Assembly: GCF_020253525.1 (NCBI RefSeq)
Contig: NZ_JADCBK010000060.1
Location: 1 to 50,661 of the forward strand
Direction: 5' to 3'
Source: Aquidulcibacter sp.
GTDB taxonomy: Bacteria; Pseudomonadota; Alphaproteobacteria; Caulobacterales; Aquidulcibacteraceae
DNA length: 50,661 nucleotides
Part shown: positions 1-50,661 of the stretch, one piece after another
Numbering within the stretch: the first letter of the stretch is position 1
Layout: every line of letters begins with the position of its first letter
Position numbers and translations under genes: made by a program
Notes under the pieces: model-generated
Seen by the model: the letters and a program-made list of their open reading frames with translations, nothing else
What the model was told of the DNA's origin: nothing
Database searches by the model: none

Positions 1-1446
1 CAAGCTGGTTGATCAGTTGGAATTGCAGATCGACGAACTCACCACCGCACAATCCGAAGCCAAGACCAAAGCGGAAATCAATCGCCTGGCCAGCACGCAG
101 TCTGCGCCAGACACCAAGCAGGACAAGGCACCAAACCACCCCAAGCGCGCCCCGCTGCCTGATCATTTGCCGCGCGAGAGAATCGTCCTGCCATCACCAA
201 GCGCCTGCCCCTGCTGCAGCGGCACCCTCGTGAAACTCGGCGAGGATGTGACGGAAACGCTGGAGGTCATCCCGCGGCAATGGAAAGTCATCCAGACCGT
301 GCGGGAGAAATTCGCCTGCCGCAGTTGTGAGGCCATCTCCCAGCCGCCCGCGCCCTTTCACCCGATCATGCGCGGCAGGGCGGGGCCGCATCTCCTCGCC
401 ACCATTCTGGAGGCGAAATTCGGCCAGCACCTGCCGCTCAATCGGCTGAGCGAGACCTTCGCGCGTGAGGGCATCCATCTCAGCACCTCGACGATCGGGG
501 ATTGGGTGGGCGCCAGCACTGCAACGATCACGCCGCTCATGATGCTGATTGATGCCCATACGATAGCCGCCGAGCGGCTGCATGGTGATGATACCACTGT
601 GCCGGTACTGGCGGCGGGCAAAACCGATGTCGGGCGCTTTTGGACCTATGTGCGCGATGATGCGCCCTTTGGTGGCACGGACCCGCCCGCGGCGATGTTT
701 CGCTATTCCCGAGATCGAAAAGCCATCCATCCCGAACGCCACTTGGCCAGTTACACCGGTATTCTGCAGGCAGATGCCTATGCCGGGTTCAATGGGCTCT
801 ATGCAGCAGGGCGACAGCCAGGGCCGATCCTGGAGGCCGCTTGCTGGGCGCATGGCAGGCGGAAACTGTTCAAGCTGGCCGAACTGCATCACATGCCACT
901 CGCCATTGAGGCCGTGCGCCAGATTGATGCGATATTCGCCGCCGAGGCCACCATCAATGGCAAGCCTGCGGCTGAGCGACTTGCGGTGCGCCAGCGCGAC
1001 ATCGCGCCATTAGTGGCCGCGCTTGAGGCGTGGATGCGGGCCGAGCGGGCGAAGCTCTCGCGCCACAATGACCTTGCCCAGGCCATGGATTACATGTTGA
1101 AGCGCTGGGAGGCTTTCACGCGGTTCCTGAGTGATGGGCGCACCTGCCTGACGAATAACGCCGCCGAGCGCATGTTGCGCGGCGCGGCCCTTGGACGGAA
1201 GGCTTGGCTCTTTGCGGGTTCTGACCAGGGCGGAGAGCGCGCCGCCGCCATGTATAGCCTGATCCAGACCGCAAAGATGAACGGCGTTGATCCGCGCGCC
1301 TGGCTTGCTGACGTACTCGCCCGCATCGCTGATATGCCGCAGCAAAGACTTCATGAATTACTGCCCTGGAATTGGAAAAAGCAGCAGAGCATGGCGCACA
1401 GCGCAGCGTGAAGATCAGAAAGCCGTGGGACTCGCCGGATAGTTAC
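1..1446 (+). mobile_element. IS66-family element, right part
   Basis: The element enters from the left edge, so only the end of its tnpC gene and its right flank are visible. IS66-type elements are known to end in GTAA repeats. The first TTAC after the transposase stop, at 1443-1446, is the likely right terminus, because it reads GTAA on the other strand. The left terminus and the tnpA and tnpB genes lie outside the window, so the target-site duplication cannot be checked. Confidence 0.6.
2..1411 (+). CDS. tnpC: IS66 family transposase TnpC (5' end outside the window)
   Basis: This is the DDE transposase of an IS66-type insertion sequence. The reading frame is open to the left edge (it continues upstream of the first possible start, a TTG at 17), so the true N-terminus is missing; about 470 residues are visible, while full-length proteins usually exceed 500. 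From the left: a basic linker, a zinc-finger-like segment with CPCC and CRSC cysteine pairs, then the catalytic core with acidic residues in HGDDTTVP and QADAYAGF, a conserved WAHGRRK block, and the final acidic segment LTNNAAER. The C-terminal LPWNW motif is typical of the family. The frame is intact to its stop, so it may be active if the missing part is whole. Confidence 0.95.
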   Translation, partial: KLVDQLELQIDELTTAQSEAKTKAEINRLASTQSAPDTKQDKAPNHPKRAPLPDHLPRERIVLPSPSACPCCSGTLVKLGEDVTETLEVIPRQWKVIQTVREKFACRSCEAISQPPAPFHPIMRGRAGPHLLATILEAKFGQHLPLNRLSETFAREGIHLSTSTIGDWVGASTATITPLMMLIDAHTIAAERLHGDDTTVPVLAAGKTDVGRFWTYVRDDAPFGGTDPPAAMFRYSRDRKAIHPERHLASYTGILQADAYAGFNGLYAAGRQPGPILEAACWAHGRRKLFKLAELHHMPLAIEAVRQIDAIFAAEATINGKPAAERLAVRQRDIAPLVAALEAWMRAERAKLSRHNDLAQAMDYMLKRWEAFTRFLSDGRTCLTNNAAERMLRGAALGRKAWLFAGSDQGGERAAAMYSLIQTAKMNGVDPRAWLADVLARIADMPQQRLHELLPWNWKKQQSMAHSAA

Positions 1447-1497
1447 GGATAAATCGGTCACGGAATAACACCGCGCCATTGGTGCGCGGCCTGCCAT

Positions 1498-1629
1498 ATG
1501 TCCTGCATGCTGCGGCTGACGCTGCTGGCGCCGGATATGGTTGAGGCGAATCTGGACGGGCGGCAGCCGAAGGGGGTGACGCTACCGGGGCTTCTGGAGC
1601 CGTTTCCTGTGGAATGGGGGCAACAGTGA
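1498..1629 (+). pseudogene. Recombinase C-terminal remnant, copy 1
   Basis: A 43-codon frame ending at TGA 1627-1629 reads LRLTLLAPDMVEANLDGRQP and continues GVTLPGLLEPFPVEW. This resembles the extreme C-terminus of large recombinase-family proteins, a recollection of the family rather than a search result. No upstream part of such a gene is present; the frame is cut off towards the IS66 end. The same tail occurs at 5588-5763 in worse condition, and the two copies flank the Gabija-like pair. Confidence 0.6.
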
Positions 1630-1710
1630 AGCCTCATTATACTGCAAAAATGTTTGAGTCGTAGCGGAAGCTAGCTAGCCCTGCAGCAAGCGGAAACGGC
1701 CCGCGCCTGG

Positions 1711-3492
1711 CTAGGCGGGCGCGAGGGGCGGGTACGTGCCAGACGCTCTAATGATCGCGACTCGGCGGCGAGCGCGCGTGATGGCGACACGAAGCAGGCG
1801 GCGGGCATGTGGCGATGGTGGAGGGTCGCGAGCCAAGTCGAAAAAGTGGGACTTGAACTGGCCCTCTACCAGGATAACGCCGTCGAACTCCTTCCCTTTG
1901 GACTTGTGGATGTTCATCACTAGGACGCCCTGCGGTTCCAGTTCGGCAGACATCAGCCGCTCCTGATCGAGGGTCTTCTTAACGAAGGTGGTCGCGCCCT
2001 GGTAGGTTCCCGTGTTGACCCACATGCTCGACAGGCCCCGGCCAAGCGCATCCGCCGCCCGGAACAATCGGACCAGGTGGACTTGTTTCACTACATCTTC
2101 CAGGACGGGGATGGTCGCCAGGACGGCGCGCGCGGCTCGCCAGTCTACCACCGGATCCCCTAGCAAGCCGACACCGACCGCCGCGGCTGCCGAGATTTCC
2201 TTACCGAACTTATTCCGCAATGGGCGCCCCGCGAGCGCTGCCTCAGCGGCCTCGCCAAAGCCCTTTGCGGCGGCCTTGGCTGTCTGCGTGTTGTCGATGG
2301 CTGCCTTAAGCCGGCAATAGGCCGCCGCTGCTTGCATGGTGGCGGCTGCGCTTTCAGCCGGCGGCGTCCTGGGCCATTCCAAAATGGAGGCGAGGACAAC
2401 GGCAGCCGCCGCCGAAAGCTCGGCGTCCCAAACCACCTCGTGACCGACCGGTTTCAGGGTAGACGTCTTGTAGACGTGCTCCTCGCTTAGGATCGTCGAG
2501 ATGTCGGACACTAGGGCGTTGCTCCGGCAAAGGACTGCGATACTAGGATTTTCGATCCCCTGCTTGGCGAGCTGTCCGAACATCCAGATCACAGCGGCAT
2601 GGGTCATTGTCGAGAACATCCGCGGCGGATAATTGATTTGGGCGACTTCCGGACACGGCTTCGGCAAGGCGGTGTCGTGCAGCACGGCGTCCGCAAACTT
2701 GAGGATGCCGCTGTTGGGACTGCGGTGGTTATCACCCGCCAAATCGGTGACCATCGGCTTCAAGAAGGCGATGGCCCTTTCGATCCGTAGTGGGTCCACC
2801 TTAGGCTGGTACTGGAAAATGCTCTGGTCAGGGTCGGCAAGGCAGAAGATGGTCGTGACCTTCGACAGGGCGGCCACGAGCCGCCACTGGTCGTCGTCGG
2901 TGTCCTGGAACTCGTCGACTATGATCAATGGATACTTACGGCCGATCAATCGGCGCAAAGCGGCGCAGCCTTCGATCAGGTCTGCCGCCGCGCCGGCGAA
3001 CTGGTCGAAGCCGAAAACGGCCTGTTCGCGGGCTAGGCGCCCCGCCTCGTCGGCCCAGTCACCGTCGAACGCCGCCTTCTGAAGGCGTTCTTCATCCGGG
3101 TAGCGGATCGAGGTAGGTTTTCCGGTCAGCAGCCGCCCATGCGACTTCAGCAGCTCGAGACAGAACGAGTGGTAGGTCTGGACTTCGATCTGCTTTCGCT
3201 CCGCCGCCTTGAGGATCGTTTTGCATCGGACCAAGACAGCGCGCACGGCCGCTCTGGAGAAGCTCAGGAAGAGCACCTCCTGGGCAGCTCCGAGCGTCGA
3301 CAGCAACGCCTGGGCCTTGAGAAGCGCGATCGTTGTCTTGCCAGCACCTGGCCCTCCCTTCACCAGGAGATGCCCTTCAGCGGCCAGTATCGACACCCGC
3401 TTGGCATCCAGCTCCAGCTTCAGGTGACATCTCCGAACAGCATGTTCAACCCGCCCTGCCGGCGTCGCCCTCGTCCGGCGGCGCCAAGGCAT
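1711..3492 (-). CDS. gajB: UvrD/PcrA-like superfamily 1 helicase, GajB-like
   Basis: This is an SF1 DNA helicase, probably the GajB partner of the OLD nuclease just upstream. Visible motifs, in order: Walker A GGPGAGKTT, a DEFQDT Walker B/motif II, DPDQSIFQY (motif III), NIHKSKGKEFDGVILVE (motif V) and RVAITRARRR (motif VI). At about 590 residues it is somewhat longer than the founding GajB. The start is uncertain. The in-frame ATG at 3492 overlaps the nuclease gene by 47 bases. The ATG at 3443, better placed for coupling, reads only seven codons to a TGA; one extra base near 3425 would join it to the helicase frame. In Gabija, GajB acts with GajA after nucleotide depletion during phage infection; that role is inferred here from the gene pairing. 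Confidence 0.85.
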   Translation of the reverse strand: MPWRRRTRATPAGRVEHAVRRCHLKLELDAKRVSILAAEGHLLVKGGPGAGKTTIALLKAQALLSTLGAAQEVLFLSFSRAAVRAVLVRCKTILKAAERKQIEVQTYHSFCLELLKSHGRLLTGKPTSIRYPDEERLQKAAFDGDWADEAGRLAREQAVFGFDQFAGAAADLIEGCAALRRLIGRKYPLIIVDEFQDTDDDQWRLVAALSKVTTIFCLADPDQSIFQYQPKVDPLRIERAIAFLKPMVTDLAGDNHRSPNSGILKFADAVLHDTALPKPCPEVAQINYPPRMFSTMTHAAVIWMFGQLAKQGIENPSIAVLCRSNALVSDISTILSEEHVYKTSTLKPVGHEVVWDAELSAAAAVVLASILEWPRTPPAESAAATMQAAAAYCRLKAAIDNTQTAKAAAKGFGEAAEAALAGRPLRNKFGKEISAAAAVGVGLLGDPVVDWRAARAVLATIPVLEDVVKQVHLVRLFRAADALGRGLSSMWVNTGTYQGATTFVKKTLDQERLMSAELEPQGVLVMNIHKSKGKEFDGVILVEGQFKSHFFDLARDPPPSPHARRLLRVAITRARRRVAIIRASGTYPPLAPA

Positions 3493-5275
3493 TGTGAATG
3501 GCTTCCAATATATCGCGGATCGTCTTGGGAAGCTGGTCCGCGGTTTCACACGCGCGAACGAAGATCGCAGCGTAGCCGAATGCATCACCCTTCCGGGCTC
3601 TCAGCACGTCCAGCGCGAGGTCCTTGGCCTTGGCGGCCGTGTCAACCAGCGCGTCATACTTCCCGAGGGCCGTCGGGTAATCAGAGCGACCCTCGACCTC
3701 GGTTAGGAAGCGCACGTGCACGGCGCTTGCCGTTTCCTCCACCAGAAGCGCTTCGATCCCCTTGTGCGGCAGGGTCCAGTGCTGTGTATAGTCGCCCAAC
3801 TGCGCGATAGCGTCGACGGTCAATGGCTTGTTGGGCTTGTCGCAAACGCCGAAGACCGGCTTTCCCATGGCTTTGAACACAGGCCCGTACTTCGGGACAG
3901 CGGTCTCGCTCCCTGCATTGAATAGGCTGACGCCGGCAAGATCGAAGTGGGCGTAGGCGTCGGCGCCCAATGAGGTTTCCATGATCGTGGACGCCTCCGC
4001 GAAGAGCGCGGTTTCCGTCGATCCCTCCACCACGAGGACGGCGCGGCTGAGAATGGATTCGGCGAACTGACGGCGTTCTGTCTTGAAGGTCTTTGGTTTA
4101 AATGTCCCCAGGTTGATGGGGGCGCCGGTCAGCGCGCCATCGTTTTGCCGGTCGAGGATCACGACGTCCTTTGGCTCGAACTGCTCAATGACATAGGGCG
4201 AATGGGAAGTGACGATGGCCTGTCCCATCTCGGCTAGTACGAACTGGCTTACCCGCCGCTGCGTGTGGGGCGGCAGGGCAATCTCGGGCTCCTCCATGGC
4301 GAAGATCACGGAGCCCTTCTCCTTGAGTTCGGCGATCACCGTGAGAAGCGCGAACACCAGCAGGTTGACGGACCCGGTGCCGAGCCGCGCAAACGGCACC
4401 GCGTAGCCGATCGGCTCGGCCGCGATAAAGAGCTTCACCACCTCGCGGAGGTTCTCGCGCGTCAGCTCCGAGGCGAAGAAGCTGGTCGCATCTTCACCGG
4501 GCGCGAGATTCACAAATCGCGCCATCCGCCTGCGGATGTCTGCCCGTACCTGCTTCAGCTGGGCGACTTCTCCGATGGAGGGTTTCAGGTCCTGCAGGCG
4601 GTCGAGCGTGTCCTGCCACATATCGGCGAGGCCTGTGCCGCCCAGGCGGAGGACGGTGTCCAAGAGAGAGCCTCGCTGCAGGCTGAGAGCGCGGGAACCG
4701 GTCCGGAGGGTACGAAGGAACACAAAGCCACATAGCCGCTTATGCTCCCGACCGAAGATCCGGCGCCCGGTGCCCAGCGCGACCTCCATGGTCTCATCAT
4801 CGTCGTCAGGCGGCTCGATGGGATGGTCGAAGAAGGTGTTGCCGACAAAGTCATCCTCGTCCTTGTCATATCGGCCGAGAAAGACCAAGGGCAGAGCCCA
4901 AGTGATTAGCGGCCCGTCACCGGTCACAGGGCCCCCATCGCCCTCGTCAGCAAAGTCGCTCTTGGAGATGTCCCAGCGGCGCAGGTGGCGAAAGAATCGC
5001 AGTTCCGCCTCCGGCGACAGGTCGGTCAAGACCGCCTCGATGCGGATCACTATTGGGGTGCCGTCCTTGCCCTTGTAACGCCCGCAGTGGAAGTCGTGTT
5101 CATCGACAACCGGGCGCCGATACAGCCGCTCCGGCCCCAGAACGAGATCAAGTGCCTCGCAGACAGTGGACTTGCCGACGTTGTTCCCACCAACCAACAG
5201 GGTATGCCCAGAGAAGTTGACCGTACCCTGGGCGATCCCACGGAAGTTCGAAATGATAAGCCTCTTAACCTTCAC
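3446..5275 (-). CDS. gajA: OLD-family ATP-dependent endonuclease, GajA-like
   Basis: This is an ATPase-TOPRIM nuclease of the overcoming-lysogenization-defect family. Residues 29-37 (GGNNVGKST) form Walker A, residues about 324-330 (IFAMEEP) Walker B, and TSHSPYVIE (356-364) the following switch region. The C-terminal half carries TOPRIM signatures: LVVEGSTE at 414-421 and GVCDKPN near 476-482, supplying the metal-binding Glu and Asp. The 609-residue length and the adjacent UvrD-like helicase on the same strand fit the class 2 OLD/Gabija arrangement. The start is GTG at 5275, preceded by a purine-rich AGGGGGA stretch; the stop lies inside the helicase frame, so the two are co-transcribed. As a defence nuclease it would cut phage DNA in the cytoplasm (inference). 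Confidence 0.88.
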   Translation of the reverse strand: MKVKRLIISNFRGIAQGTVNFSGHTLLVGGNNVGKSTVCEALDLVLGPERLYRRPVVDEHDFHCGRYKGKDGTPIVIRIEAVLTDLSPEAELRFFRHLRRWDISKSDFADEGDGGPVTGDGPLITWALPLVFLGRYDKDEDDFVGNTFFDHPIEPPDDDDETMEVALGTGRRIFGREHKRLCGFVFLRTLRTGSRALSLQRGSLLDTVLRLGGTGLADMWQDTLDRLQDLKPSIGEVAQLKQVRADIRRRMARFVNLAPGEDATSFFASELTRENLREVVKLFIAAEPIGYAVPFARLGTGSVNLLVFALLTVIAELKEKGSVIFAMEEPEIALPPHTQRRVSQFVLAEMGQAIVTSHSPYVIEQFEPKDVVILDRQNDGALTGAPINLGTFKPKTFKTERRQFAESILSRAVLVVEGSTETALFAEASTIMETSLGADAYAHFDLAGVSLFNAGSETAVPKYGPVFKAMGKPVFGVCDKPNKPLTVDAIAQLGDYTQHWTLPHKGIEALLVEETASAVHVRFLTEVEGRSDYPTALGKYDALVDTAAKAKDLALDVLRARKGDAFGYAAIFVRACETADQLPKTIRDILEAIHNALAPPDEGDAGRAG

Positions 5276-6089
5276 CCCACCGTCCCCCTACCCCCGCCGC
5301 GTGGGAACATCGCACACTGGAACAATTCCGTCGATCTAAACGGGTGGTTATTGGCCGCGCATTGATCAGCATGGTGAATCGGAGGCCGCCCCTCCCTGAT
5401 AGAGATCAGCCGAATGACAGTTATCTGAGTTCGCTCTTCGGAAAGCTGCCAGGCAGGTATCGGCCAGTTGCTGCCGGCCAAAACGAAGCCGCAACCGTCC
5501 CATGACATCAGGCGCGGCTCGAGCGATGGGAGTGCGACGGCGCGAGACGGGCCGCTTCGGCACGATCAACGAAATGGCGGCGGGGAGAACATCATCTTGT
5601 CCTATGTCTCGCGACTGCCCCGCCTGACGCTGCGGCGCAGGGCGTGGTCGAGGCGATCCTGGACGGGCAGCAGCCGGAGGGGGTGACGCTGCCGGCTCTG
5701 CTGGAAGGGGTGCCGGTAGGGTGGGGGGGGCAGGAACCGCCCAACCGTCTGAACCGATGCTAACCCTAGGCGCACCTCGCCGAGCATACCGTCTGCTGCT
5801 ACATTGAAAAACTGCCGATCGGGTACCCAGGAACAATGATGGCAAAAATTACACTCTTTTCATGATCACGCCTCCTCAGCAGAATGACGCTCGAGATTGC
5901 ATGCCGTCTCAAGCCAGTAGGGGCGGTGATTCCTGGAGGCCATCTTGATCTTAGGACCTGCAAGGGACTGTTCGAACAAACTGCTGACGTTGGAGAGCAT
6001 CCAGGCTGGACACTTCGCCTGCCGAACGGTTTTAACCCAGATGAAGGCCCGAACCATCTCCTGTTCGCGCCTTGCGGCAGACTTTTGAC
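5276..6089. other. Intergenic region between divergent defence units
   Basis: This 814-base gap separates the minus-strand nuclease-helicase pair from the plus-strand SNF2 operon and must hold both promoters. Apart from the decayed recombinase tail at 5588-5763 I see no convincing gene; the open frames on both strands here lack recognisable motifs. No clear sigma-70 promoter pair could be assigned by eye. Confidence 0.6.
5588..5763 (+). pseudogene. Recombinase C-terminal remnant, copy 2 (frameshifted)
   Basis: The segment first reads NIILSYVSRLPRLTL, then must change frame near 5632-5640 to continue as AQGVVEAILDGQQPEGVTLP and end at TAA 5761-5763. It matches the tail at 1498-1629 almost residue for residue (LRLTL, VEA-LDG-QP-GVTLP-LLE). 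The frameshift shows that it is a relic. Its position just upstream of the nuclease gene makes it the second bracket around the Gabija-like pair. Confidence 0.6.
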
Positions 6090-8981
6090 ATGATCGTATC
6101 CGACTATCATGCCAAATACTTTGCCGAGGACCTCTCACGCCGTGCCCCAAGCGGCATGGATCGTCTGTCAGCGGCCCTATTCGATGCTGCGGTTGACCTC
6201 AACCCGCATCAGATTGAAGCCGCGCTCTTTGCACTGCGCTCACCGCTCTCCAAAGGCGTGATGCTTGCTGACGAGGTCGGCCTGGGTAAGACGATCGAGG
6301 CGGGGATCGTACTGTGCCAGCTTTGGGCCGAACGCCGCCGCAGGCTTCTGGTAATTTGCCCAGCCTCCATCCGCAAGCAATGGGCGCTCGAACTCCAGGA
6401 GAAGTTCAACCTCCCAGCCGTGGTTCTCGACGCGCGCTCATGGGGCGATGCCACGCGCTTGGGCCAGGACCCCCTTACGCAGCCCGCCGTTCTGGTCATG
6501 TCCTACCACTTCGCCAATAGCCAACGGGACGCCCTGAAAAGAATCGCCTGGGACATCGTCGTCATCGACGAAGCCCATAAGCTGAGGAACGCCTATCGGC
6601 CCAGCAACAAGGTAGGCCAGGGAATCCGCTGGGCTACGGAAGACTGCCGCAAGGTCCTGCTGACCGCGACGCCCCTGCAGAACTCCCTCCTGGAACTGTA
6701 TGGCCTCAGCACACTGATCGACGAGCAGATGTTCGGCGATGCCGATGCCTTTCGGTCCCAATACGCCACGGCGGGCGGCGATCTTGCTGGCCTACGGCAG
6801 CGCCTCGCCGCTTTCTGCAAGCGAACCCTTCGCAAGCAGGTGACCGAGTACGTCCGCTACACAGAACGGCGCACCATCACCCGGCCCTTTCACCCGAACG
6901 ACGCGGAGCAGGCCCTCTACGAGGCGATTTCGAGTTTCCTTCAACGGGAGGACAGCTATGCCCTTCCGCGACGCCAGCGCCATCTGACAACACTCATCCT
7001 ACGAAAGCTTCTCGCCTCCTCCTCAATCGCCATCGCAGCTACGCTCGACGCACTTCGCCTCCGGCTTGAGGAATTACGAGACCAGAAGACTGGCAATGAT
7101 GAGGAACTAGCCGCACGGATCATCGAGGACGAAGAGCTCGAACCCGAACTTCTCGATGAAATCCTTGATGAAAATGACAGCGAAGGTGGCGCCGAGGCAG
7201 ATGCGCCTCAGACAATCAACCATGCTGTACTGAAGGAAGAAATAGCGATCCTCGCCGCACTCGCTGATCGGGCACGGCAAGTCGGCGTGGATACCAAATC
7301 GCAGACGCTGCTTCAGGCATTGGAGCTTGGCTTCACGGAAATGGAGAAAACCGGCGCCGCACAGAAGGCACTCATTTTCACAGAGTCCAGGCGCACACAA
7401 GAATATCTAAAAGGCTTCCTCGAAGCCCATGGGTACTCGGGCCAGGTCGTGCTCTTTAACGGCACAAATGGCGGGCCGGAAGCGCACGCAATCTATGAGG
7501 AATGGGTCGCCCGCAACCGGGACTCAGGCCGTGTATCCGGCTCTCGCGCAGTCGACTCCCGTACCGCACTGGCGGAGCATTTCCGCGACGGAGCGCAAAT
7601 CATGCTGGCCACAGAAGCAGCAGCCGAAGGCATAAACCTTCAGTTCTGCTCCCTGGTCATCAACTACGATCTGCCCTGGAACCCGCAACGTATCGAACAG
7701 CGCATTGGCCGCTGCCACCGCTATGGTCAGAAGCACGACGTAGTCGTCATCAACTTCCTCAACGAACGCAACGCGGCCGACAAGCGTGTGCTGGAGCTAC
7801 TGACCGAGAAATTCAGCCTGTTCAACGGTATCTTCGGCGCCTCCGACGAAATCCTGGGCTCGATTGAGTCCGGGGTGGATTTCGAAAAACGCATCCTGGC
7901 CATCTACCAGCAATGCAGAACGCCCGATGAAATTGACACTGCGTTCCGCGCACTTCAGGCGGAGCTTGACGAGCAGATCCGCACCCGCCTGGCTGACACG
8001 CGCAAGGCGCTGCTCGAAAACTTTGATGAAGATGTGCATGAACGCCTGCGCGTGCGGCTTGCCGACACCCAGGCAACCTTGGATCGCGTCAGCCGCCGCT
8101 TCTGGGCAGTTACGCAGCACATGCTGGCGGCCATGGCGACTTTTGATGAAAGCACCCTGGCATTCGACCTGCACGCCCCGCCAACACCCCAAATCTCCCT
8201 CGGGCGCTATCACCTTATCTCCAAGACGCGCCCGCAGGCGCCGGGCGGAGAAACTGAGGAGATCAGCCAGTTCCTCTACCGCCTGTCGCATCCCCTCGGC
8301 CAGCACGTCATTGATACTGCCAAGGCCCTGCCCACACCCCCCGCCGAGATCGTCTTCGACATATCCGGTCACCCCGCCCGCCTCTCGGTCATTGAGGCGC
8401 TGAAGGGCAAGGCAGGCTGGCTAACGTTGCGGCGCCTTGGCATCGAAAGCTATGAACGAGAGGAGCACCTGCTCTGTTCGGGCTTCGCCGAAAACGGACT
8501 GGCACTCGATCAGGAAACGATGGAACGGCTATTCCTCTGTGCCGCTAAACAGGTCCGCCCGCGGGCGGTGCCGCCTGACGTCCAAGAACGCTTGCATGCC
8601 GAAGCGGAAAGGCACGCCCAGGCCACCATAAGTCGATCCCTGGAAACCAATAATCGTCACTTCCAGGAAGCCCGAGAAAAGCTGGAACGCTGGGCCGACG
8701 ACATGGTGCTGGCCGCCGAAAAAGCGCTGGCCGATACGAAGGAACAGCTTAAGGTTCTGCACCGCCAATCCCGCCAGGCCCCAACCCTGGAAGAACAAAA
8801 GCAGCTACAGGATAAGATCCGCCGCTTGGAACAGCAGCAACGCCGCCAGCGTCAGGAAATCTTCCAGGTTGAGGATGAAATCATGGCCAAGCGAGATGCC
8901 CTGATTGATCAGCTTGAAAGGCGCCTGGCCCAGCGCACGGAAGCCGAGACCCTGTTTACGATCCGCTGGGTGGTCCTGTAA
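6090..8981 (+). CDS. SNF2/HepA-like superfamily 2 helicase (first gene of SNF2-Mod-Res operon)
   Basis: This is a large SF2 ATPase of the SNF2/RapA (HepA) type, about 963 residues. Walker A lies in DEVGLGKT at 61-68, motif II is DEAH at 160-163, motif III is LLTATPLQN, and the second RecA lobe ends with NPQRIEQRIGRCHRYGQ near 530-545. The last about 130 residues are a charged coiled coil rich in Glu, Lys and Gln. The ATG at 6090 is chosen over a TTG at 6072; neither has a strong ribosome binding site. The next gene begins 32 bases downstream behind AAGGAAG. The protein probably remodels or translocates on DNA for the methyltransferase-nuclease pair encoded with it. It resembles the DrmD helicase of class 1 DISARM, but the DISARM core genes are absent. 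Confidence 0.85.
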   Translation: MIVSDYHAKYFAEDLSRRAPSGMDRLSAALFDAAVDLNPHQIEAALFALRSPLSKGVMLADEVGLGKTIEAGIVLCQLWAERRRRLLVICPASIRKQWALELQEKFNLPAVVLDARSWGDATRLGQDPLTQPAVLVMSYHFANSQRDALKRIAWDIVVIDEAHKLRNAYRPSNKVGQGIRWATEDCRKVLLTATPLQNSLLELYGLSTLIDEQMFGDADAFRSQYATAGGDLAGLRQRLAAFCKRTLRKQVTEYVRYTERRTITRPFHPNDAEQALYEAISSFLQREDSYALPRRQRHLTTLILRKLLASSSIAIAATLDALRLRLEELRDQKTGNDEELAARIIEDEELEPELLDEILDENDSEGGAEADAPQTINHAVLKEEIAILAALADRARQVGVDTKSQTLLQALELGFTEMEKTGAAQKALIFTESRRTQEYLKGFLEAHGYSGQVVLFNGTNGGPEAHAIYEEWVARNRDSGRVSGSRAVDSRTALAEHFRDGAQIMLATEAAAEGINLQFCSLVINYDLPWNPQRIEQRIGRCHRYGQKHDVVVINFLNERNAADKRVLELLTEKFSLFNGIFGASDEILGSIESGVDFEKRILAIYQQCRTPDEIDTAFRALQAELDEQIRTRLADTRKALLENFDEDVHERLRVRLADTQATLDRVSRRFWAVTQHMLAAMATFDESTLAFDLHAPPTPQISLGRYHLISKTRPQAPGGETEEISQFLYRLSHPLGQHVIDTAKALPTPPAEIVFDISGHPARLSVIEALKGKAGWLTLRRLGIESYEREEHLLCSGFAENGLALDQETMERLFLCAAKQVRPRAVPPDVQERLHAEAERHAQATISRSLETNNRHFQEAREKLERWADDMVLAAEKALADTKEQLKVLHRQSRQAPTLEEQKQLQDKIRRLEQQQRRQRQEIFQVEDEIMAKRDALIDQLERRLAQRTEAETLFTIRWVVL

Positions 8982-9013
8982 TCACGCCGGATGACACCAA
9001 GGAAGCAAGAAAA

Positions 9014-12000
9014 ATGAGCAATTTCGATACCCTGGTCGCCAAGCTGCGCGAGATTTTCCAGATTGATCGCCCCGACCTTGATTTTGGTGTCTACCGTATC
9101 CTGAATGCCCGGGCGGGCGAGATTGAGGAATACCTATCCAACCGCCTGAAGGCGCGTGTGGCTGAGGCACTAGCCGCCGGGGCTGCCGCGAATATCGAAG
9201 CTTTGCGAGCCGAACTGACCAAATCCATAAAGCAGTTCGAGGACCTGGGTGAAATTCCTGACGACAAGAAAAGGGTGAAAGATCTGCGCGCCGCGCTTGC
9301 CGCCGCCAGCGCAGGGGCATCTGAACATGAGAACCAGGTATCTTCCCACCTGCTGACGTTTTTCTCCCGTTACTTTGATAAAGGGGACTTCATCAGCCAG
9401 CGCCGCTACAAGGGCGACACCTACGCAATTCCCTATTCAGGGGAAGAAGTGGTTCTCCATTGGGCTAACCGCGACCAATATTACACCAAATCTGGCGAGT
9501 CCTTTTCCAATTTTAGCTTCAAGCTGGAAGACGGCCGTGCTGTTCACTTCCGCCTTGTCGCCGCCGATACGGCCAAGGACAACCGCAAGGATAATGACAA
9601 GGAACGCCGCTTTGTGCTGGCGACCGCGCGGACAATCACCCGCACGGATGAAGATGGCGAGACCTTTGAGGAAACCATCCAGCCCGTGACCGAGGAAGAT
9701 GGCGCACTGGTGATCCGGTTCGATTATGCCCCGCAGCCGAAAGGCACCAAGCAAGAAGCGCTGGTTGATCAGGCGGTAGCGGCGATTCTGGCCGATGATG
9801 CGGTCAAGGCGCGCTGGTTGGCGCTCACCACCCGCGCCCCGACAGAAAAGAACCCCCAGCGCACACTGCTGGAAAAGCACCTGAAGACCTATACCGAGAA
9901 AAACACCGCAGACTACTTCATCCATAAGGATTTGGGCGGCTTCCTGCGCCGCGAATTGGATTTTTATATCAAGAGTGAGGTGATGAACCTGGATGATGTG
10001 CAGGGGGCCGAAGCCTTCGCTGATATCGAACGCAACCTGCGGATGATCCAATGCTTGCGCGCCATTGCGCTGGACTTGATCACCTTCCTTGCTAGCATTG
10101 AGAATTTCCAGAAGAAGCTTTGGTTGAAGAAGAAATTCGTCGTCGCAGCGCATTATTGTGTGACGCTAGATAGAGTTCCGGAAGCGCTTTACCCCGCCAT
10201 CATGGCGAACCCCGCACAATGGGCGCAGTGGCATGAAATGGGCATGCGTTCTAGCGCCGCGTTGGGAACGGTCGAGGAACTGAAGGCCGCGCCCTTTTTG
10301 ATGGTGGACACGGCGCTGTTTGATGCAGGGTTCCGCGCTGATTTGTTGAAAGCTATTCCTGACCTGGATGCCAGCCTAGACGGGCTGCTACTACATGGGG
10401 AGAATTTTCAGGCGCTAACGCTGTTGATGCAGCGGTATCGGGAGCAAGTAAAATGTGTCTACATGGACCCGCCCTACAACATCGGAAAGAACGACTTCAC
10501 CTATAAGGACGCTTACAAGCATTCCAGCTGGGCAGCCATGCTGTTTGATCGACTAACACTGGCAATGCATCTATTGCGACGGGACGGCATACTGTCGATG
10601 TATATTGACGAGAACGAACACTATAATGCTGCGCTGGTTCTTTCCGCAGTCTTTGGAAAAGAGAACCGTGCTGGGGATATCATCTGGAAGAACTCTAGCA
10701 AGAACGACCAGTCCTACGTTTCGATGCAGCATGAGTACCTGATGACGGCTGTCGTTGACAAGAACGTAAACAAAGGTAACTGGACCGAAAAGAAGGAAGG
10801 CTTGGATGAAATATATGCAGCCTTTGCTAAACTGAGGAAGGAGCACGGAACCGATTGGAAGGCCATCCACGCCGCCGCACTGAAATGGTACGCAACGTTT
10901 CCGGACTCAAATCCGATACGGGATAGCAAACACTATAGCTGGATGGATGAGCGCGGAGTGTACTTCCCAGATAATATTTCAGGGCCAAACTTCGGACAGT
11001 ATAGGTATGACGTAATTCATCCCATGACCGGGCGAGTTTGCAAAGAACCGTCCAGCGGATGGCGATATCCTGAAGAGACGATGCTTCAGAGAATTAAGGA
11101 TGGCCTCGTTCATTTTGGAGACGATGAGACCACGGTTCCGAACAACAAGACCTACTTAAAAAACACCGAGTTTCAGAGCCTTACAAGCATCAAGTATCGG
11201 GATGGTCGTGTGGCGAGCAAAACACTTGCCAGTCTGTTTGGTGGTAAGGCGTTCACCAACCCAAAGGACTACGAGCTGTCATCTCGTTTCTTAAAGGCAT
11301 TCGAGACAGACAGAGAAATCATCGTTGACCATTTTGCGGGTACTGGGACAACCGGCCATGCTATCCTGCACTTGGCCCGCAATTCCTCTGAGAAACGACG
11401 TTACATTCTGGTTGAACAAGGCGACTACTTCGATACTGTGCTGAAACCGCGCATGATGAAGGTTGTCTATTCCGCTGATTGGTCCGAAGGTAAACCAACC
11501 GCTCCCGAAACAGGGATCAGCCATGCCTTTAAGGTACTCAAGATCGAGGGCTATGAGGATAGTCTGAACAACCTCGAGCTGAAACGATCAGACGCGCAGG
11601 CTAATCTGCTCAATGAACTCAGCGAAGCCGCCCGCGATGATTACCTGATGCGTTATATGCTGGATGTTGAGGCGAAGGGTTCGCTTCTGTCTGTCTCAGA
11701 TTTCCAGAAGCCCTTTGACTATACGCTCAAAATCGCCATTGACAGCGCCGGTGCCTGGGAAGAGCGCAAGGTGGATCTGGTCGAAACCTTCAACTATCTA
11801 ATCGGCCTCACTGTTCGCCATATTGATATCCAGGCCAGGCAGGGCTTCGTGACGGTAGAAGGCTGGCTGCCGACCGGCGAAAAAACCCTGATCCTTTGGC
11901 GCGACTGTGAGAAACTCGGTTACGAAGAACTCACGCGTCTCTGCGACAAGCTGAAGATAAACCCGGCCGACAGCGAATTTGATGTGGTCTACATCAATGG

Positions 12001-12124
12001 CGACCACAACATCCCCTCCGTAGTGGAAACTACTGAGGAGGAAGGCAGTCTGGTGAAGAAGCTGATGCTGCGCCAGATCGAACCCGCCTTCCTGGATGCA
12101 ATGTTCAATGTGGATGATGTCTAA
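9014..12124 (+). CDS. mod: Type III-like N6-adenine DNA methyltransferase (Mod) with long N-terminal extension
   Basis: This is a site-specific adenine DNA methyltransferase. The catalytic DPPYN (residues 485-489) precedes the AdoMet-binding FAGTG (774-778), which is the beta-class order used by type III Mod proteins. The roughly 285 residues between them would hold the target-recognition region. At 1036 residues it is far longer than the usual 600-700: about 450 residues precede the conserved LLHGENFQAL block, with no motif I recognise. A good AAGGAAG site sits about 8 bases before the ATG. Its TAA shares its last base with the ATG of the next gene (TAATG), so translation is coupled. It would modify host DNA and guide the Res subunit; the recognition sequence cannot be read from the protein by eye. 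Confidence 0.9.
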   Translation: MSNFDTLVAKLREIFQIDRPDLDFGVYRILNARAGEIEEYLSNRLKARVAEALAAGAAANIEALRAELTKSIKQFEDLGEIPDDKKRVKDLRAALAAASAGASEHENQVSSHLLTFFSRYFDKGDFISQRRYKGDTYAIPYSGEEVVLHWANRDQYYTKSGESFSNFSFKLEDGRAVHFRLVAADTAKDNRKDNDKERRFVLATARTITRTDEDGETFEETIQPVTEEDGALVIRFDYAPQPKGTKQEALVDQAVAAILADDAVKARWLALTTRAPTEKNPQRTLLEKHLKTYTEKNTADYFIHKDLGGFLRRELDFYIKSEVMNLDDVQGAEAFADIERNLRMIQCLRAIALDLITFLASIENFQKKLWLKKKFVVAAHYCVTLDRVPEALYPAIMANPAQWAQWHEMGMRSSAALGTVEELKAAPFLMVDTALFDAGFRADLLKAIPDLDASLDGLLLHGENFQALTLLMQRYREQVKCVYMDPPYNIGKNDFTYKDAYKHSSWAAMLFDRLTLAMHLLRRDGILSMYIDENEHYNAALVLSAVFGKENRAGDIIWKNSSKNDQSYVSMQHEYLMTAVVDKNVNKGNWTEKKEGLDEIYAAFAKLRKEHGTDWKAIHAAALKWYATFPDSNPIRDSKHYSWMDERGVYFPDNISGPNFGQYRYDVIHPMTGRVCKEPSSGWRYPEETMLQRIKDGLVHFGDDETTVPNNKTYLKNTEFQSLTSIKYRDGRVASKTLASLFGGKAFTNPKDYELSSRFLKAFETDREIIVDHFAGTGTTGHAILHLARNSSEKRRYILVEQGDYFDTVLKPRMMKVVYSADWSEGKPTAPETGISHAFKVLKIEGYEDSLNNLELKRSDAQANLLNELSEAARDDYLMRYMLDVEAKGSLLSVSDFQKPFDYTLKIAIDSAGAWEERKVDLVETFNYLIGLTVRHIDIQARQGFVTVEGWLPTGEKTLILWRDCEKLGYEELTRLCDKLKINPADSEFDVVYINGDHNIPSVVETTEEEGSLVKKLMLRQIEPAFLDAMFNVDDV

Positions 12125-15100
12125 TGGCGCGCGCCCCGAAGAAAAAGCGCACCTTCCATCAGGAATTGGTATTGAACCGATGGATGCTAAGCCATTTCCA
12201 CGGCGACGGCCTGATGACGCTGAAATCTCGTTTAGGCGAAGACCGGCACGAAGGCATTGACGATGACGGCCAGACAAAATTCTTCCATGAACTGACGCGC
12301 AGCCTTTTCAACATGGATCGGATCAATGAGGCCGATCTGCGTCGTTATGACCTTAACATCGTAGGGCATTGGCAGAAGATCACCCATCGCCGCAACGCCG
12401 CCACCGGCGAAGTGCTGACGATGAAATACTTCCAATACCTCTCCCTTCTGTTCACGGAAATCTACCTCGACTGGTATTTCAACCATCGGCAGGACCTACT
12501 GGATGGTTTGAATCAACAAATGACGGCCTATCGGGCAGAGGATGGGGCCGAACCGTTCAAGGACTACACCGCCGAAGACCTGAACAAGCTGGCCTTCTGG
12601 AACGCCACAGGCAGCGGCAAAACGCTAATCCTGCACATCAACATCCTACAATACCTGCACTACTTCCAGGCGGGAAATCCGAATCTATTCCCCGACAGGA
12701 TCATCCTGCTGACACCAAATGAAGGTCTGTCGCGCCAGCATCTGGATGAATTCCATCAATCCGGCATCAACGCCCATGCCTTTGACAAAAACCAGGCCGG
12801 TTCGCTGTTCAAGGGTTGGGTGGATGTGATCGAGGTCACGAAGCTGGCCAATGAGATGGGCGACAAGACTGTCTCGACCGAGGCCTTTGAAGGCAATAAC
12901 CTTGTCCTGGTTGACGAAGGCCACCGCGGCACCGGCAGCGCGGGCGGCGTCTGGATGGCACGGCGTGCTGCGCTGGTGAAGGGTGGCTTTGCCTTTGAAT
13001 ATAGCGCCACCTTCAGCCAGTCCGTGGCCAAGGGTTCCACTGTCGCCAAGGCTGAGGATGATATCCTGAAGGCCAAGGCAAGGCGCCTTTTTGACAAGAC
13101 ACTGAAGCAGCTGGATTCCACGGAACGCGCACAACTGCAGCTGACAACAGAAGAACGCGCCCGCGCCCGGATTGATGGCATCCGGGAAGCTTATGCCAAG
13201 GCCGTGCTGATTGATTACAGCTATAAGTATTTCTACGCCGATGGTTACGGGAAGGAGTCCCTGATCCTGAACCTTGACGACAAAGGTTATGACAAGGATG
13301 GGGATCTGTATTTCACGGCCTGCCTGCTCAGCTTCTATCAGCAGCTCTGGCTTTGGGATTCGCACCGCGACAAGATCAGGGATTTCAATATCGAGAAACC
13401 CCTCTGGGTGTTTGTCGGCAATACCGTTGCGGGCGAGGATAGTGATATCCTTGAAGTTATCAGATTTCTGGCTTGGTTCCTGAACCATCCAAAGGAAGCC
13501 ACCACCTGGATTGCAGACCTTGTAGCGGACAAGGCCCGGCTGCTGGATTCGAAGGGCAACGATATCTTCGCCAAGCGCTTTACGCCCCTTATTCAGCGAG
13601 ACGCGCTCACGATCTATGACGATATTCTGAAACGGCTGTTCAACGCGGATGCTCGGCAACGGCTGAAGCTGGTGAACCTGCGCAACAGCAAGGGTGAACT
13701 TGCCCTGCGGGTGGGGGCCTTCGACCCCTTCGGCCTGATCAACATCGGTGACGATTCCGGCTTCTTCAAAAACGCGGAAGACAGCACTGACTTTGACACC
13801 GAGGCAGATGATTTCGGTACGGGGCTTTTCGGAACAATCAACAACAAGGACAGCAAGCTGAATGTCCTTATTGGATCGCGAAAGTTCACCGAAGGCTGGT
13901 CAAGCTGGCGGGTATCAACCATGGGCCTGCTCAATATGGGCCAGGGGGAAGGGTCCCAGATCATTCAGCTTTTCGGTCGCGGCGTACGCCTGAAAGGGCG
14001 CGGCATGTCGCTCAAGCGCTCGCTGCCTGCTGAAAGGCCGAAGGGTACGCATATGGAACGCCTGGAGACACTGAATATCTTCGGCGTTCGGGCAAACTAT
14101 ATGGCCACCTTCAAGGATTATCTGAAAGAGGAAGGCATTACACCAAGCGATGAAATCATAGCGCTCGATTTCCCGACAAAGACCAACCTACCTTCTGGCA
14201 CCAGATTAAAGACCCTGAAGCTGAAGGACGGTTACAAGGATAATCAGATCAAGGGCTTCAAGCGTATCCACTTCCCGACACTTTATGAAATTCCAGCGGA
14301 GTTTGCTGGTAAGGTTAAGCCGCCTCATGTTGTGCTAGATCTCTACCCACGCGTGGAGGCTCTCTCGACTACGGCAGTCAAAGAAAGTAGCGCGCCCGAC
14401 AAACGCTATCGCGGTAAGCTGAGCAAGAAGGCAATCGCGTGCTTTGATTGGGACACGGTCTTCAATGCCGTGCAAGAATATAAGCTGCTGAAAAGCTGGA
14501 GCAACCTGAAGGTAGACCGAAACCGCCTTGCCGAGTTTTGCCTCGGCAATGATGGTTGGTACACGCTTTTCGTACCTCAGGAAGAATTGAAGGTGGAAGG
14601 GTTCGCTGATGTGCAGCGCCAGCAGAAAGTGATGGTGCAGCTGCTTACTGATTATACGGATCGCTTCTACCAGGGCCTAAAAGCCGCCTATGAAGGCCAG
14701 TTCTATGATGTCGCGCCAGTCGTGGAAGATTCAGGTTCGATCATCAAATTGTATCAATTCGAAATAGAAAACACCGACGATGGGCTCGAGTACAAGGAGA
14801 GGCTCGAGGTCCTGAGGGGCATTGTCGAATCTGGGAAGCTTGGCGAGGCGAGCAAGTGGAACGCCCCACATATGGTTGCGATCAGCTTCGGCCAGCATTT
14901 GTACTATCCCCTGCTCTCGCCGATTAAAGACGCTATCGTCCCCCTGAAGATGCGGCCCCTCGCCATCGGAGACCCGAGCGAGGTCCGGTTTGTCCAAGAC
15001 CTGGAGGCATTTTATGAGTCCCCCGCGGGCAAAGAAGCCCTGGGAGGTTTAAGCCTTTATCTGCTGCGTAACGCGGATAATCGGGCCAAGGGGCTCGGCT

Positions 15101-15441
15101 TCGCATTAGCTGGAAACTTCTACCCCGACTTTCTTCTCTGGCTTGTTGACGATGAATCTGGAAAGCAGTGGCTTTCATTCGTTGATCCAAAGGGAATAAG
15201 GAATCTGAATTTGTCGGATCCGAAGTTCGGCCTGTATCGTGAAATCAAACAGATTGAGGCGCAGTTGGCCGACAAAGCCATCAGCTTGAGTGCCTTCATC
15301 TTGTCGATCACCAGCTTCCACGATTTGATCAATTTGCCCCGGACGACAACGAAATCTGACCTTGAGGAGCGCAATGTACTATTTATGGACGACGGCGGCC
15401 CATCCTACCTCCGCCAGCTCATAACCAAAGCCCGCGCGTGA
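12124..15441 (+). CDS. res: Type III restriction-like helicase-nuclease (Res)
   Basis: This is an SF2 helicase with a C-terminal PD-(D/E)XK-type nuclease, the restriction partner of the preceding Mod. ATGSGKT at 161-167 is Walker A, DEGH at 264-267 motif II, YSAT motif III and QLFGRGVRL at 615-623 motif VI. Near the C-terminus YPDF (PD at 1001-1002) is followed 19 residues later by VDPKG (D1021, K1023), giving the metal-binding acids and lysine of the nuclease. The length of 1105 residues is slightly above the usual Res. It begins on the last base of the mod stop codon. By analogy with type III enzymes it would translocate along DNA and cut unmodified sites in a Mod-Res complex; the attached SNF2 protein is an unusual third component. 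Confidence 0.88.
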   Translation: MARAPKKKRTFHQELVLNRWMLSHFHGDGLMTLKSRLGEDRHEGIDDDGQTKFFHELTRSLFNMDRINEADLRRYDLNIVGHWQKITHRRNAATGEVLTMKYFQYLSLLFTEIYLDWYFNHRQDLLDGLNQQMTAYRAEDGAEPFKDYTAEDLNKLAFWNATGSGKTLILHINILQYLHYFQAGNPNLFPDRIILLTPNEGLSRQHLDEFHQSGINAHAFDKNQAGSLFKGWVDVIEVTKLANEMGDKTVSTEAFEGNNLVLVDEGHRGTGSAGGVWMARRAALVKGGFAFEYSATFSQSVAKGSTVAKAEDDILKAKARRLFDKTLKQLDSTERAQLQLTTEERARARIDGIREAYAKAVLIDYSYKYFYADGYGKESLILNLDDKGYDKDGDLYFTACLLSFYQQLWLWDSHRDKIRDFNIEKPLWVFVGNTVAGEDSDILEVIRFLAWFLNHPKEATTWIADLVADKARLLDSKGNDIFAKRFTPLIQRDALTIYDDILKRLFNADARQRLKLVNLRNSKGELALRVGAFDPFGLINIGDDSGFFKNAEDSTDFDTEADDFGTGLFGTINNKDSKLNVLIGSRKFTEGWSSWRVSTMGLLNMGQGEGSQIIQLFGRGVRLKGRGMSLKRSLPAERPKGTHMERLETLNIFGVRANYMATFKDYLKEEGITPSDEIIALDFPTKTNLPSGTRLKTLKLKDGYKDNQIKGFKRIHFPTLYEIPAEFAGKVKPPHVVLDLYPRVEALSTTAVKESSAPDKRYRGKLSKKAIACFDWDTVFNAVQEYKLLKSWSNLKVDRNRLAEFCLGNDGWYTLFVPQEELKVEGFADVQRQQKVMVQLLTDYTDRFYQGLKAAYEGQFYDVAPVVEDSGSIIKLYQFEIENTDDGLEYKERLEVLRGIVESGKLGEASKWNAPHMVAISFGQHLYYPLLSPIKDAIVPLKMRPLAIGDPSEVRFVQDLEAFYESPAGKEALGGLSLYLLRNADNRAKGLGFALAGNFYPDFLLWLVDDESGKQWLSFVDPKGIRNLNLSDPKFGLYREIKQIEAQLADKAISLSAFILSITSFHDLINLPRTTTKSDLEERNVLFMDDGGPSYLRQLITKARA

Positions 15442-15452
15442 ACTCATCCCTC

Positions 15453-15470
15453 GCGTGGTCTGAACCACGC
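15453..15470 (+). terminator. Hairpin after the SNF2-mod-res operon
   Basis: A perfect 7-base-pair stem (GCGTGGT and ACCACGC) with a CTGA loop begins 12 bases after the res stop codon. No run of T follows, so intrinsic termination is possible but unproven; it could equally be an mRNA-stabilising hairpin. Confidence 0.45.
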
Positions 15471-15514
15471 TGGATTTATCGGATGCTCCAACCCCCAACT
15501 AGGATGGAGACCCT

Positions 15515-15631
15515 ATGATTGAGACGACAAAAAAATTTGTCCTGAGGTCCGTGCGCTGGGCTGTGCACCAAACCCTCCTGCTTCCGAACCGCGAACGCCT
15601 GATGGCCTGCGAATCCACCAAAAGCGGCTAA
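15515..15631 (+). CDS. Candidate small basic protein, 38 residues
   Basis: An ATG at 15515 preceded by AGGATGGAG at a suitable distance opens a frame to TAA at 15629-15631. The product starts METTKK-like (MIETTKKFVLRSVRW) and is basic with a central hydrophobic stretch. It lies 70 bases beyond the defence operon. I do not recognise a family, and a chance frame this short is possible; the ribosome binding site is the main support. Confidence 0.3.
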   Translation: MIETTKKFVLRSVRWAVHQTLLLPNRERLMACESTKSG

Positions 15632-16047
15632 TCTGTTTCGAGTAGGGGCACCTCAGATACCGCCCGAATTGCGGCGCTAGTGCGAGTTGGCCCCGTGAAC
15701 TGTGTACACAAATACGCAGTTATCTTCACCTGATTGGCGATGGAGCGCCGCGGGAGCGAGCACCCGAAGAGACATAATTCTCATGAATTCCAATTGCTTG
15801 GTCGCCGTCAACAGCAAGCCGTGGGCATTTTTATCGATCTAAACCAGCGCATTAGCGGGCCGACTTTTGTACACGAATTTACTGCCTCGTTGGCCGCCAA
15901 AATTTATTGAGACCATTATCATATTTTTCTTGACAACATTCCTGGTTTGTGGCAGCCAAATAGCGTGGGAATGATCCCACAAAGGCGGCCGCCGAGGTGC
16001 TTCCAACACCCCGACGGCCTAACCCAAAACACAGGAGTATCAGTCCT
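15632..16047. other. Intergenic region with palindromes and an AT-rich stretch
   Basis: No intact gene is seen. A minus-strand frame interrupted by one stop (reading KNAHGLLLTATKQLEF around 15780-15830) may be a gene relic, but I cannot name it. A perfect TGTGTACACA palindrome lies at 15701-15710 and a second TGTACA at 15867-15872. The stretch 15897-15950 is AT-rich and contains TTGACA at 15930-15935, a good -35-like hexamer without an obvious -10 at the right spacing. Confidence 0.5.
15965..15980 (+). promoter_or_regulatory. Inverted repeat upstream of the GIY-YIG gene
   Basis: GTGGGA, a 4-base spacer and TCCCAC form a perfect inverted repeat about 67 bases before the nuclease start and about 30 bases after the TTGACA hexamer. 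It could be an operator or a leader hairpin; its placement near the presumed transcription start suggests regulation of the nuclease gene. Confidence 0.4.
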
Positions 16048-17448
16048 ATGTCTCAGGCTAATCACGAGCCTAGCTCTATTTTGCCCGCGGCGGAACGCCG
16101 CATCATCCCATTCCCGCGGCGCCACCCACGACGGCCGGATGCCCCGATTGTTTCCGTTCCGGAAGCCAGCGCGCACGTCCTGCCGAAGGTTGCCGCAGCG
16201 GGAGGCGGCGATGGTGATGATAGCCGTGGCAAAAGGCGCAAGAGAGCGCGTCTGCAACTTGTCAAAACCGATCAACTGCCATCACCTGAGCAGGTCTTCA
16301 TTATTTATCAAATCCGAAGACGTTCTGATGGCCGAAGCTATGTTGGTGTTACGCAACGTAGCTTGGAAACACGCTTTCGCTTCCATCAATATGATGCGCA
16401 TCGCAGAAGTAAAAAGCTGAGGGCTGGTGGATTGGCGTCGGCAATCAGGGAAGCTACCCAGCGTAATGTTGCGATCCACGAAGAATTCGAGATAACCAAG
16501 ATCGACGGTTGCTCGACGCCCCGAGAGGCTAGAAAACTCGAGCAGGACTGGATCGAGCGCTTGCAAACAAGGGCGCCCAACGGGTTCAATTTGCAACCTG
16601 GTGGCGCAAGCTTAGGCGGCCCAGCCAATGGAAGACCGATTACGCTACGGATCGACGGACAAAGAGCGCGTCGATTTCCCTCGATTATGGCCGCACTTAA
16701 CAGGGTAAATGCGTGGCGCATGCGCCAAGGAAAATCGCCGCTGGCATTTCCAACCGTGCGAGTGCGGCTCGAGTTAGGCCAGACTCCACGGCAAGCTTTC
16801 GAATTTGAAGAGCGGGTCGATAGAAGGCAGCTACGTGCAACGCCAATCGAGGTTGCAGGCAAGGAGTTCTATTCTTTGTCGAAAGCAGCGAAGGAGCATT
16901 GCATATCTCACACCGCGTTGAAGGGGCGTCTTTGGCGCGCTTCTCGCGCGGGTCTTGGTTCTGCCTGCCTGACTGAAGATCGGCGGCTGCCAGGCTCAGC
17001 AAGGCAGAATGGCGTCAAGACAGGACGCCTGCCACCATTCGAATTGCCTCATCCAACCAAATCAAATGAGGTTGTATCCGCTGCTGACTTTGCGAAGCTA
17101 ACCGGCTTGCCAAAGGCAACGGTAACGTATCGCTATCAAAAAATGCGCCATGAAGAAGGTGATCAACTTTCTTCACTAGGGCGTGATGAGATTATTGCGC
17201 GTCTCTTGGACGGAACAGAGAGGCGCATTCAAATCTCATTGCCGCTACCCGATGGGCGCGCATTGCACGGTGGCGTCAGGGAATTGATTCGGAAAGTACT
17301 TTCGGATCCTGATCTACGCACGATGCGAAGCGAAGATATCGGTTTGAGTGGCATTCGGAAGCGGCTACGCCAGATTGAAAGTTGGCCAACGCCTCCAGCG
17401 CCGAAAATTGTTGCGAAAGCCTTCGGCTTTGGTGACGCGGAGGTCTGA
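16048..17448 (+). CDS. GIY-YIG nuclease with NUMOD-like DNA-binding repeats
   Basis: This 466-residue protein looks like a homing-endonuclease-type GIY-YIG enzyme. After a disordered basic N-terminus, the domain begins with IYQI near 86 and SYVGVT near 98-103, followed by an Arg/His-rich helix. The likely catalytic Glu is in LEQDWIERL near 165, and the domain closes with FNLQPGG. The rest is probably DNA binding: KEFYSLSKAAKEHCISHTAL near 272-291 resembles NUMOD1 helices, and SAADFAKLTGLPKATVTYRY near 344-363 resembles a helix-turn-helix. The ATG at 16048 is chosen because AGGAG lies about 10 bases upstream; an upstream in-frame ATG at 15997 lacks such a site. There is no intron around it, so it is either a free-standing mobile endonuclease or a defence nuclease. 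Confidence 0.75.
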   Translation: MSQANHEPSSILPAAERRIIPFPRRHPRRPDAPIVSVPEASAHVLPKVAAAGGGDGDDSRGKRRKRARLQLVKTDQLPSPEQVFIIYQIRRRSDGRSYVGVTQRSLETRFRFHQYDAHRRSKKLRAGGLASAIREATQRNVAIHEEFEITKIDGCSTPREARKLEQDWIERLQTRAPNGFNLQPGGASLGGPANGRPITLRIDGQRARRFPSIMAALNRVNAWRMRQGKSPLAFPTVRVRLELGQTPRQAFEFEERVDRRQLRATPIEVAGKEFYSLSKAAKEHCISHTALKGRLWRASRAGLGSACLTEDRRLPGSARQNGVKTGRLPPFELPHPTKSNEVVSAADFAKLTGLPKATVTYRYQKMRHEEGDQLSSLGRDEIIARLLDGTERRIQISLPLPDGRALHGGVRELIRKVLSDPDLRTMRSEDIGLSGIRKRLRQIESWPTPPAPKIVAKAFGFGDAEV

Positions 17449-17459
17449 TTCCTCACGAG

Positions 17460-17485
17460 CGGCTCCCATAAATTCGGGGGCCGCA
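17460..17485 (+). terminator. Stem-loop between nuclease and antitoxin-like genes
   Basis: Nine base pairs including one G-T wobble (GCGGCTCCC against GGGGGCCGC) enclose an 8-base loop, starting 12 bases after the nuclease stop. No T run follows. It could attenuate read-through into the next gene, which lacks an obvious ribosome binding site of its own. Confidence 0.4.
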
Positions 17486-17518
17486 CCTCTTGGGAAACTT
17501 GAGTCGCGAACATCTGAA

Positions 17519-17959
17519 ATGTCTGCCCCAAAGACTGCGTTTTCTGAAAACACCGATGCGACTCCGTCCCAATCCATCCAGGGGCTCTTCGATAATCCAG
17601 ACGACAGAAAACGTCTGAGCCCCTCAGCCGCCATTGGTGCCCGTAATATCCTACGAATTTGGTGTGTGCCGTCTGCCAGCGCGGCGATACTCATCGGCGT
17701 TTCACTCAGCACCTGGTATCGCATAAGGCATAATCAATGGTCGGGAACTTTTTCGCAGCATCAAATGACACGGGTTTCTCTACTATTGGGCATCTATCGT
17801 GGTCTACAAATTCAATTTGGTGAGGACCTAGGTAACAGATGGGTAAACCTAGCGAATAATGGCCCCCTCTTTCGTGGGCGGACACCATGCGAGTTTATGG
17901 TCGCTGAGGGCATTTCTGGAATGTGGCGGGTGAGAAGGTATGTTGATGGGATGGGATAG
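17519..17959 (+). CDS. MbcA/ParS/Xre antitoxin-like protein
   Basis: Residues about 35-146 follow the pattern of the Xre/MbcA/ParS toxin-binding family: an N-terminal helix-turn-helix-like part (ILIGVSLSTWYRIRHNQW), the SLLLGIYRGLQI helix, a region with WVNLANNGPLFRGRTP, and the closing WRVRRYVDGMG. Members of this family usually bind and neutralise RES-domain NAD-degrading toxins encoded next to them. No RES gene is visible on either side, so this is an orphan or its partner differs. The ATG at 17519 is the most plausible start, 70 bases after the GIY-YIG gene; no clear Shine-Dalgarno sequence is present, so translation may depend on the upstream transcript. Confidence 0.75.
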   Translation: MSAPKTAFSENTDATPSQSIQGLFDNPDDRKRLSPSAAIGARNILRIWCVPSASAAILIGVSLSTWYRIRHNQWSGTFSQHQMTRVSLLLGIYRGLQIQFGEDLGNRWVNLANNGPLFRGRTPCEFMVAEGISGMWRVRRYVDGMG

Positions 17960-18021
17960 GGCTTCGAAGGTATGACCCTCACCTATACTGACAAAAACTG
18001 GGCTTGAGAGAGGTTTGGGAT

Positions 18022-18768
18022 ATGAGAATTCTTGTGCGCGCGCTTCTGCTCGCCTGCGCGACCATCGCAGTGCCATCTGCCCATGCACAGGGTGACATGC
18101 AGCCGATTGGCCGCTTTGCGATTGATCGCACGGAGGTTTCAGTCGCTGCCTTTCGCCGCTTTGTAGCCGCCACGGGCATGGTGACCATGGCTGAGCGCCA
18201 GGGCGGCGGTTCAGTGTTCGAGGCGGGCTGGGTGCGCAAGCCTGGCTGGACGTGGCGCACGCCCTTCGGTGAGCCCGCTGATGAGCGTGAGCCCGCGGTG
18301 CACATCACCTTTGACGAAGCAGCTGCCTATTGCCGATGGGCTGGCAAGCGCCTGCCGACGGATGCGGAATGGCTGGAAGCCGCGCATACGGAAAGGCGGG
18401 CGTCGCCTACACCGCCGTTCCAGACTGGCGCAACCTATCCCTATCCCAGTGGCGAACGCCCGACAGGCGCGAATTGTCTGCATGATTGCGGGCTGACACC
18501 TTTCGCATTGGACCGTTCGGTCAAGCTCAATCGTGGCATCGGCCCCGCACGCGTTGGCACAACGCAGGCCGGGGTGAATGGGCTTTACGACATGGGGGCC
18601 AATGTCTGGGAATGTGTGGATAGGGCGCAGGGGAATGAACGCATCACGCGCGGCGGATCCTGGTGGTATGGCGCGGCGCAGATGCGCAACGACCATCGCG
18701 CCAGTAAGCCTCCGGAAACTGCGGTGGTCTATATCGGGTTTCGTTGTGCACAGGATCGGAGGTCCTGA
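18022..18768 (+). CDS. Exported formylglycine-generating-enzyme (SUMF1)-like protein
   Basis: The protein starts with a classic signal peptide (MRILVRALLLACATIAVPSA, cleavage probably after AHA), then runs through an FGE-sulfatase domain: DRTEVSVAAFRRFV, the HITFDEAAAYCRWAGKRLPT block with TDAEWLEAA, GLYDMGANVWECV, RGGSWW and the C-terminal GFRCA. The 248 residues are complete for the short form. True FGEs convert a sulfatase cysteine to formylglycine, but many members of this fold are binding or maturation proteins. No sulfatase is encoded nearby, so the substrate is unknown. An AGAGAGG site precedes the ATG at 18022. The next gene starts one base after the stop, so the two exported proteins form an operon. 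Confidence 0.85.
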   Translation: MRILVRALLLACATIAVPSAHAQGDMQPIGRFAIDRTEVSVAAFRRFVAATGMVTMAERQGGGSVFEAGWVRKPGWTWRTPFGEPADEREPAVHITFDEAAAYCRWAGKRLPTDAEWLEAAHTERRASPTPPFQTGATYPYPSGERPTGANCLHDCGLTPFALDRSVKLNRGIGPARVGTTQAGVNGLYDMGANVWECVDRAQGNERITRGGSWWYGAAQMRNDHRASKPPETAVVYIGFRCAQDRRS

Positions 18769-18769
18769 A

Positions 18770-19285
18770 GTGACAAATCCATACGCTGCATTCGCTATTG
18801 CGCTGCTTGCTGTTGGCTTTGTCGCTGCCGCTGAAGCCAAGCGCATGGATCCTGTGTTGCTGCAGGGCAAAGCGCGGGCGATTGATGGCGATACGCTCCA
18901 GGTGGGCGATACGCGGCTGCGGTTGCACGGCATTGATGCACCTGAGTTGCGGCAAACCTGCGAGGACAGCGCTGGCGAAGTCTGGGCTTGCGGGCGCCGT
19001 GCCGCATCCGAATTAGCAGCTGCAGTCGCCGGTGGCGAAATTCACTGCATCAGCCTCGAGCGGGATCGTTATCAGCGCCTTGTAGCGACCTGCTGGGCAG
19101 GCGGTCGGGATGTCGGGCAGTCACTTGTCGCGCATGGCTGGGCTGTCGCGTATCGGCGCTTTTCGGTGGATTATGTGAGCGAGGAGAATCTCGCACGCTA
19201 TCTCACGCATGGGATGAGGGCGGGACGGTTTGAGATGCCCTGGGACTGGCGTCAGGGAAGGCGGAGGCAGGAGGCAAGTCGCTAA
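18770..19285 (+). CDS. Exported thermonuclease (staphylococcal nuclease-like)
   Basis: A signal peptide or anchor (about residues 1-25) precedes an SNase domain. The visible catalytic set is DGDT, the Arg and Glu in LRLHGIDAPE, and the later Arg in ERDRYQRLVA, corresponding to the residues that bind calcium and phosphate in micrococcal nuclease. AHGWAVAYRRFS closes the fold. The start is a GTG at 18770 with GGAGGT upstream; a longer frame upstream overlaps the previous gene and is unlikely to be translated. The roughly 171-residue product would degrade DNA or RNA outside the cytoplasm. Its coupling to the FGE-like gene suggests a shared exported function, which the sequence does not define. 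Confidence 0.88.
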   Translation: MTNPYAAFAIALLAVGFVAAAEAKRMDPVLLQGKARAIDGDTLQVGDTRLRLHGIDAPELRQTCEDSAGEVWACGRRAASELAAAVAGGEIHCISLERDRYQRLVATCWAGGRDVGQSLVAHGWAVAYRRFSVDYVSEENLARYLTHGMRAGRFEMPWDWRQGRRRQEASR

Positions 19286-19562
19286 GGCCGGATAATCGAG
19301 GATTGCGCCTCCCAACTGTCCTCAATGAAATTGTCACAGAAAATCCCAACCTGAACTATCTTCTCGTTGACATGCACTTCTTCCACGAAGCTAGCACGGT
19401 CGTATCAAACTCTCCAACGATGTGAAGGCGATTTTTTTGACGCGGTACACGAGAGTAAGCGTAGCCGACCGTAACTGCCGTCCCACCTAATGCGCGATGA
19501 GCCTCTGCCTGCGACGATGCCATTGTTCGTGTAAAGCGGCGGCTTGCCTCGAGGGTTTGCAT
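19282..19562 (-). pseudogene. Small gene behind the FtsH-like gene, apparently frameshifted
   Basis: The ATG at 19562 lies two bases after the stop of the FtsH-like gene. The first frame runs 68 codons (MQTLEASRRFTRTM to KKCMSTRR). In another frame the DNA continues with a protein-like acidic sequence, SFVEEVHVNEKIVQVGIFCD and then FIEDSWEAQSSIIRP, ending at TAG 19284-19282. One base lost or gained somewhere between about 19353 and 19400 would join them into a protein of about 95 residues. It overlaps the end of the convergent thermonuclease gene. I recognise no family. It may be a decayed gene, a programmed frameshift or two tiny genes. Confidence 0.4.
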
Positions 19563-19564
19563 GC

Positions 19565-21682
19565 CTATTGGAAAGGTTTGATTGCCCTTCTGGGTCCATT
19601 AGCTTGATTTTGAGCTGGTGGTTTCATCCTTGATTTCCTTCGCCATCGAGCAACAATGGCATCGACCTCATCCCCGTTGATGACCTCATTCTGCGCAAGT
19701 AGCTTATAGATTCGATCGAATGCTTCGCGGTTGCTACTGATGGCCTGCTTAGCGCGAGAATAAGCCGTTTCCAGCATTCCGTTCACCTCACTCTGGAGAC
19801 TACCATCTGCAGACAATGCGCTCGCGATTTGCCTGGCTTCAATGCCACCCGTCCAAAGCATGCTGCGCTCGCCCCTTCCCATGCCCTGCGACATTAGCGC
19901 TGCTAACGCTACCGACGTGGCCTTGTACAAATCGCTTTCTTCGGCGCCACCCGACAATGTGGATGGGCAACCCAGTACAACCTCCTCTGCCGCACGTCCG
20001 GCAAGAAGAATCATCATTCGCTTTTCAATGTCCTGGCGCGTAAGACATGGTTGGTCCGTGGCAATGACCTCGCCGCCCCCGTATTGCGTAGCAAGCAAGC
20101 TAACCCGCCGTACGACGCCTCTATCGTGGAGAGCTGCTACCAGGGCATGCCCGACCTCGTGGATCGCAACCCGCTTCCTCACTTCCGGATGCAGTCTGGG
20201 CTGGCCTGCACGAATGGCAGCCAGCAGATCGGCTTTGATCATCGGACGATCTTCAAATCGAGCACGACGCCGCGCATCGCGCACGAACCGTTCTGCCATG
20301 GCCGGGCTTGAGCCAACCGCGAAGTTGGCTACGCGCCGGAGATCTTGCTCGGCGAGATCACTGCCCAGATGGAACCTGAGAATTCCCGTGAGCCCCGTGA
20401 CGTCCGGCAGACTGAGCCGAATCTCCCTATCAAGTCGCCCCGGGCGCCGCAGCGCAGCGTCAACGCGCTCAGGGTAGTTTGTCGTACCAATGACTACCAC
20501 CCCCTCGCGTCCCTCTAGACCATCGAGTTGTTCGAGAAATGCATTCAAAACCTGGGTTTCATACCCCGCATTACGGCCTTCCATACTCCTCCGATTACCG
20601 GCCGAATCTACCTCATCCACTAGAACAATGCAGGGTGTATGCTGGCGTGCTGCATTGAAGGTTTCGATCATGGCTCGCAGCATTGTGTCAAGACTTCCTG
20701 CGGCCTGCCACACTGCAAAGCTACCCTGAAAAATGGGCACACGACAGGTCGCTGCAACCGCTCGGGCAGCTGTGGTCTTGCCCACGCCGGGCGGCCCTGA
20801 CAAAAGAACTCCACGGTCAACATCGCGCCATAAAATTCGTCCCTGCTTGTACAGAGAAATATCCCGAGCCAGTGCGTTCCCCCAATCGACGACGCTGTCC
20901 ATGCCGCATAATTCAGCCAACCTTGGGGTAGGCTCAGTTGATTGTGTCATCACCAGGTCTCGGACACGTTCGATGAAGCCATTCGGATCACCGTCTCGCC
21001 GAACCGCCAGCGCTAAATCCGCTTGCCTGACCCGACAAGCAATCTCGTGCTCAAGCTGCTTCGTAGGTGCGCGCCCAGTGACGGCTACTGCAACCTCAGA
21101 TACCATCTCGGCGCTGATGGCAGGCGCATGCAGACGATATTCTGCGATGCGGCACAAATCCGCAGGCAGGTGCCGTGTTGGTGCAGGGCTGATTCCTACA
21201 ATCGGATTACCCCTGGCCAATGCGTGCCTCACCGCCTCATTTCCGTGATCCGCACGATCAGATCGTAGTCGCCCGTCGCGAAAGTATGAAACCCACCTAT
21301 CGGCTGCGTCTGTGTTTGGGCAGTCTGCGAAAACTGCACGCCGCAGACCATCACCCAGAGGCAGAACCATGTCTGCGTTTGGCACAGCGATAACCACAGC
21401 GGCGAACCCGCTGCGTAACTTTTCTACCAATTCGGGCTCTGCGGCCAGGATGCGTCGCGCTAAGGCGTAGCCCAACGCCGAGTCGGCTCGCGGGACGCTG
21501 TGGGAGGCTTCGTCTGGTTCGCCGCGTTGACAGATGGTAGGCGCGCTCAGGACATCACTGCGCGACCGTCTGGAAGCGGACTTCACAGACCGCTGGGGTT
21601 TTGACTGCATTTCGATAACCGCATTCGATGAAATTGGGCGCAGTTCCGGCGCCCACGAAAAAAACCGACTTATGAGCGGCAA
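19565..21682 (-). CDS. Soluble FtsH-like AAA+ zinc metalloprotease
   Basis: The C-terminal two thirds match the FtsH plan: Walker A SGPPGVGKT (295-303), Walker B CIVLVDEVDS (351-360), the second region of homology with RRPGRLDREI, then an M41 peptidase with the zinc motif HEVGH (508-512) and the third ligand in GAEESDLYKAT (D584). The first about 250 residues are not the usual periplasmic domain with two membrane helices; I see no transmembrane segment, so the enzyme is probably cytosolic. The N-terminal domain may select substrates. The TTG at 21682 with a nearby AGGG is used; an ATG at 21610 is an alternative. It would unfold and degrade specific proteins using ATP. A small, broken gene follows directly. 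Confidence 0.85.
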   Translation of the reverse strand: MPLISRFFSWAPELRPISSNAVIEMQSKPQRSVKSASRRSRSDVLSAPTICQRGEPDEASHSVPRADSALGYALARRILAAEPELVEKLRSGFAAVVIAVPNADMVLPLGDGLRRAVFADCPNTDAADRWVSYFRDGRLRSDRADHGNEAVRHALARGNPIVGISPAPTRHLPADLCRIAEYRLHAPAISAEMVSEVAVAVTGRAPTKQLEHEIACRVRQADLALAVRRDGDPNGFIERVRDLVMTQSTEPTPRLAELCGMDSVVDWGNALARDISLYKQGRILWRDVDRGVLLSGPPGVGKTTAARAVAATCRVPIFQGSFAVWQAAGSLDTMLRAMIETFNAARQHTPCIVLVDEVDSAGNRRSMEGRNAGYETQVLNAFLEQLDGLEGREGVVVIGTTNYPERVDAALRRPGRLDREIRLSLPDVTGLTGILRFHLGSDLAEQDLRRVANFAVGSSPAMAERFVRDARRRARFEDRPMIKADLLAAIRAGQPRLHPEVRKRVAIHEVGHALVAALHDRGVVRRVSLLATQYGGGEVIATDQPCLTRQDIEKRMMILLAGRAAEEVVLGCPSTLSGGAEESDLYKATSVALAALMSQGMGRGERSMLWTGGIEARQIASALSADGSLQSEVNGMLETAYSRAKQAISSNREAFDRIYKLLAQNEVINGDEVDAIVARWRRKSRMKPPAQNQANGPRRAIKPFQ

Positions 21683-22135
21683 AGGCCCTAACGGGCAGCC
21701 GTCATATGCGTTGCGCAGATATCGATATCAAACGCGACAGCACCTCAGCGCGAAAAGCTGAGCGCAAGCTCTGGGAGGGTGTTTCCGACGCGTTCATGGA
21801 GTTTGGCTACCGAAAGAGACCCCTCAGAGTCAAGAGTATTTTTGCTGCCCCAAGAAAGACTGCAGTTTCGCATACGGGCACCGCGCTATAATCTTCGAAG
21901 TGAGAACTTTTTGTTTGTGGAGAGGAGACATTTTGCTTGTCCGTCGTCAGATCATTTGAGACCGCTTTCCGTGTTGAGTTACGGAATATCTGCGCCATCG
22001 CGGTCTCATTCACAGCGAAGTCGCGGTTAAGCAGCGAGCTTCAGGCGCGGGTTCTCCCGTATTTGATGCTGCCGTTTCAACGGAATAGTCAGCCCTCACA
22101 AGTAACAGATGTCAGCAGGGAGGACGGCGGTTACC
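21683..22135. other. Intergenic region with an IS end fragment
   Basis: This is a 453-base gap upstream of the FtsH-like gene. No convincing intact gene is present. The right half holds the IS end described at 21938-22083. The promoter of the minus-strand protease gene should lie in the left half, but none could be assigned by eye. Confidence 0.5.
21938..22083 (-). mobile_element. IS end fragment (copy A) with a transposase tail
   Basis: TGTCCGTCGTCAG at 21938, followed by TTGAGACC and, about 12 bases on, TTGAGTTACGGA, matches the terminus of the IS fragment at 30357-30376 and beyond. A minus-strand frame ending at TAA 22029-22027 reads PLKRQHQIRENPRLKLAA, which looks like the tail of a transposase, so this would be the 3' end of an element reading leftwards. 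A 9-base inverted repeat (TGAGACCGC at 21957, GCGGTCTCA at 22000) lies within the end. Confidence 0.5.
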
Positions 22136-22543
22136 CTAAAGCGTTGGCTCCCGATCAATCATCGACACATGCGCAGCCACGACCTTCCATCCAACATCAG
22201 GGAAGCGCACCCAGGTCTGCATCTGGCGGCCGATCATATTCTGGCCGCGCACCTTATAGACCAGCGTGACGGTAGCAACATCGCGACCAATGGTGACGAT
22301 ATCAAGCCGTAGGCGTTTCTCTTTGCTGCCGGGGCCCGGCGGGCGCGCTACGCGGTGAGCATGGATACGATCAAACCCGTAGCCATGTTCGTAATTCGCC
22401 AGCCGGATCGTGTGTGGGCTGTTCCAGAAAGTGCCATCCAGCACCGCGACATCCTTGTCGATCAGTGCCTGCTCATAGCGTTCGAATAGGTCGCGGACCT
22501 CCTCAACAATTTCGGGGATATTCGGGGTACGGTCGTTATTCAT
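22136..22543 (-). CDS. AtzH/HpxZ-like (DUF3225) amidase-associated protein
   Basis: This 135-residue protein of the SnoaL/NTF2 fold group has the pattern of AtzH or HpxZ: PEIVEEVRDLFERYEQALID at the start, LDGTFWNSPHTIRL, a central RIHAHRVARPPG, and the final HVSMIDREP. Such genes sit beside amidases that act on biuret, oxalurate or related ureides, as AtzE does in cyanurate breakdown. Its ATG overlaps the amidase stop by four bases (ATGA), so the two are translated together. AtzH is reported to help the amidase step; here the exact substrate is unknown. No other cyanurate or oxalurate pathway gene is in view. Confidence 0.85.
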   Translation of the reverse strand: MNNDRTPNIPEIVEEVRDLFERYEQALIDKDVAVLDGTFWNSPHTIRLANYEHGYGFDRIHAHRVARPPGPGSKEKRLRLDIVTIGRDVATVTLVYKVRGQNMIGRQMQTWVRFPDVGWKVVAAHVSMIDREPTL

Positions 22544-23715
22544 GCTTGCTCCTCCATTGCCCGCGCCACGGCGACAAGTGTCGCATCGCTGCCACGTGGG
22601 CCAATGATTGAAAGGCCTATGGGCAGCCCATCAATCGTCGCACCCGGCAGATTGACTTGCGGATGTCCGGCCAACCCGCCCTGGGCGCAAAGGCAGGTGA
22701 TGCGATCGCGCAGCGGATCGAGCATCGAAAGACGCTGCCCGCGTAGCGGCGCCGGGAATGGCGTGGTGGGCAGGCAAAGGATGGTACCAGATGGCAGCAA
22801 CCAAGCCATGCGGCCCCTTGCTTCCTGGCGCATCAGATTGGCCCAGCCACGCTCACTGTCCGGCACCATCGAGCCCATGACTAAGTTGCGCGCGACAGAA
22901 AAGGCAAAGCGTGGATTACGCTCGTCGAGCCAATCCTTGAAGGTGTTATAGGCCTCAACCGGTTGCAGCGTGCGCTGGGCGCGTGCCCAAACCGATAGGC
23001 CTTGCGGCGCCATGACTTCCTCGCGGCTCGCGCCAATCAGTGCAGCAAGCCGCGCCACCATCGGCTGTAGCGCAGCCGCTACAGGCGCATCCGCAAAGCC
23101 GAAAGCATCCATCGCGATCACGAGCTTTGTCGGCAGTGTGGTGGGTATCTCCTCCTGCAGCAGCACGGATGAGACGCGCGCAAAGGTGGCTGCATCACGT
23201 GCGAACCATCCGGTGGTGTCGGAGGTCGGCGCCTGCGACATCATGCCGGTAACATCAAGCCTTCCATGTGTTGGCCTGATTCCATAAAGGCCGCAGAAGC
23301 TCGCTGGCACGCGCACCGAGCCACCCGTATCGGTGCCAAGCGCAGTATCGCAGATGCCAGCGGCAACCGCGGCGGCAGAGCCTGAGGAGGACCCGCCAGC
23401 TACCCGACCGGGGGCACGCACATTTATAGGCGTACCATCGAAGGCGTTCTCTCCCAGGATGCCGAGCGATACCTCGTCCGTGATCGTCTTGCCGATGAGC
23501 GTCGCGCCGCCATCGAGTAGCGCCTGTACAGCCCAGGCGTGCTGCGTTGGGATCGGGCGGCCCGTCGGCCAGTCGTGATTGCCGCCACCAGTGGGCACAC
23601 CGGCAATATCAAACAGGTCCTTGACAGCAAAGGTGAGGCCAGCGAGAGGCCCACTGGGCCGTCCTTCGATATGGATGCGTGGGCCGGGCACGAAGGCGCC
23701 GATGTCTTCTGTCAT
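22540..23715 (-). CDS. Amidase-signature hydrolase (short AMI1/AtzE-like form)
   Basis: This is an amidase-signature enzyme with the Ser-Ser-Lys triad: the Lys lies in AGLTFAVKDLFDIAG, the nucleophile region in GGSSSGSAAAVAAG, and the partner serine in GTDTGGSVRVPASFCGLYG. At 391 residues it is a short form, like the AMI1 type, without the long C-terminal extension. It hydrolyses a carboxamide bond in the cytoplasm; coupling to the AtzH-like gene points to a ureide such as carboxybiuret or oxalurate, but this is inference. AGGGA lies before the ATG at 23715. The divergent neighbour at 24025 is unrelated, so the two genes stand as a two-gene operon. Confidence 0.88.
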   Translation of the reverse strand: MTEDIGAFVPGPRIHIEGRPSGPLAGLTFAVKDLFDIAGVPTGGGNHDWPTGRPIPTQHAWAVQALLDGGATLIGKTITDEVSLGILGENAFDGTPINVRAPGRVAGGSSSGSAAAVAAGICDTALGTDTGGSVRVPASFCGLYGIRPTHGRLDVTGMMSQAPTSDTTGWFARDAATFARVSSVLLQEEIPTTLPTKLVIAMDAFGFADAPVAAALQPMVARLAALIGASREEVMAPQGLSVWARAQRTLQPVEAYNTFKDWLDERNPRFAFSVARNLVMGSMVPDSERGWANLMRQEARGRMAWLLPSGTILCLPTTPFPAPLRGQRLSMLDPLRDRITCLCAQGGLAGHPQVNLPGATIDGLPIGLSIIGPRGSDATLVAVARAMEEQA

Positions 23716-24024
23716 GTCATTTCCCTCGTGATGGCGCCATTCGGACGGCGAAACTGGGACGGCGCGTTTCAGTCAACCAAGCCATGATTAAGGCTTATCT
23801 GCCTCCACCTGTCACGTGTGATGAAACTGAATTGTGCAGCTAAACTCTTTACCCTTCCGGGCGGCACGCTGCCCCTGCCGGATGGCCTTGAAGGATGGGT
23901 GAAATCTACACTGCTGCCAATGATACCCGGCTACCTGCGATCCTGACATTCAAACCTCTTTGTCAATTTAGGGCTCTTCTGACAACCAGCTTGCGGAACG
24001 TGAAGGACTGAGGAAAACTGATGA
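23716..24024. other. Divergent intergenic region
   Basis: This 309-base gap holds the promoters for the amidase pair (minus) and the 476-residue protein (plus). A plus-strand 40-codon frame near 23821-23943 (MKLNCAAKLFTLPGG) has no good ribosome binding site and no recognisable family. I see no other feature. Confidence 0.5.
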
Positions 24025-25455
24025 TTGAATTGGAACGAGGAAGCGGCCCTGCGACCGAAACACGATATATCCGGCCTGATCGCCTGGGTGCACCGGGATG
24101 AATGGCGCGGGCCGATGCAGGAGACGCTGTCGCGTCACACCGCACAGGCTTGCCTTGACGCTGATGTTGATCTCGCCGACATCAAATCCATTGTTGGCGA
24201 TCATGCGGTCTCAACCGTTTGGGGCGCGTCCTTTGAAGACCTGCTCGCGACCAACATGCCCGATGGGCGTAATCTGGCTGATGAGTATCTGAAACGCCGC
24301 GGCTGGAAGGAAAGCGCCTCTACGCGCGAGTATATTGCGGGTCTCCGCCACTCTGTCATGAGCCTATATGAGGTGAGTGGCCTGGTTCCCGGCGAATCGA
24401 TGCTGCTACGTGATCTCATTCGTGGCGGCGAGCCTGTTCGAGTGATGGAGAAAAGCGGCTCCCAGGGCCTTAGGCAGTGGGATCGTATTGCCACGCGCGT
24501 AATCCCGCTGCGGGATCGGAGTGTTATCAGTGGTACGTTGATGCGCCTGGATCATGAGGCCAGCGATATTCTGAAAGAGAGGCTGGCCAAGATAGCACGA
24601 AAGAGAGTGCGACAAACGAAGAGCGAGGCCCGGGGCGAGGATAGCGGAACGGACCAGCAAGCCACCATAGTTGGATCTGCGACTGATCAGCTGCTCAGCA
24701 TGGCGGCCTTCATGTTCACCAATCTTTGGCTATCTGATGAACTGAACGCCGCGAAGGGGAACCAATTTCCTGAACTCTGTAATGCTGAGGGCGATCCGAT
24801 TGCCTTTACCAAAATGCATTTTCCCCTGAAATCAGGAGTTACGCTGGACCACGTCGCGGACGCGTTGAATACCCTGCCCTCACTGCAACAGGAGGATGCA
24901 AGCTTCTGGAACTGGTTGTCTGACGAAGGGCCTCATAAAAAAGCGCCACCGAAGAAGCAGAGCACAAAAAGCCTCGTGACCAGAATGGAAGATGGCGCCT
25001 TGGTTCTTGGGACCATTTCCTTGCAGGCCCGCAGGCTGACGCTTGAGGTGAATTCGGAAGCGCGCGCCAAGCGTGGTAGGGCCCTGCTGGAGCAGATCGT
25101 TTCCGGACTCGTCGGGCCGCCTCTGGTCGAGCATCTGGATCTCGCTGACCTTCGGAAGGCCAGAGGGGCTGAACCCATATCTGACCCTTTAAGCCTTTCG
25201 CCCGAGGAAAAGCGCGATTTCGTCAAGCGCACCCTGGATGCGCATTATCGCCAAGTCATCGAGGAACCGATCCCTGCTCTGGGCAATAAGTCTCCCCGGA
25301 CTCTGATCAAGACGCCAAAGGGGCGAGAGATGGTAGCCGCTTGGCTAAAAAGGGTGGAGAACCATGGTGAGTATAAGGAGCCGGATGACCCGTTGCGAAG
25401 TTATGACTTTACCTGGCTTTGGCGTGAATTGGGGCTGGAGGCGCTGAGGCGTTAG
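24025..25455 (+). CDS. Conserved uncharacterised protein, 476 residues
   Basis: I do not recognise a characterised family. The N-terminal half includes LYEVSGLVPGESMLLRDLIR followed by QWDRIATRVIPL, which I recall from bacterial proteins annotated only as hypothetical, some with SEC-C zinc motifs; no SEC-C cysteines are seen here. A basic, polar linker (KRVRQTKSEARGEDSG) sits near residue 200. The C-terminal part, with NKSPRTLIKTPKGREMVAAW and YDFTWLWRELGL, recalls the MbcA-like segment of such proteins. The start is a TTG at 24025, directly after an in-frame stop, with AGGAAA upstream; no ATG fits better. The protein appears soluble. Its role is unknown. Confidence 0.7.
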   Translation: MNWNEEAALRPKHDISGLIAWVHRDEWRGPMQETLSRHTAQACLDADVDLADIKSIVGDHAVSTVWGASFEDLLATNMPDGRNLADEYLKRRGWKESASTREYIAGLRHSVMSLYEVSGLVPGESMLLRDLIRGGEPVRVMEKSGSQGLRQWDRIATRVIPLRDRSVISGTLMRLDHEASDILKERLAKIARKRVRQTKSEARGEDSGTDQQATIVGSATDQLLSMAAFMFTNLWLSDELNAAKGNQFPELCNAEGDPIAFTKMHFPLKSGVTLDHVADALNTLPSLQQEDASFWNWLSDEGPHKKAPPKKQSTKSLVTRMEDGALVLGTISLQARRLTLEVNSEARAKRGRALLEQIVSGLVGPPLVEHLDLADLRKARGAEPISDPLSLSPEEKRDFVKRTLDAHYRQVIEEPIPALGNKSPRTLIKTPKGREMVAAWLKRVENHGEYKEPDDPLRSYDFTWLWRELGLEALRR

Positions 25456-25650
25456 GCTGTTTCTGATGACGCTGCATTCTTGTGCCGCATACTGAGGCTA
25501 CAGAAATTTTGCTGTTTTGTTGTTGATAGAACGACCTCGAAGCGTTCGGTCAAGAAAGCGGGAGCAGAAACCTGGCCGTAAAAAAAGCGGGCGGGCAACG
25601 AAACGATCCGGATAGGCTATTGCATATCTCATGGGCAAGGAGCGCGACAC

Positions 25651-26427
25651 ATGCAGAAGAGATTCGCAGGCAAGACGGCGGTGATCACCGGGGGTGCGTC
25701 AGGTATCGGGCTCGCAATCGCTCGGCGGTTTATTCAGGAAGGCGGCAAGGTTGCTGCTAATGACATCAATGCGGAAGGTGTGGCAGTACTGGCGACGGAA
25801 TTGGGTCAATCAGGCATTGCGATCATCGGTGATGTGACACGAGAGGATGATGTCGCATATCTTTTCTCAACAGCGATCGAACGCTTTGGCTCTGTTGATG
25901 CAAGCTTTCACGTCGCGGGCGCCAACAAGCACGCCTATATCTCGCGTATGGCAGAGGCCGATTGGGACTTTACCATCAATCTCTGCCTCAAAGGTGTGAT
26001 GTTCGCCATGAAGCATGCGGCCCAAGCCATGTTGAAGCAGGGGCGTGGCGCCATGGTGAATATTGCCTCCCTGAATGCGCATGTGCCGATGCATGCGGGG
26101 GCAGCCTATTCGACAGCCAAGGCCGGTGTTGAGATGCTGACAAAGAACGGCGCGCTGGAACTGACGCCAAGCGGCATAAGGGTGAACGCCATTCTACCCG
26201 GGCTTGTGCAGACCCCGCTCACCAAGCGCCTATTCGACAACGAAGAGATCCACGCGGCATTCATTGAGCGTATTCCGCAGGGAAGGGCAGCACAGCCAGA
26301 CGAAATCGCAGCACCGGCACTTTTTCTGGCAAGTGATGATGCCAGTTATATTTCAGGTGCTTCGTTATTGGTTGACGGCGCATGGGCGGTGAGTGGCTAT
26401 CCAGATATGCGACCTTGGCGCAATTGA
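25651..26427 (+). CDS. SDR family NAD(P)-dependent oxidoreductase
   Basis: This is a classical short-chain dehydrogenase of 258 residues. The cofactor loop is TGGASGIG, followed by the catalytic Ser in NIASLNAH and YSTAKAG carrying the catalytic Tyr and Lys; RVNAILPGLVQTPL and the C-terminal SGASLLVDGAW are also typical. The usual NNAG is replaced by VAGANKH, still close to family variation. AAGGAG precedes the ATG. It would oxidise or reduce an alcohol or ketone in the cytoplasm; the substrate cannot be read from the sequence. It stands alone between an uncharacterised gene and a convergent small gene. Confidence 0.9.
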   Translation: MQKRFAGKTAVITGGASGIGLAIARRFIQEGGKVAANDINAEGVAVLATELGQSGIAIIGDVTREDDVAYLFSTAIERFGSVDASFHVAGANKHAYISRMAEADWDFTINLCLKGVMFAMKHAAQAMLKQGRGAMVNIASLNAHVPMHAGAAYSTAKAGVEMLTKNGALELTPSGIRVNAILPGLVQTPLTKRLFDNEEIHAAFIERIPQGRAAQPDEIAAPALFLASDDASYISGASLLVDGAWAVSGYPDMRPWRN

Positions 26428-26536
26428 TGCAGGATGAGGCGGGCGTAAGCCTGATATGGACGTTCTCCTTGCCTTGAAACCTGCCACGCAAATATCTGAT
26501 CAGACTATCTTGGTGCTTGATCTTCATTTTCGCTGT

Positions 26537-26875
26537 TTAGCGGCCCAAACCGATTCCACATTCTTGCATCAAGCCCGAGACATTGCCTCTTGAGGCATTG
26601 GCCATGCGGGCCACACGGGCAGAATCCTGCGCAGGCAGGGTGCGTATCAGGCAGGCAGACAGGGCTGTCATGTCTATCGTGCCGCAACCTGCCGCCGCCT
26701 GCGCGACACGGCCGCAAAAGGCGCGCTTTTGCTCTGGCGTCTGCTCGGCAAAGGCGCCGCGCAGCGCGTCTGTCGCGCTTCCGCCCTGATCGCCCATGCC
26801 GGGTAAGCTAAGGCCCTGCGCCATGGCGGAACCCGTTGCGTACAAGAACAGAGTGATCATCACAAAAAAACGCAT
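26537..26875 (-). CDS. Small secreted protein of unknown function
   Basis: From the ATG at 26875 the product is 112 residues with a signal peptide (MRFFVMITLFLYATGSAMAQ, cleavage after AMA). The mature part is Ala/Gly-rich, with cysteines in FCGRVAQAAAGCG, ACLIRT and LMQECGIG that could form two disulfides in the periplasm. A start at 26932 would add 19 charged residues before the signal and is less likely. No ribosome binding site is obvious. I recognise no family. It is convergent with the SDR gene at 25651. Confidence 0.6.
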   Translation of the reverse strand: MRFFVMITLFLYATGSAMAQGLSLPGMGDQGGSATDALRGAFAEQTPEQKRAFCGRVAQAAAGCGTIDMTALSACLIRTLPAQDSARVARMANASRGNVSGLMQECGIGLGR

Positions 26876-27109
26876 GGGGTGTAGCTTTCGTTGAGAGCGA
26901 TCAGTCTCGGTCGTGAGAATAGATTTGGGCATGACGACAAGCTGATTGCAATGCTGACTGGTACTGACTTTTCTATCAGAAGCGGTGCTAATTCCCGGTA
27001 GATCCGGTTACTCAAGGGCAAGGGCGCGTTCCCCGCGCCTGCAACGAAGCAGCACCTTGCCTGAAAGCGAGAAAACAGGGGCCGGGATGGTCACTGTATG
27101 ATCGAGAAC

Positions 27110-27943
27110 CTATGTATTTTTTGCGGTCAACCAAACCGCGTCGGCGCCAAGCTCGGGCCAGCCAATCGCACGGCCTGCCCTGGCAGCGGCTTCCGCACCC
27201 GTAAGGCTGTTGTCCCAACGTGCCGCGATGATGCGCTGGCCCGTGAAATCCCCTGCGGCGTCGGAGACAAGCCAGGCCAAGGGTGGGCCCATGACGCTTG
27301 GCCTCAGCATCGCATCCCTGGCCCAGCCTGACTCGGCACCAATGAAAGGCGTATCAGTGGGGCCACCTGGGATCAGCACATTCACCGTGATGCCGCTGCC
27401 AGCCAACTCCGATGCCCACACTGCCGAGCTGGCCTCCAGCGCCGCTTTAGTGGCGCCGTAGGGCAATACGCGCAGCATGGTACGGAAAGATGTGGTGTTA
27501 TTGATTATTCTTCCCCAGCCAGCCTCACGCATCATTGGCACGGCGGCACGCGTCAACAGCATCGGGGCAGTGACATTAATTGCAAAAAAGCGATCCCAGA
27601 CAGGTGCGCTTAGCTCTTCAAGGCTAGGCAGTCGGGTTTCCGCATCGGGGCGCAGGCTCGAGACACCGATACCCGCATTGTTCACGAGCACTTCCACGCG
27701 GCCAAAATGGGACACCGCGGCGGCCATACCCGCTTCGCATCCCTGTGCCGTTGAGAGATCCGCTTCAATTGCGTGCAAATTTGGATGGGAACCATGCGCC
27801 ACCAGCAACCCATCCAGGCCGTTGGCATCATGATCAAGCGCCGCGATGCGGTGCCCGGCAGCGAGAAGCGATGCAACCATCGCACGTCCAATGCCGCCAG
27901 CAGCGCCAGTAACAAGGACAATACGGGATGTTGTTCCATCCAT
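27110..27943 (-). CDS. SDR family oxidoreductase
   Basis: This is a 277-residue short-chain dehydrogenase: VTGAAGGIG near the N-terminus, LVNNAGIG, then NNTTSFRTML in the serine region and LPYGATKAAL with the catalytic Tyr and Lys, followed by VLIPGGPTDTPF. Its serine region (INNTTSF) has Thr-Thr-Ser, within normal variation. GAGAGGA lies before the ATG at 27943. It is monocistronic as far as visible: 176 bases separate it from the small secreted-protein gene downstream. The substrate is unknown; its place beside catabolic modules suggests a degradative step. Confidence 0.88.
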   Translation of the reverse strand: MDGTTSRIVLVTGAAGGIGRAMVASLLAAGHRIAALDHDANGLDGLLVAHGSHPNLHAIEADLSTAQGCEAGMAAAVSHFGRVEVLVNNAGIGVSSLRPDAETRLPSLEELSAPVWDRFFAINVTAPMLLTRAAVPMMREAGWGRIINNTTSFRTMLRVLPYGATKAALEASSAVWASELAGSGITVNVLIPGGPTDTPFIGAESGWARDAMLRPSVMGPPLAWLVSDAAGDFTGQRIIAARWDNSLTGAEAAARAGRAIGWPELGADAVWLTAKNT

Positions 27944-28128
27944 GGTATCCTCTCATGTTGAGGCTAGCTTAGGCTGCGTTGCTCGGGAGACATAGAGCCC
28001 TAATCAATTTACTGGTCAGCGGCGCAGCCAAAGTCGGACTGCCGATGGACGAATACTCCACTATTCATTGTATCAATAAAACGCACATAATTTTACGACG
28101 GACAGGATACGTTCAGGAAGGCACCGGA

Positions 28129-28153
28129 GTCTCATAGCCGCTGACGCTGGACA
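28129..28153 (-). mobile_element. IS end relic (copy E)
   Basis: The 25 bases beginning GTCTCATAGCCGCTGACG and ending GGACA match the IS terminus at 30352-30376 at all but about three positions. No transposase sequence is attached. It lies immediately before the SDR-Bug module and reads the same way as copy B on the module's other side. Confidence 0.5.
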
Positions 28154-28182
28154 ATCCGGAAGAATAAGCCAGCCTGCCGCGA

Positions 28183-28977
28183 TCAACGTGTGGAAGCCGT
28201 CAATCCACCATCCACGACGAGTTCCGTTGCGGTCACGTATTTCGCCTCGTCAGAAGCAAGGAACAGCGCGGCATGGGCCACATCCCATCCCTCGCCCATA
28301 TGGCCGATGGGAACGGCGGCGTTGCGCTTCGCCACGAACCCGTCCAGGTCGCCGCCCGCAAATTGCTCCGCGAGCTTGGCCACCAGCGGTGTGTACATGA
28401 GGCCTGGCAGCACGCAGTTCATGCGGATGCCTTGCGGAGCATAGGTAATGGCGGTGGTCTTGCTGAAATGGATCAGCCCCGCCTTGGCCGCCGAATAGGC
28501 CGCCTGGGGCTTGCCCGTGTAGCGAATGCCCGCCGTGGAGGCGATGCTGACCACGGCTCCCTTTCCCTGCTTCTGCATGATCGGCAGCACCGCCTGGCAG
28601 CAGAGGAAAGCGCTTTTGAGATTGACGGCAAGCTGGCTGTCCCACAGCGCCTCGTCCATCTCACCGGGAATAGCGGGTTCGGACTTGCCGACATTGTTCA
28701 CCAGCACGTCGATGCGGCCGAAGCGCGCCATGCAAGCCTCGACCAGCCGCTCCACCTCGGCGGAATCCGTGACATCGCCCGTTGCGATCTCGCAGGTGCC
28801 GCCCTCTTCCTGGATGATTGCTTGAGTCTCGCGCGCCGCCGCCTCATTGATGTCCACGCCGAAGATGCGCGCACCCTGCCTGGCGAAGAGCACCGCGATC
28901 GACTTGCCATTACCCCAGCCAGGACCGACCGAGCCGCAGCCGGTCAGGAACACCACCTTGTCCGTCAGCCTGAACAC
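28183..28977 (-). CDS. SDR family oxidoreductase, GC-rich module
   Basis: This 264-residue short-chain dehydrogenase has a modified glycine loop (LTGCGSVGPGWGNGK) in place of the usual TGxxxGIG, then VLVNNVGKSEP, SIASTAGIRY with the catalytic Ser, AAYSAAKAG with Tyr and Lys, MNCVLPGLMYTP and the C-terminal ATELVVDGG. The start is GTG at 28977, six bases after the stop of the Bug gene, so both are one transcript. Codon use is clearly more GC-rich than in the flanking SDR genes. It probably oxidises a hydroxy compound brought in by the linked receptor (inference). Confidence 0.88.
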   Translation of the reverse strand: MFRLTDKVVFLTGCGSVGPGWGNGKSIAVLFARQGARIFGVDINEAAARETQAIIQEEGGTCEIATGDVTDSAEVERLVEACMARFGRIDVLVNNVGKSEPAIPGEMDEALWDSQLAVNLKSAFLCCQAVLPIMQKQGKGAVVSIASTAGIRYTGKPQAAYSAAKAGLIHFSKTTAITYAPQGIRMNCVLPGLMYTPLVAKLAEQFAGGDLDGFVAKRNAAVPIGHMGEGWDVAHAALFLASDEAKYVTATELVVDGGLTASTR

Positions 28978-28983
28978 GCGCGT

Positions 28984-29958
28984 CTAATCGATCTCGATGT
29001 TGATGGCACGTATTACGGGCCTCCAGAGGGCCGCCTCATCCGCGATGAAGCGGGTGGCGCGCTCGGGCGTCGAATCCGTCACCGGCACAAAGGCCATGGC
29101 CTCCAGCGCGCGGGCCATCTCGGGCGTGGACATCACGGCGCGAGCGGCGGCGGAGAGCCGCTCCAGCCGGTCCGGCGGTGTGCCGGGTGGAGCGGCCAGG
29201 TAGTTGGCGAGACGGATCACGACGTCGAAGCCATCCTCGCGCGCGGTCGGCACCTCGGGCACCACCGCTGCGCGCTGCTCACCGAAGACGGAGATAATCT
29301 TGAGCTTCCCCTCGCGGTGCTGCGGCAGCAGTGCCGTGAAGGCGTCCACCGCGAAGGATATGACGCCGGAGAGAAGATCTTGGGTTAACGGCCCTGAGCC
29401 TCGGTAGGGCACATGCACCACGTCAAGGTTGCCTGCTCGCATCCGCAGCAACTCCGTTGCGAGGTGCGGGACGCCGCCGATGCCCGAGCTGCCATAGCTC
29501 AGTCGGCCGGGCTGGGCGCGGATCATGGCGATCAATTCGGCCAGGGTGTTAACGCCAAGCTGCGGGTTCACCGCGAGGCAGAGCGGCGTAATGCCGAGGA
29601 TGGAGATATGCGAAAACCCCGTGACCGGATCAAAGGGCGGCACACGACGTGTGAGCGGGCCTGTGATCCCGGCCGTCGGGCTCTGGAAGATCAACGTGTA
29701 ACCGTCCGGTCGGGCGCGATGCACCTCGCCCGAGCCGATGAGACCGCCCGCGCCGCCGCGATTGTCGACGACAACGGGCTGGCCGAGCGCCTGCCCGAAG
29801 GGTTCGGCAAATAGGCGCCCAAAAATGTCCGTGTTTCCACCGGGCGGGAAGGCCACGACCATGCGGATGCGAGAACTTGGGAAAGGCGCTTGCGCATAGG
29901 CGGGGGCGGCTAGCAGTCCAAGGCCGGCCGCAGCACGCAGGATCTGGCGCTTCTTCAT
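28984..29958 (-). CDS. Bug-family tripartite tricarboxylate-type solute receptor (1)
   Basis: This is a periplasmic binding protein of the Bug/TctC family, 324 residues. Signal peptide MKKRQILRAAAGLGLLAAPA ends at AYA-QA; the fold markers are RMVVAFPPGGNTDIFGR, VVDNRGGAGGLIG and RPDGYTL. These receptors bind small carboxylates and usually serve TctA/TctB permeases, none of which are in the window. GAGGAG sits before the ATG. The reading frame of the truncated IS orfA upstream stops on this ATG (ATGA overlap), so expression may start within the IS remnant. Like the SDR behind it, it is GC-rich compared with its surroundings. Confidence 0.92.
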   Translation of the reverse strand: MKKRQILRAAAGLGLLAAPAYAQAPFPSSRIRMVVAFPPGGNTDIFGRLFAEPFGQALGQPVVVDNRGGAGGLIGSGEVHRARPDGYTLIFQSPTAGITGPLTRRVPPFDPVTGFSHISILGITPLCLAVNPQLGVNTLAELIAMIRAQPGRLSYGSSGIGGVPHLATELLRMRAGNLDVVHVPYRGSGPLTQDLLSGVISFAVDAFTALLPQHREGKLKIISVFGEQRAAVVPEVPTAREDGFDVVIRLANYLAAPPGTPPDRLERLSAAARAVMSTPEMARALEAMAFVPVTDSTPERATRFIADEAALWRPVIRAINIEID

Positions 29959-30290
29959 GGCGTTTTTCTCCTCACCCTCTCACGAGGCGAGATGATAGCC
30001 AACATGGCGCGGCCCCGACTGTCAATGTGAGGGTACCGTTCGGCGTGGCGCTTGAACCCGTGACGCGCCAGCGCCTCGCCTGGGAAATCCTTCGACCAAG
30101 AGCAATACAGGCTCTCAGCGATGGCTTCGCGGCGGCATAGGTCGGCGATGGTTTCTTCGCCGTGGAGCCCTTCCAGGACGATGCGGATCTTGTCCTCGGC
30201 GGAATGGTGCTTGCGCGTGGGGCGGCGAATATCGCGGGCCAGCTTTTCGGTTCGCACCCGCGCCGGTGGGGTGGCGAAGCTCTGGCTCAT
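29955..30290 (-). pseudogene. Truncated IS3-type transposase orfA (copy B)
   Basis: From the ATG at 30290 the frame reads MSQSFATPPARVRTEKLARD, KHHSAEDKIRIVLEGL and LCRREAIAESLYCSWSKDF, the helix-turn-helix part of an IS3-family OrfA. Beyond about 30084 the sequence no longer resembles a transposase and runs into unrelated DNA until a TGA overlapping the start codon of the Bug gene. The start of the same gene, MSQKSSAPPTRVPAEKLVRD, appears at 50577 on the other strand. Confidence 0.75.
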
Positions 30291-30376
30291 CTTCACCCTC
30301 CTTGGGGTTACGATGAGCCAGAAATACTCCGTTACTCAAATCGCCAATTTGGTCTCATAGGTGCTGACGCCGGACA
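30084..30376 (-). mobile_element. IS3-family element, 5' end fragment (copy B)
   Basis: The retained piece runs from the terminus (TGTCCGGCGTCAGC on the minus strand at 30376) through TGAGACC, a GAGTAACGGAG segment, the ribosome binding site AAGGAGGGTGAAG and the first about 70 codons of orfA. The rest of the element is deleted. The same end, in inverse orientation, begins near 50491. Confidence 0.7.
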
Positions 30377-30476
30377 CATCGTCCTACCGTAGCGACAGTA
30401 AATAATGCGCGTAAAACTCAGGTTACGATTTTCTGCAGCGTGCTATTGCGGATTGCTTTGACTGAACTCGCTGGGA

Positions 30477-31448
30477 CTAGCGTGGCGCAAACCGTCCGAT
30501 ACGAATGGTGCGCGCCACCCGTTCATGCTCCGCAAGGCTCTCTGCCATCATGCTGCGCATTTCGGCGGGCCCCAGACGCACTGGCACGATAGCCAGATTT
30601 CGCATAGCATTGAGGAAGGTCTCGTTCCGGGTTGCAGCAAGCAATTCCTCGCTCCAGCGATTGGCGATCACATCGGGTAGATTTTTCGGTCCGCCCATAC
30701 CAATCCATGGCCGCGATGCCCAAGAATAACCAAGTTCAGGCATCGTTGGTACATTCGGAAATTCTTCGCTCTTGTCAGCGTTGAGTAGCGAAAGCAATCT
30801 CAATGTACCGTCTCTGACGGATGGCAGTACCTCTCCGGCGACAACAGCACACATCACATGCCCCCCGAGCAGCGCAGTGGTCGCAGGGGCGCCGCCGGGG
30901 AAAGGAACAAACGTCACCTCCACACCTTCTTCTGCCGCCAGACGCGCCATATTCAAATGACTGTTGGCGCCAATACCGGAAACGCCAATGGTCAGCTTGC
31001 CAGGTTCGCGCCGTGCAAAAGCGATCAACTCCTTCAAGGAGCCAAAGGATGAACTGGCTGCGACGGTAACGAAGGTGAGGAAAGAACCGTAGTTCATGAG
31101 TGGTGTGAAATCATTCACGGGGTCAAAGCTGAGCGCTTGAAGCTGCGGCGCCACAGCGTTTGTATTGACCGAAAGAAGCCCCAGGATGTGGCCGTCTGGC
31201 CGCGCACGTGCCAATTCATTCAACATGATAGTTCCGGCCGCGCCTGTACGATTAACTACCGCAATGGGTTGCCCGATTGCGGGCTCGACAGCGCGGGCCA
31301 AGGCGCGTTGCGTAACGTCAAAGGCACCCCCAGGGGAGAATGGCGCAAGAAAACTGACCGGCTTGTCCGGTGCCCAGCGGCTTTGGGCCAGTGCAAGGGC
31401 CGGAGTGGCCAGAACTGATGCCAAAAGGTTGCGGCGTGCGAAGTTCAT
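30477..31448 (-). CDS. Bug-family solute receptor (2)
   Basis: This is a periplasmic TctC/Bug receptor of 323 residues. The N-terminus MNFARRNLLASVLATPALAL has an Arg-Arg pair before a hydrophobic stretch, so Tat export is possible; cleavage fits after LAQ or ALA. FLAPFSPGGAFDVTQRA and VVNRTGAAGTIM are the family's ligand-loop regions. The ATG at 31448 with AGGGA upstream is preferred to a start nine codons earlier. It is divergent from the fused HyuA-HyuB gene with only 66 bases between, so they probably share regulation and a substrate, perhaps a cyclic amide or its open acid. No membrane subunits are present. Confidence 0.92.
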   Translation of the reverse strand: MNFARRNLLASVLATPALALAQSRWAPDKPVSFLAPFSPGGAFDVTQRALARAVEPAIGQPIAVVNRTGAAGTIMLNELARARPDGHILGLLSVNTNAVAPQLQALSFDPVNDFTPLMNYGSFLTFVTVAASSSFGSLKELIAFARREPGKLTIGVSGIGANSHLNMARLAAEEGVEVTFVPFPGGAPATTALLGGHVMCAVVAGEVLPSVRDGTLRLLSLLNADKSEEFPNVPTMPELGYSWASRPWIGMGGPKNLPDVIANRWSEELLAATRNETFLNAMRNLAIVPVRLGPAEMRSMMAESLAEHERVARTIRIGRFAPR

Positions 31449-31514
31449 GTCATTCTCCCTACCAGGCGGCGGCAAAGAGCATGCCCTGTTTTTCGATGGG
31501 AAGGGAAGACCATT

Positions 31515-34500
31515 ATGGATGGTTTGGTGCTTGGTATCGACATTGGCGGAACATTCACCGACCTGGTTGCCCTTGATACGGTTACGCGCAAGGTAGTCTC
31601 AAGCAAAATCTTGACTACCCCAAAGGACCCGAATGAGGCCGTTGCCTCCGGGATTTCCGCACTTTTTTCTGCCCATGGTTTGGACCGGGGGCGCGTATTG
31701 CGGGTTGTACATGCGACAACGCTTTTTACGAACGCGCTCGTTCAACGAAGTGGCGCTAAGGTGGGTATGATAACCACCGCGGGCTTCGCCGATACACTGG
31801 CCCTTAGGCGCGAACGCAAGTTTGAGCTTTATGATTTAGGCATCAAGATGCCTGAACCGCTTGTTCCCGCAGAAAGGCGCCTTGAGGTACGCGAACGCGT
31901 GGATGCTAAGGGCGCTATTCTAAGTCAGATTGACGAAAATGAGGTTCTGGCTGCCGCATCCAATCTTCTTCAGCATGGGTGCGAGAGCCTTGCGGTCTGC
32001 TTCCTCAATAGCTTCATCAATCCCACGAATGAAAAAGCTGCCCTCCGCATTTTGCAAAGTCATTTTCCGGAGCTTTCCATTTCAGTATCTCACGCGGTTG
32101 CCAATGAAATCCGTGAATTTGAGAGATTTTCTACCACTGTTGCGAATGCTTTCATTGCCCCACTGGCCCAGCAATACTTGGGCAGATTCCGTGCCTGCAT
32201 CGAGGAAAATTGTGGCATCTCATCGGCCATTTATCTTATGCTTTCATCTGGCGGACTCGCTCCCCTGGATGTAGCTCGACAGAGCCCTATTGCATTGCTG
32301 GAATCCGGCCCCGCCGCTGGCGCTTTGGCAGCCGCCTGGTTCGCACGTCAGGCGGGGATCAGTGACTTGCTTGCTCTTGACCTGGGGGGCACCACCGCAA
32401 AAATTTGTGTTATTGACAATGGCACGCCACTCATTGCACGTCGGTTTGAGGCCGCGCGTGAAAAGCGCTTCATACCTGAAAGCGGTCTGCCTCTTTGCCT
32501 TGCTAGTGTGGATTTGATCGAAATCGGCGCTGGTGGCGGGTCAATCGCTCGTCGTGATGGCCTTGGTCTACTCAAAGTTGGGCCACGTAGCGCGGGCTCT
32601 GAGCCCGGCCCGGCCTGCTATGGGCGCGGTGGAGTTGAGCCAACCCTAACTGACGCGAATTTGGCACTCGGCTTGCTGGATGCAGAGAACTTTGCTGGGG
32701 GTACGATGAAGTTGGATGCGCGAGCGGCGTCCAAGTGTTTGAACCGTCTTGGGATAGAATTGTCGTTGAATGAACCGTTCACTGCGCTTGGTATTCGCGA
32801 ATTGGCGAATGAAAATATGGCGTCGGCTGCGCGCGTTCATGCGGCGGAACGCGGGGTTGAGCCCGAAAAACTTGCTTTGGTTGTCACAGGCGGCGGGGGC
32901 CCACTACATGGTGCGGAGGTGGCGCGTAAACTTGGCATCAGGACCATGGTCTGCCCGCCTGCCGCTGGTGTCGCCTCGGCTATTGGTCTTTGTCTCGCTC
33001 CATTACGGATAGACCGTTCCGTTTTTCTTGGCCAGGCATTAGCGCAAGTTACTGGCGCGAAAATCGAGGCTGCCTTCACTGAATTGGAGGCAGGCATCAC
33101 ACTCAATGCCCCCCCGCAACAAGGTGATTTCACTATCAGGCGCAGTGCAGATATGCGCTATATCGGGCAGGGATTTGAAATTGAAGTTGCCTTACCGAAA
33201 GGCTCCTACGGGGACACCCATCAAATTCTTGAGGCTTTTCGTGCTGCCTATGAACGCATTTTTGCTCGCACTATAGATTGGGCAGAAGTGGAAATAGTGG
33301 CGCTGCGGATTGTGGCGACATTACCTCTGGTAGATGATCAAAGCCCCCTGACTCTCAGCGAAGCGAAGCTGCTTGCGCAGACCTCAACGCAGGACATCAT
33401 CTCCCCCCTTGGGTCAAAACTCACTGCGAAAAGGTTGATTTGGGGCGAATCGCAGGCAGAGATAGAAGGGCCCGCCCTAGTGGCGCAATCTGGTTCTACC
33501 TTGGTGCTTGGCCCGCGTGATATCGCGAGATCCTCGATTATGGGTATTGGTATCATCAATCTTGAATCAGAAGCCGTACGCGCAGGGGATTTCGATGCTG
33601 TAACCACAGAGGTGCTTTGGCGCCGATTGATCGGTGTGGTGGACGAAGCATCTGCCACGCTTGTGCGCAGCGCATTTTCCACCGTCGTCCGCGAATCTGA
33701 CGATTTTTCAGTTGTGATAACGGATGCGGGGGGTAAGCTACTGGCACAGGGTCATAAATCCATCCCCAGTTTCATCGGCAGCCTGCCGCGAACGGTGGAA
33801 CACTTCGTCGCTGTCTTCAAAGAAGATATCGCGGATGGTGACATACTGATCACCAATGATCCCTGGTGGGGCACGGGGCATTTGGCCGATATCAGCCTCG
33901 CCGTACCTATTTTCCAACAGGGAAAAATTGTTGCTTTTGCGGCCAGTACCGCGCATGCGCCTGATATCGGCGGCAGAAGCGGCGCGCAGCGTATTGCTGA
34001 TGTGCATGAGGAAGGATTTCAGATTCCGCCCTTAAAGCTTGCGCGTAAGGGAGTGCTGGATCAATCCATCCTTGCACTTTTGGCTAAGAACGTACGCGCC
34101 CCAGAAGAGGTGCTTGGCGATCTTTACGGACAAATGGCCGCCCTGGACTTGGTAAGAAGGCGCGTTGAGAAACTCCTTATGGATTGGCGACTTTCTGATT
34201 TTGAGAAATTCGCTGCGGCCAGCTTTGATCGGACAGACAAGGCTGTTCGACAGGCCCTAGCGAGACTGCCCAAAGGAAGCTGGACTGCCGAGGAGGAGAC
34301 TGATGGCATGGATGGCGTACCAATACGCTTGAAGGCAAAGATCACTTTGGAAGCAGATAATGTGACGGTCGATTATACAGGTAGCTCCGCACAGATTCCG
34401 GCAGCCCTGAATGTCGCTTGGTGCTACACTTTTGCTTTTACGGCCTATGCCTTGAAATGCGTGCTTGACCCTGAAAGCCCCAATAATGATGGCTCTCAAC

Positions 34501-35132
34501 GAGCAATCCGGCTCATTGCGCCAGAGGGTTCAATCGTCAATCATGTTTGGCCTTACTCCGGTGGTAATCGAGCATTGGTAGGCCACTATTTACCAGCATT
34601 GGTTCTCCGTGCTTTAGCCGATGCAATTCCCGATCGCGTTATTGCGCCAACGGGAAGCCCGATCTGGTCCTTCCTGCTCCGAGGCCAGCGTCAGGATGGC
34701 TCCCGCTTTGCACTCAAGACATTCTTTAATGGAGGCATGGGTGCAACTGCGCATGGCGTTGGTGAGACGGCACTTTCTTGGCCGTCCAATGTTTCCTCGA
34801 CACCTGTTGAAGTCATCGAACAACAGGCGCCGATCAGGGTATTGCATCGGCGTATTCGCCAAGGTTCCGGTGGACAGGGGCTAAACAGGGGGGGGGACGG
34901 GCTAGAGCAGGCTCATCTCATTCTTGAAGGGGGGCCATTCTCGATCGGTTTCAATGCCGAAAGAACACGCGCGCCTGCGCAAGGAATTCTTGGGGGTGGA
35001 CCGGGTGTCTGCGGCGTAGTTTCTATCAATGCGACGGCGATTGATATCAAGAACAGCCCCTTTACACTCAGGCCAGGTGATATCGTGGGCATCGCGACTC
35101 CTGGCGGAGGGGGATACGGCAAGCCGAGCTAA
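31515..35132 (+). CDS. Fused HyuA-HyuB hydantoinase/5-oxoprolinase-like protein
   Basis: This 1205-residue protein joins both subunits of the ATP-dependent hydantoinase/oxoprolinase family. The HyuA part (about 1-690) has the actin-like ATP sites GIDIGGTFTDLV and LDLGGTTAKI, then GAGGGSIARRDG and GPACYGRGG. The HyuB part (about 695-1205) begins near TTEVLWRRLIG and includes NDPWWGTGHLADI, DYTGSSAQIP and the glycine-rich GSGGQGLNRGG. The order and length resemble eukaryotic 5-oxoprolinase, which is also a fusion. It would open a lactam or imide ring at the cost of ATP in the cytoplasm; the substrate is unknown. AAGGGAAG precedes the ATG. The neighbouring cluster carries the same pair as separate genes. 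Confidence 0.92.
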   Translation: MDGLVLGIDIGGTFTDLVALDTVTRKVVSSKILTTPKDPNEAVASGISALFSAHGLDRGRVLRVVHATTLFTNALVQRSGAKVGMITTAGFADTLALRRERKFELYDLGIKMPEPLVPAERRLEVRERVDAKGAILSQIDENEVLAAASNLLQHGCESLAVCFLNSFINPTNEKAALRILQSHFPELSISVSHAVANEIREFERFSTTVANAFIAPLAQQYLGRFRACIEENCGISSAIYLMLSSGGLAPLDVARQSPIALLESGPAAGALAAAWFARQAGISDLLALDLGGTTAKICVIDNGTPLIARRFEAAREKRFIPESGLPLCLASVDLIEIGAGGGSIARRDGLGLLKVGPRSAGSEPGPACYGRGGVEPTLTDANLALGLLDAENFAGGTMKLDARAASKCLNRLGIELSLNEPFTALGIRELANENMASAARVHAAERGVEPEKLALVVTGGGGPLHGAEVARKLGIRTMVCPPAAGVASAIGLCLAPLRIDRSVFLGQALAQVTGAKIEAAFTELEAGITLNAPPQQGDFTIRRSADMRYIGQGFEIEVALPKGSYGDTHQILEAFRAAYERIFARTIDWAEVEIVALRIVATLPLVDDQSPLTLSEAKLLAQTSTQDIISPLGSKLTAKRLIWGESQAEIEGPALVAQSGSTLVLGPRDIARSSIMGIGIINLESEAVRAGDFDAVTTEVLWRRLIGVVDEASATLVRSAFSTVVRESDDFSVVITDAGGKLLAQGHKSIPSFIGSLPRTVEHFVAVFKEDIADGDILITNDPWWGTGHLADISLAVPIFQQGKIVAFAASTAHAPDIGGRSGAQRIADVHEEGFQIPPLKLARKGVLDQSILALLAKNVRAPEEVLGDLYGQMAALDLVRRRVEKLLMDWRLSDFEKFAAASFDRTDKAVRQALARLPKGSWTAEEETDGMDGVPIRLKAKITLEADNVTVDYTGSSAQIPAALNVAWCYTFAFTAYALKCVLDPESPNNDGSQRAIRLIAPEGSIVNHVWPYSGGNRALVGHYLPALVLRALADAIPDRVIAPTGSPIWSFLLRGQRQDGSRFALKTFFNGGMGATAHGVGETALSWPSNVSSTPVEVIEQQAPIRVLHRRIRQGSGGQGLNRGGDGLEQAHLILEGGPFSIGFNAERTRAPAQGILGGGPGVCGVVSINATAIDIKNSPFTLRPGDIVGIATPGGGGYGKPS

Positions 35133-35522
35133 GTCCCGTCCTGATACATCACTTCAGTGATTGAGGAGATCAAACGCTGACGTTTATGAGCAGTCTTACT
35201 ATATTCAAACATGGCTTGATGCACCCACCGAAACGTCGCGTAAACCTGACCTTAGATGAGGCAGGCACTCCGTTATTCAGTCCGCCGCTTGGTCTCAAGT
35301 TTTTTTGAGACGGAAACGCTGACTATGGTGGCCCCGTCGTATCCTAACGCTTGGGCCAGGTCAGCTTTGAATGCGCATGGCCCATAGTCCCTTTTTGACA
35401 AATACCCCTTCGTCAGAAGCCTTGTTCCTACCCATTTGACTCAGAATAAATGTGGCGCCTACGTTAAATACTGCGAGAATACGCTGTGGTTGCAGCCTGA
35501 AGCATACGGGAGCATTATCACC
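35133..35522. other. Intergenic region with an IS end relic and a hairpin
   Basis: This 390-base gap lies between the fused hydantoinase and the next Bug gene. It contains the IS end relic at 35255-35297 and an overlapping hairpin at 35292-35311 (GTCTCAA, 6-base loop of mostly T, TTGAGAC). TTGACA at 35395-35400 could be a -35 hexamer for the operon that follows; no matching -10 is clear. I see no gene. Confidence 0.5.
35255..35297 (-). mobile_element. IS end relic (copy D)
   Basis: On the minus strand it reads TGAGACCAAGCGG, then AATAACGGAGTG and CCTGCCTCATC, matching copies B and C (TGAGACCAA, GTAACGGAG, TCTGGCTCATC) with a few changes and a short gap. No orfA follows. It marks the border between the fused-hydantoinase module and the large catabolic cluster. 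Confidence 0.45.
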
Positions 35523-36500
35523 ATGCAAAGCAGCATCAGCCGTCGTTCAACTGGTCTTGGGATTTTTGCGGCTGCAGCCAGCGCCGCACTGGTGCCCTCC
35601 GCGCGAGCTCAGTCTTGGCCGACGAGACCTCTTCGCTTGGTGGTGCCTTTTCCACCCGGCGGTGGGGTTGATGCGGTAGGGCGCATTCTGGCGGAACCTT
35701 TGAGCCAAGCGCTTGGCCAAGCGGTTATTGTCGAAAATCGCGCCGGCGCCGGTGGTGCCATTGGTGTCGATTCGGTGGCAAAGGCACCACCAGATGGCTA
35801 TTCGCTCAGCATGGTCAGCGCCGGAAATATGACCGCAGGTCCGGTCGTACGTCGGACACCCTATGATCCTACAACTCTTGGCTTCGTCACCATGGTTTGC
35901 CAAAGCCCGCTTTTGCTGGTCGCGCGCAATACACTTCAAGCGCGCGATCTGGCCGGATTTCTGGCCATGGTTCGGCTGCAGCCAGACCTTATTCGCTTTG
36001 CCTCCGGCGGGGTTGGCACGGCAACGCATCTCGCCGGAGAGTTGCTCAATCTGCGCCTTGGCGCGCGTATGCTGCATATACCCTATCGCGGCACGGCACC
36101 GGCACTGACCGATCTTGTTGCGGGGAACGCTGATGTTTTCTTCAGTGATTCATCCGCTTGGCCCATGGTGCAGCAGGGACAGATGCGGCTACTGGGCGTC
36201 ACCACCGCCGCACGCTGGACAACATCACCGGACACACCGGCCATCAATAGCCTAGTGCCAGATTTTGACATCTCCAATTGGTATGGCGTGATCGCGCCCC
36301 CTGAGACGCCGTTCGCCATTCGAGAACGCCTTGCTGCCGAGATCTTTCGTATCCTAGGGCGTGTGGAGATACGCGAAATGCTTGGCCGTATCGGTTTTGA
36401 GCCCGCGCCTATGGCGCCGGCAGATTTTGGGGCTTTTGTGCGTAGCGAGACGGAGATCTGGCGCGCTGTTGTAAAGGCGGCCAATATACAGCCCGAATAG
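35523..36500 (+). CDS. Bug-family solute receptor (3)
   Basis: This is a 325-residue periplasmic receptor. MQSSISRRSTGLGIFAAAAS with a twin Arg before the hydrophobic core suggests Tat export; cleavage fits SARA-QS. RLVVPFPPGGGVDAVGR, VENRAGAGGAIG and PPDGYSL are the Bug signatures. The ATG at 35523, with GGGAG nearby, is preferred to a start 29 codons upstream that would not give a signal peptide. hyuA starts 30 bases after its stop, so receptor and enzyme are one operon and probably share a substrate. As with the other two receptors, no TctA or TctB genes are in view. Confidence 0.92.
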   Translation: MQSSISRRSTGLGIFAAAASAALVPSARAQSWPTRPLRLVVPFPPGGGVDAVGRILAEPLSQALGQAVIVENRAGAGGAIGVDSVAKAPPDGYSLSMVSAGNMTAGPVVRRTPYDPTTLGFVTMVCQSPLLLVARNTLQARDLAGFLAMVRLQPDLIRFASGGVGTATHLAGELLNLRLGARMLHIPYRGTAPALTDLVAGNADVFFSDSSAWPMVQQGQMRLLGVTTAARWTTSPDTPAINSLVPDFDISNWYGVIAPPETPFAIRERLAAEIFRILGRVEIREMLGRIGFEPAPMAPADFGAFVRSETEIWRAVVKAANIQPE

Positions 36501-36530
36501 GGCGCATGCCGCGATCAGAAGAAGGATATC

Positions 36531-38606
36531 ATGACCAAGACTGCGCGCCTCGCTGTCGATATCGGCGGCACTTTCACCGACCTAGTACTTGCACTGCCGG
36601 ATCGCTCGCTCTCCGCCAAGGTCCTGACCACTTCAGATGCACCAGAACGCGCGGTACTAGAAGGTACGGCAGCAATCCTGGAGAAAGCCGGTATCAATGC
36701 AGCCGATCTGGCTTTGGTCATTCACGGAACCACCCTTGCGACCAATGCGCTGATTGAACGTAAAGGCGCACGCACGGCGCTGGTCACGACAGAGGGTTTC
36801 CGTGATTCGCTTGAAATCGCTTATGAGCATCGCTTTGAACAATATGATCTTTATATGGAGCGGCCGGAACCACTAGTCGCCCGACCGTGGCGGTTTGAAG
36901 TACCGGAACGTATGGCCGCGGACGGCACCGTATTGCTGCCGATTGATGAGGCTGCGGTTGAGCGCATTGGTGCCGCCGCGAAAGCTGAAGGCGCTGAGGC
37001 CATCGCAATCTGCTTCCTGCATGCCTATCAGAATGACGCACATGAAAGGCGAGCAAAGGCCATACTCTCGCGGCATTTCGCACCTGAGGTCATCGCGATT
37101 TCGAGCGAGGTCTGCCCAGAAATCCGCGAATATGAACGTACCTCCACTACGGTTGCCAACGCCTACGTCCTGCCGCTCATGGAACGCTATCTGCGCCGAC
37201 TGGAAGATGGCCTGAAGGCGATAGGCAGCGCCGCGCCACTATTGCTGATCATGTCTTCGGGCGGCATCACAACGGTAGAAACCGCGCGGCGCTTCCCGAT
37301 TCGTCTGGTAGAGAGCGGTCCGGCAGGCGGCGCCATTCTGGCGCAGATGATCGCGGCAGAAAGTGGCATCAGCCGTGCACTTTCCTTCGACATGGGCGGG
37401 ACGACTGCGAAGATCACGCTGATTGATGATATGAAGCCGCAGCAGGCCCGACATTTTGAAATTGCGCGCGCCGCACGCTTCGTGAAGGGTAGCGGTATCC
37501 CGGTACGCATCCCGGTAATTGATATGGTAGAGATCGGTGCTGGCGGTGGTTCGATAGCCCGCGTGGATGGGCTTGGGCGCATTACCGTTGGTCCCGATAG
37601 CGCGGGCTCCATGCCTGGCCCGGCCTGCTATGGGCGCGGTGGCACTATGCCCACTGTGACCGATGCGGATTTGGTTCTTTCATGGATTGATCCGGCGCGT
37701 TTTGCGGGGGGGCACATAACGCTTGATGCCGCAGCGTCCCATACCGCGTGTCATACTTTTGTGGGAAATACGCTTGGCATGACGCCACCGGAAGCAGCCC
37801 TTGGCATCACTGAAATCGTTACTGAAACCATGGCCAATGCAGCGCGTGTGCATGCGGTAGAGAACGGCAAGGAAACCAGCGGACGCACCATGATTGCCTT
37901 CGGTGGCGCCGCGCCCCTGCATGCAGCGCGCATGGCACAGAAGCTTGGCATGGATCGCGTGCTGGTGCCGGTTGGCGCGGGGGTGGGCTCCGCCCATGGC
38001 TTTCTTGCTGCGCCGATCGGCTATGAAGTGGTGCGTACGCGCCTTGTCAGCTTGAATGCCTTCGATGCGCGATTGGTCAATGGTCTTTATGATGCCATGC
38101 GGGCGGAGGCTGAGGCCGTGGTCCGCCTTGGTGCAGCAAATGCGGCGCTACAGGAAATCCGCACCGGCTTTATGCGTTATCGGGGCCAAGGGCATGAGGT
38201 GGCGGTTGCGCTTCCGACCGGCCCCTATGGTCCGGATAGCGAAGCCGCCTTCCGCAACGCCTTCGAAGCAACCTATGGTGCGCTTTATGGGCGCACGATT
38301 CCGAAGCTCGAGGTCGAAGTTCTGACCTGGACGCTATCATTGGCAGAAGCGAAACCTCTGCCCGCGCGCATCCCGGACCCACCAAGTGCCGCAGCACCAT
38401 CGCCTTCAGGCATGAGGCGCATCATGGACCCTGGTGTGCGCCAATTTATTGACGCTTCGATTTATGATCGCGCAAGCCTAGTACCTGGCGCGCGCATCAT
38501 CGGCCCAGCGGTTATTGTGGAGGCTGAAACCTCAACCCTGGTACCCGAAGGCTTTCGCGCTGGCCCCAATGCCGCCGGGCATATTCTGATCGAGAGGATC
38601 GCCTGA
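36531..38606 (+). CDS. hyuA: Hydantoinase/oxoprolinase subunit A
   Basis: This 691-residue ATP-dependent ring-opening subunit carries the phosphate loops AVDIGGTFTDLV near the N-terminus and FDMGGTTAKI midway, then GAGGGSIARVDG and GPACYGRGG, as in the HyuA half of the fused protein at 31515. The C-terminal third matches the Hydant_A_C region (FMRYRGQGHEVAVALP). It should act with the HyuB subunit encoded directly after it: TGA and ATG share one base (TGATG). AGAAGGA precedes the ATG. Family substrates include hydantoins, 5-oxoproline and aryl ketones (as carboxylases), so the reaction is not fixed by sequence alone. Confidence 0.92.
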   Translation: MTKTARLAVDIGGTFTDLVLALPDRSLSAKVLTTSDAPERAVLEGTAAILEKAGINAADLALVIHGTTLATNALIERKGARTALVTTEGFRDSLEIAYEHRFEQYDLYMERPEPLVARPWRFEVPERMAADGTVLLPIDEAAVERIGAAAKAEGAEAIAICFLHAYQNDAHERRAKAILSRHFAPEVIAISSEVCPEIREYERTSTTVANAYVLPLMERYLRRLEDGLKAIGSAAPLLLIMSSGGITTVETARRFPIRLVESGPAGGAILAQMIAAESGISRALSFDMGGTTAKITLIDDMKPQQARHFEIARAARFVKGSGIPVRIPVIDMVEIGAGGGSIARVDGLGRITVGPDSAGSMPGPACYGRGGTMPTVTDADLVLSWIDPARFAGGHITLDAAASHTACHTFVGNTLGMTPPEAALGITEIVTETMANAARVHAVENGKETSGRTMIAFGGAAPLHAARMAQKLGMDRVLVPVGAGVGSAHGFLAAPIGYEVVRTRLVSLNAFDARLVNGLYDAMRAEAEAVVRLGAANAALQEIRTGFMRYRGQGHEVAVALPTGPYGPDSEAAFRNAFEATYGALYGRTIPKLEVEVLTWTLSLAEAKPLPARIPDPPSAAAPSPSGMRRIMDPGVRQFIDASIYDRASLVPGARIIGPAVIVEAETSTLVPEGFRAGPNAAGHILIERIA

Positions 38607-40321
38607 TGAGCAAGATGATCGGCGAAATCGAAATCCAGATTCTTTGGAACCGCCTGCTTTCGGTGGTCGAAGAGCAGGCGCAGACCCTGGTGCGTACTGC
38701 CTTCTCCACCGCAGCGCGCGAAGCGGGTGATATCTCTGCCGGTGTCTTCGATATGAAAGGGCGAATGCTTGCTCAGGCCGTGACGGGTACGCCAGGGCAT
38801 ATCAATTCCATGGCGCGCTCGGTCGTGCATTTCCTAGATGCCTTCCCCGCTGAGACGCTGAAGGATGGCGATATCCTGATTACCAATGATCCATGGAAGG
38901 GTACAGGGCATCTCTTTGATCTGACGGTCGTTACGCCAGTTTTTCTGGATGGAAGGCCGGTCGCGCTTTTCGCTTGCACTACGCATGTGGTGGATATTGG
39001 CGGCTTAGGCGTGAGTGCCGAAGGGCGGCAAATTTATCACGAAGGCCTCTATATTCCGCTCATGCACCTTGCGCGTGAGGGGCGGATGAATGAAGACCTT
39101 CTTGGCATTGTGCGTGCCAATGTGCGAGAGCCGGTGCAGGTGGTGGGCGACATCTATGCGCTAGTGGCCTGCAATGAGACCGGCGGCATTCGGCTGCGCG
39201 AAATGATGCGCGAATTCAACCTCGTGGATCTTGACCATCTGGGCGAGGAAATCATTGCTCGTAGCCGCCGCGCGATGGCCGAGATCATCGCGAAGCTGCC
39301 GCAAGGTTCCTGGACGGCGCGCATGACTATTGATGGCTTCGAAGCGCCAGTCACGCTTGTTGCGACGCTCACTATTGCGGGTGATCGGGTATTAGTGGAT
39401 TACACAGGCACATCGGGCTTATCGCGATACGCAATCAATTGCCCGATGTGTTATACGGAAGCATATACATCCTTTGGCGTGAAAGCAGCCCTTGCCCCCT
39501 GGATCCCGAATAACACGGGCACGCTGGATGCAGTGATCGTGACAGCGCCTGAGAATACGATCCTGAATGCGCCACATCCGGCTGCCGTTTATGCGCGTTC
39601 GGTCATGGGGCATATGCTGCCTGATGTTGTCTATGGCTGCCTTGACCAGGCACTGCCGGATACTGTGCCTGCGGAAGGCACTTCGAGTCTCTGGAATCTC
39701 AGCCTGCTCGCGGGCCATGGCTTGACTGGAATGGAAGGCAGCGCGGTGCGCGCCTTCAATGTCACCACCTTTCATTCCGGCGGTGCGGGTGCCCGCCCGC
39801 GGCAGGATGGGCTTTCGGCAACCCCTTTCCCATCCGGCGTACGCAATGTGCCGATTGAGATTACCGAAGCCATCACACCCCTGGTTGTCTGGCGGAAGGA
39901 ATTGCGGCGCGGGTCTGGCGGTCCGGGGCGGCAACGCGGAGGGCTTGGTCAGCGCATGGAAATCGCAAATCGGGACGGCGCCGCCTTCGGTATTCAGGCG
40001 CGCTTTGAACGCGGTGTCTATCCCGCGCGCGGGCGCAGCGGGGGAGAGGCGGGCGCGAAGGGGCGCTTGTCGCTCGCCACAGGCGCTTCACTCGCGATCA
40101 AGGGGCTACAAGTTATCCCGGCTGGCGACCGGCTCATTGTCGAAATGCCTGGCGGCGGTGGGTATGGTGATCCCTTTATGCGTGATCCGGCGCTAGTGGC
40201 GCGGGACGTGCGTTATGGCTTGATTGAAGCGGATCAGGCGGAAGCGGAGTATGGTGTCATCCTTACAGCTGAAGGCGAAGTGAATGCGGCGGCTACTCAT
40301 CGCCGAAGAGCCATTCGGTGA
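38606..40321 (+). CDS. hyuB: Hydantoinase/oxoprolinase subunit B
   Basis: This 571-residue HyuB subunit holds the hydrolytic or ligase half of the complex. Markers in order: IQILWNRLLSVVEEQAQTLV, NDPWKGTGHLFDLTVVTPVF, THVVDIGG, VDYTGTSG, and the glycine-rich RGSGGPGRQRGG and MPGGGGYGDP near the end. It is about 60 residues longer than the HyuB half of the fused paralogue, mainly from the C-terminal tail. Translation is coupled to hyuA. The ABC transporter genes begin 142 bases downstream on the same strand, so the operon may extend into them. Confidence 0.92.
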   Translation: MSKMIGEIEIQILWNRLLSVVEEQAQTLVRTAFSTAAREAGDISAGVFDMKGRMLAQAVTGTPGHINSMARSVVHFLDAFPAETLKDGDILITNDPWKGTGHLFDLTVVTPVFLDGRPVALFACTTHVVDIGGLGVSAEGRQIYHEGLYIPLMHLAREGRMNEDLLGIVRANVREPVQVVGDIYALVACNETGGIRLREMMREFNLVDLDHLGEEIIARSRRAMAEIIAKLPQGSWTARMTIDGFEAPVTLVATLTIAGDRVLVDYTGTSGLSRYAINCPMCYTEAYTSFGVKAALAPWIPNNTGTLDAVIVTAPENTILNAPHPAAVYARSVMGHMLPDVVYGCLDQALPDTVPAEGTSSLWNLSLLAGHGLTGMEGSAVRAFNVTTFHSGGAGARPRQDGLSATPFPSGVRNVPIEITEAITPLVVWRKELRRGSGGPGRQRGGLGQRMEIANRDGAAFGIQARFERGVYPARGRSGGEAGAKGRLSLATGASLAIKGLQVIPAGDRLIVEMPGGGGYGDPFMRDPALVARDVRYGLIEADQAEAEYGVILTAEGEVNAAATHRRRAIR

Positions 40322-40463
40322 TGCAGACGCAAGCTCACCATTCTGGACCGAAATTGCCCAGCCCGTTGCAACCTGGGCCTTGACGCCACCAATGCAAATA
40401 AGCCACCCTTTTCGGTAAACCAAAATCAAGCAAGCAATAAAGCTCAAGAAGGGGAAGAAAACC

Positions 40464-41819
40464 ATGAGATCGAAATTTTCTCGCCGTGATGTGCTGGCGC
40501 TGAGCGGTGCAGCCTTATCTGGATCGCTTGCCGCGCCCGCTTATGCGCAAACGCGGGAGCGCGTTGCGCGGGTTTGGGGAGAGCCCGGACCATATATTGG
40601 TGTATTCACCAATGGCCTGAATGAATGGGCGCAGAGAAACGCCCCCGGTCTGCGCTTCGAGTCTGAGCAAATCGCGTGGGATGCCGTCTATACAAAACTC
40701 GCCACTGATCTTGCAGCGCGGCGTCCTCCGGCGCTCATCAGTGTTGAGAGCCCGATTGCCTATCAATTGGCTGCTGAAGGCCTTCTTGAGCCTATGCAGG
40801 ATGTGAACCGCGCCATTCGTGCACGCGAGAGGCTGGTTGACGGCTTTTCGGTGGATGATTTTGGCACATGGAAGGGAACCGAATACGCGGTTCCATTGCA
40901 TCACCAGGGCTGCCTTTTCGTCATGCAAGATGATGCACGCCAGGAAGCAGGGCTGTCTGAGCCGACCAATTGGACTTGGCATGACCTTCTGAACGGGGCG
41001 AGGGCCATCCAGCAGCGTCGTCAGGGCGGTGCGGGCTTTACCATGGCCCTTGGACGTAACCTGTGTGGCGACTACCACATTCAGCAATTGATCTGGCAGG
41101 CCGGTGGCTTGACCTGGGATCCGAGCCGTCGCTTTGAGACGACTTTCAACAGCCCGGCAACCATCGAAGCCTATGACTTCATCAAGGAGTTATTTGCGAC
41201 CATGCCGCGCTCGGCGGTTGAATTCAGCTTCCTGCAGGTTGTAGATCAACACGTGACCGGGCGGACAGGTTCCAGTTTCTATTGGGGTCGGACCATGGGC
41301 CGCGCAGCCGATGAGGCCAAGCCGATCTTCGACAAGATGGAGTATTATCTAAACCCAGCCCATCCGCGTACAGGCGCCCGCTGGTCATGGACCGATATCA
41401 ATGGCTTCATTATGCCGCGTCAAAACAATCCATTCATCAAGGAAGCCAAGGAAGCCTTGGCGCATGTGATGAATAGTACGGAATGGATGGTACGCTATTC
41501 CGCGAGCCTATTTCCGAATGTTGGTCCTGTCTTCAAGGATCAGGCGACGGCGCCGGGCATTCAGCAACACCCGATGTATCAAGCGAAGCGCCGGAGCGTC
41601 GATGTGATCTTCACCGGCTTCGTGCCTCACGCGTGTAATTCGGGGCATGAGCTGAAGAAAGGCATCAATCCCCTTGCGGGCATTGGTCATGGACGAAATG
41701 TCTGGTCGCAGGTCGCTCAACGCATTCTCGTGAATAATGAGAATACCCGCGCCGCGGTTGAGTGGGGCCATCGCCAATTTGAGGATATCCGTCGCGAGAA
41801 TGCGCGCTTGCTAGGATAA
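40464..41819 (+). CDS. Family 1 extracellular solute-binding protein (sugar-type ABC)
   Basis: This 451-residue periplasmic binding protein has a twin-arginine-like leader (FSRRDVLALSG) ending at AYA-QT. The body matches carbohydrate/polyol-type family 1 binding proteins, with VPLHHQGCLFVMQDDARQEA, a WTWHDLLNGARAI segment and GFIMPRQNNP. AAGGGGAAG lies before the ATG. The two permeases and ATPase follow with short or overlapping junctions, giving a complete importer. Although relatives bind sugars or glycerol phosphate, linkage to hyuAB suggests the ligand may be a ureide or lactam; this is inference. Confidence 0.9.
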   Translation: MRSKFSRRDVLALSGAALSGSLAAPAYAQTRERVARVWGEPGPYIGVFTNGLNEWAQRNAPGLRFESEQIAWDAVYTKLATDLAARRPPALISVESPIAYQLAAEGLLEPMQDVNRAIRARERLVDGFSVDDFGTWKGTEYAVPLHHQGCLFVMQDDARQEAGLSEPTNWTWHDLLNGARAIQQRRQGGAGFTMALGRNLCGDYHIQQLIWQAGGLTWDPSRRFETTFNSPATIEAYDFIKELFATMPRSAVEFSFLQVVDQHVTGRTGSSFYWGRTMGRAADEAKPIFDKMEYYLNPAHPRTGARWSWTDINGFIMPRQNNPFIKEAKEALAHVMNSTEWMVRYSASLFPNVGPVFKDQATAPGIQQHPMYQAKRRSVDVIFTGFVPHACNSGHELKKGINPLAGIGHGRNVWSQVAQRILVNNENTRAAVEWGHRQFEDIRRENARLLG

Positions 41820-41825
41820 ACCTAA

Positions 41826-42719
41826 ATGCGTCTGCGCCTTAGTGATCGCCAGGTGGGGGTGCTGTTCATGCTCCCCCTCATTCTGGGGCTTGGTGTCTTT
41901 CTCATTTGGCCTATTGCTGAAGCCGTGCGGCTTTCTTTCGTGCGCTACAATCCTTTGCGCCCGGATAGTCAGCCCTTTGTTGGCCTGGATAACTATGTCT
42001 TTGTCCTGAAGGACCCGTTGTTTTGGGAAAGTTTCAGCCAAGCGCTGATATGGACCGGTTGGTCTACCGTTTTGCAGGCCCTGATTGGCGTGGGCTTGGC
42101 CATGCTATTGCATCAGCCGCTCAAAGGCATGAATGCCTTTCGCGGGCTGCTTCTTTTTCCGTATATTGTTCCCACAGTCGTGATTGCACTCAACTGGCGC
42201 TGGCTCTTCAATTCAGAGATTGGAATTGTCAATCATCTACTGATGTCGGCTGGCATTATTGACGACCGTATTGCCTGGCTGTCGACGCCCACCATGGCGA
42301 TGGCAAGTGCCATCCTCCTGAACGTTTGGAAATATACGCCTTTTGTTGTCATTGTCGTATTGGCGCGGCTCCAGACCATTCCGACCGAGCTATATGATGC
42401 CGCAAAAGTGGATGGAGCGGGGCCTTTTCGCCGTTTTCGAGACATTACCCTGCCACAACTGGCCGAGGTCTTGGCGGTAGTGATCGTTTTCAGGACGATC
42501 TGGACATTCAATAAATTCGAGGAGATCTACCTGCTCACGCGCGGTGGGCCAGGCACCTCAACCTATAACCTGGCACTATATGCTTTTGACCAGTCTATAG
42601 CGAATTTACGGATGGGGGTCGGCGCGGCAGCCGGGGTGATTATGCTGCTTCTGCTTCTTCTCGGATCCATTCTGTACATTCGTGTGTCGGGATTCGGCAG
42701 AGAGGACAAAGCGGCATGA
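41826..42719 (+). CDS. ABC permease, MalF/UgpA type
   Basis: This is an inner-membrane permease of 297 residues with six hydrophobic segments, starting VGVLFMLPLILGLGVFLIWP and ending MLLLLLLLGSILYI. The cytoplasmic coupling loop has the EAA-type pattern ELYDAAKVDGAGPFRRFRDI with LPQL, which contacts the ATPase. It begins six bases after the binding-protein stop and overlaps the next permease by four bases (ATGA). It forms a heterodimer with that permease. Confidence 0.92.
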   Translation: MRLRLSDRQVGVLFMLPLILGLGVFLIWPIAEAVRLSFVRYNPLRPDSQPFVGLDNYVFVLKDPLFWESFSQALIWTGWSTVLQALIGVGLAMLLHQPLKGMNAFRGLLLFPYIVPTVVIALNWRWLFNSEIGIVNHLLMSAGIIDDRIAWLSTPTMAMASAILLNVWKYTPFVVIVVLARLQTIPTELYDAAKVDGAGPFRRFRDITLPQLAEVLAVVIVFRTIWTFNKFEEIYLLTRGGPGTSTYNLALYAFDQSIANLRMGVGAAAGVIMLLLLLLGSILYIRVSGFGREDKAA

Positions 42720-43582
42720 AGACCTGGGTTGCCGCGCTGCTTTATGCGGTCCTTTCAGCCATTACTGTTGTGGTGTGCTTTCCATTGCTATGGGCCATTT
42801 CGACCAGCCTCAAGCCGAAGAGTGAAATTTTCCGTTGGCCGCCGACCCTTTGGCCCGAAAACATCACCTTTGAAAGCTATAGAGAGTTGCTATTCGGTGG
42901 CGCGGTGGCGAGCGCGCCTGGCGCGGGCGTACCGCCGTCAGCCTATTTTCTCGACTGGTTCGCGAATTCAGTCATTGTATCGGTCGGATCCACCGCCATA
43001 TCCATCACGATCGCGACGCTTGCCGCCTATTCATTGACCCGATTTCGTTTTTGGGGACAGCGCGCGGTACCCTACATCGCGATCCTTGGTTACATGGTGC
43101 CAAGTGTTATCTTCGTATTTCCCATGTTTCTCACGATGGTTTCGCTTGACCTTACCGATACCCTCCTGTCGCTCATCCTCGGTTATGTCTGCATCACTTT
43201 GCCTTTTTGTCTTTGGTTGATGTGGGCATTCTTCCGTGGGGTTCCCATTGAAATTGAGGAGGCGGCGCTGGTGGATGGTGCATCACGGCTGCAGGTCTTT
43301 CGCCAAGTGGTCCTTCCAGTGGCACTTCCAGGGATCATCGCTGCAAGCATTTTTTCTCTCATCGTATCCTGGAATGATTATCTGTTTGGCCGTGTTTTTA
43401 TGAATTCCATGGAGAATCTGCCGCTTACGGTCGGCGTGATGCATTTCTTTGACGGCACCCATGTTGATTGGGGTTTGATGATGGCATCTTCCGTTCTCAT
43501 GACGTTGCCAATGGCAATTCTCTTTGGTTTCATGCAGCGCCATTTGGTGGCCGGGTTTGGTGCAGGAGCAGTGAAAGGATGA
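42716..43582 (+). CDS. ABC permease, MalG/UgpE type
   Basis: This is the second membrane subunit, 288 residues with six predicted segments. The first, VVVCFPLLWAISTSL, is followed by a periplasmic loop rich in aromatic and Pro residues; the coupling loop reads IEEAALVDGASRLQVFRQVV with LPVALPG. It overlaps the upstream permease and the downstream ATPase gene by ATGA, so all three are translated as a unit. It would pair with the MalF-like protein to form the translocation path. Confidence 0.92.
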   Translation: MKTWVAALLYAVLSAITVVVCFPLLWAISTSLKPKSEIFRWPPTLWPENITFESYRELLFGGAVASAPGAGVPPSAYFLDWFANSVIVSVGSTAISITIATLAAYSLTRFRFWGQRAVPYIAILGYMVPSVIFVFPMFLTMVSLDLTDTLLSLILGYVCITLPFCLWLMWAFFRGVPIEIEEAALVDGASRLQVFRQVVLPVALPGIIAASIFSLIVSWNDYLFGRVFMNSMENLPLTVGVMHFFDGTHVDWGLMMASSVLMTLPMAILFGFMQRHLVAGFGAGAVKG

Positions 43583-44643
43583 CTGATGTCGTCGTAAGAG
43601 GGCTTTCGAAGTCCTTTGGCTCCAACAACGTGCTCAAGGCGCTGGACCTTCTTGTGCCATCACGACAATTTGTGACTCTTCTTGGTCCGTCCGGTTGCGG
43701 AAAGACAACGCTGCTTAGACTTATTGCAGGCCTTGAAAGGGGAAACGGCGGCGAGATTCTCTTCGGCGAGAATCGGGTGGATCATCTGCCTCCAGGAGAG
43801 CGCAACATCGCCATGGTTTTCCAGTCCTACGCGCTTTATCCAACCATGGATGTGGCGCGTAACATTGGTTACGGCCTCGAGGTCCGACGCATCCCAAAGC
43901 CCGAGCGGAGTGAGAAGATTAGCACCGTGGCTAAAGTGCTGGAGATAGGGCATTTGCTGCTACGCAAACCAAAACAGCTTTCGGGAGGGCAGCGCCAGCG
44001 CGTAGCTTTGGGGCGTGCGATGGCGCGGCGGCCTGATATTTTTCTGATGGATGAGCCGCTTTCTAATCTTGATGCAAAGCTGCGATCGGCGATGCGGGGC
44101 GAGTTGAGGCGGTTCCATCTGGATCTTGGCACAACCACTATTTATGTGACGCATGATCAGTTGGAAGCCATGACAATGTCGGATTTGGTGGTTGTCATGA
44201 ATGAGGGAATCGTCCAGCAAATCGGTACGCCGGAGGAAGTTTACAGCAAGCCCGCCAATCTGTTTGTTGCTGGTTTCATTGGAACACCGCCGATGAACCT
44301 TTTTCCGGCCACCAACAGCGACGGTTTTCTGAAAGTCGCCAATACGACCTTACCCATTCAGATATCGTCCGACTTGCCGCGTGAGCTGGTGATTGGCATT
44401 CGTCCCCAAGAAGTTAGCGTTGTGAGTACCGGTGAGCCGGGCGCCATTCCAGGGAAGGTCTGGATGGTCGAGCTGATCGGTAGCGAAAGACTTATTGAGG
44501 TTGAGATAGCGCCCAAGCTACGAATTACCGCCGAGGTACGAGCGAAGCATCGCGCCGCGATAGACGATCATGTGGCAGTTCGGCTTGATCCGACCCACCT
44601 GCATATCTTCGATCCTGTCACCGGTAAGGCGCTCTCTGCTTAG
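43579..44643 (+). CDS. ABC importer ATPase, UgpC/MsmX-like
   Basis: This 354-residue ATPase of the carbohydrate-uptake type has Walker A GPSGCGKT (36-43), the Q-loop in AMVFQSYALYP, signature LSGGQ (134-138), Walker B FLMDEP (155-160) and the H-loop THD. The C-terminal about 110 residues are the OB-fold (MOI/TOBE) domain with IGIRPQEVSVV. The ATG at 43579 overlaps the preceding stop; a longer frame from 43468 lies inside the permease gene and is rejected. Proteins of this group can energise more than one importer, which matters because the Aap genes nearby lack an ATPase; that they share it is speculation, since Aap systems normally use a polar-amino-acid-type ATPase. Confidence 0.92.
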   Translation: MTDVVVRGLSKSFGSNNVLKALDLLVPSRQFVTLLGPSGCGKTTLLRLIAGLERGNGGEILFGENRVDHLPPGERNIAMVFQSYALYPTMDVARNIGYGLEVRRIPKPERSEKISTVAKVLEIGHLLLRKPKQLSGGQRQRVALGRAMARRPDIFLMDEPLSNLDAKLRSAMRGELRRFHLDLGTTTIYVTHDQLEAMTMSDLVVVMNEGIVQQIGTPEEVYSKPANLFVAGFIGTPPMNLFPATNSDGFLKVANTTLPIQISSDLPRELVIGIRPQEVSVVSTGEPGAIPGKVWMVELIGSERLIEVEIAPKLRITAEVRAKHRAAIDDHVAVRLDPTHLHIFDPVTGKALSA

Positions 44644-44827
44644 CAATGCCACTGGCTTTCCTTGACATTGTCGTGCTCTGGTGTGCGGGGCAGCAAGTCC
44701 CGCTTATACGATAACTGTGTGCTAAGATGAATAGGCTGGTCATCCAGATCTCTCGGAGCCGCGTATCGAATATGGTCAGAGTAGGTAAGGCAGAATTCCC
44801 AGCCCAAAAGAATGCCACACGGGCGCG

Positions 44828-45547
44828 TCAGCTTCGTACGGAATCGATAACGGGCGAAGGCCAATCGTCGCCTTTCGCCAAATCAATCAGATAATCCAAG
44901 GCTCCTCCGATATCGGCTTCAAGAAATTCACGAGTCGCAAGGGAATCACGACGCTCAAGCGCGGCGATTGCGGATGCACGCAGTTTCCCACGCTCGACAC
45001 GCGTATAACCAGGAAAGAGCAAGTTGCTGTAGGGTGCGCTTCGCAACCAGAGGCTTTCGATGATGCGTAGCAGATCTGGCATCGCTGCTGCCCTATAAAT
45101 TGCAAAGTGTAAGCGGCTGATAAGGGGTATCATCTCCTTGCGCTCACCGCGCGGTCTCAACGCTACAATTTGCGCCTCCAGATGTCTGATGTCTTCCAAC
45201 TCAACGTCAGTAATCCGCCGCGCAGCATGCGCTGCCGCCAACCCCTCAAGAGCGATACGGATGGCACGCAGTTCTGTCAGCTGATCAACAGAAAGTACGG
45301 GAATGCGCATCCACCGATTCGGTTCCGCTTCGATCGCTCGCTCAGCGGCGAGGCGGCGCAATGCTTCTCGGATCGGCGTTGGGCTCACACCCAAAGCGCT
45401 TGCAAGTCCTCGAATTGTAATGTGTTGCCCAGGCTCAAATTGTCCGGTCATCAATGCATCACGCAATTGGGCATAGGCATTATCGCGTAGCGTCTGGTGC
45501 TCCACGGGAGTAAACGCAGGCAGCAGGTTTGACGAGGCTTCGTTCAT
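44828..45547 (-). CDS. GntR-family transcriptional regulator (FCD type)
   Basis: This 239-residue regulator has an N-terminal winged helix (residues about 20-85; ITIRGLASALGVSPTPIREA is the recognition part) and a C-terminal FCD effector domain (LRAIRIALEGLAAAHA, LHFAIYRAA, LWLRSAPY). FCD regulators bind small organic acids, often with a metal held by Asp/His residues. ATG 45547 is preferred to a TTG at 45565. The gene lies 126 bases downstream of aapM on the same strand and faces the end of the ABC-importer operon, so it may control both sides of the catabolic cluster. Confidence 0.92.
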   Translation of the reverse strand: MNEASSNLLPAFTPVEHQTLRDNAYAQLRDALMTGQFEPGQHITIRGLASALGVSPTPIREALRRLAAERAIEAEPNRWMRIPVLSVDQLTELRAIRIALEGLAAAHAARRITDVELEDIRHLEAQIVALRPRGERKEMIPLISRLHFAIYRAAAMPDLLRIIESLWLRSAPYSNLLFPGYTRVERGKLRASAIAALERRDSLATREFLEADIGGALDYLIDLAKGDDWPSPVIDSVRS

Positions 45548-45673
45548 GTTTTCTTTGGCGGCCAAATTCTTTGGAAAAAACCGATGACTGGCTTGATATT
45601 TAGCCTGATTCTGCGTTTCGCGTCATCCAATGGCGTCACTGTCGAAGGCCGACCCAATTGAAGAAAAAGTCCA

Positions 45674-46747
45674 TCATCTTTCGCCAATTCCAAGCCGCCG
45701 CTCCAGGCCCCGACTATATGCTGACATCGCGCTGCAGAAAATCAGATAAATCAGGGCGATGAAGAGATATGGTTCAATGTAAAGGCCCCACCATTTAGCC
45801 TCAGCAGTGGAAGCATTCGCAGCCCCAAGAAGGTCCAGCATGGATATGACGACCACAAGCGACGTATCCTTGAATGCCGCTATGAAAATATTGACAAGGC
45901 TTGGGATCACCTTTCGCAGAGCTTGAGGCAGAATGATCCGCCTTTGTGTTTGCCACCAACTCAAGCCCAGTGCCTGCGCCGCGTCATACTGGCCTGGCGA
46001 GATGGATTGCAGGCCACCGCGCATTGCCTCGGCCATATAGGCTGCAAAAAACAAGGCGAACGCAAGCTGTGCCCGCAGAAGGGTATCCATACTCCAACCG
46101 GGCGGGACAAAGTAGGGAAAAAGGATCGCCGCCAGGAATAATAGTGCAATCAGGGGAACACCACGAAAAAATTCGATATAACCCGTCGCCATCCAGCGCA
46201 GGACTGGCATCTTAGATACGCGCCCAAGCGCCAACGCAATCGCGAGCAGGAAGGCCAGGGAGACACCAACTGAGGCGAGCATCACAGTCAAGGGCAAGCC
46301 GCCCCAAAGCCGTATGGGAACACGGGGAATACCAAGCATACCACCGATCATCAAAAGAGCCATGAGGGGCACGCCCAGGATCCAGCAGAACAGCAGAAGT
46401 CTTGGACCAAGCGCCTTTCCCCAAATCCAGGTGCTTACCGACGCCGACAATAATGCGAGGCAGACGACGAGCGCTAACGCCGGGCGCCACTGTTCCTGAA
46501 AGGGGTAGGGACCAAACAAGATAAGTCTCCAGCGATCGCGCAGGAATGCCCAACAAAATCCTCCATTTCTGGCGCACTGCTCAGCAGTCTCAGCCTGCCA
46601 TGTGCCTCTTGTGATGGTCCAATCCCAAACCCCCATTCCCCAATGAACAAGAAGCGCGAGAAGGATAAGAGAAAAAAGCGCATTACCGGGAGTATCGAAA
46701 ATTCCACCGCCGAAGCGCTTTTTTGGAATCCCATAAATGCCTTTCAT
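45674..46747 (-). CDS. aapM: General L-amino-acid ABC permease AapM
   Basis: This is a 357-residue inner-membrane subunit of the polar amino-acid importer. Early loops with WDWTITRGTW and FLRDRWRLILFGPYP are typical of AapM; the core has PLTVMLASVGVSLAFLLAIA and the EAA-type QALGLSWWQTQRRIILPQAL. Its start overlaps the aapQ stop (ATGA). In alphaproteobacteria, aapJQMP is normally followed by aapP, the ATPase; here the next gene is gntR instead. Confidence 0.92.
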   Translation of the reverse strand: MKGIYGIPKKRFGGGIFDTPGNALFSLILLALLVHWGMGVWDWTITRGTWQAETAEQCARNGGFCWAFLRDRWRLILFGPYPFQEQWRPALALVVCLALLSASVSTWIWGKALGPRLLLFCWILGVPLMALLMIGGMLGIPRVPIRLWGGLPLTVMLASVGVSLAFLLAIALALGRVSKMPVLRWMATGYIEFFRGVPLIALLFLAAILFPYFVPPGWSMDTLLRAQLAFALFFAAYMAEAMRGGLQSISPGQYDAAQALGLSWWQTQRRIILPQALRKVIPSLVNIFIAAFKDTSLVVVISMLDLLGAANASTAEAKWWGLYIEPYLFIALIYLIFCSAMSAYSRGLERRLGIGER

Positions 46748-47901
46748 GCCGCTGCACCACCACGGCGCATGACGCGGCGATTATAGACATCCATGATCAA
46801 GGCGGTGAAAAGCGAAAGCGATAGATATACAGCTAGCAGGATAGACACACATTCGACTGCCCTGCCCGTTTCGCTGATCGTGACCTGGCTTACTCGCACA
46901 AGATCCGGATAGCCAATAGCGACCGCGAGTGAGGAATTCTTGGTCAAAGACAGATATTGGCTGGTTACAGGTGGGATGGCGATGCGTAGCGCTTGAGGAA
47001 GTACAACAAGCCACAGGAGCTGAAATCGCGGAAGGCCAAGCGCCTGTGCTGCTTCAATCTGGCCTTTCGGTACCGCCAGAATACCGGAGCGGATGGTCTC
47101 CGCCATGAAAGCGGACTGATAGATTACAAGCGCACATAACAGGGCGATGAATTCCGGGCTTACCGATGAACCACCGTGAAAGTTGAAGCCCTTCAACTCT
47201 GGAAATGAGATGGATGGTGGCGCGATTAGTAGGGCAATCAAAGGCGGCGCCACCAATAAGCATATAGGGAGGAAGTGGTATAATCGGCTTCCATGAACAG
47301 AAGGTGTTCGGCGCAGCACTAAAGCCACGCTAATCCCGACTAAGACAGCACAGATCATAGGCAGAAGGGCAGCTGCGGTCTCCGGCGCAGGAAATACCAG
47401 GCCACGGTTGCTAAGAAACACCCCTGGCAGAGGCTCCCACGCCTGACGAGGCATGGGAAGCTGCCTGATGATGAACTGATGCCAGAACAATAGCTGCAAA
47501 AGCAGCGGCGTATTGCGAATCAATTCAATCCACGTGCCGGTGAGCCGGCGCGCCAGACGATTGGGTGACAAACGGACGAGAGCCAGCGCGAGCGCAAGGA
47601 TGGTGGTTAAAACGATCCCAGCAACTGCAACCTGAATCGTATTTCCGAGCCCGGCCAGAAAAGCACGAAGGAAGCTATCTCCAGCTTGATACCCGGCAAG
47701 GTTTTCGCCGAATTCAAAGCTAGCCCGCCCTGATAGAAAGCGAAAATCTATGCCCAGGTCGCGTCGGGCCAGGTTCCCGGTAAGGTTTGTCCATAACCAC
47801 CAGATGGCTGCGCCAAACAAGCCTAATGCAAGCGCTTGCCAGAGTCTGGCCCGCGAAGATGGACGGTGCCATAGCCGCGACAGCAGGTTTGGCATCGCCA
47901 T
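46744..47901 (-). CDS. aapQ: General L-amino-acid ABC permease AapQ
   Basis: This permease partner of AapM has about 385 residues from the ATG at 47901. WLWTNLTGNLARRDLGIDFR after the first membrane segment and FRFLSGRASFEFGENLAGYQ are typical of AapQ, as is LIRNTPLLLQLLFWH. The coupling loop is IEAAQALGLPRFQLLWLVVL. A longer frame starting at 47970 would overlap aapJ by 50 bases and is less likely; a second ATG lies two codons downstream. With AapM it forms the membrane path for polar and branched amino acids. Confidence 0.92.
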   Translation of the reverse strand: MAMPNLLSRLWHRPSSRARLWQALALGLFGAAIWWLWTNLTGNLARRDLGIDFRFLSGRASFEFGENLAGYQAGDSFLRAFLAGLGNTIQVAVAGIVLTTILALALALVRLSPNRLARRLTGTWIELIRNTPLLLQLLFWHQFIIRQLPMPRQAWEPLPGVFLSNRGLVFPAPETAAALLPMICAVLVGISVALVLRRTPSVHGSRLYHFLPICLLVAPPLIALLIAPPSISFPELKGFNFHGGSSVSPEFIALLCALVIYQSAFMAETIRSGILAVPKGQIEAAQALGLPRFQLLWLVVLPQALRIAIPPVTSQYLSLTKNSSLAVAIGYPDLVRVSQVTISETGRAVECVSILLAVYLSLSLFTALIMDVYNRRVMRRGGAAA

Positions 47902-47920
47902 AGCTTTCAACGAACTTACT

Positions 47921-48958
47921 TCAGCGCCACGTTGGAGACCATTGCAGTCCGCCCTGGCCAGCAAGCGCATTCAAGCCCCGCGGCAGCTTGATGACGCTCT
48001 GCTGCCCGTAATGGCGCTCAAAGATTTCGCCATAATTGCCAACTGCACGAATGATCGCTTGGGTGAAGTCATTGGGTAATCCCATATTGCGGCCAATATC
48101 GCCTTCAAGACCGAGGAAGCGGCGTATGGCCGGATCCCGACTTTCGCGCACCAGCTGATCGATATTGGCGCGCGTAATACCCATCTCCTCCGCATTAACG
48201 AGTGCGTAATGCACCCAGCGCGCGACATGCGCATAGCGACGATCATCATCGCGAACGATCGGGCCCATATGGGATTTGGCGAAAATCTCGTCGAGGATCA
48301 GATGCTGATCGGGTTGGCGAAGTCGTGAACGGCGCATGCCCAGAAATGGTACCTCGGAAGTGACAACGTCGCAGCGCCCCTCTTCATACAAGGCATACAT
48401 TTGCGTTGTATTCTCTACAGCCAGAGGTCGGAAAGTCATATTGCGAGCGCGAAAATAGTCAGCGATCAGGCTGTCGGTAATGCCACCGGCAACAACGCAA
48501 ATCGTTGCGCCATTGAGGTCAGCCAAGCGCGTAGCACCCGTCCGACGATGGACCATGAATGCATGCCCGGAGTAAAGAGTTGGGCCAACAAAGTCGAGGT
48601 TGAGTTCCGTATCCCGCTGAATCGTGTAGGTAAGAGCAAGCGCCACCATATCAACTTCGCCCGAACGCAACGCGGGGATGCCCTGAGCCAAGGACATTGT
48701 TCTGAACTCAACTTTTGTCGGGTCACCCAAAATGGCCGCAGCCATGGCGTGGCAATAATCAACATCTAAACCCACACGTCTTCCCTGTGCATCAAGGGCC
48801 GAGAGCCCAGGTACATTTTCATAGACACCACAGCGAAAAGTCCCGCGCTCCCGTATGGTATCCAGCTGTGGCGCAATGGATGCATTTTGCGCAAAAGTCG
48901 GCCCCACCATAAGGCCAAGAAAGGCAGAAGCGGCAATTGCCAAAGACCGTATACTCAT
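47921..48958 (-). CDS. aapJ: General L-amino-acid-binding protein AapJ
   Basis: This is a periplasmic amino-acid receptor of 345 residues with signal peptide MSIRSLAIAASAFLGLMVGP (cleavage after TFA). The family markers are IRERGTFRCGVYENVPGLSA, GLDVDYCHAMAAAILGD, ALALTYTIQRD, VSR-replacement RRYAHVARWVHYAL and the tail RGLNALAGQGGLQW. It binds several L-amino acids in the family's known members. It lies 85 bases downstream of the PLP decarboxylase gene, so decarboxylase, aapJQM and gntR probably form one minus-strand transcript. Confidence 0.93.
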   Translation of the reverse strand: MSIRSLAIAASAFLGLMVGPTFAQNASIAPQLDTIRERGTFRCGVYENVPGLSALDAQGRRVGLDVDYCHAMAAAILGDPTKVEFRTMSLAQGIPALRSGEVDMVALALTYTIQRDTELNLDFVGPTLYSGHAFMVHRRTGATRLADLNGATICVVAGGITDSLIADYFRARNMTFRPLAVENTTQMYALYEEGRCDVVTSEVPFLGMRRSRLRQPDQHLILDEIFAKSHMGPIVRDDDRRYAHVARWVHYALVNAEEMGITRANIDQLVRESRDPAIRRFLGLEGDIGRNMGLPNDFTQAIIRAVGNYGEIFERHYGQQSVIKLPRGLNALAGQGGLQWSPTWR

Positions 48959-49043
48959 CCTGTCGTTCTCCCCGGTTTTGAGAGCTCAGCGGCGGCTGAT
49001 CCTCCCCTCACTCTCGGAAGGGTGGCCGCCGCCACCCCGGCAT

Positions 49044-50291
49044 TCAGTAGGTTCGACCGGAAGCCTCAAGAGCCCTGGCGCCTGTTTTACGCACTTCAGT
49101 AACTGCATCGCGAAGATCGGATAGATAATCGTCTACTGCTATCGAGTGGGCCGGATTAAGGTGAAGGTGGATGCCTGGAGGTTCAGCTTGGCGGCCCACG
49201 AACCATCCGCGTTGCGTCAAACCTTCTGCGACCGCGCCAATATCGAGCGCTGGATCATTCGAACGATATACGAAGATGCAAAGTTCATGCGGCTCAAGGA
49301 CTTCAAGCCCTGGAATGGCAGCGATACCGGCCGCCATACGATCCACAGTATCCATCAGCACCCCGGCCCAGTGAACATAGCCTTCCTCACCCAAAAAATT
49401 CATGACGGCCCATGCGGCGGCAACGGCACCTCCGGGTCGCGTCCCTTGAGCCGTAGAGTTGACGTAAGCACCTCGTTCCCAGTCACTGAAGTTGAAAGTT
49501 TGCCATTTTAGGAGCGCCGCGTCCCGCAGCATCATCATTGATGCTCCCTTGGCAGTATAAGCATACTTGTGCAGATCGGCAGAGATGGAGGTGACGCCCG
49601 GCACAGCAAAATCAAAATCGGGAATTTCTCGCCCAAGTTTACGAACAAACGGCGCAAGAAAACCACCGACGCACGCATCGACATGCATCCACAAACCATG
49701 TTGCTGAGCCAGCGCCGCAATCTCGCGGATTGGATCAAAGACGCCAAAGGGATAATTCGGCGCGCTTCCAAGAAGCATGATGGTACGCCCGTCAATGCGC
49801 TTTGCCATCTCCCTTGGATCGGCGCGAAAATCGTTGCGTGACGTTGGTACTCGTCTGACCTCTACGCCAAGATGTTGGGCAGCGCGGTCAAAAGTCGGGT
49901 GGCCCGTGCGTGGGATAACGATATTTGGGCGCTCGACTCCCTTGGTCTCTCTTGCCCAATCGCGCGCTGTTTTCAGCGCCAGGAAAATGCTTTCGGACCC
50001 GCCGGATGTGAATGTGGCGGTCGCCTCTTTGGGTGCGTGGTGCAAGGCAAGAGCCATGGATATGACTTCGCCTTCAAGCCGCTTCATACTCGGAAACGCA
50101 CGCTGCCCCATGGCATTTTCAGTCCAGTAGGTAAGGTAGGCCTCCTGAGCGACGCGCGTGACTTCATCATCTAGAAAATAAAAATAAAGCGCCATGCGAC
50201 CCTGGCGCCAGGAAAAATCATCAGCTTTTGCGGCGTCCAATTCTGCTTTGAGCTCGCTCCAGGGCCGCCCTTTTTGCGGAAGTAACGTCAT
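49044..50291 (-). CDS. PLP-dependent group II decarboxylase / sphingosine-phosphate-lyase-like
   Basis: This fold-type I PLP enzyme has 415 residues from the ATG at 50291 (GGGGAG upstream). SGGSESIFLALKTAR binds the cofactor phosphate, HVDACVGG carries the Asp (205) that contacts the pyridine nitrogen, and SADLHKYAYTAKG the Schiff-base Lys (242). This arrangement is that of COG0076 amino-acid decarboxylases and S1P lyases. The cytoplasmic reaction is probably decarboxylation of an amino acid, plausibly one imported by the AapJQM system encoded next to it. A start 12 codons upstream is possible but lacks a ribosome binding site. Confidence 0.88.
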   Translation of the reverse strand: MTLLPQKGRPWSELKAELDAAKADDFSWRQGRMALYFYFLDDEVTRVAQEAYLTYWTENAMGQRAFPSMKRLEGEVISMALALHHAPKEATATFTSGGSESIFLALKTARDWARETKGVERPNIVIPRTGHPTFDRAAQHLGVEVRRVPTSRNDFRADPREMAKRIDGRTIMLLGSAPNYPFGVFDPIREIAALAQQHGLWMHVDACVGGFLAPFVRKLGREIPDFDFAVPGVTSISADLHKYAYTAKGASMMMLRDAALLKWQTFNFSDWERGAYVNSTAQGTRPGGAVAAAWAVMNFLGEEGYVHWAGVLMDTVDRMAAGIAAIPGLEVLEPHELCIFVYRSNDPALDIGAVAEGLTQRGWFVGRQAEPPGIHLHLNPAHSIAVDDYLSDLRDAVTEVRKTGARALEASGRTY

Positions 50292-50490
50292 GATCAACGC
50301 TCCCCGGACATGACGCACACGGTGCATATGGTTGGGCGCCTATGCGGCAGCCATTTGTTCTTCTTTTGTATTACGCCCGGCATCAGCGAGGAGCTATTCT
50401 CCATATCAGAATCTCCATCCTTAAGATGTAAGCTCCCTCAATCGTATTGAAGAATGTGATCACATACAACAATTTTTTTGCGGGTCGTAC

Positions 50491-50661
50491 CGTCCCCTTG
50501 CGGTGCTCATGAGACCAAACTGGCGATTTGAGTAACGGAGGATTTCTGGCTCATCGTAACCCCAAGGAGAGTGAAGATGAGCCAGAAATCCTCCGCCCCA
50601 CCCACGCGGGTGCCAGCCGAAAAACTGGTCCGCGATATTGGCCGCGCCACGCGCAAGCACC
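50491..50661 (+). mobile_element. IS3-family element, 5' end (copy C), cut by window edge
   Basis: TGAGACCAAACTGG at 50510 and GAGTAACGGAGG nearby match copy B nearly base for base in inverse orientation. The outer terminus is probably close to 50491 (CGTCCCC, where copy B has TGTCCGG). The ribosome binding site AAGGAGAGTGAAG precedes orfA. The remainder of the element lies beyond the right edge. Confidence 0.75.
50577..50661 (+). CDS. IS3-family transposase OrfA (3' end outside the window)
   Basis: The first 28 codons of orfA are visible: MSQKSSAPPTRVPAEKLVRD, then the basic GRATRKH, the same beginning as the truncated copy at 30290. AAGGAGAG precedes the ATG. Whether this copy is complete cannot be seen here. 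Its upstream end points into the catabolic cluster. Confidence 0.75.
   Translation, partial: MSQKSSAPPTRVPAEKLVRDIGRATRKH

Follow-up and report, generated by a model that had tools for sequence, protein, structure and literature searches.

In the window (the whole 50,661-nucleotide stretch analysed, an entire contig, C125, of a 3.49-Mb draft genome), a predicted anti-phage gene pair, matched by PADLOC to the Gabija system, lies between two 3' relics of one kind of gene. The relics, here called tails, both lie on the plus strand and derive from the small gene of a prophage integration module, and the arrangement of the pair between two tails of the same type agrees with what an earlier note had described. 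We consider it fairly probable that it arose by serial integration of serine-recombinase elements, each at the small-gene end of an earlier element, so that the tails would be scars and Gabija one stranded unit of cargo.

Gabija genes and their borders

The GajA-type OLD nuclease gene (3446-5275, minus strand; PADLOC GajA, E 1.2e-223) encodes 609 aa with ATPase and TOPRIM parts (Pfam AAA_15 and OLD-like_TOPRIM). It is adjoined on the same strand, across a gap of 50 bp, by a GajB-type UvrD helicase gene (1711-3396, minus strand; PADLOC GajB, E 1.7e-185). GajB measures 561 aa if its start is the one matching that in Falsiroseomonas tokyonensis (locus L064); a longer ORF opens at 3588. An OLD-family ATPase/TOPRIM nuclease beside a UvrD-like helicase is also the composition of known Gabija, from which the window proteins showed no notable difference: the new feature is the borders.

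Tail 1 (1497-1626, plus strand, stop codon at 1627-1629) was matched by a profile of the small gene of a DUF2924-serine recombinase-small gene module (nhmmer, E 8e-39). Its homology to intact small genes begins only at 1497, and its end at 1618-1626 (NNNNNNCAG) forms the left junction with the Gabija block. An IS66 transposase gene, open at the contig start (2-1411, plus strand; Pfam PF03050, E 2e-87), ends 85 bp before tail 1, and the IS66 element, lying with its end sequences directly to the left, probably removed the 5' part of this tail. Tail 2 (5511-5733, plus strand; nhmmer E 3e-45, profile positions 196-404) begins at about 5511-5544, earlier than the note had placed it. It carries a one-base deletion, and thus a frameshift, near 5633, and its right junction lies at about 5731-5733. 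The profile start at 196 is identical to that of the tail in F. tokyonensis, placing the 5' truncation at the same point in both.

Both relics end in the peptide LDGxQPxGVTLP...W. The note had proposed aligning them as DNA; in direct orientation they aligned without gaps at 77% identity over 94 bp. A whole-genome search with tail 1 recovered tail 2 at E 1.1e-17 and yielded no copies besides these two, which indicates that the pairing is not due to chance. No tails were found in eight genomes of the same genus at the threshold applied.

The note had also proposed that Gabija was inserted at a recombinase gene's end and that this duplicated the gene's tail. Two direct relics flanking the pair are what such an event would leave, but a target-site duplication should give nearly identical flanking repeats, and over their last 110 bp the tails share 75.7% identity, the level of random tail pairs from different genomes (mean 77.0%). 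Each tail also has closer relatives outside the window than the other tail, those of tail 1 being at L047 and L045 (90% over 110 bp). Since the tails are no more alike than random members of the family and differ in their nearest relatives, duplication was rejected, and we give it next to no credence.

Directly to the right of tail 2, the window contains a type III-like restriction system with an extra SNF2 helicase (6072-15441). It comprises an SNF2/DrmD-like helicase (6072-8981, plus strand; PADLOC DrmD, E 8e-197), a type III methyltransferase (9014-12124, plus strand; PADLOC MTase_III, E 0) and a type III restriction subunit (12124-15441, plus strand; REase_III, E 0). We rejected this system as tail-linked cargo: its closest relatives do not lie beside tails, and a weak parallel was seen in L117 only. 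To the right of the type III genes, a GIY-YIG nuclease-domain protein and an FGE-sulfatase protein are encoded at 15997-17448 and 18004-19285, a region that also weakly matched a candidate defence model (SNc+LTD).

Source of the tails

A search of genome contigs with the tail returned more than 500 relatives, and the 80 loci kept were mostly from Roseomonas-like Acetobacteraceae. Where the copy is intact, a small gene (about 125 codons) has the tail as its C-terminus and, in most intact-module loci, starts within the last 4 bases of a recombinase gene of about 450 aa. The recombinase is a large serine recombinase with Resolvase, Recombinase and zinc ribbon domains; Resolvase and Recombinase domains, with or without the zinc ribbon, were found adjoining the small gene in L064, L026 and L013. 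A DUF2924 gene precedes the recombinase in many copies, and the small protein is labelled 'recombinase' in PHROGs. The tails had been read in the note as the C-terminus of the recombinase itself. This holds in more distant relatives, the only ones in which the small gene is fused to the recombinase, but was rejected for the closest relatives, which have a separate, overlapping small gene.

The module belongs to a type used for prophage integration, with relatives in phages AcaML1 and WO. In Acidithiobacillus phage AcaML1 the same gene pair, annotated as large and small recombinase subunits (Gp3/Gp2), overlaps by 4 bp and lies near the prophage end. Wolbachia phage WO has the small part joined to the serine recombinase (gp31) as a fused C-terminus, and the phage record places the prophage 3' boundary directly after the integrase. 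A position at the prophage end was likewise seen in IMG/VR contigs containing the module, 15 of 80 of which end no more than 13 bp from the small gene, and in R. ponticola (Roseomonas), where one module terminates, on the right, a region whose ORFs resemble tape-measure, portal and terminase genes, as recognised by eye, without a profile. Compared with AcaML1 and WO, only the small-gene ends are left in the window, and in the Acetobacteraceae the end of the small gene is itself the boundary, with cargo stacked behind it. No serine recombinase or DUF2924 gene matching the tails was found in the source genome; the DUF2924 search was without matches in control genomes as well.

A recurrent protein of about 414 aa (MARDLKKFVNPKF...) is encoded 1-2 kb upstream of the recombinase, in L064 at 2242-3486 on the minus strand. 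Similar ORFs lie upstream of modules in L042, L084, L118 and L232. The protein matched no Pfam family, and the L042 copy gave a weak PHROG match.

The Gabija block in Falsiroseomonas tokyonensis

The note had suggested a search of related genomes for an uninterrupted recombinase gene. In F. tokyonensis, an intact recombinase and small gene lie to the left of the same Gabija pair, which is followed by the same shortened tail. Positions 1497-5705 of the window correspond to 5893-10107 of L064 at 95.9% DNA identity, with an identical placing of the left junction and unrelated flanks. The two genomes seem to come from different families, of which 60 genomes of one and more than 397 of the other were sampled. 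The presence of a near-identical block in two families indicates that the block was transferred: it reached the window horizontally, as a unit.

Between window and L064, the Gabija coding DNA differs by 2-3%, four-fold sites by 5-6% and intergenic DNA by 8-10%, whereas both tails differ by 16-17%. Because the tails are more divergent than the rest of the block, the comparison suggests that they have traded sequence with other tails.

In about 780 genome searches in two groups, the only further near-complete tail-linked Gabija was that of F. tokyonensis. A general linkage of Gabija to tails was rejected, as a 64% identical GajA elsewhere showed no tail in the stretch examined.

Rows of tails and cargo

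Other cargo between tails of this kind, also sought at the note's suggestion, was found in related genomes. Behind many modules come one or two cargo genes and, after these, a small-gene end that is shortened and stands alone; the cargo between tails included TctC, GDPD, a sulfatase, a DUF262 protein, a PLD-like protein and Gabija. Neighbouring tails often have one to three genes between them, and one contig bears three consecutive tails (L230). Ten related genomes contained 77 tails. Neighbouring tail pairs within 10 kb, counted from tables for 160-odd genomes with one split gene excluded, had the same orientation in 21 of 21 cases. The 5' ends of the tails are scattered over profile positions 64 to 298, and recombinase remnants are still present on some lone tails (L053, L238). 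A unit of TctC and tail occurs at two places with different flanks; one of the TctC tails is a hybrid of two tail types.

Several individual loci were also recorded. A protein of about 540 aa without a Pfam family is the sole cargo between tails in two genomes (L048, 659-2272; L111, 10286-11911). At L249-L251 (G061:C29), two modules with the same orientation are separated by 56.7 kb. The first is followed by a PLD-helicase/methyltransferase/helicase cluster, and the second forms the end of a prophage-like region. At L100 (2800-9903), a module and a lone tail enclose, as cargo, a 2367-aa cadherin/RTX-type protein, which indicates that cargo is not confined to defence.

The boundary at the small-gene end

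Across 95 distinct junctions, conservation remained at about 1 bit per position as far as the TGG of the small-gene end. A CAG follows two free codons past the TGG, with its CA at +7/+8 reaching 1.5 and 2.05 bits, and conservation was down to chance level by about +25. No conserved second half site was found to the right of these junctions beyond the CAG. The stop codon of the small gene is supplied by the flank. Five locus pairs (L052/L067, L081/L082, L055/L061, L050/L058 and L084/L117) have 8-10 kb of upstream DNA in common at 86-94% and nothing downstream; in other pairs the downstream DNA is 88-97% alike and the small genes merely 75-80%. In mosaic pairs, breakpoints are spread from roughly -240 to +170 around the junction; in those with similar downstream DNA the transition extends across some 100-240 bp about it. 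Synonymous-site conservation was raised in the last 40 or so codons of the small gene (for example at a GGG glycine and a TTT phenylalanine). This is consistent with a site acting at the DNA level, but recent tail-tail recombination would give the same result.

Many of the proteins encoded directly downstream (68 proteins right after intact modules or their tails) gave matches to defence profiles. Together they matched 265 PADLOC models, a count of models and not of proteins, compared with 2 matched by 72 upstream proteins. Since the upstream proteins are encoded in DNA of the element itself, the difference is an asymmetry and not a test of genome-wide enrichment. Downstream proteins included type I methyltransferases (6), DrmD-like helicases (5) and type II methyltransferases (5), and Pfam gave the same picture (N6_Mtase 8, HsdM_N 6, SNF2 4, DUF499 3). 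The sharp 3' boundary and the defence genes on its 3' side fit the note's idea that the tails may be attachment-like borders for defence cargo, as judged by comparing sequences.

Origin of the tail-cargo units

In the explanation that we favour, the att site would overlap the small gene at its 3' end, and a serine-recombinase element would integrate at the end of an older element's small gene. Integration there would bring the newcomer's cargo up against the older tail, and the small gene of the newcomer up against the old flank. Later deletion of the recombinase and most of the element would leave older tail, cargo and newer tail, and the window may hold a reduced unit of this kind around Gabija. 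From their sequences, tail ends look like docking sites that could take cargo one piece after another. The window's copy of the system is dead, with tail 1 cut short at the IS66 element, tail 2 frameshifted, and neither a recombinase nor a DUF2924 gene found in the genome. As the genome yielded no matching recombinase, the unit there is stranded. Serial integration followed by recombinase loss explains why the tails have a common direction and are truncated, why the left border is sharp and why the block is found in two families. Several results count against it. Searches yielded neither a left att half common to cargo units nor an unoccupied site that retains both flanks; to the right of the junction, sequence is unconserved, unlike that of usual serine-integrase sites; the spread of mosaic breakpoints also fits homologous recombination between tails; and the closest type III relatives do not adjoin tails, nor did the 64% identical GajA show one in the stretch examined.

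The compact units of one or a few genes, ending 5-100 bp before the next tail, would be accounted for even better if cargo and 3' tail formed a circularising cassette, as in integrons, which the module's recombinase, acting in trans, inserts at the small gene's 3' end, the module being a fixed platform. Each cargo gene, often one for defence, would then come with a shortened 3' part of the small-subunit gene, which the serine recombinase would use as an attachment site for serial insertion. The polarity of the rows, in which tails lie 3' of modules, the occurrence of the Gabija and TctC units each at two places with different flanks, and the hybrid TctC tail all point in this direction. We nevertheless regard both the cassette mechanism and this role of the tails as unlikely: the modules belong to prophages and move themselves, the scattered 5' ends of the tails define no single site, and the recombinase remnants on lone tails are what decay would leave. 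RecA-dependent homologous recombination between dispersed tails, with the recombinase having merely seeded the repeats, predicts the breakpoints spread within tails and the excess divergence of the tails from those of L064. It would not be expected to make cargo abut the very end of the small gene repeatedly in intact modules, or upstream homology stop there, and as the sole mover of cargo it seems improbable to us. Such recombination is a probable contributor to the exchange.

The abundance of tails in some related genomes would favour a chance flanking of Gabija by two independent, decayed prophage ends. This is very hard to reconcile with a genome whose only two tails both flank Gabija, with the same block in another family, and with a clustering of tails in direct orientation far above random; we consider coincidence highly improbable.

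If serial integration is correct, it would provide a concrete route for building defence islands in Acetobacteraceae and their relatives, in which each next piece lands at the end of a gene of the phage integration module itself. It would also bear on the frequent siting of recombinases beside defence genes. Because tails are easy to search for, they could serve as markers for new defence cargo and for dating island growth.

Comparison with known systems

No published account of stacking at a recombinase module's own small gene with defence cargo was found in a literature search of incomplete coverage. Tandem accretion is a feature of the ssrA-specific islands of Dehalococcoides. Those islands target tmRNA, whereas the tail system would target the recombinase operon. 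A paper on site-specific mobilisation of these islands at one target gene covers serine recombinases as well (PMC3146451). The stacking of serine-recombinase islands at a target gene's end is already known from the staphylococcal and enterococcal SCC/ECC elements, in which large serine recombinases insert highly variable cargo, including restriction-modification genes, at a gene's 3' end (PMC6222049). The SCC/ECC target is the host gene rlmH, used by ccr recombinases, whereas here the boundary lies, and insertion appears to be aimed, at the 3' end of the small gene that belongs to the integrase module itself. Rows of tails resemble integron arrays in their one- or two-gene units, the short related sequence at the end of each, the uniform orientation and the adjoining recombinase. 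That recombinase has Resolvase and Recombinase domains, however, and is a serine recombinase, whereas integrons have the tyrosine recombinase IntI beside the array; and the tails are 3' gene fragments of variable length, whereas integrons use attC hairpin sites.
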